A stretch of DNA of 64,000 bases from Telopea speciosissima (taxonomy: Eukaryota; Streptophyta; Magnoliopsida; Proteales; Proteaceae), in assembly GCF_018873765.1 (NCBI RefSeq), contig NC_057924.1, positions 12,487,001 to 12,551,000 on the forward strand, written 5' to 3'. Each line of letters opens with the position of its first letter. Position 1 is the first letter of the stretch. The notes below the pieces were generated by a model that was given only the letters and a program-made list of their open reading frames with translations, made no database searches and had not been told where the DNA came from. Shown in pieces: positions 1-64,000 of the stretch. Both the position numbers and the translations under genes were made by a program.

Positions 1-1825
1 TCTGCAAAAAAAAATGAAGTTTATGATCTTAGTAATTTGGATCACATTTCAAACATTCTTGTAGAATCACAAAGCAAAATTATTGAACGTATACAACTTA
101 CAAATATAATATATCTAAAAGAACCAATTAAATAATCAAGAAAGCTATTTGTTGAACACCTTCTTTAAACTCTAATAAAACCCATTTGATTTAGATTGGT
201 TAAAGTTGACTTAGTTTTTTTTTTTAATAGAACTTTTCAAGTCCCAAAAAACACCACAAAATTTAAAATAAAATGGGATAAATTTTATAGTTGTCTATAT
301 TATTCCTCTTGATAGAAATGAATAGATTAATAAGGCGTGAGTTGTGATAATTGTAAGTCAAGCTTGGTACTAAGTTATGTAACATTTTGATTTAACGATG
401 TCACATAATGATAATTTTACATGTGAAAAAAATGACACAATATTTTTTTTTTTTTCGCTCTCAAATAATCAAGGATAATGAGATACAGATTTTGATTGAG
501 AGACGAAAATATTTGAAAATATGAATAAATAAGAAAAAGAAGACCAAAATATAAAGAAGCACAAACTCATTTCAAGGTTTTTTTTCTAAGCCATTAGTCC
601 TTGCATTTTCTAATTAGAATGTTGCCTTGATGAGTATGTCAAGGAACTAGAGAACTCTTTTACAGACAAAAAGTGTGGAAGTTTGATTTCTTATTTACAC
701 TTCACTAATGATTAAAAAAATAGTCTAGAAGAGTAAATGCTATATGATTCAAGTACCAATGATAAATATACTATATTATATTTATATTTTTAATTTGTGA
801 GGGAAAAAAAAAATGGAGGAGACCACCCTCCTCACTTACTTTATATGAGTGTAGAGACAGAGAAATGGTGGATTTTCATAAAATAAATTTTAATAATAAA
901 TTGTATATAATTTCATTGAAAATTATTACTTAGAAGATATTAAAGATTTTATACCTGTTGGTTTTCTAAATCATAATGAAATTTTAAGGTTTTGGCAATC
1001 ATTATAGACTGTTTATTATATTAATTTATGAAGAGTATTGATTTTTCCATTCTAATTGTTTAATTGGTGGGTCACATAATGGCCTAGCCATGTAAAAAAT
1101 TCCAAGCTTCAACATTCTTTTACAAGGAGAATAGATATTCTTATCCAAAAAAATAAAAAAGAATAGACATTGACATGAAAGATTAACAACAAAAGGTAAG
1201 CACCAACTTCCCCAGACCTATAAAATATTGAGGTTGAGAAGATGAAAAATAAACATTCAAATGTTTAAGATCATGGGTGGAAGACTAAGCTGCCTTTTGT
1301 ATGATTTTTTGGAATGCAGTATCGACCTAGAATGCATATCGAACATAGATATCGAAGTTATCAGGGCTTTTTGGGCTGTAAATATAACCTTATCTTCTTT
1401 TTTATTACAATATTTTAAAGATATCCAAACATCCTGTGTTCGATTAGCCAAACCTGAAACTTTATGGGGTTAGGCTTGGTTCTTTAGAAGTCCAAAATGT
1501 TGTTATTCTTTTAGGCTATGTTTGGTTGCAAATGAAATGAAGAGGAAGGGAAGTGAAAATTTTAAAACACAGAACAAGAAACTTTAGTAATCATTTACCC
1601 TTTGCGATTGTATAAATTAGTTAAATTTTTTGCTATATTTAATAATGATATATTTTATATATAATTATTTTACTTTTCCAAAAAGAAATTTAATAACCAA
1701 ATATACCTCTCACATGAATTTTTTTTTTACTGTTTTCTCTTTTTTTACTTGATCATAAGGGTGATGATATTATTCTTCACACTATCATTCGACGTAGAAT
1801 ATTCCACAAAACCCCCCTCCCCCCA

Positions 1826-2322
1826 ATCATTATCCCCTCTAATTTGCTATTCGCTCCAATTCCTCCAATTCCTCACATAGGAGCAGAAATGACCACCCTA
1901 CTCGCCATAATTCGAGAATTCGCGAGATCTCGTCGAGTTTTTCGATTTTTGAAAAAGCCAAGACGATACTGTCTGCGAGTCTCAAAAGTGCAATATCTCG
2001 ATGAGATCTCGGATTTCGGTTAGGGTCTCTGTTTCGACCCATTTTTTAACCCACCTACCACTTAAATATCTCATATAATTCAACCAAACTCGACATATCT
2101 TGACGAGATCTCGGATCTCGGGTTGACCCATGAAAATGACCCATCTATGATGTATTTATCTAACTCGACGAAAAACAAAAAAATGCACCAACTCAGCTTA
2201 TTCAAAAGCCGAATTGATACCAAGTCCAAAAGTTTTAGTATCTTGCTACACGCTGCCCGAACATACTAGGGTGGTTGGAGGAAATTGGAGCGGAGCGGAC
2301 GGCGAATTGAAGGTGATCATTA
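1826..2322. mobile_element. MITE of the 'CTCCAATTCCTC' family, interrupted by a smaller insertion
   Basis: The left arm (from ATCATTATCCCCTC at 1826) and right arm (ending near 2322) are imperfect inverted repeats. The centre contains the family signature 'gaaatgaccaccct' and 'tgcccgaaca'. Related copies lie at 29344, 38964, 42971 and 51569. Between 1906 and 2245 the copy carries about 340 bp absent from the others. Confidence 0.6.
1906..2245. mobile_element. Probable small hAT-like insertion inside the MITE
   Basis: The insert is bounded by an 8-bp near-duplication, CTACTCGC (1898-1905) and CTACACGC (2246-2253), one mismatch. The interior is rich in CGAGATCTCG-type palindromes. Terminal repeats are weak, so assignment to hAT rests mainly on duplication length. 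Confidence 0.4.
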
Positions 2323-3380
2323 TTCCTTCGGTGATAATTATTCCTCCCCCTAGACAACACTGTCGGCAAGAAACCGTTGCCCTTTATTTCATATGAAGTA
2401 AGTAAAAAACAATCACCCACGCGAGGATGGAAATTTCATCCTTCTAAAAGTGTAAAACTGCTGCCTCTTTTGCGTATTTTTTTAGCCCTACCATTTATGG
2501 TACACTTGTAAATCCACCGTACAAGGGAGAACGGACATTCATTCTCCCACTGGTGTGGAGTCGTAGATATTTCCCCAGAAAACACTAGACAAGAGAAGGC
2601 TCTGCTGTCAAAGTTGAAGAAAGAAAGGAAAAATGGCAGAGAAAAGTATGACTCCGTATTCGTCGCCGTATTGCAATGCATCAATCCATGAAGGATTTGT
2701 GATTCATTGCTCCAACCAATCAGATGCTTTCCTGAAAATGGAAATTATCTCAGTGAAAATCGACGAATCCCATAAGAAATGGGAGGAAAAAAAATTGTAA
2801 GAATCTGTTCATACCATCCTCCATTACTGCTTCTGCAAATCTGATTTGCTCAAAAAACACCCAAAAATCACAGACGGAGTCAACACGGAAAGGAACTCTC
2901 TACTTGTCTGCTTAGTGCTTACTTCAGAATTTTGTCTTTATTTTTCATTTCTTAGAAAATTTCAATATTTTACTTGTCAACGCTGCCTCGGTTCAGTAGT
3001 TCCCCATTTCTGAAATCTGAATAAGTTTTTATAAGAAAATATATGGAGATCATGTCAAGGGCCTCAAGGCAAGACCTGGCCTAGTCAGGGGGAATTTTTA
3101 GGAACAGGGTTGCTTCCGAGTTAAAAAATACTTGAGACCCACTTGGTCTCAGGTTTGAAGTAAAGTAGCTATCCCTGGGACCCATGAGCCAGCGAATCTG
3201 CACGACGACATAGACATGGTCTTCTCTACGGCTTTCCCTTAGATCTGGAGCTCAAGTTTCTGTTCTGAGATTCAATTCAAGAGCTGAGACGCCCAGGAAA
3301 GCAAAATAAAAATCTGGGCTTTTTCCTCTCTCTGTTTCCTTTTTCTTTTCATCTTCTTTGTGTATACAGAACATAGAGAG

Positions 3381-5575
3381 ATGGGATTCGTGGGACTTCA
3401 AGAAAACGGGGATGGAGATGGGTTCTCTAACCTTCCCTTGGGAACCAAAAACAAATACAGGAGGATGGATTCGGAGCTTACAGAAGACGAAGACGCCTCA
3501 CATCTTCATCATCAACAGGTTGGGACTAACAATACGAAGAGATACGTTTTCGCCTGTGCAGTCTTCGCCTCTCTCAACTCTGTGCTTCTGGGCTACGGTG
3601 AGTTCCCCCTCTTTAATCTGCTGTTCTTTTCTGTAATACCCCACCTGGCAATACATGGGCTCTATTACTTTTTTTTTCCCTGATAGAGAAAACTCACATC
3701 TAAATAGCCGTTCTTTTCTGTGTCTCGTATTGCCACACAAAGTTGTCGGTTTCGTCATCTCTCATACTGAAAATGAAAGGGAACAAATTTGTTTTTGTGG
3801 TTGCTGAATTTAGGGGCTCATGTCACTAATATGGCTATATTCTGTGAACCAAGATCTTGGCCAGTTCCGATTATGTTTGTTTAAGAAGAGCACACTTGCC
3901 TGAAATTTGGTGTTCTGGAATGTAACATCAGCTTAAGCAAGAACTCCCATTTCTGTAACAATGCAGAGTCGATTGATATTGTCTTCTCATTTGCATTTCA
4001 TATATTTATATTATTTTCATGGTTTTCATTATTTAACATTGAAGTTGGCATAGCTAGATGAAAGGTTTAATTGGGAAGAATACCACACAACAGCTTATGT
4101 ATTTTGATCAGCTGATGATGTTGCAAACAATCCAGATGTCAATTTTCAATATTTCCAGCGTTTAATTTTAGAATGAATGTGAAGTCTGAGGCTTTTGGTC
4201 TTTATGACCTGCAGATGTGGGTGTTATGAGTGGAGCCATCCTATTCATTCAGGAAGATCTGAAGATAACAGAGGTGCAAGAAGAAGTTCTTGTTGGCTGC
4301 TTGAGCATCATCTCACTTTTCGGCAGTTTAGTTGGTGGTAGAACCTCAGATGCCATTGGTAGAAAATGGACAATGGCCTTTGCAGCTATTATATTCCAAG
4401 CAGGTGCAGCTATAATGACGCTTGCTCCTTCTTTTAAAGTACTGATGATAGGAAGACTCTTAGCCGGGATAGGGATTGGTTTCGGAGTCATGATTGCCCC
4501 TGTTTACATTGCTGAGATATCACCCACCATTGCCAGAGGTTCTTTCACTTCCTTCCCTGAGATTTTCATCAACTTTGGAATCCTTTTAGGTTACGTCTCA
4601 AACTATGCATTTTCTGGTCTTTCGCCGCACATAAGCTGGAGAATAATGCTTGCCGTTGGAATCCTGCCCTCGGTCTTTATTGGATTTGCTCTGTTCGTCA
4701 TACCTGAGTCACCCAGGTGGTTGGCGATGCAGAACCGGATTGAAGAAGCAAGGATGGTCCTTCTGAAGACAATTGAAAATGAGGGAGAGGTGGAACAGAG
4801 ACTCCAAGAGATACAGCAAGCAGCTGGGACTACTAATGCAGATAAGTCTGAAGAGAAAGCTGTGTGGCGTGAACTCCTAAGCCCTTCACCTGCAGTTCGC
4901 CGCATGATGATAACTGGGTTTGGGATTCAATGTTTCCAGCAGATCACAGGTATAGATGCAACTGTATATTACAGCCCCACAATCTTAAAAGCAGCTGGAA
5001 TTGAGGACAAAACCATGCTTCTTGCTGCAACTGTTGCTGTTGGATTTTCCAAGACTATTTTCATTTTGGTTGCCATTTTACTCATTGACAAAGTGGGGAG
5101 AAAACCACTGCTATATGTGAGCACAATTGGGATGACTGTGTGTTTATTTGGATTAAGTCTTACTCTATCTTTAACGAGGGGTGGAGTAGCCATTCCATTG
5201 TCAATTTTAGCTGTCTGTGGGAATGTTGCTTTCTTTTCAGTTGGAATTGGCCCTATTTGCTGGGTTTTGACGTCTGAAATCTTCCCTCTCAAATTGCGCG
5301 CTCAAGCAGGAGCACTTGGAGCTGTGGGGAATAGGGTGAGCAGCGGCCTAGTTGCCATGTCCTTCCTGTCCCTCTCTCGTGCTATTACAGTGGCAGGAAC
5401 CTTCTTCATCTTTTTCCTGATTTCGGCTCTCTCCGTCGCCTTTGTTTATTTTTTTGTACCTGAAACAAAGGGGAAGTCTCTGGAGGAGATTGAGTTGCTT
5501 TTTCAGAATGTGGGAGGATTGCAAGGTGGTGAGGTGGAGCTTGGAGATGTTGAGCATCTAGTACAAAAACAATGA
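3381..5575 (+). CDS. PLT4: Probable polyol/monosaccharide transporter 4 (MFS sugar porter)
   Basis: Two exons, 3381-3597 and 4215-5575, joined by a GT-AG intron (GTGAGT donor, GCAG acceptor), encode 525 residues, the usual length for plant polyol transporters. The codon split at the junction restores LLGYDVGVMSGA, the conserved first-helix motif. Other family signatures are GRK at ~121-123, PESPRW at ~236-241, QQITGID at ~314-320 and PETKGKS at ~488-494. About twelve membrane segments are expected. The family performs proton symport of polyols and monosaccharides, usually at the plasma membrane; substrate cannot be read from sequence. It closely resembles Arabidopsis At2g20780 from memory, including the N-terminal 'NLPLG..NKY.RMDSE' stretch. 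The ATG at 3381 is chosen because it gives this conserved N-terminus. No frame damage is seen. Confidence 0.93.
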
Positions 5576-7669
5576 CTGCCTTGTGGGCCAGTGTGATGAA
5601 CCGAAATCTTCTAGCATGTCTTTCAACTCTACAATTAGCTTGAAGGAAGATAAGGAGCCTTCCCATGGTCACAGAGTAGGCATGCTTCAGTTGGAAATCT
5701 TGCTGGTTTCCACTGAACAGAGTTGCTCATTGAATCCTAGCTGCCATTCATGAGTTATACAGCTTCAAAAAGTCCTCTTTCAAAATCCATTCAACCAAGA
5801 GGGAAATTATCTGTTATTTTGGGGTTATTATCTAGTCAGAAGCCTTCCTAAACTTATTGAAAGCCTGCTGCAACCAGCCCCTCATGTAAGGTTATAACTG
5901 AGAAAATATTAGAAGTTGATTTTAGCTCTAGAGTGCATTTTCTTTCTTCAGGAAATAGCAACAATTGATTTGGCCTTTGTCCTGCTTCTGCTACCATTTT
6001 AAAAAAGAAAAGTATTATTTTTCCTTGTCTTTAAATGCAATGTTCCTTTGGGTGGTGTATACAACAGTCAGATTTGAGCTACAATAGATGACAGTACCTG
6101 CAAAATCTCTAACATAGTGAACTATTGTATATTTTTTCTTGTTTTGTTCTTCAATATTATTTAATGAGCCTCAATATACTATTGTTAAAGAAAAGAAAAT
6201 CCAGGCATTGGGGTTTGAATGTTTTGGGTAGCAAGCTGTGTTTGGTAACCATTTTCTCCCCCCCCTCCTCTCTAAATGAATATTCTTCTGTATCTTAGTA
6301 TTTTTTTATCTACCACCTTGCTCTTTGGTACAAAGATACAAATGCTTGATTAAAATTTTACCAAATGGCATAAAATTATCAGTTATCATTTACATTCATT
6401 AGAGGAATAAACTCCACCCTATATATCATAAAAAAGAAGTTAAATGAATATCACCCAGATAGGGATATTAAAATGGCTTATTCGGACCCTCTTACATGCT
6501 AGTTTGACAAAAGACTAGTTAAAATTGGATGTGTTGCCATGAGTATACCTGTCTACTAAATGATTTGGAGTATCTGCAATGATTCAAGAGGTACTCCAAA
6601 TGCCATGGTGGTGCTAATTTTCCTTGAGATATCCTGACTTTGCATTGTTGTCTTAGTACCCTTCAGTACTACTTGAAAATACAATTTTTTTAAATTATAT
6701 AGTTGGAGTAAGATTAGAGATGAATCACAAACACCCATCCTTGAGAAGGATTGTAACAAAAAACAGCAGCTACCAAAGACTTGACTGCTTGGTAGGGACT
6801 GCGCCGATTCATATATGAAAGACATTGTTGGGAAACAAGATCCTAGTACCCCCTCAGTATTTTACTCGATTCAACCAAAACTTGTTGAGTTTGGTAATTT
6901 TCCCACCCCCGCATTTCTTGTTCTTAAACAATAGTAATAGTTTATAACTACTTAAATGTATAGCAACTCGTCTTTCTCGTCGGCCTAAAAGACCTCTATA
7001 CGCAGTTTTGTGATTCTCTTATTATTTTTTGAAAGTTTCCAATTTTTTTTTGTTTTTTAATGTATAATTATTGTATTTAAATTAATCAAAAAATTTGTAT
7101 TCAAAAAATGAAAAACATGATTCATCCTGACCAAGTTTGACTTGCCCAAATCACCATGTTTTGTTCAGGACGAGTCTGAGTCGAAAAATCTAGCTATCCA
7201 ACAATGATGAAGATGACATTTAACAGGAATTCAAACAAAGTAGAGATTACTCAATGTGAGCAGGTACTGACATTTACAAGCTTAAGCGTCAAGAGGACCA
7301 AGGATCTGAATCTATAAGTTTCAAACATGAAAAATCACAACTAATTTCAACTCACTTTCCTTACCAACAAAAAGTGCGAGAAATAATCCAAGGAATTGGG
7401 TTAAAGTGAAGCAAAATTTCAGAGATGCAGTTGTTAAATTCCTATACATTCTTTATTGTATTTTGTACTGGGACAGTGATTGAACTTGGAAAAGAGAAAC
7501 CAAATTCTCTACACTGTAGAGCAACAATTAAAGGAAAAAGATTTTCTTTTCCCCATCCACGTTCTTTTTTCATTTGAGAATTGAAACAGGGAGAATCAAA
7601 CAGAATAATGGGAGAAGAGAAATGGGTTGACGAGATCGATCACATTGCCTCATCCCTCTCCTTTAACAC
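5576..7669. other. Intergenic between transporter and glycosyltransferase
   Basis: The 3' UTR of the transporter occupies the first few hundred bases. No gene is seen. Around 6855-7190 there is degenerate repeat sequence ('gagtttggtaa', 'ccaagtttgacttgccc') that resembles 9540-10000, probably remnants of one dispersed family. Confidence 0.5.
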
Positions 7670-9037
7670 CTATGAAGCTAACCTTGTGGTATTGCAGAAG
7701 ATGCAGTAATCCAACATTATATGACCAATGACACTACCTTCTTCAACCTTCAGCTTTCTACTGTGTTTGTTCCACAGGTGAACTGCCATGCTCTGCCTGC
7801 GAATGTATCTAAGCTTTGCAGATACCCATTTTGAATGTACATCATCTTCAGAACTTTGAAAAAGGCTCTGTACTCTACTCCATTCAACTGGATAAAATGC
7901 CGGCGGAGGCAAAACAGTGAAGTTAAATCCTGGTTGTCCAGTCATTCTTGAAACAACCCTTGAAACCAGGTAAGGGCCATTGTGACCCCATTTACTTCCA
8001 TCAAAGGTGAGTGCGAATTCCTCTATGAATTTGAGGAGGAGTGGATGCTTTCTGTCAAATATTAAAACAGCATTATTCAATCGACTCCAGTTTCCAGTTT
8101 GAAGGTTAAGTGTCTGTGCTCCGATGACATTTCTTAAATTGGAGAAACTCTTCAAGATAATAACATCAGTGTCGATGTAAACGCCACCAAATTTGTACAG
8201 GACAGCCAGTCTAAGCAAATTTGATAAGTTCTGACCCAGAGAAACCTGCCCAGGATCAATTTTTCCATTCTTTAACCGATCGAACCAAGCTTCTGCAGGA
8301 GTATTCTTGAATATATAATCGAAATTGGGGGGAATTGCAGTCACCCTGAAGCCTTTCTCCAAGAATGGTTTTAGCATTGGAACTCCTCTTCTCGAGTCCA
8401 TGGAATTCGAAAGTATGAGCAAACAAGCATTTGGGTGTGACTTAAAAAGGCTCTCTATGCTAATCAACTCTCTGGGACCAAATGATTCCAAAGAAGAAGA
8501 AATCCAAGTCATGAAAAAACGAACCTTGCAAGGAGAAGCGGAAGAATTCAAAGATGAGGTGTGAAAGAATTTCTTTACTCTCGTGGAAAATTGCATCGAC
8601 ATGGCGGTGGGCTGCAGAATCATGAACTGGGTCTTCCTCCTTTTGAACGCTCTAGGCCTGTGGGGTTTAGAAGAATTTAATGGAAGCACCGATGACTCCA
8701 ATTCCTGCCGAAGGGGCAAATGGGTCTTCATTTTAGAACGTGGGATTTCCTCCTTGACTACAGATATGTTAGAAGAAGAAGAAAAGTTTCGTGCTGCTCT
8801 TTCGAGTACGTTTTCAGGCGAGAAACTATCGGATTCCAGAGGGATTTGGGGTGAAATACGAACCTGGACACTCAAATTGCTGGCACCACTATAGAACATA
8901 AGGACAAGGAGAAAGAAAACAAGAAAAGAGGTTGGGATACAGCAAAGGAAAGCGGAAAGAGAAGTCTTTATTTGATGGAAATGTAGTGGAAGTGAAGAAG
9001 GCCCAGAAGGGTCGGTGATGTCTTCATCTATCGCCAT
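7670..9037 (-). CDS. Alpha-1,4-glycosyltransferase family protein (lactosylceramide 4-alpha-galactosyltransferase-like)
   Basis: One uninterrupted 455-residue frame. A single hydrophobic segment at ~29-51 after a short cytoplasmic stretch marks a type II Golgi protein. A variable stem follows to ~170. The catalytic part carries the DXD sugar-nucleotide/metal motif at 289-291 in 'GGVYIDTDVI', then NGPYLVSRV at ~353-361 and VHLWNKHS at ~419-426. This order matches the DXD-type glycosyltransferase domain followed by the alpha-1,4-glycosyltransferase conserved region. Plants have several such intronless genes; the acceptor is unknown here and is unlikely to be the animal glycolipid named in automatic annotation. 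The likely role is a glycosyl transfer in the Golgi. The first ATG precedes the anchor, so the start is credible. No damage is seen. Confidence 0.9.
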   Translation of the reverse strand: MAIDEDITDPSGPSSLPLHFHQIKTSLSAFLCCIPTSFLVFFLLVLMFYSGASNLSVQVRISPQIPLESDSFSPENVLERAARNFSSSSNISVVKEEIPRSKMKTHLPLRQELESSVLPLNSSKPHRPRAFKRRKTQFMILQPTAMSMQFSTRVKKFFHTSSLNSSASPCKVRFFMTWISSSLESFGPRELISIESLFKSHPNACLLILSNSMDSRRGVPMLKPFLEKGFRVTAIPPNFDYIFKNTPAEAWFDRLKNGKIDPGQVSLGQNLSNLLRLAVLYKFGGVYIDTDVIILKSFSNLRNVIGAQTLNLQTGNWSRLNNAVLIFDRKHPLLLKFIEEFALTFDGSKWGHNGPYLVSRVVSRMTGQPGFNFTVLPPPAFYPVEWSRVQSLFQSSEDDVHSKWVSAKLRYIRRQSMAVHLWNKHSRKLKVEEGSVIGHIMLDYCIFCNTTRLAS

Positions 9038-10867
9038 TGCGTCTAATTTTTCCTAATTGAGGAGTTTCATACTCCTGTTCCTTTCTTCTTCTTCAGAAAT
9101 CAGAAATGCCGAGAAGCTCGAAGCTCATTTCAATGGCGGACGCGGCCAAATAGTAGCAACAAAGAAATTATTAGTTAATTTTCATGGAGTCTGAGTTGGA
9201 TTGATTTAAGAGAGAAAGAGATGAAATGGGAAATGGCTTGGGAGTTGCTGGGTCGGCTTCTTTTGGATCGGCTATTCCTTTGATAAGTAGATAAGTCATG
9301 TATTGGTAACGACATGCACATGATTGTGTTTGTTGGCATTTGGCAACCGCATCCCCAACACAATTTGTCAATTTATGTGGTTCTGTCACACTCACACCTC
9401 TATGTGATGGAGAAGAAGATCCCCACCAAAATCTCCCCAAATCCAATCAAAGTTCTAACCATTTTGTGAAATTTTCAATCATTTATACTGCTTATTTTAG
9501 GTTAAAATGTTGTGGTATCCATAGTTGGAAAATTGGGTTTTGACTGAGGTGAGTTGCTCGAGTTGAGTCAATATTTTGGAAAATTGGGTTAAGAGTCGTG
9601 TAGATTTGGTCAAAGTAAAAAATGATGAAACTCAGTAATAAATCGTCTGAGTTAAATAGGATTCAGTATTTTTACTCGAGTCATGACAAACTCAGCGAGT
9701 TTAGTCACTTTTAAGAAAAAATCATAAAATTGGTTCACTTAGAAATTGAGTTGAGTGAAATAGTAAATCTACATTCTAAAACAGAAAGAAACCCCCTACT
9801 CACTCCATTCTCTTATTCAATGGTATAAACTCAAAATGCCTTGAGATGTGATTCCTTTTGACATTTTTTTTATTTTCTTATAGTTATTTGATTTTATATT
9901 AATTTGTATATATATATATTGCATTAAAAATAAGAAAAAAATGTGATTTGCCTTGATCGAGTTTGACAAGACTGAGACACCAAGTTTTTCTCAAAATGAG
10001 TCACGAAAAATTGTAAACTAGAAATCAAGATCCGAATTGGTCTAAGTTGATTATGAGCTGGATCAGTCCTGGCTGATTCTATTTTGAATTACATCAGAAT
10101 AGACTAGAATCAGTGGACTTCGAGAGAAAACCCCCTAAACCCTAGTTTCCATACAAGATTGATCCGATCCAGATTGGTTGGAATTGGGATCAGCCTTGGT
10201 AGATTCTGATCCAAGTCGACCCGAATCGCCTGATTTGGTCCGAATAGACCAAGTTTAATCTCCTTTGGATATGACTATTAGGAACCTTTGTATGATTGGA
10301 AAGATGAATATTCCTGATTATTTAAAGATGAGGATTCCATTTCTAAAACATGATATATAACTTAATCAGTCAAGCATCTGTTCTTCACTTATAAAAAGAA
10401 AGGGAAAGAGAAGCTTGAATGGTTTCAAGGTCAATGTCGGTGGTTAGAATATTTTAATGGTAAACAAAGATAAAATATACATACAGTAATGCTCATCTCT
10501 CTTTTGTTATACACTTGAAAAAATGGCATTTGTTTTTTTACAAATTAAGAGGTTTACAACTACCAAAGAGAAATTAGTTTTTTTAAATAATTATTAGTTC
10601 CAAAAACATGACAAAATGTATTGTAGAATTATAATCATTACAGCAATGGTCAATAAAGTGGTGTGGAAGACAACTCATTGTTCAATTGGTTAGTGTCTTG
10701 TTTGTAGAGTGTAAGCTCCCACGAGATCATGGGTATCATTCCATCATCTTTTACTACTAAGCTCCCATATGCGTTTGCTTTGAGAACTCTCTCTATTTTT
10801 TTCCCCTAAACCATGCCATGGAGTTTTGAAACTCATCTTATTGTTTAAACAAACATGTTATGGATAC
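9038..10867. other. Intergenic before the hAT transposon
   Basis: No gene is seen. 9540-10000 is degenerate repeat ('aaactcagcgagtttagtca'). 10020-10260 holds 'gatccgatccagattgg'-type sequence found in other intergenic parts of the window. Around 10678-10750, 'ttggttagtgtc' followed by 'gatcatgggtatc' resembles a decayed tRNA-derived SINE head, too weak to call. Confidence 0.45.
10860..10867. repeat. 8-bp target-site duplication (left) of the hAT element
   Basis: ATGGATAC here and again at 29045-29052, flanking the composite element exactly. Eight bases is the hAT superfamily length. Confidence 0.88.
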
Positions 10868-11899
10868 CATGGTATAAAATCTTGCGATAAATCGTCATAT
10901 TTCGTAAATCTTGACATGTCTGAGATACGAAACACTTTCGAAACCAAAAAATACAATATCTCGTCGATATATCGTGAGATATCGACGATATATCGTGGAT
11001 CTCACGATATATCGCGAGATATTGAAAAAGTGACAAATAGTGTCACACTAAGGCCCCTTTTATACCATATTTATGAGCTCTTGGTCGATATTTCCCAGAA
11101 GCTCTTAAAATCAATTTTCTCTCTTCTTCCTCATTTTTTGCTTTTCTTCCTCCCTTCTAAGCCTCATCCAAGCATTGTTGAAGCTCCTTGTCGCCGGGAA
11201 GACGTCGAAGGGTCATCTAAGCTCATCATCCAAGCCTATTTTCATTATTTAAGGTAAATTCTATTTCTCTAAAACTATTTTTTTTAAAAATACTTTGTAC
11301 AAATGTTATTAGATGTTGATGATATTAATATATATTAGACATCACGAAATTTTTTTCCCATATGTATTTTTTTTATTTTTTTTCTGGTTTTAAAAATTCA
11401 TTTTCCTACAACTAAAATAGGAAATAATTAGGGATAATATGACTTAGATGGTAATGAATTAAATATATGTTAGACACCAATGGCCGATCTACGGCTTCAC
11501 AGTGTCGGATTTATTTTTCTGCTCTTAAATAATTCTTTTAATTTTCAAAAATTAAGAAAAATATATAAAAAATTAAAAAAATAGAAATAAATAAGGAAAA
11601 AAATGAGTTTTAAGTTTAAAAAATACTGAAAAAATATGAAGGTTATTTCTATATGTTTTGAGATGCATTACCTGTATATTATGTTTACTAATTTTTGATT
11701 GTGTTGTGTTAGGTCAATACTTATATTAACATTATATATAAAAAATTGGTTTTAATTATGTGAAAAATATAAGGGTTATGGGAAAAATATTAAATAACTA
11801 TACAAGTGTATTAGTAATCTAAAAGTGTCAATTGAAGTGCATCTACATTAAGTTTTTTAATTATTTGTGTTACTTACATTGCAGTAAACAAGTATCATT

Positions 11900-14800
11900 A
11901 TGGCGGATCGTGATAAACAACATGCGAAGGGCAAGTAAAAGATGGGGGAAAGTAGTCAACAAAGGGGGCGAAGGGAACAAAGAGAACAGAGGGAACAAGA
12001 GAGACCAACCAGCCAGCATAGGGGTGACATTGCATGGTTACATGGTACTCCCATTGATGGGGATAAGAGAAAATCTATATGTAACTATTGTCACATGCAA
12101 TTTATGGGAGGTGGGTCCAGTAGACTTAAACAACATCTGACTGGAGGATCTAAAGATGTTGTAGGTTGTCATATGGTCCCTACTGAAGTAGTCAGGGAGA
12201 TTGGTGATAGTTTGAGGGCAAGAAAGAAGAGGAAGGCTGACAAGCAAAGGATAAGAGAACAACTTAAGGATACAGTGAGGAGTTCGATGGGAGGAGGAAG
12301 ACGATACAATGATGATGATGATGATGATGACTCCTCGATGATGATGATGACATTGCGATCGATGACATACAAACAAGCGAGGAGGCTAGGGATTTTAGGC
12401 GAACTGTTTCAAGGAGTAGAGTAAGTTTTCAAGATGATCGCAGAGACAAAGAGTAGGGGGTAGTGGAGGAGTGGCGATTCTGGAGGTCCTAGTACTTTGA
12501 ATCCTTTTAAAAGATCACAAAGTGTGAGGGCAGCCCCAACACCTCTACCAGTACCAGTACCACCATTAACATCTGATCCTAAATTGCATAAGAAGAAAGG
12601 AAGCAGTCAACCCAGAATCAAAGGAGTATGGAAGGGGATGAAGGGATTGGTTAAAGAATCAATAGCTAAGTGGATGCTATACCATACCATCCCAGCAAAC
12701 ACTGCACAAGGCCCCCATTATGATACCATGATAGATACCATTGCAGAGGTTGGCCCAGGATTCAAGGGCCCCACCCCATATGAGGTAATGAATGTTTATC
12801 TACCTCAACAAAAGAGTGAGATTGATGAGTACATTAGTGAGATGAGGATTATGTGGGAGACATATGGGATGACTATAATGACAGATGGATGGACTGGGCC
12901 TACAAGAAAGTCCATCATCAATTTCATGGTTTATTGTGATGGGAGGACAGTGTTCCTCAAATCTGTGGATGCATCCAAAGAGATAAAGGATGCAAAATAT
13001 ATTTACAGATTGTTAAAGGAAGTAGTGGGAAAAGATGTGGGTATTGAGAATGTTGTCCAGATTGTAATGGACAATGGAAGTAACTTCAAGCTGGCCGGTG
13101 AGAAGATGATGAACAATAGTAAGTACCGGCTCTTCTAGACTCCTTGTGCAGCCCATTGCATTAACTTAATGCTAAAAGATATGGGAAAGTTAAAGTTGGT
13201 GAAGACTGTGGTTGAAAGTGCAAGACAAGTCACCAACTTTGTATACAACCACTCCTATGCACTCAATCTATTGAGAAAAAAATATGGGGGTGACTTGGTT
13301 AGGCCTGGCATCACAAGATTTGCCACCAACTACATTGCCCTCAAAAGCATTGAGACAAAGAAGGCCGGGCTGAGAAGCATGTTTGCTTCTGAGGAGTAGT
13401 TTGAATGGAAGGGTTCCAAGACTGCAAATGGGAGGGAAGCACAAGCAACGATGTCATCTGAGGACTTCTGGACCAAACTAAGCAAAGTGGTGAAAGTTTT
13501 AGAGCCAGTAGTTAAAGTTCTACATGTTGCTGACTCCGCTCTGAAGGGCCCAACCATGTCAGTCCTATATGCTGCAATAGACTTGATGAAAGATAGTGTC
13601 TATAGTGTGACTCCTCGCAGTAGCAAACACTTCTTAGATATCATAAATGCTCGCTGGGAGAATTAACTTATGCATCCACTGCATAAGGTTGGTGAGTAAA
13701 TTTATTTTATGTTTACTAATTCATAGTATTATTATTTACTAATTACCTATGCATTTGACAATACCTCTATTCTATATGTCATATTTCAGCATACTACTTG
13801 AACCCTAAGTATCAATATAACAATAAGCTTGGGTTGGAAACTCAACTTATTGATGCTGTGAAACAAGTAGTGAAGAAGTTGGAGCCAGATGGTGCACTAC
13901 AAGTAATTTGCAATAATGAGGTGAGTTCATTTGAAAACTCAACTTATTGATGCTTTCAAATAAGTAGTGAAGAAGTACTTACTAATTTTTCACATGGGTG
14001 TAGATCAAGGTATTTAGGGATGCATTGGGAAGTTTTGGAACTGAGGCTACGATACAAGGCAGAGCACGTGGTGATGCTGGTAATTCTTTTAAGTTTTAAA
14101 TTACATATGTATTGAAATTTAAAAGTTGAAAGTTGAAACAACATTTGACACATGTCTTTTTTGTTGTAAATTTGTAATGCAGCTGAATGGTGGGTGTTGT
14201 ATGGGGAATCGACTGAAAACTTAAGAAGAATAGCAATTAAAGTCCTTGTCCAAACATGTTCTGCATCTGGTTGTGAGAGGAACTGGAGTACCTTTGCACT
14301 CATCCACTCCAAGAGCCACAACAGATTGGGGTCTCAACGTTTATCTGACATGGTGTATGTGCACTACAACTTGAGGCTGAAACTGCAACACATACGCATG
14401 GGACATGAGGAACAGAGGGGCACCATTGATCTAGCTGACATCTTTCAAGTTGACTCAGACGATGAGGACCCTATTGTGGATTGGGTGAGGGATAGAGGTG
14501 AGCCAGTGTTGGATGAGGAGGGAGGTAGGTCCGACCCCATGATAGCTTCTGAGATTGGTGCTGATGTGGACGAGTATATGGCTGACGAGGGTCAGATACA
14601 TGCAAGGGAAGCCTCACCTATACCATTCCAGCCCACTGGTGGCAATGTTGCTGATGATGAAGACTGGTATAAGTCCTCAAATGATGATGATGGTGATGAT
14701 GGTGATGCTAGTGGTGGTGATGGTGATGCTGGTGGTGGTAATGCTGGTGGTGGTGATGTTGGTGGTGGTGATGCTGGTGAAGAATTTGACGGCATTCTAG

Positions 14801-15292
14801 AGCGTTATGTGGTAGGCCAGGAGGCCCAGGATACGACACCTGTAGAGCCACTCTGATTCACTGGAGAGACACAGTTTGATCATGCCACACAAGATACGGA
14901 CCACGGAGCACGTGCCCCTGCACCCCCACCCTCGAGAGGCCCCCTACATACATACAACAGGAAGCGTAGGGGTCGACAAACACAGTTGTAACCTGATCAC
15001 ATGGACATTGATAACCTATCTAGCTCTATTGGTGGTTTGAGTATGGGTGATAGGGAGGGAGGACCGACTGGACATTGGCGTGCCCCATCTTTTGACGCAC
15101 ATACCACTCCATTGGCATCGGATTATGGTGCATCACAACCTTACGGTGGATATGGATATGGATCATCATCATATGGGCAGTTTAGTAGGGTAGGGGACTA
15201 TGACTACCAGTCCCAGTCCCAGGGACATACTGGATCATCTTTTGTAGATAACATCTTTGCATACCCTAGCGGACCTAGCTACCAACCTCACC
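11900..15292 (+). pseudogene. hAT transposase (BED zinc finger, DUF659, hATC), decayed, main part
   Basis: The reading frame from ATG 11900 encodes a BED-type finger (CNYC...HL at ~12080-12140), a basic region, then DUF659 sequence (~12580-13250, with TDGWTGPTRKSIINF and PCAAHCINLML) and a following catalytic-core segment. Apparent introns lie at ~13692-13789, 13921-14007 and 14081-14182. The hATC dimerisation region follows: EWWVLYGES and CERNWSTF at ~14183-14370. An acidic, Gly/Asp-rich tail leads into the gypsy insertion point. In-frame stops are at 11936, 12422, 12461, 13136, 13397, 13664, 14854 and 14989. Several look like single C-to-T or G-to-A changes (e.g. the expected W before TPCAAHC). 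Frame is otherwise maintained, so decay is by point mutation. It is a DNA-transposon protein, not a host gene. Confidence 0.87.
15288..15292. repeat. 5-bp target-site duplication (left) of the gypsy element
   Basis: TCACC immediately before the TG of the first LTR. It is repeated at 28444-28448 immediately after the CA of the second LTR. Five bases is standard for Ty3/gypsy integration. Confidence 0.93.
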
Positions 15293-18057
15293 TGTCACGC
15301 CCCTATTCCAGACAAGGAATATAATATCATATAAAGGGTGACTAGGACGACGCGTGTCATCCTACTAAACCGCCCGGATCACTGACACAGTGTCCCAACG
15401 CACAGTCATATCCAATATTAACACAATATAATATCAGAATGCAGAAAAGAGGAATATTACATTCCAAGGATCAGTAGTATTGCGGAAGCGTATAAATCGA
15501 ATAGTTACAAGATGTTCAAAGCTAGATGATAAATACAGTAATTAGTTACATTTCCAATGATCATCTAATAACTATCAAAAATGGTATTACAGTAAGTATT
15601 TCACCATAGGCCTTAGCCTCAAAAGTAATCAAAAAGGGATCGAGTCCCGAATATCCTCACGGCCCGTAGGCACAATCATCGCAAGGACACCCGTCGCCAT
15701 GTTCCTCAAACACGGCCTCCGGTTCCTCCTCACCGATCTCATCGTATCCCGAGGGCTGAACTCCAAGTCCCGCGAGATATCCTTCACCTGCACCATAATC
15801 TAAAAAAATGTGCGCACGAGGGGTTAGCTCCAGGCCGAGCGTGAGGGGATGGGAATGCACAAACACGCAATTCACATAGTCCAATGATGCATGCACATGT
15901 TAAGTTCATTTTTCCACCTAACAAACAACTAAGTCAATGGCATATGCTATCGTGACAACTCGGGAGACACGTGGGTCACTTAACTTATCGCCACAATGAA
16001 ACCTCAATTGTCACGTGGGACCTACGCCGATCGAAGCCTCCAAGACCACTCAGTGGCAGACCCCTGATAACCAATACTACCATGACTGGCCTCTCCCACC
16101 TCCACAGAATCCGGTGTACTGATTACCCAACACCTAAACCCCTGTTGGTAAGGGTCGTAGCATAAGGGTGTGAAATCCTAGCCACAATATACTACATGCA
16201 AGTCCTATCGTCCCGAGAGGTAATCCGGGCGCATCAACTTTTCATCTGGTTTAGTGCCCGGTTACCAGCACGGCACGGCGCATACAGTTCAACATGACAT
16301 TCAACATAATTTCTTCATAAATGTTTATAGAGTTCGGGGTTCCGGCACCGGTACCCACCGGCACCGAGACCCATCAAGATACAACATTACCAATCAACAT
16401 TATAACAAATAGATATAAAATTATGCAATATGCGCAAACATGCTTATTAATTATAATGAGTACATAATATATAATGCAATAATAATAACAAGCCCATACA
16501 ACCAAACCCACTCACAACGTATACGCCAAGCACCCAGTTTATCAGTTGTCGCCTCGATCAAGCAATAAGCCACAAAAGTGAATATTTTAACCTATACAAA
16601 GAGTGGAATAAGGTTAAACGAGCGAAAGGAACGGATCCCCAAAAGATCTCCCATAAACACTTAAGTATAAGGTTTCAGAGACGAAGTGGTTGCAGGAGTG
16701 GTTTCATGCCCAAATTCTGCAACCACATGTAAATCCTAGGAAACCGGGACAGTTTTAGTCAAGGTCGGATGCAGATGTGGTTTCAGAAAAACTGAATCCA
16801 AGTGTAAATCCGACCTTCACAGAATCCTTCTCGGGAAGGTAGTTTCAGGGGGGTTTCTTGCAGGTCTGAAATCACATGTAACCCTCACACCTTCAGGTCC
16901 AAAATCCGAAGGATTCCCCTCCAAGGACCCCATTTCAAGTGGTTTTTAAGGCACAAGGACTTCTAGAAAACTCTATCCTAAGCTCCTTAGGGTCCAACCT
17001 TAAATCTCCCAAATGGCAATGAGAACCCTCACATTAGAGCTCATAATGGAGTGAACTAACTCCACCATAGCTTGGCTTTAAAGCTCCATCTACTCCCTAG
17101 GTTCCAAGAGAGATCTAGGTCAATCCCTCCCATTACCCAACCCCTTTTTGAAATCCAAAATAGACGAAGGAAGAAGCTTACCTACCCCCAAGATGAGAGC
17201 TCCACGATTTCTGGCCCAAGAGATGGGGTCTCCACCTTCCTCCAAGCCTCTCTCTCCTTCCTCTTTCTCTTCCTCTCCTCTTTCTCTCCTCTTTCTCTCC
17301 TCCACGATTTAGGGTAGAAGAGGATGTTGAAGAAGAAGTGATGTTCTCTCCCCCTCCTCCTCTCTTTTATAATAAATGGGTCTATGGGTACCCTTAGTCA
17401 AATGGGTCATGAGGCCTAATGGGTCAACCCATTAGTCCTATGTGGGTAAGTGGATGGAATAACCCATCATTGGGCCAATAGGTTAAATGGGCCTGCCCAC
17501 AACCTTAATTAAGGAAAAGCCCATTCTTAGATGGGCTCATATGAGATGGGTATAAGTCCCCAATGTACTTCCTAAAGGTACGCGGGACCCGAACTTAAAT
17601 TATTCCCTTCTCTCATGAAATAGCTCGAGCGGTTCAAGCCCGGACCCGCACTTCGAGGTTACCAAGGGAAGAATAATTAATAAGACTTGAGGCTAGAACT
17701 TACTTTTCCCCCTGTCATGGTTTATTACCCATGACCCCGAACAGCTTCGCCACGGCAACGCTAAGCTCATCACCGAACGAAATATCCAGCTGAGGTGACG
17801 GTCCAGGATGCTCTCTCCTGAACTCCTCGCTTCCCGGGCTGGTACTTGGAGGGTAGTCGACGAAGTCGCCGTCCACGAACTTTCCCCACTGGCGGTTGAG
17901 GAATCTTTCCTCCACAGGCAAACCCGTGCTGTGGTCAACGATTTTGTAGCTAGGTTTGACCATCATGGAGAACAGGTCACCAGCATACATGGCAGCGGTA
18001 TCTACACGTCACGAGAAGAAATGATATTTAATTATATCCCGGGGTACGGGTATAACA
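15293..18057 (-). repeat. 3' LTR of the gypsy element
   Basis: 2,765 bp, TGTCACGCCCC...TATAACA. It is the 3' LTR because gag-pol reads on the minus strand. A 91-residue sense-strand frame (17715-17990) lies near the start of U3 and is duplicated in the other LTR. The end of pol appears to read into this LTR, as is known for some chromoviruses. Confidence 0.93.
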
Positions 18058-18070
18058 TCCCCCCCCACCT
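18058..18070 (-). other. Polypurine tract
   Basis: On the minus strand this reads AGGTGGGGGGGGA directly against the 3' LTR. This is the usual place and composition for the primer of plus-strand DNA synthesis. Confidence 0.8.
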
Positions 18071-21000
18071 TATAAGAAATTTCGTCCTCGAAATTTGACG
18101 TACCTTGTAAATAGGCAAGAAAAGGGTATTTTGCCCGCATTTCTACCTCTGCCTCCCAAGAAGCTTCCTCTTCCGGATGGTTGCACCATTTTATCTTCAC
18201 ATAATGAATGGGCGGTTGCGAAGATGAACAACCTTCTGTCCAAAATCTTTTAGCGACTCTTTATAGGACATGTCGGCCGCAAGTTACGGTGGTTCATGCG
18301 TCAATACATGGCTTGGATCATGGACATACTTCCTCAACATAGACACGTGGAAGACGTCGTGCACACCTTCTAAAGATGGAGGGAGTGCTAACCGATATGC
18401 CACCGGTCCAATCCGTGCAAGGATCTCAAAAGGTCCTATAAATCTCGGACTCGGCTTGCCCTTCTTGTGAAACGCATCACCCCTTTGGAGGGTGATACCT
18501 TAAGGAACACTTTATCGCCAACAGTGAACTCAAGGTCCTTCCTTCTCAAGTCCGCATAACCCTTGCTCTGGATGAGCCGCCTTGATCCGCTCACGAATCA
18601 AGTCCACCTTCTCGCATGTTGCCTGAATCAACTCGGGTCCAAGAATACGCCGTTCACCTACTTCGTCCCAATATAACGGTGTCCGACACTTCTTCCCATA
18701 TCGAGCCTCAAACGGTGCCATGCCTATAGTAGCCTGGTAATCGTTATTGTAAGCAAACTCAATAAGTGAGAGATGCTCGTCCCGTGCCTTGCATATCAAT
18801 GGCACAAGCTCGGAGCATATCTTCTAATGTCCGAATAGTCCTCTCCGATTGTCCGTCGGTTTGATGGTGGAAGGCTGTACTAAAACTCAACAGTGTACCC
18901 ATTGCCTTCGAAACCCTCCCAGAACTTAGATGTAAATCGGGATCCCGATCGGAGATGATCTTGCGACAGAACTCCGTGTAGACGAACTACATTATCAATG
19001 TACAAGTGAGCCAGCTTGTCCATCGAATAGGTAATCTTCATGGGGATGAAGTGAGCCGTCTTTGTCAATCTGTCAACGACAACCCATATGGTATCGACAC
19101 CTCTAGGCGTGCGGGGCAACCCGGTGACAAAATCCATGGTAACATGCTCCCACTTCCACTCTGGAACAGGCAATGACCGTAAGAGGCCATGAGGTCTTGT
19201 CGTCCGCCTTCACTGCGACAAGTAAGACATTTTGCCACATACTCAGCCACATCCCTCTTCATTCCACTCCACCAAGAATATTCCTTGAGATCTCTATACA
19301 TCTTCGTACTACCTGGATGAATAGAATAGGGAGAGTCATGGGCCTCGCTAACACTTCCTTCCTCAACTGAGGGTTACTAGGAACACATAGCCGTTGTCTG
19401 AACATGAGAACACCACTCTCTGTTAAAGTAAAATCCAGTTCCCGCTGCGTGTCCCCCTTGATAGCCTCGATAACCTTTTGAACCTCCTCATCAGAAGCCT
19501 GGGCTGATTGAATTCGCCCTACCAGTGTGGATTGTATTGATAAAGCTGATAGAGATAAGGTAACACCATCAACCAGTAATTCCAGGTCCATCCTTCTAGC
19601 TTCCTCGATGAGTTTCTCACTGGCTGCTAGTGATGCCAGTGACAAGGACTGAGATTTCCGGCTCAGCGCATCCGCTACTACATTTGCCTTGCCTGGGTGG
19701 TAATGGATAGTACAATCATAATCTTTCAACAACTCCAACCACCGTCGCTGCCTCATATTGAGCTCCTTTTGTGTAAAGAAGTATTTGAGGCTCTTGTGAT
19801 CACTGTATATTTCGCTCTTCTCACCATATAAATAATGTCTCCGGATCTTGAGCAAAAACCACATGCAAGCTCCAAATCATGGGTCGGGTAGTTCTTCTCA
19901 TAGTCCTTCAATTGCCGAGAAGCATAGGCCACTACCTTCCCATCTTGCATTAGAACACAACCCAAACCCATTTTAGATGCATCATGTAGACTACCATCCC
20001 TCCAGTACCATTAGGAATGGTAAGTACTTGGAGCGGAAACCAACCTCGCTTGAGCTCTTGGAAGCTCTTTTCACATGCTATCGACCACTCGAACTTCACT
20101 CCCTTCCGGTCGATCGTGTCATAGGAGCGGAGAGCCTTGAGAAGTTCTCAATAAATCTCTGTAATATCCAGCTAGTCCCAGGAAACTACGAATGTCCGCC
20201 ACATTCTTGGGTATCGCCAATCAACTATCGACTTCACCTTGCCAGGGTCAACCTCTATACCCTTACCAGAAACAAGGTGTCCCGAAATGCCACTGTTGTA
20301 GCCAAAACTCACACTTACCGAATTTGGCGTACAATCGCTTCTCCCTTAGGCGTTGCAATACTAGGCGGAGATGGTCCGCATGCTCCTCGTCGCTCTTGGA
20401 ATAGACCAAGATGTCATCAATGAAGACAATGACATACTTGTCTAGAACATCGTGGAACACCCGGTTCATCAACTCCATAAAAGCGGCCGGGGCATTGGTC
20501 AGCCCGAAGGACATGACCAAGAACTCATAATGACCATAGCGAGATCTCGAATCTTTGTCTTGCGATATCACTATTTCGATCTTCAATCGATGGTACCCGA
20601 CCGGAGATCAATTTTCGAGAACACCTTCGCACCTGTAGTTGATCGAATAGATCATCGATCCTAGGCAAAGGATACCGGTTCTTGATTGTCAATTTGTTGA
20701 GCTCACGGTAGTCAATGCACAGACACATACTACCGTCCTTCTTTTTCACAAACAACACAGTGCTCCCCAAGGAGATACACGGTCTAATGAAACCCTTCTT
20801 CAACAGGTCATTCAACTGCTCTTGTAGCTCCTTTAGCTCAGTTGGGGCCATCCTGTAAGGTGCCTTGGATACTGGGGCTGCACCAGGAATCAGATCTATC
20901 ATGAACTCTGTCTCGCGATCTGGTGGCAACCGCGTTAGATCCTCAGGAAAGACATCTGGAAAGTCTTTCACCACGTACAACTCTTCCAAAGGCCTGCCTT

Positions 21001-21487
21001 TGGCTTCAGTGTCTATCACAGATGCTAGATAACACTGACATCCCTCTGCCAACAACTTCTGTACTTGGAGGGCAGAGATGATAACTTTCTTGGGTCTCTC
21101 CCGCTTAGTACCCATAAACACAAACTCTTCACCTTCAGCTGGTTTGAATAGAACCTTCCTCTCTGAACAGATTAGACTGGCTTTGTGAGTTGATAGCCAA
21201 TCCATTCCCAAAATCACATCAAAGTCTTTCATATCCAGCAGTACTAAGCTTGCTTCGAGTCCGTGACCACCCACACATACCGGGCAAGGATCACAAACCG
21301 AGTTAAGTTCAACCTTGCTACCCGTTGGTGTACTGACTATCAGTTTCTGGGCCATTAGCTTTGGTTCAATGGACATCTTCTTAGCAAAACTAGGGGACAC
21401 AAAAGAGTGTGATGCCCCCGAATCAAATAAAGCATAAGCAGGCTGAGAGCAAACAAGAACGACACCTGACAAGCAACAGACAACCAA
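18071..21487 (-). pseudogene. Gypsy pol remains: protease, RT, RNase H, integrase, chromodomain
   Basis: Recognisable parts in minus-strand order are an aspartic protease with LFDSGASHSF (~21420); reverse transcriptase with VKKKDGS...CIDYRELNKLTIKN (~20700) and the [10 protein letters not shown] catalytic region (~20410); RNase H with [10 protein letters not shown] (~19800); integrase with its zinc-binding start (~19250) and the core with MDFVTGLPR and [11 protein letters not shown] (~19100); and a chromodomain with W-x2-HPEEEASWE (~18160). The reading is broken in roughly six to ten places, so no functional polyprotein is made from this copy. Family: Ty3/gypsy chromovirus. Confidence 0.88.
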
Positions 21488-21518
21488 TCATAGAAACAAA
21501 AGCTATTATATGCACATC

Positions 21519-22859
21519 TTAAGAGTAGAGTGCATTACCTGTAATAACACTGGGATCGGCCTGGGCCTCTTCATTTGTCACAGAATACACCCGACCTTGA
21601 GATCTATGGGCCGGAGCAGAAGAAGAGAACGCACAATCGCTTGGCTTGGGGTGCCTTCGTAGCCGCACTGGAGGACCTATCATCCGCGGATGAGGACAGT
21701 CTCGAACCATATGCCCGGACTCCTTGCAATTGTAACATATGAGAGTCTGGGAACCATAGTGAGGAGTTGATGTAGGCCTGGGTGCTTGCACCGCATCTGA
21801 CCTCCGGGACTGGACCGGAAAAGTAGTAGTGTAAGATCCTCTCTTTTGGAATTTTGTGGATCCCCTAGGTTCATGAGAGGTCATGGGCCTTTTACCAGCC
21901 TGAATGGCCCTGTAATTCTCTCTCTGCTGGTCCTCAATCACCTTAGCGGCCTGGACCGTCTCAGCATAAGTACGGTACTTGTGTAGCACCACAGAAGTAC
22001 TAATGCTAGGTCTAAGCCCCTTCTCAAACTTTCTAGCCTTCACATTCTCGGCCTTCATGTGTCCGGGCGAAGTAAAACGACTCCTCAAAAGCTTTTGGTA
22101 CTCAAGGACCGATTTGGATCCTTGAAAGAAGCTCATAAACTCAGACTCCTTCCTATCACGGAAGTTTTGAGGGAAGAAATTTTTGAAGAATACTTCCTTG
22201 AATTGAGCCCAAGTTGCCTCTCGGGTGAGTTGCCCAAAAATGGTCTTTAGAGGAGAGCCACCACGCATCGAATCACCCCGGAGCTGGTAGGTAGCACACC
22301 GGATCTTGTCCGTGTCATTGCACTGTATCACTTCAAAGATTCTCTCAAGATCCCTTATAAATGTTGCCGGGAAAAAGGAATCATGGGCCATCTTGTAGAA
22401 GGTTGGAGGACGATGTTTCTGAAATCTCTCCGATAACCTAGCAGCATCCACCCAAGCCGGAGTCACCGCTTGGACCGAAGGAGCCACAGAAGTGGAAGGT
22501 AGAATAGGTGCTGGCACCTCTTGTGTCAAAGGAATTCGGCAGTGGCTTGAGCCAGGAGGAACACTAGGTACAGCAGAACCCACGGGCAGGTGGGGAGGAT
22601 TGACTTGCACAGGAGGAGGCACTGGCTGCCTTTCCCTAACAAAGGCTTGGAACATAGCAGTCATGTTTTGCATAAATTGGCGCTGCTCTTGTTGCGCCTC
22701 CCTATGCTCTCGTTCCATGGATTGCAACCTATTGCTCAACAACGCGGCGACATCCGCATTATTACTAATTGGCGGTGCTACCGGTAGAACCGTATTCGAA
22801 GCCTCACCGGCCTCTTCCCTAGCAGGAGAACGGTTGGCATTTGACCGTGTATTAACCAT
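21519..22859 (-). CDS. Gypsy gag (capsid/nucleocapsid) open frame
   Basis: A 446-residue open frame. An N-terminal Pro-rich region precedes the retrotransposon gag domain (RDLERIFEVIQCNDTDKIR, then WAQFKEVFFKNFFP). One CCHC zinc knuckle lies at ~375-388 (CYNCKESGHMVRDC), followed by a short basic tail. It belongs to the element at 15293-28443, downstream of the 5' LTR and leader. It appears largely whole, unlike pol. Confidence 0.85.
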   Translation of the reverse strand: MVNTRSNANRSPAREEAGEASNTVLPVAPPISNNADVAALLSNRLQSMEREHREAQQEQRQFMQNMTAMFQAFVRERQPVPPPVQVNPPHLPVGSAVPSVPPGSSHCRIPLTQEVPAPILPSTSVAPSVQAVTPAWVDAARLSERFQKHRPPTFYKMAHDSFFPATFIRDLERIFEVIQCNDTDKIRCATYQLRGDSMRGGSPLKTIFGQLTREATWAQFKEVFFKNFFPQNFRDRKESEFMSFFQGSKSVLEYQKLLRSRFTSPGHMKAENVKARKFEKGLRPSISTSVVLHKYRTYAETVQAAKVIEDQQRENYRAIQAGKRPMTSHEPRGSTKFQKRGSYTTTFPVQSRRSDAVQAPRPTSTPHYGSQTLICYNCKESGHMVRDCPHPRMIGPPVRLRRHPKPSDCAFSSSAPAHRSQGRVYSVTNEEAQADPSVITGNALYS

Positions 22860-24162
22860 GGTTCACACCTGGTTACAGTCAACACCCACAGTTATAGGCA
22901 CAATTGCAATATTAAGCAAACCAATCAAAAAATCGATTTGCAAAGGTAAACATAGGTTACACGAGGGGTAAGGGAAGCAATAATGAGGGTAATAAACATT
23001 AGAAACAAGTTGGTTAAGCAAAACAGGGTCAAAAAAACCCTTTCTGGCCGGGTCGGATTTACATGCGGTTTCACTAGGCTGCATCCGAGTGTAAATCCGA
23101 CCTTCACAGGACCAAAGGCTGGTCTCGGGAATCCGCGGATTCACAGTCGGATTCAAAATCTTGCATCCGAGTGTAAAACCGCATGGCCCAAAAACAGAAT
23201 TTCTCACTCGAACTCTCTTTCAAAACCCAAATTTCTTTTTCCAAACACTCCCTACGCTCTGGAGAACCCAAAACCGCACTCGTTCCTTGCTCCCTCTCCC
23301 TTCTAGGTGGATTTTTGGCACTCAATCCACGCACAACAGCTCCGATCGAGTTCAGGTATGCCCTCTTCCCTCTCTATCGATCTATCTCTTTCTCCTTTCG
23401 ACTTCTATTATGGAGAAACCCCAAAATCCATTTCGGGTTTACAAGATTTGGGTTTTTTTGTTTTCTCCTAGCTATTTAGATGGATTTTTGTCCATCCTAC
23501 CTTCGTTTCCCTTCATATGCAACCTAGTTGGGGCATTTCCCCCAATCTTGCACCATCACCAAGGGTTTGGGTTGGATTTTGGAGAAATCCCCAAACCCTA
23601 ACCGAAATTCTATGTCTTTTTGCCCAATTCAAGTTCGGTTTTGCTAGGTAGGCTTGGTGTATATAATTTGGGGTTGTCTCAAGCCATTACTTATTTATTT
23701 CTTGCAAATTGGAACTTCAAGAATCACATCTGAATTTTCTTTTAGAGATTCAAGCATTATTTACCACAATTTAGCTCCATATATTGCTTGAACTAGGTAT
23801 TTAGTATAAACTTCATGTGTTAGGTGTACTATGGCCATGTATGTATATTGTTTACCATGTCATTCAACTTCCAAACACAAAACTGAAAATTTCCTCTTTG
23901 GATCTCTTAGTATATTTCTTATCAAATCAGTCCAACTTTGTTTGAACTAATTGCTTGTATGATATAATGCTTCTCCAAGCATAATGTGGCCATGTACATT
24001 TATCCTCTATGAGTGCATCTACATGTTGGCCATGCATCAAGGTCTAGGTTCTAATTCCTTGTTTCTTTTCATTGTATATCTTCTTAGGCCTTAATATCCA
24101 AGCATTAACTTAATATATTTCTGTATTCTCGGCCTTCTTTGGTTGCAGGTTAGGGAATCTAA

Positions 24163-25311
24163 ATGGCTCCTAGAACAAGGCGTGCACGGGCCGAACAAGC
24201 TGCCCCAGTTGCTTTGGATACGCAATGGTTCCAAGACCTAGAGAAACAGGAGATGTACCAAGACCACTTTCGCTTTAAGAATATCTTGGAGGGAAGAGAT
24301 GTGGTACTGGAAGACCTCAAGGCCTACAAGGTAGGGCCGAGATTTGAAGCACTGGGGTGGTCCAACCTCCTCAACCTTCCAGAGCCATTCTATCCCAAGC
24401 TCGTTCGTCACTTCTACGCCAACCTGCACACCGAGAACCTAGGCACACGAGATTACCGGATCCTCTCTTATGTCAAGGGAGTCACCATATCCTTCACAGG
24501 GGCACAGTTGGCAGGCATCCTCAATGTAGCTATCTGGGGAGAGAAGACCTATTGCGCACCATGGAAGAATCCCTACTCCTTTCTCAGGAGAGAGGCATAC
24601 AGGGAGTTATACAGGGAGCTTACACGTGGGGCATTCGAGAAGAAAGTGCCTGAGACTTCTTTTGCCAATTCTCCCAGGATACTGAGTCGGATTGTGCAGC
24701 ACAACATCGTGCCTATAGCCGGTCACCGCACCATGCCTTCCATCTTCGTAGGCTATGTGGCCTATCACCTCTACAAAGGTATCCCCATCTGCCTGCCCTA
24801 CATTATCATGCGGACCATGGATCATGCGGGGCGAAATCCCAGGAGGAACTTAGATTTACCCTATGGGAGGTTGCTCACTACTATTTTCCAGCATTTTGGA
24901 GTTGACTTGAGTGAGGAGGATCAAGACTTAACCGAAGATCCACCTCTAGATCGTAACGCAGTGGCGAGGATGCGAATTGCGATGGATGCATATAGTGATG
25001 GGGAGCCATTGGTCCCAGCAGAGGGTCACGGGCCTGAGCCTCAGGTACAGGAGCCTCCTCCTCAGCCGGCTGTGCATGCGGCCTCTTCATCCGGCACTGC
25101 TCCTAGTGGGTCTGACATCGACAGGATTCTTGCAACTCTGGGCCAGATGAGCACCAGCATGGCTCAGGGGTTTGAAGGAGTGAACACTAGGCTCGATGCA
25201 TCAGACAGACGCATGGAGAGCCTCGAGCAGCAGATGGAGGACTTGCACTCCTACCTCCATGATGAGGGCACAGAGGACGAGCCCAGTAGTGATGATGAGA
25301 TGGAGCAGTAG
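24163..25311 (+). CDS. Antisense accessory ORF in the gypsy leader, 'putative plant transposon protein' domain
   Basis: A clean 382-residue frame on the strand opposite gag-pol, between gag and the 5' LTR. Residues ~20-250 resemble the plant 'putative plant transposon protein' domain (FYPKLVRHFYANL, then YVKGVTISFTGAQLAGIL). A Pro/Glu-rich linker follows, then a probable coiled coil at ~325-365 (RLDASDRRMESLEQQMEDL) and an acidic tail. The start is preceded by TTGCAG at ~24142-24147. A plausible GTATGC donor lies at ~23355 after a pyrimidine-rich leader, so the transcript may have a ~790-base intron in its 5' UTR. Function is unknown: no nuclease, polymerase or capsid motif is visible. Family assignment is from memory. 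Confidence 0.72.
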   Translation: MAPRTRRARAEQAAPVALDTQWFQDLEKQEMYQDHFRFKNILEGRDVVLEDLKAYKVGPRFEALGWSNLLNLPEPFYPKLVRHFYANLHTENLGTRDYRILSYVKGVTISFTGAQLAGILNVAIWGEKTYCAPWKNPYSFLRREAYRELYRELTRGAFEKKVPETSFANSPRILSRIVQHNIVPIAGHRTMPSIFVGYVAYHLYKGIPICLPYIIMRTMDHAGRNPRRNLDLPYGRLLTTIFQHFGVDLSEEDQDLTEDPPLDRNAVARMRIAMDAYSDGEPLVPAEGHGPEPQVQEPPPQPAVHAASSSGTAPSGSDIDRILATLGQMSTSMAQGFEGVNTRLDASDRRMESLEQQMEDLHSYLHDEGTEDEPSSDDEMEQ

Positions 25312-25691
25312 ACCTCCTGTCCATTCCCACCATGCTCTCAATGGACCCCTAGCTTTTTGTCTTACCATGCAGCAAATTTATTTTTCTTTTTCTTGGTTGT
25401 AAGAATTCGAAGTCTACAGTTCAGCTGAATTTTGTTGTAATCACTCATTTGGCTTATGGAAATGTATTAACAGCTGAACCTAAGGAATATATCTATAAAT
25501 ATATACACATGTCTTTTCCTTCCACTGTTGTGCCTATTATTTGCTATTGTCTTCGGCTTTCTCCCTAAGCTAGCCTTCTCCCTAGCATTCACACACATTC
25601 AATTATGCATTGTTAGAAGCTTTTATTTTAGCAACCTATTGTGTAGAGTAAATCACAATTCCGCTAGACTGTGGCTGGTGCAGAGCATCTC

Positions 25692-25703
25692 GCTCTGATA
25701 CCA
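25692..25703 (-). other. Primer-binding site (initiator Met-tRNA)
   Basis: The minus strand reads TGGTATCAGAGC, the common plant primer site complementary to the 3' end of initiator methionine tRNA. It is three bases inside the 5' LTR, which fixes the element's orientation. Confidence 0.93.
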
Positions 25704-25706
25704 CGC

Positions 25707-28443
25707 TGTCACGCCCCTATTCCAGACAAGGAATATAATATCATATAAAGGGTGACTAGGACGACGCGTGTCATCCTACTAAACCGCCCGGATCACTGAC
25801 ACAGTGTCCCAACGCACAGTCATATCCAATATTAACACAATATAATATCAGAATGCAGAAAAGAGGAATATTACATTCCAAGGATCAGTAGTATTGCGGA
25901 AGCGTATAAATCGAATAGTTACAAGATGTTCAAAGCTAGATGATAAATACAGTAATTAGTTACATTTCCAATGATCATCTAATAACTATCAAAAATGGTA
26001 TTACAGTAAGTATTTCACCATAGGCCTTAGCCTCAAAAGTAATCAAAAAGGGATCGAGTCCCGAATATCCTCACGGCCCGTAGGCACAATCATCGCAAGG
26101 ACACCCGTCGCCATGTTCCTCAAACACGGCCTCCGGTTCCTCCTCACCGATCTCATCGTATCCCGAGGGCTGAACTCCAAGTCCCGCGAGATATCCGTCA
26201 CCTGCACCATAATCTAAAAAAATGTGCGCACGAGGGGGTTAGCTCCACTGAGCCAGTGAGGGGATGGGAATGCACAAACACGCAATTCACATAGTCCAAT
26301 GATGCATGCACATGTTAAGTTCATTTTTCCACCTAACAAACAACTAAGTCAATGGCATATGCTACTGTGACAACTCGGGAGACACTGTGGGTCACTTAAC
26401 TTATCGCCACAATGAAACCTCAATTGTCACGTGGGACCTACGCCGATCGAAGCCTCCAAGACCACTCAGTGGCGACCCGATAACCAATACTACTATGATG
26501 GCCTCTCCCACCTCCACGAATCCGGTGTCGATTACCCAACACCTAAACCCCTGTTGGTAAGGGTCGTAGCATAAGGGTGTGAAATCCTAGCCACAATATA
26601 CTACATGCAAGTCCTATCGTCCCGAGAGGTAATCCGGCGCATCAACTTTTCATCCGGTTTAGTGCCGGTTACACAAGACGGCACGGCGCATACAGATTCA
26701 ACATGACATTCAACATAATTTCTTCATAAATGTTTATAGAGTTCGGGGTTCCGGCACCGAGACCCATCAAGATACAACATTACCAATCAACATTATAACA
26801 AATAGATATAAAATTATGCAATATGCGCAAACATGCTTATTAATTATAATGAGTACATAATATATAATGCAATAATAATAACAAGCCCATACAACCAAAC
26901 CCACTCACAACGTATACGCCAAGCACCCAGTTTATCAGTTGTCGCCTCGATCAAGCAATAAGCCACAAAAGTGAATATTTTAACCTATACAAAGAGTGGA
27001 ATAAGGTTAAACGAGCGAAAGGAACGGATCCCCAAAAGATCTCCCACAAACACTTAAGTATAAGGTTTCGAGACGAAGTGGTTGCAGGAGTGGTTTCATG
27101 CCCAAATTTCGCAACCACATGTAAATCCTAGGAAACGGGACGTTTTAGTCAAGGTCGGATGCGGATGTGGTTTCGAAAAACTGAATCCAAGTGTAAATCC
27201 GACCTTCACGTAATCCTTCTCGGGAAGGTAGTTTCGGGGGGTTTCTTGCGGTCCGAAATCACATGTAACCCTCACACCTTCAGGTCCAAAATCCGAAGGA
27301 TTCCCTCCAAGGACCCCATTTCAAGTGGTTTTTAAGGCACAAGGACTTCTAGAAAACTCTATCCTAAGCTCCTTAGGGTCCAACCTTAAATCTCCCAAAT
27401 GGCAATGAGAACCCTCACATTAGAGCTCATAATGGAGTGAACTAACTCCACCATAGCTTGGCTTTAAAGCTCCATCTACTCCCTAGGTTCCAAGAGAGAT
27501 CTAGGTCAATCCCTCCCATTACCCAACCCCTTTTTGAAATCCAAAATAGACGAAGGAAGAAGCTTACCTACCCCCAAGATGAGAGCTCCACGATTTCTGG
27601 CCCAAGAGATGGGGTCTCCACCTTCCTCCAAGCCTCTCTCTCCTTCCTCTTTCTCTTCCTCTCCTCTTTCTCTCCTCTTTCTCTCCTCCACGATTTAGGG
27701 TAGAAGAGGATGTTGAAGAAGAAGTGATGTTCTCTCCCCCTCCTCCTCTCTTTTATAATAAATGGGTCTATGGGTACCCTTAGTCAAATGGGTCATGAGG
27801 CCTAATGGGTCAACCCATTAGTCCTATGTGGGTAAGTGGATGGAATAACCCATCATTGGGCCAATAGGTTAAATGGGCCTGCCCACAACCTTAATTAAGG
27901 AAAAGCCCATTCTTAGATGGGCTCATATGAGATGGGTATAAGTCCCCAATGTACTTCCTAAAGGCACGCGGGACCCGAACTTAAATTATTCCCTTCTCTC
28001 ATGAAATAGCTCGAGCGGTTCAAGCCCGGACCCGCACTTCGAGGTTACCAAGGGAAGAATAATTAATAAGACTTGAGGCTAGAACTTACTTTTCCCCCTG
28101 TCATGGTTTATTACCCATGACCCCGAACAGCTTCGCCACGGCAACGCTAAGCTCATCACCGAACGAAATATCCAGCTGAGGTGACGGTCCAGGATGCTCT
28201 CTCCTGAACTCCTCGCTTCCCGGGCTGGTACTTGGAGGGTAGTCGACGAAGTCGCCGTCCACGAACTTTCCCCACTGGCGGTTGAGGAATCTTTCCTCCA
28301 CAGGCAAACCCGTGCTGTGGTCAACGATTTTGTAGCTAGGTTTGACCATCATGGAGAACAGGTCACCAGCATACATGGCAGCGGTATCTACACGTCACGA
28401 GAAGAAATGATATTTAATTATATCCCGGGGTACGGGTATAACA
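25707..28443 (-). repeat. 5' LTR of the gypsy element
   Basis: 2,737 bp and near-identical to the copy at 15293-18057. Most visible differences are one- to few-base indels, including one short duplicated stretch in the other copy. They are concentrated in the first half in plus-strand order. The 17.0-18.0 kb and 27.4-28.4 kb portions are almost the same base for base. Confidence 0.93.
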
Positions 28444-28448
28444 TCACC
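28444..28448. repeat. 5-bp target-site duplication (right) of the gypsy element
   Basis: TCACC, matching 15288-15292. Confidence 0.93.
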
Positions 28449-28741
28449 AGCCATACATGCAGCCAATGCCATCGCCTCTTACGCCGGCGCCAACATCATA
28501 TCACAGTGGATCATCTTCTTCACGGACTGGATCGATTGGTAACCCTAGTTTATATCCTAGGATAGGTTACCTACAGTATGTTGATGATTCCATTTACGTG
28601 ACACTTGTAGATGACTACACTCGTTTCTTCTCTGATTCTATACCGTGGTCCACATATGTCCTTCAAATAGAGAGCAATGGACGTCGACTCCAGCGAGGCA
28701 TGAGTGGGATTGATCCAGGGAGGCACATCAACTACTATTAG
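28449..28741 (+). pseudogene. hAT transposase, C-terminal tail beyond the gypsy insertion
   Basis: After the right gypsy target-site duplication the same transposase frame resumes with a Pro/Ser-rich stretch (QPYMQPMPSPLTP). It then runs through YVDDSIYVTLVDDY to a stop at 28741. The join is in frame with the host sequence left of 15292, so the gypsy interrupted the last exon. The tail is compositionally like the tyrosine/glycine-rich sequence just before the insertion. Confidence 0.8.
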
Positions 28742-29044
28742 CAGTTTAGCACTTGTAATTTGTAACTTAAGTTGTGATTTCATTAATCTATGTGTATTTA
28801 ACTATTTATACATTAGGGTCGGCGACCGTATGTCAATCAAGGGTGCAAGCCCAAACACCAATTGGAATTCACATTTTTACAATTTTATGGTTTAAATGTG
28901 TTTATTAAGCTTAAATAAGGCTGCCCATGAAGTTTCAGGCCTAGATATGGCCAAATACCCCCCGAGATGGACCCCAGAAATATTATAGAAAAAATACAAT
29001 ATTTCGATCATATTTCGCGATATATCGCGAGATATAGTTCTATG

Positions 29045-29052
29045 ATGGATAC
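29045..29052. repeat. 8-bp target-site duplication (right) of the hAT element
   Basis: ATGGATAC, identical to 10860-10867. Confidence 0.88.
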
Positions 29053-29343
29053 AATAATGGTAGGGTAGGCATTCAGGAACTTTTGAATATGTTAGGTGTA
29101 TCTTATAGTTAAATCAAATTCTATATATTCCACCAAAGAAAATATATCAATATGATTTTAATTATTCACTCCGATCTAACCATGAAAAACATTCTAATTG
29201 TATGGTTGTGATGCTTGCGTTTGTGGGGGGAAGCGATTGCTGTTAGATTTCCTAACTTCTATTTGCGTTGATGATTTGACTCATGTTACTATCTTCTCAG
29301 ACTATCAATTGCTAGTTAAGTGTCTCTCTCCTCTGATCTTTAT

Positions 29344-29499
29344 CGTCTCCATTTATCTGCCCCCTCCATTTTCTTCATTACATCTAATAGGGGGCGGAAA
29401 TGACCACCCTACCCCTTGCCCGAACACACTATCTGGATGGGGTCCATTCCCCCCTATTAGATGTAATGGAGGAAATGGAGGGGTAGATAAATAGAGACG
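29344..29499. mobile_element. MITE, 'CTCCAATTCCTC' family, compact copy
   Basis: A 156-bp element with ~45-bp inverted arms: CGTCTCCATTTATCTGCCCC on the left, matched by GAGGGGTAGATAAATAGAGACG-type sequence on the right. The arms meet at CTAATAGGGGG / CCCCTATTAG. The centre carries 'gaaatgaccaccctacccc' and 'tgcccgaacaca' as in other copies. The target duplication is unclear. Confidence 0.7.
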
Positions 29500-29664
29500 C
29501 TAATTTTCCCTCTCTCCTCCCATCTAGTATAACCATTATAGTTTTGGATATTTTGTTGTTTTCTCCATGAAATTTTGCAAATGTTTTGGTTCACTCTATT
29601 TCAAAATGTGGGCAAAAAGATTTTAGGGATTTGTCCTTACAGCGAAGCTTCTCAATATTGTAAA

Positions 29665-29736
29665 GTAGAGGCAATATTGTAGCTTAATATATCTCCTTTT
29701 GTAGAGGCAATATTGTAGCTTAATATATCTCCTTTT
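29665..29736. repeat. Tandem duplication, 36-bp unit, two copies
   Basis: The unit starting GTAGAGGCAATATTGTAGC at 29665 is repeated exactly at 29701. A third partial start lies at 29737. Confidence 0.9.
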
Positions 29737-30393
29737 GTAGAGGCTTTAATCAAAAACATGCATGAGCCAAGCTAAGCCAAATGATGTTGAGTCGAGCCGA
29801 GTCGAGCTGAGCCAATCCAAACCGATCTGTAGAAAGGGTTGACCATTGACATTTTAAAATCTTGAAAAGAGAAGTGGCTAACTGCTTCAACGTAATTTCG
29901 GAATGTTTAAGTTCAATAATAAATAGTAAAACGGTATCTTTTCATAAACGAATTTCAGGTAAACACGTGGCAAAGAAAACCTATCTTTCAGTGCTGTTTG
30001 TGACCACCCAATTGTCCGTACTTCCTCTACATTGACCGATATACCCTCGTATACATTTAATTGAGACAGTGTTTCCATCAAGGTTTTAAAACACGGAATC
30101 CATCATTTGCTTTACCAAAAAACCCAAAAACAGAATCCATCATTTGCAACTCTGATCTGGATCGGATCAGAATCCATCCGATTTGGTGCTCAAAAACCCT
30201 AGGATTGATCCTTACATTCAAAACAAGAAAATTTTAAGGTTTTTAGGTGTGAATCAGTCGTGTCAGATTGGTGGAAATCGAGATTGGTCATGTGTTTTTG
30301 GATTATGGAGGGAAGAGCATTGACCCTACCCAATCATGGCGTCCCAGGAAAAGGTTTCGTCGTGTAGGAAATCGAAGTGATAAGGGAGGAGAG

Positions 30394-30705
30394 TAAGGCT
30401 GTCAATTGGTTTGTTTCAAGATATAATATGTAAAATTTGAAATCAAATTGGAACCGAATAAGATCTCTTTCTAACCAAATGGTTTAATTCGGAATTCATT
30501 CTATTCTAAATTAGTTTCTCGTATTTGATTCTAACCGGGTTTTTTTGTTTTTTGTTTTTTTTTTCATTTCCCATAATTCCTCAAATAAAGTAGGGTCTTT
30601 AGCTTGCCAATTGAAAGCCATTTTAAACAAAAATCGAACCATTTTTGTTAGTTAGATTTGGTTCCATTTTAAACAGTCAATTTCAGTCTTAAATTGACAC
30701 CCTTA
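30394..30705. mobile_element. Non-autonomous hAT element (MITE), 312 bp
   Basis: Ends are TAAGGCTGTCAATT and AATTGACACCCTTA, inverted and fitting the hAT rule. An exact 8-bp duplication GAGGAGAG lies at 30386-30393 and 30706-30713. The interior has no coding capacity. Confidence 0.82.
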
Positions 30706-31331
30706 GAGGAGAGAGCATCAATGTGAGACCTACATAGTTAGGATGTGAGAAGGCATGAAAATACATCCCAACATTGTCGGCATGACAATCTTTTTCCCTT
30801 ACAAATTACTTCTTAAAGTCGCGACGAAAGAGGTCAAGAACCGAATATATAAACAAAGGAGGATTAGTCGATTAGTGTGTGATTTAAGGGTTGTTGGAGT
30901 GCTAAATTGTTGTGCATAATGAACTAAGACAAGTTATGGATGGGAGAGATCAGTGCTGTGTGTGTGTGTGTGTGTTTATTGTGCATTGTTTACAGTTTGG
31001 TCGTTGGGCAATGCAGCAAGTGTGAGCTAAGTTTGAGTTGTGTGTGACATCTTTCTCTCATCTTTCTTCTTTTGCTTCTTTAATTATGCCATGCTCACTA
31101 AACCTTAATTAATAACAAGCCAAGCCAAGGCAATTCAACCAAGTATGAATTTCTATTATAGGGTTTGTAATATCATTCTCACTATCATTAATTAATAAAA
31201 TAGCCAGAATAAATGTAAGCCCTCTAAAGAAATCTCTTGCTTTAAAAAAAATTAAGGAAATAAAGTGTTCAACATTCAAGAGAGAAATAAAAAATTAAAA
31301 GATAAAGCAAATAAATAAAAAGTCTTTTCAG

Positions 31332-31758
31332 ATGACACTACGCCTAGTGAAGTATAAAGATTCACTGTTTGTTATTTCGTATTACTTGAGTTAATTCATA
31401 TGATAGAGGACACCTCGTATATTTGCAATACATGAGTTAGTTCATATGATAGAGGACATCTCGTATATCTCAATGGCCAAATTTTAATCCAAAGAATGTA
31501 AGCAAGGAAAGTTGTTCAAACTCTAATATAATTCAAAGTATGAGTCCAATTATCAAAATGTCATCAAATGGAGATGAATATAAAATACAAAACATAACAT
31601 CTTTTTTAATTTTAACTATTTCCTCTACTCATTCTAAGCTGAATTTATACCCAATGAGATCATGCTTGCCTGATCCTCTATCACACGGACAAACAAATGT
31701 TGTGTCATATGGCAAATAGTGAAGCATTATACTTATACTTCACTGGGCATAATGACAT
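31332..31758. mobile_element. Probable MITE with inverted ends
   Basis: The left arm ATGACACTACGCCTAGTGAA and the right arm read on minus (ATGTCATTATGCCCAGTGAA) are imperfect inverted repeats extending ~40 bp. An internal direct duplication of ~57 bp lies at ~31385-31480. No clear target duplication. Confidence 0.5.
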
Positions 31759-32481
31759 GGAAGAAAACCAAAAAAATATTTATATATATATACTCTTGAG
31801 CAATAAAAACATTTCGTCTGAGAATTTGAAATCAACCTAGAATGCATTCTAAGAATACATACCAAACACAGCCTAAATGAAAACATATAATTTAATATAT
31901 CTTGTGAATTTTAAAAGCTAAAAAATATATTTTGGTGAGATTTCCCTCCTACATAACTCAAAATAGATTCCAGATTGCTCACTCACATGTCTTAAGGACC
32001 AACCCAATTAATAAGTGGGGTTGGCATGTGACTGTCTTTAATTTTGTCTTTTGTTTAAGGTGGTGCATTTTGGATTAAAAAAAGACTGGACAACCAGTAC
32101 ATGGGTGGAGTGTCAACCTCAAGGGTCAAGGACTCTTAAGGCAGCCCACAAATAGTCCAATGAGGGATGAGGCCTATAATTATCTACCATGTGATCTTAA
32201 ATTTAATAATATTATTAGGTATATGGATCTTACCTAATAATATTAGGCATTAATCTAACAACCCAGAACTCGAGCCCAACTCTAAGTTCACTTAACTCAG
32301 CCCAGGCCCAATCCAACTCGGCCCAGTCTTAATTGTCCTTGATTGGGCCAGATTAGCCCTAATTGACCCTGGCAGCTCCTATATATTATCATTTGGATGA
32401 GAGAGAGAGAGAAACATAGACAAGTTGACGCAGGACAATGTATATTAAAAAGGAAAAGCCAATAATGCATATTAAAAATTT

Positions 32482-32651
32482 GGGAGAAAGTTCTCTCTCC
32501 CGGGAGTGTGGCCTACGCCAACACTCCCATGAGTCTATCTCTCTCCTCCCCATATGAAAAGACATCCCTACCCCCTTGTTTTGAGGAGGAGAGAGATAGA
32601 CATATGAGAGTGCTGATGTAGGCCACACTCCCAAACAGAAAACTACTTCCC
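32482..32651. mobile_element. Mutator-type MITE copy 1 (GGGA...TCCC), 170 bp
   Basis: Inverted arms of ~45 bp contain GGAGTGTGGCCTACGCC and its reverse complement, with a pyrimidine-rich centre. It is the same family as 34727 and 53644. Flanks are AT-rich (TAAAAATTT / TAAAAAAAA), so the 9-bp duplication is blurred here. Confidence 0.72.
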
Positions 32652-34389
32652 TAAAAAAAAAATTTTTTTAAAAAAAGAAGTAAAGATAGACGCTGGTGGT
32701 GTAATTAAAAAAAGGGGTCTAGGTGGTGAATGGAGACTTTTAAAAACCCAAAGTAGTATGACATTTTATATGTTAATATAATACATTTATTGTATACTTA
32801 AGGTCGGGTTGGGCCGGGCCAAAGTCAGCCCAGGCCCTGTTCAGATCTGAAAATCCCAGCCCAAGCCCACTCTACGGGCTGAAAATCTTAACTCAGGCCC
32901 TGTTTGGGCTCAGGGCTAGCTTGGGCTGGCCGGGCTTTTTTGACACAAAGTGAATTTATCAATGTGGCAAACAGTATGTTTTGTTCAGTTTTAAACTGGT
33001 CTATTGAATCAAAATCATAATTGATAATTGTCGGTTCGATCGGTTTTGATTTTTTATTTGTTTCTCTTATTAATGCTTTCTTAATGGCTTTTTTTTTTTT
33101 TTTTTTTTTTCTGATTAATTATTTCTCATTGGTTTATATAAAAGGAAAATGCTTTCTATGCCTAAGGCACACATTGTGCCTTTCTCACATCTTGTTTTTT
33201 TTTAATTATTTTTTCGTTTTCCTTTAATAAATAAATATATAAATTTCTTTCTTTGCTCCCTGTACGCCCCCCTCCTCCAAAAAAAGAAAAGAAAAGGACT
33301 TCTGGGCTTTCTTCTACACTTATTCGATCAACCTATTGCATCTTCCCTCATCTCTCTATCGAACTAGGTAGAAAAGAGAAGAAGACGACGAAGAACAACG
33401 ACAATGATCTAATATTTCAGTTTTTGTTCCTAACTGCAGGTTGATGGGATGGGATGGGATGAGTGGTTCGGTTTTTGGTTAGGTTTTAGAAGAAGAAGAG
33501 CAAAATAATATCAATCTATCCTATCATGGGTATATTTATCTTATCAAGGGTATATTGGTCATAAAATGTCTAAAACATTCCTATTTGTTTACAACTATCG
33601 GGAACAATTAACAGAGTGGGTTTATTTGTTCATTATTTTGAAAAGCATGGATGGTATGCATAAATATTCAAAACTCACAGAGTGAATTTGTAACTAGGCC
33701 TTACCTCAGGGGAGGTAGTACATGTAAATTTTTCCAAAAAAAAATGAAAAGAGATGATTGCTGCCTAGGCCTATAGAGTGGCGTGATTCCGGCCTTTTCA
33801 TGGGGGCAGCATGGTATTTTTACACATTTCAATGTCTAGGTGCAAGAGCCATGTGGGTCAGGTAACGTTATTTTCCCTCTAAGAAAACAAACATATAAAA
33901 AAAGGGAGAGAGAAGAAGAAAAGTAGGAATGTAAGCATGGATTTAATTATCGTTATCGGAATCGCCGTTTGTCATAACATTCGGATTGGCTCGTATCGAC
34001 CTGGATCAATTGGTTTTGCTTCTACTTTTCATAAAACAAAAAAAACAAAAAAACATATTTTAGTATCTCTTTACCCTTGGTCTGTATCGATTCACTGATT
34101 TGGGAATGGTTAGGATCTCTGTCAATAACATCTGGATTGGCTCGTATCGGCCTGGATCGGTTAGTTTTACCCCTACTTTTCATACACAAAAAAAAAAAAA
34201 ATATATATATATTCTATTATCTTTTTAAACTTAATCCGTACCGATTTACCGGTCTGGGATTGGTTAGGAATCGGTATTGGCCTTTAACGATACGAATATG
34301 AATTGGTCGATCCGACCAATCCGTTAAGAATTCCTCAAACCATGATCATAAAAGAGAATAGGTAATCAATCGGTTACATCCAACTAGGA

Positions 34390-34510
34390 GGGTCAAATGT
34401 ATGCAGCCTTACCCAGTTACCCCTGTTTCCAGAGATGTTGTTTCCAGGACTTGAACCTGTGACCAAGGGTTCAGCAAGTGAGCACTTGACTAACATGCCA
34501 AGCACGACCT
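34390..34510 (-). mobile_element. tRNA-derived SINE fragment (Au-SINE-like)
   Basis: On the minus strand, TGGCATGTTAGTC resembles a Pol III A box and GGTTCAAGTCC (34447-34457) a B box. They are followed by 'ggaaacaacatctctgg' and 'gggtaaggctgcatac', as in plant Au-type SINEs from memory. No clear poly-T tail or target duplication. Confidence 0.55.
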
Positions 34511-34610
34511 GCTATTCAAAGGCGTATGAAACTCATAAACCACCTATTTGTTATTAAAAGTCTAAGTGTGTGGGAATTTTTTTAAGAAGTAGTACGTGGA
34601 GTGTTTTGAG

Positions 34611-35185
34611 CATGGTTTAAGGTATCCATATCAGATCGTCTGATACGATTGATACTGCACCGTTTTAAAAGTGGCCGATAACGTATCAGTTAAGTGGTAT
34701 GGAAGAGATATCAATAATTAAAACAACGGAAAAAGTTCTCTGTCCGGGAGTGTGGCCTACGCCAGCACTTCCATGAGTCTATCTCTCTCCTCCCCATGTG
34801 AAAAGACACCTCTGCCCTCTTGTTTTAAGGAGGAGAGAGATAGACACATGGGAGTGCTGGCGTAGGCCACACTCCCGTACAGAAAACTGCTTCCCTTAAA
34901 ACAATATATTGGGGGAAGTTTTCATACACGGTCGTATCCCCTCTCACAAAGAGCTGGAAAAGTCATAAACCGCCACCCATTAATTAATGCCTTGAAACTC
35001 CCACCCTCTTACACACGGCTTACGCAACCGTATATAAAAAATTTCCCCCCAGTATATTTTAAGAAAAACTAAGGGTAAATTTGTTCGATAAAACCAATTG
35101 GTACTTATATCGTATCAATATCATATCAATTTTGAAAGTGATAGATACCCGATCCATTACCAAACATTAAAAGTCTGAAACCATG
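34611..35185. mobile_element. Non-autonomous hAT element, 575 bp, with a nested Mutator-type MITE
   Basis: It begins CATGGTTTAAGG and ends GAAACCATG, both fitting the hAT end rule. The interior has GATACGATTGATAC-type sequence common to such elements. Flanking 8-mers GTTTTGAG and GGTTGGAG match at six of eight positions. Its right end recurs upstream of epoxide hydrolase 2 (~48270), so it predates that duplication. The MITE at 34727-34895 inserted into it later. Confidence 0.6.
34727..34895. mobile_element. Mutator-type MITE copy 2, 169 bp
   Basis: Inverted arms with GGGAGTGTGGCCTACGCCAG, flanked by an exact 9-bp duplication TTAAAACAA (34718-34726 and 34896-34904). Nine bases is the Mutator superfamily length. 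It is nested inside the hAT element 34611-35185. Confidence 0.8.
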
Positions 35186-35240
35186 GGTTGGAGATTGCGT
35201 CTTCGAAAGAAGTTTTTCCTACTGTTTCACGTTTGTAATT

Positions 35241-35418
35241 TGGATCCTCGGCCTCCAGGCAGCGACGCTAGCGTGTGGTCTCACACAGGCAGGGTGTAGG
35301 GTGTAGACCCCACCTGAGCAGGGTGCTCGGGCAGTGGATGGAGCGGTCATTTCACTCCTGCCTGTGTGGAAGCACACTGGCCGTGCGGCTGCCAGGACGC
35401 AGGGGATCAGGGTCCGTG
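35241..35418. mobile_element. GC-rich inverted-repeat insertion in the epoxide hydrolase 1 promoter
   Basis: About 178 bp with imperfect inverted arms: 'ggatcctcggcctccaggca' on the left, and 'ctgccaggacgcaggggatc' near the right end. The equivalent place upstream of epoxide hydrolase 2 (~48310) lacks it. It is markedly more GC-rich than its surroundings. An open frame running through it and beyond is a shadow, not a gene. Confidence 0.6.
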
Positions 35419-35472
35419 GTTCCTATCCAACCTTGTCGAAATATCTCAAGGCCACCTTCATTTTTCTTTACT

Positions 35473-35480
35473 CTATATCA
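35473..35480 (+). promoter_or_regulatory. Candidate TATA element, epoxide hydrolase 1
   Basis: CTATATCA about 120 bases before the ATG. It sits in a block (TTTTTCTTTAC.. through CGTAACTGATCATGACC) conserved upstream of copy 2. Confidence 0.5.
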
Positions 35481-35593
35481 GACTCCAGTGACCAAGCTCG
35501 TAACTGATCATGACCTGATCGAGTAGAAGCATCTCTCTTCGCTCGCTCGCAGTGTTGGTTACTCGCTAGTTGCTTGCTCAAATTGAAAGCTCA

Positions 35594-38046
35594 ATGGATC
35601 AAATAGAGCACAAGTACATTGATGTAAGAGGGCTCAAGCTTCACCTAGCCGAGATCGGAAATGGTCGGAATTCCATGGGCGTTTTCATTTACCTTCATCC
35701 GTCTTACTATCTTCTTCTTTTTTTTTTTTCTGTTTTTCCTCCCTAATTACTCCCTCTTGCAGGCTCCTCAGTGGTGGTGTTCTTGCATGGATTCCCGGAG
35801 ATATGGTATTCATGGAGGCACCAGATGATCGCCGCCGCCAATGCCGGATTCCGGGCAATAGCACCCGATTTCAGAGGCTATGGTCTCTCCCAGCAGCCCC
35901 TCGAACCCGAGAAGGCCTCATTCAAGGATCTTCTTGAAGATCTCCTTGTCATTCTCGACTTCTTCTCCATTCCAAAGGTATAATTAAATTATTCTTTAGT
36001 TGTGATATACCAATCCAATTCTCCAAGTCAATTCTGTTCGGTTTAATTTTCAATTTTCATTTCTGGGTTTGCGCTTGGGCTCATTTCAGTTAGTTTTATA
36101 CATATCTGTAACATCTCAAAAAAAATAAATAAATAAAATTCTGAGTAATTTCATTAATTACTCTGCTTGTCCTGATCTTCTAACTAGTTAGCTTCTTCTT
36201 CATATCATCAATTCTTGATAAGAAGTTCCTGTAAAAGATTTTGGTGTTTTCAGAACTCCCTAGATGAAGCTTTTACCTAGGTTAATTAGCCTTTGGAAGT
36301 CAATTAATCTACTTGTTCATCATAACTTGTAGCTTTGGAAATAGAATCTCAATCTTTGAAAATAAGAATAGACATTCTGGATTCTGTCATTTGTATTTAA
36401 ACTGTACACATACACACATGCATTTCATTTCTTAGACTAAAATAAAAATTGATATACAATTTCCCACCATGTCTGTCTCCTTAAAACTATGAGTGCAGGT
36501 TTTCATTGTTGGGAAAGATTTTGGATTCCGTCCTGCTTACCAATTCGCACTTCTTCACCCAGAGAGGGTGTCAGGAGTGGTTACTTTGGGGGTTCCATAC
36601 ATTCCCTCTCCTGTATCATTATTTGGTGACCTTCCTGAAGGCTTCTACATTTTGAGATGGCAGGTAATGTGTTCTTGTTCTTGCCATTTAGTACTTCTCT
36701 GTCACAGAGATCACTTCATATTCAATCCAAAATGTTTGTGTGAAATTTTCCTTGCTGTAGCGCACAGAACATTTGAATACAAGTATTGATCACTAATTCT
36801 GATTCAGAGATCCTTGAGGAATTCATTTATTTGAAGAAAATGTTAATTGCTGTATCTGTGATCATTTTAGAAACCTGGACGAGCTGAAGCAGATTTTGGT
36901 CGATTCGATGTTAAGACAGTGATACGGAACGTCTACATTCTCTTCTCAGGAAGCGAACTACCAATAGCTGCTGAGGATCAAGAGATAATGGACCTGGTGG
37001 TTCCTTCTTCTCCTCTACCAACATGGTTCACTGAGGAAGATCTTGCTGTCTATGCCTCATTATATGAAAAATCTGGATTCTGTACTCCATTGCAAGTCCC
37101 GTATAGGTAAAAGGAACTCTCCTATCTTTCAAATTAATTTAATAAGGACAAATGAATACATATAAGCTCCCCAAAGGGGAAGAAGGAACAGAAAAAGGTA
37201 AAGAACAAGATAACAGAAACCATCCTCAAGAGGAAGATCCTATGAGAGAGCAACAAGCCTATTTTTGGGGGGTGTCCAAGCAAGATTCAACAAAATGTGA
37301 TCAAGCTTATTCCAGACATTAGAGGAGATAGTATCCTAAATTTGCTGATAAGATCTAGATTTACTGGTTTATCTTCTCAAATTCCTCTCTATCCAAATAT
37401 GATTGATAGTTGCACAGAAGGCAAGCTTGCCCATTAAATCACAACAAGACTTCCCACTGAATCTTCTACTAACCCATCTCCAGTCCCCTTCAAAATCAAG
37501 GGGCCTTCTCCTAGTTGGCTAGCATCTGCTGAGCATTCCTCCCTAAATATGAGAGAAAAAGGCGGGACATTTGCTATGCTGGAGAAAAGACTGTTGGGAG
37601 AGTTTGAGTTAGGGCTCTCCACACTACAAAGTTGTGGTGCGGGATATGACCTTTCAACCAGACAATATCATGCCAGGGGACGATGGGTGCTTGGAATCGC
37701 ACTAAATTCCAAGCCAAATAGACATAGGACTCTTTTTTTTTTTTTTTTTTTTGTGATAACCATGCACTTGTATACTTAAGCTAAGGCTTTATGCAGGACC
37801 TTACAAGAAGAGTTGAGCTTGGCTGATGCAAGAGTCCAAGTTCCTGCATTGCTGATCATGGGTGGAAAGGACTATGTCCTAAAATTCCCTGGACTGGAGG
37901 ACTACATAAGGAGTGGAAAAGTGAAAGACTATGTCCCTGATTTGGAGATCACATTCTTGCCCGAAGGAACACATTTCGTTCAGGAACAATTTCCAGACCA
38001 GGTGAATCAGCTCGTCCTAACCTTCCTCAAGAAGCATGCTCCCTAA
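35594..38046 (+). CDS. Soluble epoxide hydrolase 1 (alpha/beta hydrolase), tandem copy 1
   Basis: Five exons: 35594-35663, 35763-35977, 36499-36663, 36871-37106, 37797-38046. All junctions are GT-AG with phases that agree, giving 311 residues, normal for plant soluble epoxide hydrolases. The family opens epoxides, such as those of fatty acids, to diols. Visible catalytic parts: oxyanion motif HGFP at 32-35, nucleophile D102 in VGKDFG, lid tyrosines Y145 (EGFYILRW) and Y211 (EEDLAVYA), acid D254 in GGKD, and base H288 in GTHFVQE. This copy has GFRPAY after the nucleophile where its two sisters have GARPAY. Intron 4 holds a LINE fragment. No targeting peptide is visible, so cytosolic action is likely. 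Substrate is unknown. Confidence 0.9.
37140..37735 (-). mobile_element. LINE (L1-type) 3' fragment in intron 4 of epoxide hydrolase 1
   Basis: Minus-strand translation gives VPWHDIVWLKGHIPHHNFVVW followed downstream by AFCATINHIWIERN. This is the zinc-binding C-terminal region of plant L1 reverse transcriptases. The fragment is degenerate. The same fragment is in intron 4 of copy 2 and is missing from copy 3. Confidence 0.72.
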
Positions 38047-38467
38047 ACTTCTCAGTAATGTTTGTAGAAGATTATTGAATGATATATCTCATGGATGCTT
38101 GAAATATGTAATAATTAGATTTGAACAAAAAATGAAATTATTCAGGACATATCCAACAATGTACTGGTTACTCCCCCTGCCCTCATCAAAAGCAATCCTT
38201 TTCTCAAGGAATCGTCATGTACACGGGTTGTACAAATCGGGTTACAACCGTGCCTGAATCAATTATGGTTCCGAGTTGTACTTGGACCACTTATTCGTTG
38301 CCGATATTCAAGAGTTGTCCTTATACGATGAGAGCTGTGGTTTGGTTCTTTACAACGAGGTTGGATAGGTAGGTGAAATGCTGCGTCCTTGGCAGTCAAG
38401 TGGATGACCGTGTCAGTCCATGACTCATGACTCGGTTTTGGGTGGATAGAATGGCGAGCATTTTCCG

Positions 38468-38881
38468 TAGAGATGCAAACGGAACGAATACGGTTGGGAT
38501 ATTGATTGAATTTAGATATTCCCAGATGTGGATACGGATGCAAATGGAATTTGGATTTTTAACTATCCAGTTACATCACTGACTTGTGTAATCTAGACTG
38601 TTCTTCCTCCGAGCACTCTCACTTCATGTGTCTTGGTAATCTTAGTCTCATGATTCTCATTTCCTCATTCTCTAGAACTTGTTGAATCTTCAAAAACCTT
38701 CAAGATCATTAGTACTTAAGTTTTAATTATTTGTTGAATACCTATTTGAATTGGAAAATTGTTTTTTGGGTTATCTGAATTCGAGTCTGAATACCCTTAA
38801 TGCTTAAAATGATACAAATACCCTTAAATGAATACATATGCGAATTGAATTCCTATTGTCGAATTTCCGTTTACATCCCAA
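38468..38881. mobile_element. Non-autonomous hAT element, 414 bp
   Basis: Ends TAGAGATGCAAACGG and, on the minus strand, TTGGGATGTAAACGG. Flanking 8-mers ATTTTCCG (38460-38467) and ATTTTCCA (38882-38889) differ by one base. A more decayed version lies downstream of epoxide hydrolase 2 (~51850-52220), so the insertion predates that duplication. Confidence 0.62.
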
Positions 38882-38963
38882 ATTTTCCATAGATGTGGCG
38901 AAAAGGAAGCTCGGAGTGGTTGAAAGGGGTGAAAAGGCATGGCTCATTGGCTTTGGCTATTGA

Positions 38964-39144
38964 GATATCCTCTAGTTCCCTACCCGGCCTAGTTTCTCAG
39001 TTCCTCTAATTGGGGGGGGGGGGGGGAAGGGGGTGGACCCCACCCGAGCAGAGTGTTTGGGCAGGGGTAGGGTGGTCATTCTCGTCCCCCCTTGTTAGAG
39101 GAATTGGGGAACTGGGTTGGGCAGGGAACGGGAGGAGATAATTT
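38964..39144. mobile_element. MITE, 'CTCCAATTCCTC' family
   Basis: Inverted arms (GATATCCTCTAGTTCCCT on the left, reverse of GGGAACGGGAGGAGATAA on the right) surround the central 'ggaccccacccgagcagagt' and 'gggtagggtggtcatt' signature. Confidence 0.62.
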
Positions 39145-39806
39145 TCCAATAAATAGGGAGAAGAAGAGGAATGCTAGATTATCACCTCAATTTGCCTGCC
39201 CGTTAATTTCCTCAATTCCCTCTAATAGAGATACATTCACGTTGATCTCATAGCCATTATTGGGATTCTCCCCTCTTTGATGGATGGAGAGTGTATGGTG
39301 GCTGCTTCAGAAATAGATGTAGAGTAATTGCCCAAAAAAGAAATCTTCAAGCTTTGGTCTTCTCGATCAGAAGATAAAGAGTATTACTGATCAGAAGAGC
39401 ATAATAGAGTCTAATTATATATACACTTATTGTCATCCTCCAAATATTTATAAGATCGAATTCACAACTGAGCATGAAGCTACCTATTCACACAAAAGTA
39501 ACTCTGACTCATGTCTTCAAAACTATGTACTAAACATCTCACTGCAGAAACAATGCAATACCATCTCTTTGCTTAGTTATTTTGGTGCCTTGGATTGTAG
39601 ACTCAGCACTTTTTGAACATCATCAAAATGCCTCTGTGATTTGCAGTTGAATTTAGGGAAATAGAACGCTACCAGGTTGTGCGCTTTGTGTGGCTCCCAT
39701 GCCTAGACACACAAGGCGCCACCTTGACCGCCTGAGATTTTCGCCTTTGCATGGGGACCAGACAGTCATTATTTTCAAATGGTCAAGGTGCCATATGTGT
39801 TGCACA

Positions 39807-42127
39807 TAAGGATGTAAACGGATCGAATTCGGTTGGATAGTGGTATTTTTATATTCGTATCCGATTATATTCGCTCGGATTCAGATAGTATCCTATTAGT
39901 TTTAGGACGGATTCGAATAGTGATTTTTTTAATATTGATTCTCCTAAATGGATATGAAGTTAGATCGAATACAGATTTTTGACTATCCGTTGACATTTTT
40001 ACTGTTTTGCTGATGAGGGTTAGGATTGAGACTTGAGAGTTCAATGACTACTCTTTCTTCTACTCTTCTTTGGCTTCTCTATTCTTCTTTGGCTTTGATT
40101 TTCTTACCTTTTTACTTTTTACTTTATCTTGTATTTATTTTAAGGGTAAAGTACACGTACCCCCCTATAATGCACCCAATATTCCTCGTACCCCCTGAGC
40201 TTCTGATAAGTCCATGTATCACCCATCAATATTCCACGTACCACCTCTGCTTTACCCCCCCTAATGCCATTTAAGTCCACACCAAGTATTAAATGCTAAA
40301 AGATTACCAAACTACCCTTTCTTTTATCTTTTCTAAAATCTGAAAAGACCTAATTGCCCTGACCTATTTGCTAAAATTTGAAAAGATCAAAATGCCATCA
40401 TCTTCCCCAAATCATCATCTTCTTTTACATACCCACCACCACCACCGCTTTAGAATAGATATGCAAATACCACCACCTCTCTCTGTTATTTTTAGTTTGG
40501 AAAAGACTATTTTACCTTTGTGCTAAAACATTAGATAAAAAATTACAATACTACCCTTTTCATCATCTTCAACTTAAAACACCCATATCTATCTTTCTCC
40601 TCCACCGCCACTAGCACTACTGCTGCCGTCTCCTCCACTGCCTTTGTTCTGAGTGTTTATAGTGTTGTTCAAACGGCAGAGCTGCAAGCATAGTGGAATC
40701 ATTCTTACAGTAACAAATGATGTATCTATACCACCGAATATAATCTGCAAATCTAATCGATCGCCCACCTTGCCCTATTTGCACCACTAGACATATGAAT
40801 GCAATAATGAACGGGTTACATTTCAAGAATGGGGATGAAGCTCGGTTGGACAATTTGATGATTTGAACAAAAATCACCCACAAGGCCGCAATGTCTGTGA
40901 ATGTTGAGTTTCCATTGGACTTGGGAATTGTGAGGAAGAGAGAGAGATGGGTATTTGATTTCTACCAGTCCCACCGTGTTGATCGCCCCTCTTTGTGGTT
41001 GTTTTTCAATTCCTAAAATTCTTCTTTCTTTGTTTATTTTTTTTTGTTTTCTCCATTTTTTCCTTTCGTTTTTCCTCCAATCATGCCTAGATTTCGTAAG
41101 CGATTAAAACTCAATTAATCCCAATTTTTTCACTTTTGCCCAAATGAAATTGAATTTAATCCATTCTAGAGACCAGATGTCCGATTCCCAGAAATTAGGT
41201 TAACCCACCCAACCTCTGTTCACTTTCTATGACGTAACCATAGCTAACTAATTATCACCCCAAATGTTTATTGGGTTCTCGGCATCTACTGAAACTTCTG
41301 CAGAGGCACCGAGAGTTCTGGCTTGGAGCTTCAGTGATGAAGGAAGCGCTAAAGACATACAGACGGCCAAATTATCGGTAGGTGCAGCTTTAAATGAATA
41401 GAGGGATTGAAAGAGCGGGAAGTTGCAGTAAAGGGGCGGGATTGCAAAGGGGTGCTGTTGATACAGTGATACTACTGCTACCGCTCACAGGGCTTCACGG
41501 TGGGATGGTGATGGTGTTAATGGTGGGTGGTGGTGGTGGTGGTGGGTATGTAAAAGAAGATGATGATTTGGGAAAGATAGAGGGCATTTTGATCTTTTCA
41601 AATTTTAACAAATAGGTCAGGACAATTAGGCATTTTCAAATTTTAAAAAAGATAAAAGAAAGGGTAGTTTGATCATCTTTTAGCATTTAATACCTGATGT
41701 GGACTTAAATGACATTAGGAGGGTAAAGCAAGGGTGGTACGTGGATTTATCAAAAGCTTAGGAGGATACGAGGAATATTGGGTGCATTATAAGGAGTACG
41801 TATACTTTATCCTATTTTAATAGATATGTGATTCCATGTATCAAAATGCAGGAAACAATATATATAAACTAATAGAAAATCTAAAAAAAGAATCACATTA
41901 TTTTTATTTATATAATTATAAAAATAAGAAAATAAAATCCTAGCTTAATCGGATAGATGGACACAAAGATATATTTCAAACATTTGCTAAATAAAATTGA
42001 ATAATAATCGATCGGATAGGGGGATTATCATATTCATATCCGATTAGTTTCGAACGGATTTGAATTCTCTTAAACGGATACAAACATGGATCGAATATGG
42101 ATTTTCGAATATTCGTTAACATCCTTA
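39807..42127. mobile_element. hAT element carrying a nested MULE
   Basis: Left end TAAGGATGTAAACGG and right end ...AACATCCTTA are inverted. Flanking 8-mers GTTGCACA (39799-39806) and GTTGCGCA (42128-42135) differ by one base. Removing the nested MULE (40145-41812 plus its 9-bp duplication) leaves ~640 bp of non-coding hAT sequence, of the same family as 38468-38881. Confidence 0.65.
40145..41812. mobile_element. Mutator-like element with ~300-bp inverted repeats (possible Pack-MULE)
   Basis: The arm from 40145 (GGTAAAGTACACGTACCCCC) to ~40450 is matched in reverse by ~41508-41812. Flanking 9-mers TATTTTAAG (40136-40144) and TATTTTAAT (41813-41821) differ by one base. Nine-base duplications and long arms fit a MULE. 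The ~1 kb interior has no transposase. A minus-strand frame at 40617-40883 (88 residues, with RFADYIRWYRYIICYCK) is unrecognised and could be a captured gene fragment. Confidence 0.72.
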
Positions 42128-42970
42128 GTTGCGCACGACCAGATAGCGTTCTTTCTTCATAATTATTAGTAATACTGAAAAAGAAAATTAACAATTAACG
42201 CTTCCAGATTTGAAAAAATATATATTTGATTGCAACTCCCAAGTCTAATTTGCAAAACAAGGAATATTCTCAAAAAGAAATGAAAAAGGCAATAATCAAG
42301 TGAAATGCAAAGCATGAAAGCACAAACACTTGAGCTGAAGTTTAGCTCAAGAATTTTTTTTGTTCTTTAATCAAATCTTCAAGGGATACTTCAGTCCACT
42401 CATGGCCCTCTACTGGAATGGAATTGGGTTACCATAAAGTGGGAAGGCACACCGGCACCGGCGCATACAAAGGGGGATTAGAAGTGTATATAGTGAGCAT
42501 CAGGTGTTCCCTTTTAATTTTGAGTTAATATCAATGAAATTTTATTTTTTCTTTCCCCGAATTATCAAACGACTACCAGTAAAGCCCCCCGTGCACGACT
42601 CTGCATGCTTCTTGTTAAGTTGTTATATTATTTTCAAATAATGGTTTTTAGTCAAAGTTTCAAAAAAATGCTTTTTACACCTTCCCTCCTTTTGTCTCTT
42701 TTTACACTTTCATTCTATTTTTTTATTTGAATTTGTTGTGTACTTTTGTGCAAGAAGCAACTTGAAGCTCAAGAATAGTCTCACATTGATTTTGGGAGAG
42801 GAACTTGAGTGGTTTATATATATGATTGGTTTATTGAGGATGTGAGCCCCTTGGAGAGATAGTCACCCTTCTCTCACATGTGTGAGGGGTTTCTGAGATG
42901 CTTTTGAATCGTACACGCCGTAGCCACAGTGGCTTGCAACTCAATTGGTGAAAAGGGCTGTGGCCGTGGC

Positions 42971-43141
42971 CGTTTATCACCTCCAATTTGCTGCCCACTC
43001 CAATTCCTCTAATAGGGGGAGTGGACCCCACCTTGGGCAGCCTTAGGCAGTTTGTTCAGGTAGGGGATAGGATGGTCATTTCCACCCCCTATGTGAGGAA
43101 TTGGAGGAATTGAAGCGGGCAGCGAATTTGAGGGGATAACG
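42971..43141. mobile_element. MITE, 'CTCCAATTCCTC' family, best-preserved copy
   Basis: 171 bp. Left arm CGTTTATCACCTCCAATTTG, right arm on minus CGTTATCCCCTCAAATTCGC, continuing through CAATTCCTC. Central 'ggatggtcatttccaccccct'-type sequence is shared with other copies. No clear target duplication. Confidence 0.7.
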
Positions 43142-43462
43142 ATTCATCACTCACATTGATATTTCTTGTTACTTTCCTTTATGGATACATGTAATCCGGA
43201 AATCATACCAAACCCGACTATAGTCTTATACAAATCGATAAAAAAAACTAGGCCAACACAAAACTGAAAACTTCCTCAACGGTTTGGTTTTGGGTTGGCC
43301 CAATTATGAACCAAAACCGATTAAGATTAATCGAACCTACTGATTGACATCGTTAGTGGGAGGCTGTGGTACATATAATAAGGGAGGGAGGATGAAGGAG
43401 AGAGAAAATGTAAAGAAAAAACAATAAACATATCAATGTGATTGAGTTTCTTTGAGCACACC

Positions 43463-43558
43463 ACTTGAAGGATCTTTTCCCATTAACAGAAATAAATTAA
43501 GGTTCATATTACTTGAAGGATCTTTTCCCATTAATAGAAATCAATTAAGGTCCATATT
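43463..43558. repeat. Tandem duplication, 48-bp unit, two copies
   Basis: The unit beginning ACTTGAAGGATCTTTTCCCA at 43463 recurs at 43511 with a few substitutions. Confidence 0.88.
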
Positions 43559-44055
43559 AGATATGCGCTTAATAAAGTAACCCCAAGGGGTCAGCACTAT
43601 TGGCGAAAGGGGTCATGAGTTCAAACCATCTTAGGGCCTATCCCTCCGTCCCCTATTAAAGCTCTCTAATTTCCAAAAAAAAAAGTACGCCCATACATAC
43701 CATGCACCATGGATCCAAAATAGGTTTTTTGGCTCAATGGGCAATGTCGATCTAAACATAAATGGTTCAATAAAATGGGTCTACAATAAAATTTTGTGCA
43801 TGAGCTTTCTTTATTCAAATCCTTCTATACTAATTTTTTATTTTATTTTATTTTAAGTCCAACATAAAAAACCATTACACAATCACAGAGAAGAAAAGAA
43901 GAGAAAAGAAAAGCGTCTGTCAGCTGGTCTCACGGCTGCACAGATATATATTAACTGAACTAGTTCGTAAGAAACATAATGGAGAGACTTACCTCTCCGT
44001 GAAGGATCAAAGGATTGTCTAAAGCAATAAACACCTGCAATTTATTCATGAACGA

Positions 44056-47000
44056 TCAATGAAACCGGTTGTGGAAGTGACGAAGATTCACAACAACGAT
44101 CACAAAGAGTCTGTCTATAATATTTTCCAAGAAACAGAAATAGGCACGCCTCCATGATTTCTTCACAATCAAGCTACCACAAACTCCCCAAAATCCCACG
44201 ATGAAACCCAATGCCATGCCACTGTAGAACCATATCTTTTCTTCTTCATCATCGTTGCCGTTAGAAACCCCCTCATCTTGGGGTGTTTCATCACCATCAT
44301 CATCACCGGGGCACTTGTTTGAAAGCGGTGGACCACAAAGTTGTGGATTACCAAAGTAATTGGATGATTCACTGAGCGTTTGAAGTTGGTTCCCAGAAGG
44401 TATTCTCCCTGACAAGTTGTTATGGGAGAGATTCAAGTGACTCAAGAAATTTAAGGATGACATGCTTTGTGGAATCTCCCCAGAAAGTTGGTTCCCTGAG
44501 AGATCAAGGCTTTCTAATAATTTCATGTTCCCAATATTCTTTGGGATTTTCCCAGTTAGATGATTTATCGACAAATTCAAAAGAACCATTGTTGAAAGCA
44601 TTGTTATCCCTGTTGGTATGTTTCCTGATAAATTATTGTTTGAAAGGTCCACAACCTTAATTTACCATTTCAAGAATCCAACCTTGGTATGCAAGTTCTC
44701 TTCCTTTTGCAACAATACTCATGGTTTCATGATTTTCAACAGGCCCTATTATCTCTCGATCAATAAAACCACTCAAATTGCCTAAACATGTTGGAATGAA
44801 TCCTGAAATTTTGTTTTGAGCTAGAACCAAGATGCGAAGATAGGTAAGATTACATACCTGTTGAGGAATTTTTCCAGTGAATGAGTTTGCCCGTAGATTT
44901 AGCATCGTCAGATGCAGTAGGTTCTCTCCAATCCATGTTGGTAAGATTCCGGAGAAGTTATTATTGCCAAGGTCAAGACTAACCAAAGATGTGCAATATT
45001 TTAGAGATGACGGAAGCTCCCCATAAAGACGGTTGTTGCTCAATATCAATCTTTCAAGGGAAGGCAGAAAACCTATCGAACTTGGAATTTTACCAGATAA
45101 GTTGTTGTTCGATAGATATAGAAATCCCAAACTTTGCATAACCTTCCAATCAATAGACGACAGTTCTCCAGATAAATGATTGTTTGAAAGATCTAATTCA
45201 AACAACAATGGCATTGTTTGACCAAAGTTGGAAGGAATTGGCCCTGAAAATAAATTTTGTCCGAGGAATAGGGAGGACAAATTAGTAGAAGAACATAGAG
45301 AAGGGAGAGGACCTTCTAAGTGGTTTGAGCTCAAGTCCACTTGGTAGGTGTCCTGTCTAACAATGCTTGCTGGCATGGTACCACGCAGTCTGTTTCTGGA
45401 GAGATCCAAATATTGGAAGGAGAACGACTTCCAAAACCATCCTGGTATGGTGTCTGAAATACTGACATTCCTGAGGGTTAAATCGGTAAGTAGATTTTGA
45501 CTTCTAAGCCATTGTGGAAAATTAACCATTGGAAAGTCGAACAATTCCAAATAATCAAGTTTAAAAGGAGGAACCCATTCTTCTGCTTGTTCTCACATCA
45601 AAAACCAAATTGTTGTTTCTAGACATTGAAGATATTGATAATTTTTTCAAATTTGTGAGTTTTGTAAAATGATGTTCCGAAGTTGAACCCTCCCAGTAAT
45701 TCCATGATATATCCAAAGAGACCAAATTTGAGAGTTGTCGCCCGAAGCTTTCAGGAATGGGCCCACTTATTTGATTATCAGAGAGATCCAAATAGACCAA
45801 ATTTGAGAGTTGTCGTCTGAAGCTTTCATGAGGAATGGGCCCACTTATTTGATTAGAAGAGAGATCCAATTGTTTCAAGGACAAGAAGCGTCCAATTGAT
45901 ATAGGCAAATGCCCACTTAGCCCACTATAACTCCAAACTAAAATCTCCAGGCTCTTGTTAATTACTACCGAATCCAGACAAACCATCTACAAATGCACCC
46001 ACATCACCACCACCACCACCAACGTAGTTGGATGACAAATCTAGCCTACGCAACTTCCATAGACTTCCTACCAGCAACTGCTGGGCTCTTCCAGATGCAG
46101 CATCTCCACCTCCAATACTGTGAATACTACTAATGTTGTTGGAATAAGAGAAGTTAAGGATGAGTTGATTTGAGTTAAGATCAAGATCTTCAAGGCTGCT
46201 AATATTTAACAACCAATGTGGTAGAAAGGAATTATTAAAGTAGTTCCCAGAGAGATCAAGCACCGAAAGGGATGTAAAATTAACAACAATTGATGATGGA
46301 AGGGTATCAGAAGAAGAAGGAAGTGTTTGGAGTTGGCAATAAGACAACTTTAACTCTCGAAGCAAAGAAAGCTTATTAAAAGCTTGGAACCAATCATCTG
46401 CTGCATTGCTAAGGTTGACGTATCCCATATCGAGGTACTCCAAAGAAGAGAGACCGGAGATCCAGTCCAAGTTGTCTACACGCAAAACCTTATAATAACT
46501 CTCACTAAAGGAATCGAAGTCATTACCCAAAGAAGAAAGATCTAGATGATGCAAGGTAGATAGGTTTCCCAGGTGAGGAGGAACTGTGCCAACAAATAAT
46601 GAATGAGAGAGATTGAGGTACCTCAACTTCTTGAATGAACCAAGAAAGTTTGGGATTTGAATTCCCCCAAAATCATTCGAGCTCAAATCCATGTATTTCA
46701 ACTGTTTCAAGTTTAGCAAAGAAGGGTTTATCTCACCGCTCAAGCGTGACCTCATGAACGCTTCAGTAGCAGTATTATCATCATCAAAAGGATATTGAGA
46801 TGGGTTGTGGAGGTTGAGGTGGATCACATGTCCAGTTCTGTTACTGCAACGTACCCCTCTCCATCTGCAACAATCTTCTTCATCGCCAGTTGTCCAAGAA
46901 GAGAGCCGGCAAGCATGATCTTGATTGATACCTTCTTTGAACTTGAGGAGTGCCTTCCTCTCCATCTCTTTGCAACGCACGTTGTTGGGGGGATCTCCAT

Positions 47001-47124
47001 TATTAATAATAGGATTGCACGAACTGAACCCCACCTGTAAGAATATAAAAAGCAGCAGCAAAAGAAGAATGGACTTATTGCTGCTGCTGCTACTACTGCA
47101 ATCCATCATGAATTCATAACTCAC
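44056..47124 (-). pseudogene. LRR receptor-like protein (EIX2/Cf type), coding frame disrupted at three points
   Basis: The protein runs as a signal peptide (~18-36, LLLLLLFIFLQVGFSSC), a plant LRR N-terminal domain with WRGVRC, a long LRR array, an LRR C-terminal cap with NPQLCGPPL, an acidic stretch, one membrane helix ([19 protein letters not shown]) and a short basic tail without kinase. This is the receptor-like protein layout of the EIX2 group, which senses fungal elicitors with partner kinases. The frame breaks near 45965, 45580 and 44655; each is accounted for by one extra base. The 3,069-base span minus three is exactly 1,022 codons, i.e. 1,021 residues, the family's usual length. 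It is either a very young pseudogene or an intact gene with consensus errors. It is intronless and lies between epoxide hydrolases 1 and 2 on the opposite strand. Confidence 0.85.
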
Positions 47125-47835
47125 TCACTCACTCACCAAAATCAAGAAAACTAATTAAAAGTTGTTAGTTTCACTAGCTTTTTTTTTTTTTTGGTTTTCT
47201 TCTTTCCAGCCCAAATCATACGGGTCTTCTCTGTTAGTCCAAGTCTTCCAACTACTACTATTCTAAATTCCAACTAGTCAAATTCATAGAATTCCTATTT
47301 GCAATCAGAAGATATTTCACTAGTTTTTGTTTTTTTTTGTTTTTTTCCAACCCAAATCTTACGGATCTTCTCTGTGAGCCCAGCCAAATTGGACTATTTG
47401 CCATTTTGTTTACCGGTCTCTTTCATTCATTTATTGAATGGGCAAATTTTCAACCAAAAGAAAAAAACATTTGAAGTAGAAGTCATCCTATTAAAAACAT
47501 AACCTCCTGCGAGTGGGGAGGGGGGGAGGTTTGAAAATCGTTTAGGGTTTTTTCGATTTTTCAATTTTCAATCTAAACGATTTGAAGAATATGCGAGCAA
47601 TTTGATCACTTTATTCTTTAATTCTGATGAATTTTTATCATAAAGGTATTTTTGGTCATTAGAAGTAGAAGTCATGCTATTAAAAACCTCAAATTCGATT
47701 TGAAACTGAATAGTTTTGTCTTTAATCCTTATCTCCAATTCTTAGACGTTAAACCCCAAGTGGTACGTAAGTCAGCAAGGGACCCCACACCTCAAGTAGA
47801 AGTCTAGAGTTGGACTATTCTCCACTCCACCCCTT

Positions 47836-47905
47836 GGGGTTAGCCTACGCAGCTTCCATAGATCTAGTTCCTCTCCAACAACCTGCCCCACTTCCCTGCC
47901 TCCCT
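47836..47905 (-). pseudogene. Short LRR fragment related to the neighbouring receptor-like protein
   Basis: On the minus strand, CTATGGAAGCTGCGTAGGCT encodes LWKLRRL, matching SLWKLRRLDLSS of the gene at 44056-47124 at nucleotide level (~46040-46060). The match covers only a few tens of bases. It suggests another family member once lay here. Confidence 0.42.
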
Positions 47906-47923
47906 CCTATTATATACAAACGG

Positions 47924-48123
47924 AAAAAATTTTGCTACTATCCTTGTAGTAAGAACAAGGCTAGCAGTCAAGGAAATGGAATAAATCATTTTCCCTTTGG
48001 GTTCATAAATATCCTCTTAGGTATTAATATTTTCTAAAACACTCCTTAAGATCTCATATCTTTGACTGCCAGCTAGCCTTGGACCAGGGACATTCCTACT
48101 TCTTGTATAGCAACAAAATTTTG
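47924..48123. mobile_element. Probable MITE with ~50-bp inverted arms
   Basis: The left arm (AAAATTTTGCTACTATCCTT, then AAGGCTAGCAGTCAA) matches the right arm read in reverse (AAAATTTTGTTGCTATAC, then AAGGCTAGCTGGCAGTCAA). No clear duplication. Confidence 0.55.
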
Positions 48124-48370
48124 TTCGACACAAACAAAGGTGGATCCCACCTGGGCAAAATATTCAGTACTAATACCATATCAATATCATATCGGTTTTG
48201 GATGTGATCGATACCCAACCCAATACCATGCACTAATAGTCAAAACCCTTGGGTTGCACTAATAGTCTAAAACCATGGTCTGGAGATTGCTTCAATTCAT
48301 CTGTTGAAAGTTTGTTAGGTTTCTATCCCACCTTATCAAAATACATCAAGGACACCTTCATTTTTCTTTA

Positions 48371-48380
48371 CTATATATAT
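48371..48380 (+). promoter_or_regulatory. Candidate TATA box, epoxide hydrolase 2
   Basis: CTATATATAT 150 bases before the ATG. A (CT)n run at ~48450-48470 lies in the presumed 5' UTR. Confidence 0.6.
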
Positions 48381-48520
48381 CCCCTGTTACACTCCGTTCA
48401 GACCCCAGTGACCAAGCTCGTAACTGATCATGACCTGATCGAGTAGAAGCATCTCTCTCTCTCTCTCTCTCACTCGCAGTGTTGGTTACTGGGTAGTTGC
48501 TTGCTTAAACTGAATGCTTA

Positions 48521-51325
48521 ATGGATCAGATAGAGCACAAGTACATTGATGTAAGAGGGCTTAAGCTTCACCTCGCCGAGATCGGAAACGGTCGGTCTTC
48601 CTTAGCGTTTGCATTTACCTTCATTCCTGTTACTATCTTCGTTTTTTGTTTTCTGTTTTTTCTCCATAATTACTCCCTCTTGCAGGCTCCTCAGTGGTAG
48701 TGTTCTTGCATGGATTCCCAGAGATATGGTATTCATGGAGGCACCAGATGATCGCCGCCGCCAATGCCGGATTCCGGGCAATAGCACCCGATTTCAGAGG
48801 CTATGGCCTGTCTCAGCAGCCCCTCGAACCCGAGAAAGCCACATTCAAAGATCTTCGTGAAGATCTCCTCGTCATTCTCGACTTATTCTCCATTCCCAAG
48901 GTATAATTAATTATTCTTTAGTTTGTGATATACCAATCCAATTCTCCAATTCAATTCTGTTCGGTTTAATTTTCAATTTTCATTCCCCAACCCCCTCCCC
49001 AAAAAAAAATATCTGAGTAATTTCATGAATACATCTCTTAGGCCTCTGTCGTACTCTGTTTGTCCTGTAAATGAACTTAAATTGCACATTCATGGAATCA
49101 GAGGATTTGAAAATTTGATGTGATTTAGCAATTTCACAAACCTATAAAAAATAAAAAGTTGTTTGTTCCATGGGCTTTCTGGAAATATAGAGGGAGTGGA
49201 AAAGAAAAGAAGCTAAAAACAATCTGGGTTTCACATAGAAGCACAAGCTTTATGTAGGTAAGTCTACACCTTTGAATAACTTGAAGAGAATCATCAGCAG
49301 TAAGTAGTCTGTGTCTGTGTCTGGGTGTTTTAGTTTTCATCTGATCTTCTAACTAGTTAGCTTCTTCTTCTTCTTCATATCATCAATCCTTGAAAAGAAG
49401 TTCCTGTAAAAGAGCTTGGGGTTTTCAAAATTCCCTAGATGAAGCTTTTACCTAGGTTAATTAGCCTTTGGAAGGCACTTAAACTACTAGTTCAACATAA
49501 CTCGTAGCTTTGGAAATAGAATCTAAACCTTTGAAGATAAGAATAGACATTGTAGATTCTGTCATTTGTGTTTAAACTGTACACATACACACTTGCATTT
49601 CATTTCTTAGACTAAAATAAAAATCGATATGCAATTTCCCACCATGTCTGTCTCCTTAAACTATGAGTGCAGGTTTTCATTGTTGCGAAAGATTTTGGAG
49701 CTCGTCCTGCGTACCAATTCGCAATTCTTCACCCAGAGAGGGTGTCGGGAATGGTAACTTTGGGGGCGCCATACGTTCCCTCTCCTGTATCATTATTTGG
49801 TGACCTTCCTGAAGGCTTCTACATTTTTAGATGGCAGGTAATGTGGTGTTGTTCTTGCCATTTAGTGCTTCTCTGTCACAAAGATCACTTCATATTCGAT
49901 CTAAAAAATGTTTGTGTGAAATTTTCCATTGACTAGCGCACAGAACATTTGAATACAAGTATATATTGATCACTAATTCTAGTTCAGAGATCCAACATCT
50001 CTCAGGTTAATTGAGGTTTTCATTTATTTGAAGAAAATGTTAATTCTTGTATCTGTGATCATTTTAGAAACCTGGACGAGCCGAAGCAGATTTTGGTCGA
50101 TTCGATATTAAGACAGTGGTACGGAACATCTACATTCTCTTCTCAGGAAGCGAAATACCAATAGCTTCTGAAGATCAGGAGATAATGGACCTGGTGGATC
50201 CTTCTTCTCCTCTACCAACTTGGTTCACTGAGGAAGATCTTGCTGTCTATGCCTCTTTGTATGAAAAATCTGGATTCCGTACTCCATTGCAAGTCCCTTA
50301 TAGGTAAAAGGAGCTCTCCCATCTTTTTTCAACTTTCTACCATTGTTTCTTTTGCATCCTCAAAACCCACTTCAATGAGGACAAATGAATACATATAATC
50401 TCTCCAAAGGGAAAGAAGGAATGGAAAAAGGAAAAAAAAAACAAAACAAAACAAAACAAGAGATCAGAAACCACCCTAAAGGGGTATTTCTTTGATCCTA
50501 AGAGAGAGCAACATGCCTATATTTGGGGGTGTCCAAGCAAGATTCAACATAATGTGATCAAGCTTGCCGCACACATCAAAGGAGATAACGTCCTAGATCT
50601 AGATTTCCTGGTCTATCTTCTCAAATTTCTCTCTATTCAAATATGATAGATAGTTGCACAAAAGGCAAGCTTGCCCACTGAGTCTCCATTCCCTTCCAAA
50701 ATCAAGGGGCCTTCTCCTAACTGGCCAGCATCTACTAAGCATTTGCTATGCTGGAGAAAAGACTGTTGGGAGAGTTTTGAGTTGGATCTCTCCACACTAC
50801 GAAGTTGTGGTGTGGGATATGACCTTTAAACCAGACAACACCATTCCAAGGGACGATGAGTGCTCAGAATCGCACCAAATTCCAAGCCAAGGAAGAAAAG
50901 AACACTCTAGAACATGATCGACACTCCTCTTTGGCCTCAATCAAACTAGAAGATCTAATATAGCCATCTTACTAGAACACAACAAGACATAGCTCGCTAT
51001 AGACATAGGATAACTTTTTTATTTTTTGGTGATAACCATGCACTTGTATGCTTAAGCTAAGGCATTATGTAGGAGGACCTTACAAGAAAAATTCAGCTTG
51101 ACTGATGCAAGAGTTCAAGTTCCTGCATTGCTGATCCAAGGTGGAAAGGACTTTGCCCTAAAATTTTCAGGACGGGAGGACTACATAAGGAGCGGAAAGG
51201 TGAAAGACTATGTCCCTGATTTGGAGATCACATTCTTGCCCGAAGGAACACATTTCGTTCAGGAACAATTTCCAGACCAAGTGAATCAGCTCGTCCTAAC
51301 CTTCCTCAAGAAGCATGCTTCCTAA
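48521..51325 (+). CDS. Soluble epoxide hydrolase 2, tandem copy 2
   Basis: Five exons matching copy 1 in length: 48521-48590, 48686-48900, 49673-49837, 50068-50303, 51076-51325, for 311 residues. Catalytic residues are as in copy 1: HGFP 32-35, D102 (VAKDFGARPAY), Y145, Y211, D254 (GGKDFALKF) and H288 (GTHFVQE). The last intron ends in a tandem TAGGAG acceptor, so use of the upstream AG would add one arginine. Intron 4 holds the same LINE fragment as copy 1. The upstream ~400 bases and ~0.9 kb downstream also match copy 1, so the whole ~3.8-4.0 kb block duplicated. The role is hydrolysis of epoxides to diols, probably cytosolic. No frame damage is seen. Confidence 0.9.
50382..50990 (-). mobile_element. 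LINE (L1-type) 3' fragment in intron 4 of epoxide hydrolase 2
   Basis: Homologous to 37140-37735 (shared 'gtgtccaagcaagattcaac' and 'gaaaagactgttgggagag'). It is degenerate and on the minus strand. It is absent from the short intron 4 of copy 3. Confidence 0.7.
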
Positions 51326-51568
51326 ACTTCTCAGTAATGTTTGTAGAAGATTATTGACTGATATATCTCATGGATGCTTGAAATATGTAATAATTAGATT
51401 TGAACAAAAAATGGAATTATTCAGGACATATCCAACAATGTACTGGTTACTCTCCTCCCCTCATCAAAAGCAATCCTTTTCTTAAGGAATCGTCATGTAC
51501 ACGGGTTGTACAAATCGGGTTATAATCGTGCCTGAATCAATTATGGGTTCCGAGTCTGACTTGGATCG

Positions 51569-51692
51569 AACAGTTGTTCGGTTCCTCTAATAGGGGGTCA
51601 GAAATGACGGCCTAACCCCCTGCCCGAACACATGGTCCGAGTGAGGTTAAGCTGTCATTTCCACCTTCCTATGAGAATAACTGGACAACTGT
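51569..51692. mobile_element. MITE, 'CTCCAATTCCTC' family, diverged copy
   Basis: Left arm ACAGTTGTTCGGTTCCTCTA with an inverted right arm ending CTGGACAACTGT. The centre has 'cagaaatgacggcctaaccc' and 'tgcccgaacaca'. Confidence 0.58.
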
Positions 51693-52627
51693 ACCGGACA
51701 AGGAACCGGACAGGATAAAAGTTCTCACTTAGTTGCACATATTCAAGACTTTCCTTATGCGATGATAGCTGGGTTTTTCTTCTTTGCAACGAAGTTGGGT
51801 AGGTAGGTGAAACACACTTGGATGACCATGTCTTGGGTGGATAGAATGGCAAGCATTCGCCGTAGTCGAATACAGTGCAGATGTGATGGTATTCAGATAT
51901 TCCCTGACTAGATATGAATATCTTAAATAGATACGAATGCAAATCGAATTTGGATTTTCAACCTTACCTTCTTTCGCCTCGATAGATTAGAAATTCACTC
52001 TCAATCCATGTTTTCTTAGTTGTCTTAGTCACATGATTCTCATTTCCTCATTCTCTAGAAGTGGTTGAATCTTCAAAAATCTTCAAGATCATTAGTTAAT
52101 TTTTTATTATGAGTTGGATTTCTATTCCGATGGAATAATTTTTTTCCTCGATTATCCGAATTCGTATACCCATAAACAAATACAAATGCAAATTGAATTT
52201 GGATTTTCAAATATCCGTTTAACAAATTTGTCGTCTCTCTACTTCTCTCTCTTCATAAATGGGTTGCACTGTGATATTCCCCACTCTGCTGAGGGAAGAA
52301 GAAAAGATACTACGGTTTTTTTTTTTTTTTTTGGGTAACTGTTACGATGGTTATTGAGGTGAGAGGAATCTGGGGGTTTCAACCGGTCCATTTCTAACGG
52401 ATTTTATTCGGTCCTGCACATTGAGGCACAAAACTAGAACCAATCGATTACATAATCATCCTACAAAGCCAAAACTATTATATTAGTTCATTATTAGGTT
52501 GGTCGGTTACCAATTTTTAATCAGTCCTTATTCGATGAGTTAAATTATATTTTTATGCAGTTTAATCAATCAATCCTTAATTGGTTGATTAATAGGTCTT
52601 AATAGATCAGGTTTTGGGCGGTTTAAT

Positions 52628-53399
52628 TAAGGATGTCAAAATGGAACTGAAACCGAATATCGGAATCGAAATTGACTATTTACGATTGAATCGAACTGCA
52701 CCGTAGAAAAATGATCTAGTTTTGACTTTATAGGTTCTCTTTCCGGTTCGGTTTTGATTTTCACTGCAAAACTGTGATTCTAAACCGAATAAGAAACTGG
52801 AAAAATCGAATAGAAACCGATAACTCTTACTCTAATACTAACTCATGCATCACTTGGATTAATTAATAACATATAATTAATTTAATAAATAAAATTATTG
52901 CATCAACATGAAACATAAAATAAGTAAAATGTCAAGGGTTAACTATATATTATATTTGTTTAAGTATGAATTGAAAATCCTACTTTTTAATAGAAAAAAT
53001 AGTTTGTTCATTATGTGAGAGAGGAGAGGAAAAAAAAACAAAGAATAGGAAAAGAAAAAGATAGGTGAAGAAGGGAAGTTTTTTTATTTTTATCACATAG
53101 GCATAGGAAATATGATGAATGAGGGAGGAGAGAATGGGAAAACATAGGAATATAAAGACCTTGAAAATCAAGGTTATCTTCATTACTGATTCCCAAAACG
53201 ATACTACACAAACCGCGTGTAAATCGGTTGTGAATCGGATAACAAAAACCGAATAGAAACCGATAAAACTGGACCGTATACAAAATGATTCTGATTTTGG
53301 CTGATTCCTATCTGGTTCAGTTTTGATTTTACCTTATCAAAATGTAAACCACACCACAACCAAACCAAATAACCAGAACCACACCGTTTGATACCCTTA
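52628..53399. mobile_element. Non-autonomous hAT element, 772 bp
   Basis: Ends TAAGGATGTCAAAATGG and, on minus, TAAGGGTATCAAACGG. Flanking 8-mers GGTTTAAT (52620-52627) and GGCTTAAT (53400-53407) differ by one base. The interior is rich in 'accgaaaccgaa'-type repeats with no coding capacity. Confidence 0.74.
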
Positions 53400-53643
53400 G
53401 GCTTAATTAATCAATCTTAATTATTCGGTGTATCAAGTTAATTGGATTGGATCAAAACCGATCATTGGTCGAGTAATCTAAATATTATATCTATTAAAAT
53501 GGAAATTAAATTATTTATCAAACAATCAATTCGATTTCATTTTTATTGGGTTGGACCCTCCATGTAAGGAAACTCGAAGAAGATCCATTTTTTGACAGAG
53601 AAGATAAGTGTTTCAAGTAAATATGTAGACATAATTAAAGATA

Positions 53644-53807
53644 GGGAAAAAGTTCTCTGTCCGAGAGTGTGGCCTACGCCAGCATTCCCATGAGTCTATC
53701 TCTCCTCCCCATGTGAAAAGACACCTCTGCCCCATTGTTTTGAGGAGAGAGATAGACACATGGGCATGCTAGCGTAGGCCACACTCCCATACAGAAAATT
53801 ACTTCCC
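53644..53807. mobile_element. Mutator-type MITE copy 3, 164 bp
   Basis: Ends GGGAAAAAGTTCTCTGT and GGGAAGTAATTTTCTGT (minus), flanked by an exact 9-bp duplication TTAAAGATA (53635-53643 and 53808-53816). This copy fixes the family's ends. Confidence 0.85.
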
Positions 53808-53944
53808 TTAAAGATATGTATGAATGTGTGGTAACTAGTGTAAGAATTGTGGGTGTTCAAGGTAGTGAATCTCAACAACAATTGGATTACATCACAGATC
53901 AACTTTAAACCATTGTTTGTCTGCGTTTTTCATGGATGTTAACA

Positions 53945-54738
53945 GGAGTTATTCAGGATGAGTTTTTGGTGTTTGCATTTTGTTGATAATATTGTTTTGT
54001 TGGAGGAGACAAAAGCAGGGATTGACGTCAAGTAGATAAGCAAAACGAAAACAGAGTATAGAGTGTGTAACTTTAGTTATACTATGACGGATAATGAGGT
54101 GGTGAAATTGATGAGAGGGAGATTCCCCAAACTGATTATTTTATGTATTTGAGCTCAATCATAAATAAAAAAGATGATATAGAAGATGATGTTTCACAAA
54201 GAATTAAAAAAAGAACGAATGAAGTGAGCTAATGCATCTGGAGTGTTGTGTGATGACATATTCCTTTAAAACTTAAAGGAGAGTTTTATAGGACAGTCGT
54301 ACGACCGGCTATGACGTATGATGCAGAATGTTGGACAATTAAAAAGCATCATATAGATAAATTCAGTGTAACAGAGATGAGGATGTTAATATGGATGAGT
54401 GGCAAAACTACAAAAGATTAAGGAATGATCATATTAAAACTAATTTGGAAGTAGCTTTGATACATGATAAGCTACGAGAAAGTGATTTGAGGTGGCATGG
54501 TCATGGTCAACGGAAGCCTTTAGATGCTCCAATACAGTGGTGTGATTTGACTCAGATTGAAGGAACTAAAAGAACCAAAAGCCACCTGAAATGTCCCTAC
54601 GAGAAGTGAGGAAAGACTTGCATAACTTAGGCCTTGTATCAAGTATAACCTCAAATAAAGCTAATTAGAGGCCAAGGATCCATGCAGCGGACCTCATTTA
54701 GTTGAAATAAGGTTGAATTATTGTTGTAAAGTTGAGTA
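53945..54738 (+). mobile_element. RTE-type LINE, 3' fragment
   Basis: The degenerate translation retains the order of a plant RTE reverse transcriptase end: VDNIVLLEETKAGID near the catalytic ADD position, then KTEYRVCNFSY, ASGVLCDD and DAECWTIKKHH-like sequence. These are followed by RNDHIKTNLEVALIHDKLRE and LRWHGHGQRKP. It has many stops and shifts, so it is long dead. The 3' end 'gttgaattattgttgtaaag' fits the family's TTG-rich tail. Confidence 0.72.
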
Positions 54739-54839
54739 TTACAAAACTATCCAAAATATTATCCCTCCCTCTCTCTCACATACTCTTTTTTTTTTTTGTC
54801 CCTCACTTTCCTCTTCCTCCCCTCTTCCATTCACCACAT

Positions 54840-55545
54840 GTGCAACTTCCCTGGCTCTGCAGCCAATGTTGGTTGGTATTCAGTGCTCGTCATCCCCATC
54901 CGAAGTTTAGCAGAGTCCCTCCAAGCATATCCTACGTATCCCTGAGAAGCAATTCTTTAGTAGGGAACATTCTAAAGCTGATTTCGATGTGCAAAGCTTG
55001 TAAAGTTTGGATCTTAGTAGCAATTTTTTCACAGGTTAGGTAGCTTTCAATCTTCTTAGACAAAAAATCTGAGCCATTTCAACTTATGGTCAAAACCAAT
55101 TTCTAGGGGAAATCCTCAAAATACGAACCTCCAACGATTGATTAGAAAACTTTTGATGTTTCACAAAATGATTCAAGTTGAGAGATCCCACCAAGCTTCA
55201 AGAATTACATAAGCCTAAAGATTTTGGATGCAAGTTTTAACCAACTCAATGAGAGTATACCGGCTACAATCGGAGAATTGAAGAAACTCTCTGTTCGTAT
55301 GTTAGTTAAGCAGCAGTAGAATTCAAGGCACGATAAGCATTGAATTGCTACAGATTCTGGATTTGCACAAGCTTGTCTTGACGGGTGAAATCCTTGACGA
55401 GCTAAGCACTTGTAAATTTTTTCTTGAGCTGTTAGTCTTGTCTGTAAACTGTTAGGTACTTGATCGATATGCCAAAAGCTTCGAATCTGGTGAACGTGTT
55501 AATCAAGACCTTCAACATATCCCATATTAGGCTGATCCAATTTAA
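54840..55545 (+). pseudogene. Relic of an LRR receptor-like kinase ectodomain (At1g12460-like)
   Basis: Scattered frames give SYVSLRSNSLVGNI, KVWILVAIF, LNESIPATIGELKK, then a segment like IELLQILDLHKL and TGEILDELSTCKFFLELL. The order and wording match the middle-to-late LRRs of the At1g12460 type as remembered (NGSIPGSIGKMESLS; LHNLNLIGEVPEDISNCR). Stops and shifts are frequent and no kinase domain follows, so this is a truncated, old pseudogene. Confidence 0.55.
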
Positions 55546-56129
55546 TACCCATACACTAGGCTAAACCCCATTAAGCACATAACATAAACCCAATCAAATC
55601 TACGTATCTTAGTTTCTTTGAAGCAAACTTGACATGTCAATCCAAATTAGAATTACTTTGCCTCGAAAGGCACAGAAGAGTTTGAAAACTATTGAGAGGC
55701 GTGAATGGATACTTCCTGCAAAGTTCATGGTGGAAAAACAGAGCACAAAGAATTCAGCCACAGAGATAAAGATGGATGAACCTCCAACAAAGATCACATG
55801 TCTAAAATTCCGGCGCAAGGGCATCAATCTGGGTCCATTGGAATTCACCGCCAAAACGAGATCCACAAGTCTGTTTCCAACATCCAAGCTTCCAAACAAG
55901 CACTTACGATTATAGGATATATAGGCTCAAAGAAATTTGTGAAACGAGATGATTCATTCATGCCTCCATTCAACCCAAAAATCTATTCAATGTTGAGAAA
56001 TATTTTGCCTTCAATAAATTTGATATGTCAAGCTCATTTTCTAAGGAACTTTTGGGGAATGGCTTAAAGGCATTGGTGGTGGATGAAGTGAGGGAGTATA
56101 GGGGAAGGTAAACTGCATATGGGGGGAGG

Positions 56130-56363
56130 CATGGTTTTAGTGTACGGTATCGGAATGGGTATCATCAGTAAACTGCAAAATCGATACGATACTGATAAAG
56201 TATCGATCTGGATCGGTTGTATCGAACAAAATTATCTCTGTATTTCATTAAAAAAATAAGATTTTTGACCATTTTATCCCTTGTCCGTACCGTGCTACCG
56301 ATACAGTATCCGTAACGATGATTAGCAAAACCGGTACATACGAAACCAATACTTAGAACCATG
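56130..56363. mobile_element. Non-autonomous hAT element, 234 bp
   Basis: Ends CATGGTTTTAGTGTACGG and, on minus, CATGGTTCTAAGTATTGG. An exact 8-bp duplication GGGGGAGG lies at 56122-56129 and 56364-56371. The first five bases equal the left end of the large hAT at 10868. Confidence 0.84.
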
Positions 56364-56519
56364 GGGGGAGGGGAGGGAGAGGAAAGTGAGGGTGAAAATG
56401 TAAAGAAACTGTATGTGGGTGGAGGGAAAACTAGGAAATATTGTGTGGGTAATTTGGGAAAGAAAAACCCAATTTTGAGTAATCTTGTAATTTTCCCAAA
56501 TCCTCATTGATTCTTCTCC

Positions 56520-56526
56520 TATATAT
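56520..56526 (+). promoter_or_regulatory. Candidate TATA box, epoxide hydrolase 3
   Basis: TATATAT about 130 bases before the ATG, at the same relative place as in copies 1 and 2. Confidence 0.55.
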
Positions 56527-56585
56527 CCGTTGCACTCGGTCCAGATATGACCATGTTCGTAACGGATGATGAGCTAAGTAGAAGC

Positions 56586-56587
<2 letters not shown>

Positions 56588-56630
<43 letters not shown>
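56588..56630 (+). repeat. (TC)n microsatellite in the presumed 5' UTR of epoxide hydrolase 3
   Basis: About 20 TC units just before the ATG. The equivalent tract is about ten units in copy 2 and nearly absent in copy 1. Confidence 0.92.
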
Positions 56631-56632
<2 letters not shown>

Positions 56633-56651
56633 GCAGTGTTGGTTACTCGCA

Positions 56652-58291
56652 ATGGATCAGATAGAGCACAAGTACATTGATGTAAGAGGGCTCAAGCTTC
56701 ACCTCGCCGAGATCGGAAACGGTTGGAATTCCATTCTTTTTCGTTTACCTTCATTCCTCCCCTAATTCCTGCTCTTTTTGCTGAAGCGTGAGTATATCTT
56801 TATATGCAAGTTGCAGGCCCTTCAGTAGTGGTGTTTTTGCATGGATTCCCAGAGATATGGTATTCATGGAGACACCAGATGATCGCCGTCGCCAATGCTG
56901 GATTCCGAGCAATAGCACCGGATTTCAGAGGTTATGGCCTCTCCCAGCAGCCCCGCGAACCCGAGAAGGCCTCGTTCAAGGATCTTCTTGAAGATCTACT
57001 CGCCATTCTCGACTTCTTCTCCATTCCCAAGGTATATTTATTCTATAATTAGTTGCGGTTTAACATTCCATCTCACTCCTGTTAATTTAATTTTCAATTT
57101 TAATTTCTGGGTTGTGGGTAGTAATTTCGTGAATTCCTTTCTTTAGGCTTCCATGGTACTCTGCTTGCCCTGTAAATCAATTTTATTGCACATTCATGGA
57201 GTCCGAATCTATTATCTGTGCAGGTTTTCATTGTTGGGAAAGATTTTGGAGCCCGTCCTGCTTACTTGTTCGCAGTTCTCCACCCAGAGAGGGTGTCAGG
57301 AGTAGTAACGTTAGGCGTGCCATATGTACCCTCTGGTCCATCTGCATCATTTACTGACCTTCCTGAAGGCTTCTACATTTTGAGATGGCAGGTAATGTGT
57401 TGTTCTTGCCATTTAGTGCTTCTCCGTCACAGAGATCACTTCATATTCGATTTAAAAAATGTTTGTGTGAAATTTTCCATGGACTAAGCACACAGAACAT
57501 TTGAATACAAGTATATATTGATCACTAATTCTGGTTCAGAGATCCAACATCTATCAGGTTAATTGAGGTTTTCATTTATTTGAAGAAAATGTTAATTCCT
57601 GTATCTATGATCATTTTAGAAACCTGGACGAGCCGAAGCAGATTTTGGTCGATTCGATGTTAAGAGAGTGGTACGGAACATCTACACTCTCTTCTCACAA
57701 AGCGAACTACCAATAGCTGCTGAGGATCAGGAGATAATGGACCTGGTGGATCCTTCTTCTCCTTTACCAACATGGTTCACTGAGGAAGATCTTGCAGTCT
57801 ATGCCTCTTTATATGAAAAATCTGGATTTCGTACTCCATTGCAAGTCCCTTATAGGTAAAAGGAGCTCTCCCATCTTTTTCAACGTTCTACCATTGTTTC
57901 TGTTGCATACGCAAAACCCACTTTAAAGATCACCACTCGCCCTTGGTCTTCTTGACAATAGGACTACTTTTTTATTTTTTTTTGGGTAATAACCATGTAG
58001 TTGTATACTTAAGCTAAGGATTTATGCAGGACCTTACAAGAAAAGTTGAGCTTGACTGACACAAGAGTCCAAGTTCCTGCACTGCTGATCATGGGTGGAA
58101 AGGACTATGTCCTCAAATTCCCAAGACTGGAGGACTACATAAGGAGCGGAAAGGTGAAAGACCATGTCCCTGATTTGGAGATCACATTCTTGCCCGAAGG
58201 AACACATTTCGTTCAGGAGCAATTTCCAGACCAGGTGAATCAGCTCGTCCTAACCTTCCTCAGGAAGCATGCTTGCTCAACTTCTCAGTGA
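56652..58291 (+). CDS. Soluble epoxide hydrolase 3, tandem copy 3
   Basis: Five exons: 56652-56721, 56817-57031, 57224-57391, 57620-57855, 58030-58291, for 316 residues. Exon 3 is one codon longer than in the sisters (YVPSGPSASFTDLPEG against YIPSPVSLFGDLPEG). The last exon adds a CSTSQ extension after KHA. Catalytic set: HGFP 32-35, D102 (VGKDFGARPAY), tyrosines near 146 and 212, D255 and H289. Introns are short and intron 4 lacks the LINE seen in copies 1 and 2, so this is the earlier-diverging paralogue. Its upstream block (CGTAACGGATGATGAGC) is a diverged form of the one before copies 1 and 2. No frame damage is seen. The role is as for the sisters, substrate unknown. Confidence 0.9.
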
Positions 58292-58464
58292 TGTTAGTTG
58301 AAGATTGACTAACACCTCATGGATGCTTGAAATATGTAATAATTAAGTTTGAACAAAAATGGAAATTTTCAGGACATATCCAACAATGTACTGGTTACTC
58401 CCTCATCAAAAGCAATCATTTTCTCATTTTTCAGTTTTCAATCAGAATCAAAAGGAATCCATTT

Positions 58465-58615
58465 CTTCCTCAAATTCTGGGGGATCATTTACCCCATATC
58501 AAGAAGCTTTAAGGGTGAAAGAATATGTTTCTTATTTGGAGACCACATTCTTCCTTGAACCTACCCATTTCATTCTCAGGAACAATTCCCAGACCAGGTA
58601 GATCAGTTGATCGTT
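58465..58615 (+). pseudogene. Relic of a fourth epoxide hydrolase last exon
   Basis: GTGAAAGAATATGTTTCTTA.. through 'caattcccagaccaggta' aligns with exon 5 of the three genes (VKDYVPDLEITFLPEGTHFVQEQFPDQ). The frame gives VKEYVSYLETTFFLEPTHFI before shifting. Only this exon is found, ~200 bases after copy 3. Confidence 0.72.
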
Positions 58616-59875
58616 CGTAAAGATCAAAATAAATTTTACATGTCTCAAAAACAAAAGGGCTTCATGTCCAATGTGTCTGATGGGAACCTTGATTCATTAC
58701 TTGAGCAAAGATGAATAAGATGAAAAATAATGTTCACTGGCATTTTCAAGTTGGTCAATTTGTTGTTAGTTCCTAAAGTCCTCATTCAGAGTTCAAATCC
58801 AATATTTCACCCACTACCAATGGAGATGTTTGATGGTTAAGTTGCACTGCATCTCCCACACATTGATGGTTCTTAATGATATACTGCCCAATGCAATGGT
58901 GACATGGGACCTTTTAACCAGTAGGAAGCAATGTTCAAAATTTTGGTCGAAATGGTCGAAATTTGGCAAAGTATTTCAGTTTCAATAGACCTCGAAACAA
59001 AATTATATATGAAATACAAAGAATACAATAATTGGTTGAAATGATTGAAATGTCAAAATTTTGGTCATCACATTCCTCCTTATAAAATACTGAATAGAGA
59101 TTATTAAAATGCTTCAAATTCGTTCAAAAACTTGCTAATCTTTGGAGATCCAAACTACTCTCAAACTCATCTAATCTCCTATGACATTTGCCAAAACTGT
59201 TTTTGGTTGAAACTTCAAGAAAGAAGTGTCTCTATAACTTATCTTGGTTCAATTTTTTTGCTAGTATTGAGTAATGTTTGAATGCTTACACAAGAAGAAT
59301 AGGGTGCAAAATCTAACCACCACTTTCAGTGTTCTTTTTTCTCCATCTAATCATTAATACAAGTTTGTTTATTGCTTAAATAAGCATCCTCTAAAGTTTC
59401 ATTCCAAAATTCTCAGTATTTCCTCTTATTTCCCAAAATTTTACACAATTTTGATCATTTGAACAGAATTCACCCATTTTGACAAAATATTTCATTTATA
59501 AAGGTAAAAAATACCTATCTTGTTGAAATCTCAAACCTTAGTACGAAGACATGACATACGAGATCATAGCTGGGAAGAACTGTGACAAGGCTGAGGTAAC
59601 CAAGCACCCTATAATACTAACTGTTAGCAATAGAATGAATGAACATGAAATTTTGAAGCATTAAACAGGGAAACTTCTGGGGCATTATCATTTTTACTGG
59701 TCGTGGGTAAGAGTGAGATATCTAGTATTAGACATTTAGACCCATAACATACACCAGTAACATATACCAGCAACATCAATGTACAAAACTTTGGTATTTC
59801 TTTACACCTATCTAGTAAGTTCCATCTAGAGATTCTCAAACTTGTAATTCCAGTTCTCCAAAGAAAGGAGGGTTT
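58616..59875. other. Intergenic between epoxide hydrolase 3 and the LanC-like gene
   Basis: A hAT element fills 58929-59540; the rest is the presumed 3' UTR and spacer of the LanC-like gene. No gene is seen. Confidence 0.55.
58929..59540. mobile_element. Non-autonomous hAT element, 612 bp
   Basis: Ends CAATGTTCAAAATTTTGG and, on minus, TAAGGTTTGAGATTTC; both fit the hAT rule. Flanking 8-mers GTAGGAAG (58921-58928) and GTACGAAG (59541-59548) differ by one base. The interior repeats 'gaaatggtcgaaatttgg' motifs shared with 60431-60792. Confidence 0.7.
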
Positions 59876-62333
59876 TCAGAGCTCATAAGCCGGGAACCTG
59901 GCCTTAGAGGGTTCTATCATGTCCAGTAAGAGATAGGCCATACCTCCAATCCCTTCAAACAGTGAGTAGGGGCGATCACCTCCATGCATCTTCCCCTCCG
60001 ATATAAGCTTCTGAGCACTGTCTAGTAGAAAGCAAGCAAAGGCTTTGGCCCTGTACAGAAACTCCACTTTACCCGTCAATCGGTAGAGCGAGAGGAATGT
60101 GTATGCATTCCCGCTCACGCCATGGCAAATCCCGACCCGCTTAAGCAAACCTCTGTTCCAAACCACTTCTCCACCATCGCCAGCTGCTCTTAAAAACTCC
60201 TCACCTCCAAAAACCTGACCAACATGACATTAGACTGTGAGCAAACACAACTAGGAACACCAGAGTGCCTAGTTTCTATGAGCCAAAAAAGACCAAAACC
60301 TTTGGCAGATAATATAGTTCTAAATCTCGTTTCGGTAAATGACATTAGACTTTGAGCAAACACAACTAGGAAAACCAGAGTGTCTAGTTTCTATGAGCCC
60401 AAAAAAAAGACCAAAACCTTTGGCAGATAATATAGTTCAAAATCTTGTTCGGTAAATCGTTAACCGAAATGAACGAAATGCTAAAATTTTGCCGAAACAG
60501 CATATTTTTTCAGTGAGTTTTGCTTGGCCATTTCGCAGGTGGGAACGAGATGTGCAAGAAAACTTGCAAGAATCCCAGGCAAGACCCACAGGGACACCCT
60601 CTTCAGCTGACTTCGAATCATTGAAAAGCAAATGGTAGAAAAACCGAAATGACAGAAATTTTGACAAAATAATGCACTTTTTGTGACCGAAATGATTGAA
60701 AGTTTGGCAAAATACTGTTGATTCTGGATTTTGCCTTCTGTTTCGTCTGGCCATGTCGAAATTAGCATATTTCTGCTAGTTTTTGAACTATGGCAGATAA
60801 CTACTCACTACAGTCAATGAAAGCAAAGGAAAAGCAGACTAAAAAGAAACTCGAATAAGGCATCAACTGACAATGTGGACAAAAATCTGGGACCTATGCA
60901 TAGCCATTCCTTGGGATCTCTTTCACAATATAGAATTGTGACTCTTCAGACAATGCAAAGCATAGTTTAAAAGGATCTAAGGAATTTACACTAGCATTTC
61001 TCAGCTGAACCATTGTATCTTAATCTTTTGGAAATTGGAATTGTAAAAATAAAAAGGGAAAAAGATGAAAATTACCTCAGCAGCTTTAGCAAGTGTGAGG
61101 GTAACCCCAGGGGCACCGTGACACCAATGGACGAGACGATCCGAATCACTACCCTCACTCGAGGGGTAATTCCCGCTTGGGTAGCGATTCTTAATCATGT
61201 AGCGAAGAGTACCCTTGACATTCTCAACTTCATCTGGTTTGAGTTGCATATGCATCAATACATGCATAATACCAGCTAATCCATGGGCAGCACCCCAGTA
61301 CTCCTTGCCATGCCATTCATACATCAAAGGTGAGTTACCCTCTTTGGATAATCTTCTTCCGTTCTCAATAATCTTACTCACCACTACACCCTACAAGATT
61401 TGTAACATAGGTTTAAATCTCCATTAACCTCCAGTCTCCACTGCAAAAAGGGATAACTAAATCAGAAAGGGAAACAACTCCTACAGTGTAGCTGGGAGGA
61501 ATCGTCCCTTCACCAATGTGTTTGTTCAAGAACGCACAAGCCCATAAAAACCCAGCTCTCCCATACAACAACTCGTCCGGGACATCTTTAGGAAGCTTAA
61601 TCTGTTCACGACATAGGGAACCAAAAACTAATTAATCAGTCTCCATGATAACACAAAACAAGTTCACACACAAAAGAATACATTTAAAAAATTACCTCCT
61701 TAAATTGGGTTATATAGTAATTAAGCAACCGTTCATCGCCTGCCTGCCTCGCTGCAGCAGCACCGAGAGCGCACACACCGGCTCGCCCACATATAAATGT
61801 CACAACACTAGCATCACCACAGACGATATAAGAACCCAACAGAGCTGAACTGTGGAGATAGCAGAGGAAGAGAGAAAGAGAGAGAGTACTTAGAACCACG
61901 AGAAGCAGAATCGCAAGCCTTAACAATATCAGAGCAGAGGTTGAGATCGTTCCGGTTGTTAGTGACTTGGAAGGCTTTGAAGAGCAAGAAAGCAGTCCCA
62001 AGAGCACCCGTATAGAATGAGAAATCCTTAACGCGTCTTCCCCTAAGTCCCCATGTCTCCATAACGATCTGAAATCAATAAAAAAGAAATAAAGCATAAA
62101 CACCTACTTGATCTCTCTCTACATTCAAGGAAGTGGAGATTTTCACTTTGGTTTTTGAAGTTGAGTACCGTTTCCTTGAGATCCAAAGCCGTTTGCTTAA
62201 ATCTCTCAGCGAGAATTGGGTAAGGAAGAGAGAGGAGCTTTACAAGAGAATCTCCGACACCTTCCACGGCTGTCTCCTCAGTAGCTTCTGGGACGAAATC
62301 CGGCATTTCATTGTGGAAGAAACGGTCCGCCAT
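59876..62333 (-). CDS. GCL2: LanC-like protein (GCR2/LANCL family, GCL2 type)
   Basis: Six exons on the minus strand, 62333-62169, 62068-61890, 61807-61696, 61601-61485, 61390-61076 and 60214-59876, give 408 residues with consistent phases and GT-AG borders. This is the family's usual length. The start MADRFFHNEMPDFVPEA and end RFPAYEL are typical of plant LanC-like proteins. The seven-bladed (alpha/alpha) barrel motifs are visible: CGRAGV (exon 3), YGRAGFLW (exon 4), WGAAHGLAG, WCHGAPG and ICHGVSG. Zinc ligands by family alignment are C281, C326 and H327. Mammalian LANCL proteins add glutathione to dehydroamino acids; the plant proteins were once proposed as abscisic-acid receptors, a claim later disputed. 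The large fifth intron holds a hAT element and a tandem duplication. No damage is seen. Confidence 0.92.
60224..60455. repeat. Tandem duplication, ~115-bp unit, inside a LanC-like intron
   Basis: The unit beginning ATGACATTAGACTGTGAGC at 60224 recurs at 60339 with few changes. The first copy ends in a duplicate of the start of the adjacent hAT element. Confidence 0.88.
60431..60792. mobile_element. Non-autonomous hAT element in a LanC-like intron, 362 bp
   Basis: Ends TATAGTTCAAAATCTTG and, on minus, CATAGTTCAAAAACTAG. An exact 8-bp duplication GCAGATAA lies at 60423-60430 and 60793-60800. Confidence 0.86.
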
Positions 62334-64000
62334 CTCTCAATTCTCAGATAGTTTCTGGACTACACAGTCACTCTGATCGATCGAGCTCTCACCGAAAGCA
62401 GCATTCGGACCTGATTTCAGGTTCTTAAGTTCTTTACTATTTTAATTTTAATCTATCCAGTTACTCAAATTACGAATGTACCCTCCAAGTCAATCATATT
62501 CCCACGTTGACGCCACTTCACTACGTGCACCACCACACCACACGTGATATTGAACGGTGTTGGACACTTGGATTGGCGAAGTGAAGTCGGGAACGGTGTT
62601 GGACACTTGGATTGGCCTCGGATAGTTCTGGCCCATGGGTTGAAAGTTTGAATTCGAATGATCCAATAGCTTTCCAACCCGATCAGACTTGGAGCATTGT
62701 CCAAATACCTGGAGCCCGTTTCAATTCCGACCCAACGATCAGCCCGTGGGTAATTTTGGAAATTCAACAGTCAGAGATACCATATGGTGAAATGCAAGTG
62801 GTGGGGTCTAAAAGTTAACCCTAGGGTCGTAGAATTGGTCATATGCAAAATGAGAATTCCATTATCCAAATCTGGGATAGGTTCTCAAAACTTTTATTTT
62901 CTAAGGTGAAACTTGGTTAGATCTCACCAACCAATAATATACTGAGCGAGCTTCAGATGAAAAGCCTGGGAATTATTTGGACGGATCCAGAATCGGTTTT
63001 TTAAAATAGAAACGTTAGCCATCCAGAGCCTTTTTTTTATAGAATGTAAATATTAAGACCATACCGATTGAACCGAATAAAATTGATCGACCAAACTCCT
63101 CTCATCTGTTTGGTATTGATTTTGATTTTTAGAAACTGTCAAAAAACTGAAACCGTCCCGCTTGGACCAAAACCAAAATACCTATAAAAGAAACCAATAA
63201 AACCGATCAATTGAATTTTTTTTTCTTTTTATACTTCTTCTCTTATAAACGAAAAAACCGAATTCGGAAAATAGGCTAAGAAGTTATAGTTAAAAGAAAT
63301 CGGTTTGGCTTTTTCTGGCTGAACCCTTTAGTGATTGAGTTTCAATCGTATATGCAAAAAAAACCAGGGAAGAAACCAAACCAAACCGACCATTTGACAC
63401 CCTTAATTTTTGATAACCTAAATGACTGGATTTAGTTGGGGTGTGTCGGTCCAACAATCCGAGTGTTCCACTGACATATATACGTTAGACTTATGTGTGC
63501 AACCAGGCAGTATGATCCTGAACAGGGATTTAAGAATCCAAAATCGGATCAGTGAATCAGCCGTATCACCCTATAAATTTCCTTTTTCTTTATGTGAGAA
63601 CCGATTCTAGGGTTCTAGGAGATTGATTCCAGCCGATACTGATCTGATCCGGATCTTAATCACCACAGCGATTCCACGTTTTAAAACCCTGGTCCCAAAG
63701 GAAGATGATGGGATGGCCGGTTAGGAGAAGATGGGAACTCGGTAGAAATCAGAGTTTCAGGGGGGAAGACAAAATAAATAGCATAAGGTGGAGGAGGAAG
63801 ACGAGGAAGACATAATAAATAGCCTTCAGGCTACTCAAACCATAAACTCAATTCATTCTTGAAATTTGCCTCCAACGATGAGGAATTACATCATATATAA
63901 AGAGAAATAAAAGACTACTAAAAATAAAGACTAATTCTTTAACTATGACTAATAAAAAAAAAAATTCTTTAACTAGGAAACTAAGAACAATAGGGATACT
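62334..64000. other. Intergenic, upstream of the LanC-like gene
   Basis: The promoter side of the LanC-like gene. 62540-62615 has a short direct duplication (GGTGTTGGACACTTGGATTGG, twice). 63050-63404 is 'accgaaacc'-type repeat ending CATTTGACACCCTTA, matching the end of the 30394 hAT family; its other end is not found. No gene is seen up to the window edge. Confidence 0.5.
63523..63691. mobile_element. Probable hAT MITE, 169 bp
   Basis: Ends CAGGGATTTAAGAATCC and, on minus, CAGGGTTTTAAAACGTGG. CAGGG is the classic hAT end. Flanking 8-mers ATCCTGAA and GTCCCAAA differ by three transitions, so the copy is older or the duplication is fortuitous. Confidence 0.55.

Follow-up and report, generated by a model that had tools for sequence, protein, structure and literature searches.

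The 2011 survey by Steinbauerova et al. is reportedly the key earlier survey of extra open reading frames (ORFs). A reverse-oriented class, eORF-5′R, comprises extra ORFs of at least 250 codons located upstream of gag-pol, and the text describing it treats the function of extra ORFs in plant LTR elements as an open question (Neumann et al. 2019, PMC6317226). This text, to which our comparison refers (figures and supplements lie outside it), does not name Transposase_32 and does not discuss introns of 5′R ORFs or selection on them. Extra ORFs between the 5′ LTR and gag are also described for Tekay-type elements, namely ORF0 of Retrosat2, RIRE3 and RIRE8 (PMC3485330, considered in part) and the 5′aORF of sunflower Tekay 13-2, which is found in 500 of 523 elements, in sense (+) orientation and without a known domain (PMC11728184, considered in part). 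ORF0 is fast-evolving and was not detected beyond the grasses; in the part of the source considered it is described as “upstream”, without an orientation, and was compared by description only (PMC3485330). Antisense ORFs at the 3′ side are represented by Grande gene23, which has its own promoter and encodes a nuclear protein, and by RIRE2, Retand ORF4 and PvRetro13 (PMC7264820).

Antisense and 5′ extra ORFs are thus already known, and the gene analysed here is a member of the eORF-5′R class: it has 382 codons and lies on the + strand, between the primer binding site (PBS) and a gag gene on the − strand, in agreement with the definition in the survey text. It shares the place between 5′ LTR and gag with the Tekay-type 5′ ORFs, and the LTR 3′ terminus GGGCGTGACA of its host element is identical to that of Retrosat2 and RIRE8 (PMC3485330). 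Unlike the sunflower Tekay 5′aORF, as described in the part of the source considered, it is antisense, encodes the Pfam domain Transposase_32 (PF20167) and is preceded by an intron-like leader. It resembles the ORFs of Grande, RIRE2, Retand and PvRetro13 in being an antisense accessory gene, but those of the Grande, RIRE2 and Retand type are located between pol and the 3′ LTR, and the domains differ, with Transposase_28 in Retand and SMC in PvRetro13 (PMC7264820). The same domain PF20167 is present in ORF(+) of sunflower Athila 14, which is however in sense orientation, at the 3′ end, and belongs to a non-chromovirus (PMC11728184). In a limited literature search, confined to papers outside subscription, we found no Transposase_32 ORF in 5′ antisense position for which a conserved leader intron had been described and selection tested.

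The window, i.e. the whole analysed stretch of 64,000 nucleotides from Telopea speciosissima, contains a complete Ty3/gypsy LTR retrotransposon on the − strand (15293–28443). Its extent was determined by alignment of the LTR pair and by reading its ends and the 5-bp TSD TCACC, which flanks the element at 15288–15292 and 28444–28448. The 5′ LTR (25707–28443, −), whose sense ends read TGTTATACCC...GGGCGTGACA, and the 3′ LTR (15293–18057, −) have a length of about 2.75 kb each and differ by 18 mismatches and 21 gap openings over 2777 aligned columns; because of these few differences the element appears to be young. Next to the 5′ LTR the sequence of a PBS, TGGTATCAGAGC, was read at 25692–25703 (−), which we take to be of the tRNA-Met type, and the purine-rich stretch GGTGGGGGGGGA at 18058–18069 (−), presumably the polypurine tract, abuts the 3′ LTR. 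The gag gene (21519–22859, −) is intact and encodes 446 aa with a capsid domain (PF03732, E 4e-9) and a zinc knuckle (PF00098, E 2e-7). As already noted, pol is broken: remnants of protease, RT, RNase H, the integrase H2C2 part, an SH3 tail and a weak chromodomain lie in several frames at 18012–21487 (−). The integrase was recognised by its H2C2 and SH3 pieces (SH3_Tf2-1, E 4e-25), the integrase core having no Pfam match, and the chromodomain match (PF00385, 19.6 bits, E 9e-4) is below the Pfam cut-off of 25.1. The affiliation to Ty3/gypsy is based on the LTR pair with TSD, the PBS, gag, protease, RT, RNase H and integrase. Judged from its sequence the element is probably a chromovirus-type LTR retrotransposon of the clade Tekay, an assignment that rests on the wording of the RT, which we take to be Tekay-like, and on the LTR terminus common with Retrosat2. 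Elsewhere in the window, ORFs at 11942–14856 look like pieces of a hAT-type transposase, and we assume that 44056–47124 (−) represents a leucine-rich-repeat receptor-like protein gene in pieces.

The preliminary description of this locus had proposed an uninterrupted frame of 382 codons opposite gag, between the 5′ LTR and gag, encoding a plant-transposon-associated domain, a coiled coil and an acidic tail, and all of these features were recovered. The antisense accessory ORF extends from 24163 to 25311 on the + strand, and a TAA stop directly precedes its ATG. An origin of such a frame by chance was rejected: in 2000 first-order Markov versions of the sequence 22860–25705, read in six frames, the longest ATG frame had a median of 89 aa and a maximum of 251 aa, and the product shows a near-full-length match to PF20167. 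This match, found by an HMM search, covers residues 63–248 and profile positions 2–177 of 177 (E 7e-22; 78.6 bits vs. a curated cut-off of 45). The basic N-terminus precedes this domain, and a Pro-rich and acidic linker, a helix or coiled coil (residues 316–368) and an acidic tail (residues 369–382, net charge −7) follow it. The coiled coil is predicted from a helix in which the best of seven registers has 12 of 16 hydrophobic a/d positions. A structure model calculated from the single sequence was poor overall (mean pLDDT 41), with values of 63–90 in ten-residue blocks for residues 321–370, so that the C-terminal helix is the sole confidently modelled part. Searches with the ORF product revealed no sequence relatives in the PDB and no NCBIfam match, and no relatives were found with the single protein in a viral contig collection. 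A basic start was observed in every family read: MAPRTRR in the window, MAPRTRG in L069, MAPRQRG in L070, MPPRLRK in L074, MAPRRQN in L046 and MVRGQRN in L072.

The 823-Mb genome assembly (1287 contigs, 11 of them large) was searched for relatives of both genes. For the ORF 108 of 7811 candidates were scored, giving 113 matches or, minus 6 second pieces, 107 loci; the 30 copies analysed below are the best 30 of these by protein score. For gag 98 matches were obtained, which correspond to 95 loci after removal of 3 second pieces. Of these 95 gag matches 55 are paired with an ORF match on the opposite strand, 0.9–2.6 kb upstream of gag, and none with one on the same strand. All 55 pairs, the window's own included, fall among the 60 gag matches with at least 67% identity, and a match to exon 2 adds a 56th pairing (C8:2661790); for the other four of these 60 there is no ORF among the matches listed. 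Absence of the ORF from all related elements, which had been named as an outcome against a retained function, can thus be dismissed: it is present in most related elements examined. The remaining 35 gag matches are too divergent for the ORF list, and five of them were examined (L069, L071, L072, L073, L074). An ORF antisense and upstream of gag was found at four, i.e. L069, L072, L074 and L073, in the last case as ORF L070 about 4.8 kb from gag, while L071 has no ORF within about 4.6 kb. L069 had been chosen since a PF20167 match was already seen beside its gag, which does not apply to the other four. At L069 gag is 55% identical to that of the window, the ORF is 38% identical and the leader is not alignable; L072 and L074 contain ORF pieces with 31–45% identity.

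The primer site lies about 400 bp past the ORF stop in 22 of the 30 copies, and the gag start was found in 13 of the 14 copies long enough to reach gag, weakly in L038; L022 showed no gag start where the alignment would place one. Among 54 linked pairs, the similarity to the window is higher for the ORF than for gag in 39, equal in 1 and lower in 14, a comparison that is weak because it uses percent identities from search tables, the gag of the window may belong to another sub-branch and some ORF matches are partial. As a side observation, two gag relatives with 61–63% identity each lie in a frame that stays open for over 1000 aa, which means that a sister family has members with less damage.

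Selection on the frame was analysed in the 30 copies. Summed dN divided by summed dS was 0.158 (435 pairs); the value near 1 that would have spoken against a retained function did not occur, the ratio of 0.16 being well under 1. For biallelic variants the relative N/S decreased from 0.617 for singletons to 0.380 for variants present in 2 copies, 0.159 for those in 3–5 copies and 0.105 for those in 6–15 copies, a pattern that would result from constraint in active lineages and drift in dead copies. Differences at codon positions 1, 2 and 3 amounted to 0.037, 0.029 and 0.099. A constraint imposed by the sense strand only was rejected on the basis of this codon-position pattern, with third positions being the most variable. 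The acidic tail (pN/pS 0.022) and PF20167 (0.108) are the most constrained segments, and the linker (0.452) is the least constrained. Indels occur at 0.87 per kb in the CDS, compared to 11.5–20.7 per kb in six other intervals, one of which is a short 5′ stretch of gag at the alignment edge (17.6 per kb, 78 pairs). Inside the frame only 7% of the 433 pairwise indels have a length divisible by three, and they therefore represent damage; in-frame stops were found in 11 of the 30 copies and masked codons in 5 more.

Copies were selected according to their similarity to this protein, which lowers apparent dN, and several are at least 97% identical, as would be the case if the apparent conservation reflected recent amplification or the sampling of intact copies only. 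We give this explanation hardly any credence, as N/S falls with variant frequency, from 0.62 in singletons to 0.10–0.16 in shared variants, and as the ORF is retained in L069, despite its divergent gag and unalignable leader, and in pieces in L072 and L074. Both observations speak against the low dN/dS being a product of the bias in the choice of copies. As judged from these comparisons, the ORF protein is preserved by purifying selection in active lineages, and, as far as selection is concerned, the retained function suggested in the preliminary description is supported. The same data bear on the question whether the antisense RNA is what matters, the protein being secondary. A plus-strand transcript would have the complementary sequence of the leader stretch that immediately follows the PBS and could pair with it in the genomic RNA, thereby tuning silencing, packaging or translation, and regulation by dsRNA has been raised for antisense ORFs in a review (PMC7264820). 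Nevertheless, the constraint sits at the codon level, and the non-coding parts of the presumed transcript vary more, with more than 10-fold more indels, making this alternative unlikely. We regard it as very likely that the ORF is a functional, element-encoded protein gene.

Upstream of the ORF a pyrimidine-rich leader without ATG (23190–23355, +) is presumed to form exon 1, and by its position the region 22860–23189 (+) presumably contains the promoter of the antisense gene. A GTATGC donor and a TTGCAG acceptor ahead of the ATG had been taken as signs of a separate spliced transcript. Both are present (CAG/GTATGC and TTGCAG/G, with the slash marking the candidate exon–intron border) and delimit a presumed 5′UTR intron of 793 nt (23356–24148, +), whose acceptor is 14 nt 5′ of the ATG in the window. 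The splice sites have left a clear footprint in the 30 copies, with GT in 30 and AG in 29 of them. Per-base conservation is 28–30 copies across TTCAG/GTATG and drops to 5 at the next base; at the acceptor it is 29–30 across GGTTGCAG/GTTAGGG and 10 right after. The length of the candidate intron is 792–1063 nt in the 26 copies in which a pattern search caught both sites; three copies were not caught and L022 matched at another place. In five divergent relatives (L046, L069, L070, L072, L074) the leaders either fail to align to that of the window or align only in pieces of 16–23 bases, with E values of 0.02 or higher. Four of these five have YAG 13–14 nt ahead of the ATG, three of them reading TGTGTAG/GT, and L070 reads TTG; L046, L069, L070 and L072 have leader sequence in common and are not independent. 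A spliced genomic copy was not detected among 40 scored of 246 candidates, and the absence of intron-less copies is expected since the gene is antisense. The candidate intron is U-rich (T 39%, GC 37%) and contains 17 ATGs, so that a message retaining it would be translated poorly. The conservation of candidate donor and acceptor is the evidence that speaks for a separate spliced transcript, and on this basis it is quite likely that the antisense gene has its own spliced mRNA.

The motif GTGTAAATCCGACC was found on the + strand at 16802, 23089 and 27191 of the window, i.e. once in each LTR and once immediately ahead of the antisense leader, the copy at 23089 being part of a 57-bp stretch with 79% match to the 5′ LTR. 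A shorter core of GTGTAAATCCGACC is absent, in that orientation, from L069, L070, L072 and L074 and also from three of eleven family copies (L026, L034, L037). It is possibly a control motif shared by the LTRs and the antisense gene.

An acceptor-like YAG/GT is also present on the opposite strand, 9–10 nt before the gag ATG (window 22860–22871, −), in 17 of 17 sequences (window, L010, L011, L013, L014, L016, L020, L021, L030, L033, L037, L038, L069 and L071–L074, five of which are from divergent elements). This mirrors the antisense acceptor 14 nt before its ATG and supports mirror-image splicing, in which the antisense gene would lie inside a leader intron of the gag mRNA while carrying its own leader intron. 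A conserved sense donor for the acceptor-like site was not found in the leader or the LTR, and L071, one of the 17, has no antisense ORF within reach. We consider such an arrangement doubtful on these sequence data. If true, each strand's mRNA would splice out what blocks it and only the unspliced sense RNA, the genome, would keep both genes, so that mirror-image splicing would act as a two-strand switch between genome and message.

PF20167 is a common domain in the genome: all 150 sequences scored, out of 4975 candidates, matched it, and 53 of these 150 matches overlap the ORF-family list; the genomic context was read for a few of the relatives. The PF20167 ORF of L058 (G000:C5:31674268-31677801) lies downstream of, and on the same strand as, a sequence which we take to be a copia RNase-H-like motif, and according to this both superfamilies appear to contain the domain. 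Downstream of L043 and L064 there is a Met-type primer site in antisense orientation, and L063 and L066 have one with a mismatch; no such site was within reach in L039, L040, L041, L042, L046, L047 and L058. In a tree of the domain the window family groups with L043, L046, L069, L070, L072 and L074, as opposed to L039, L040, L047, L058, L063 and L064 (73% support), a split that would be compatible with one old acquisition of the domain.

The abundance of PF20167, the copia-like neighbour of L058 and the occurrence of Transposase_32 in the sunflower Athila ORF(+) (PMC11728184, considered in part) would suit a passenger, in which case an extra ORF of a different retrotransposon would have inserted long ago and been carried since then with no benefit to the element. 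An N/S of about 0.1 in shared variants, the recurrent place and the nearly intact splice sites are unlike a passenger; the idea is improbable as an explanation of the gene, and it is likely to account for its origin rather than its function. Still less probable is a captured host gene, which the element either retained or copied accidentally. The domain lacks a better description and gene uptake by LTR elements is possible (PMC7264820), but all relatives with readable context are in retrotransposons, and the leader intron would be lost in a capture through spliced RNA.

Taken together, we favour, as the rather more probable reading, an old, selected accessory gene that is antisense in the leader, has its own spliced mRNA and acts in trans in the nucleus. 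The gene is located on the strand opposite gag-pol, inside the 2.8-kb leader of the element, and a promoter of its own, lying between gag and exon 1, would drive its transcription. Splicing of the 793-nt leader intron with its 17 upstream ATGs would be required for translation, and the intron may persist because the genomic RNA is the other strand, so that it is not removed during retrotransposition. The protein would form oligomers and work in trans in the nucleus, as an accessory to, or a regulator of, the element's expression, its escape from silencing or its integration. The basic start, the predicted coiled coil and the acidic tail suggest an oligomeric nuclear protein, and the analogy with Grande gene23, which is nuclear and has its own promoter (PMC7264820), points in the same direction. 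A nuclear accessory or regulatory role, based on the basic N-terminus and on this analogy, is a tentative assignment with somewhat less than even chances.

The locus provides a 5′ antisense ORF that passes several tests together, namely purifying selection on the protein, a position that recurs even in divergent families, and conservation of candidate splice sites. It would represent a natural case of an intron persisting in a gene that is copied through RNA, since the gene is on the other strand. Furthermore, this allows direct tests of what PF20167 proteins do in plant retrotransposons.
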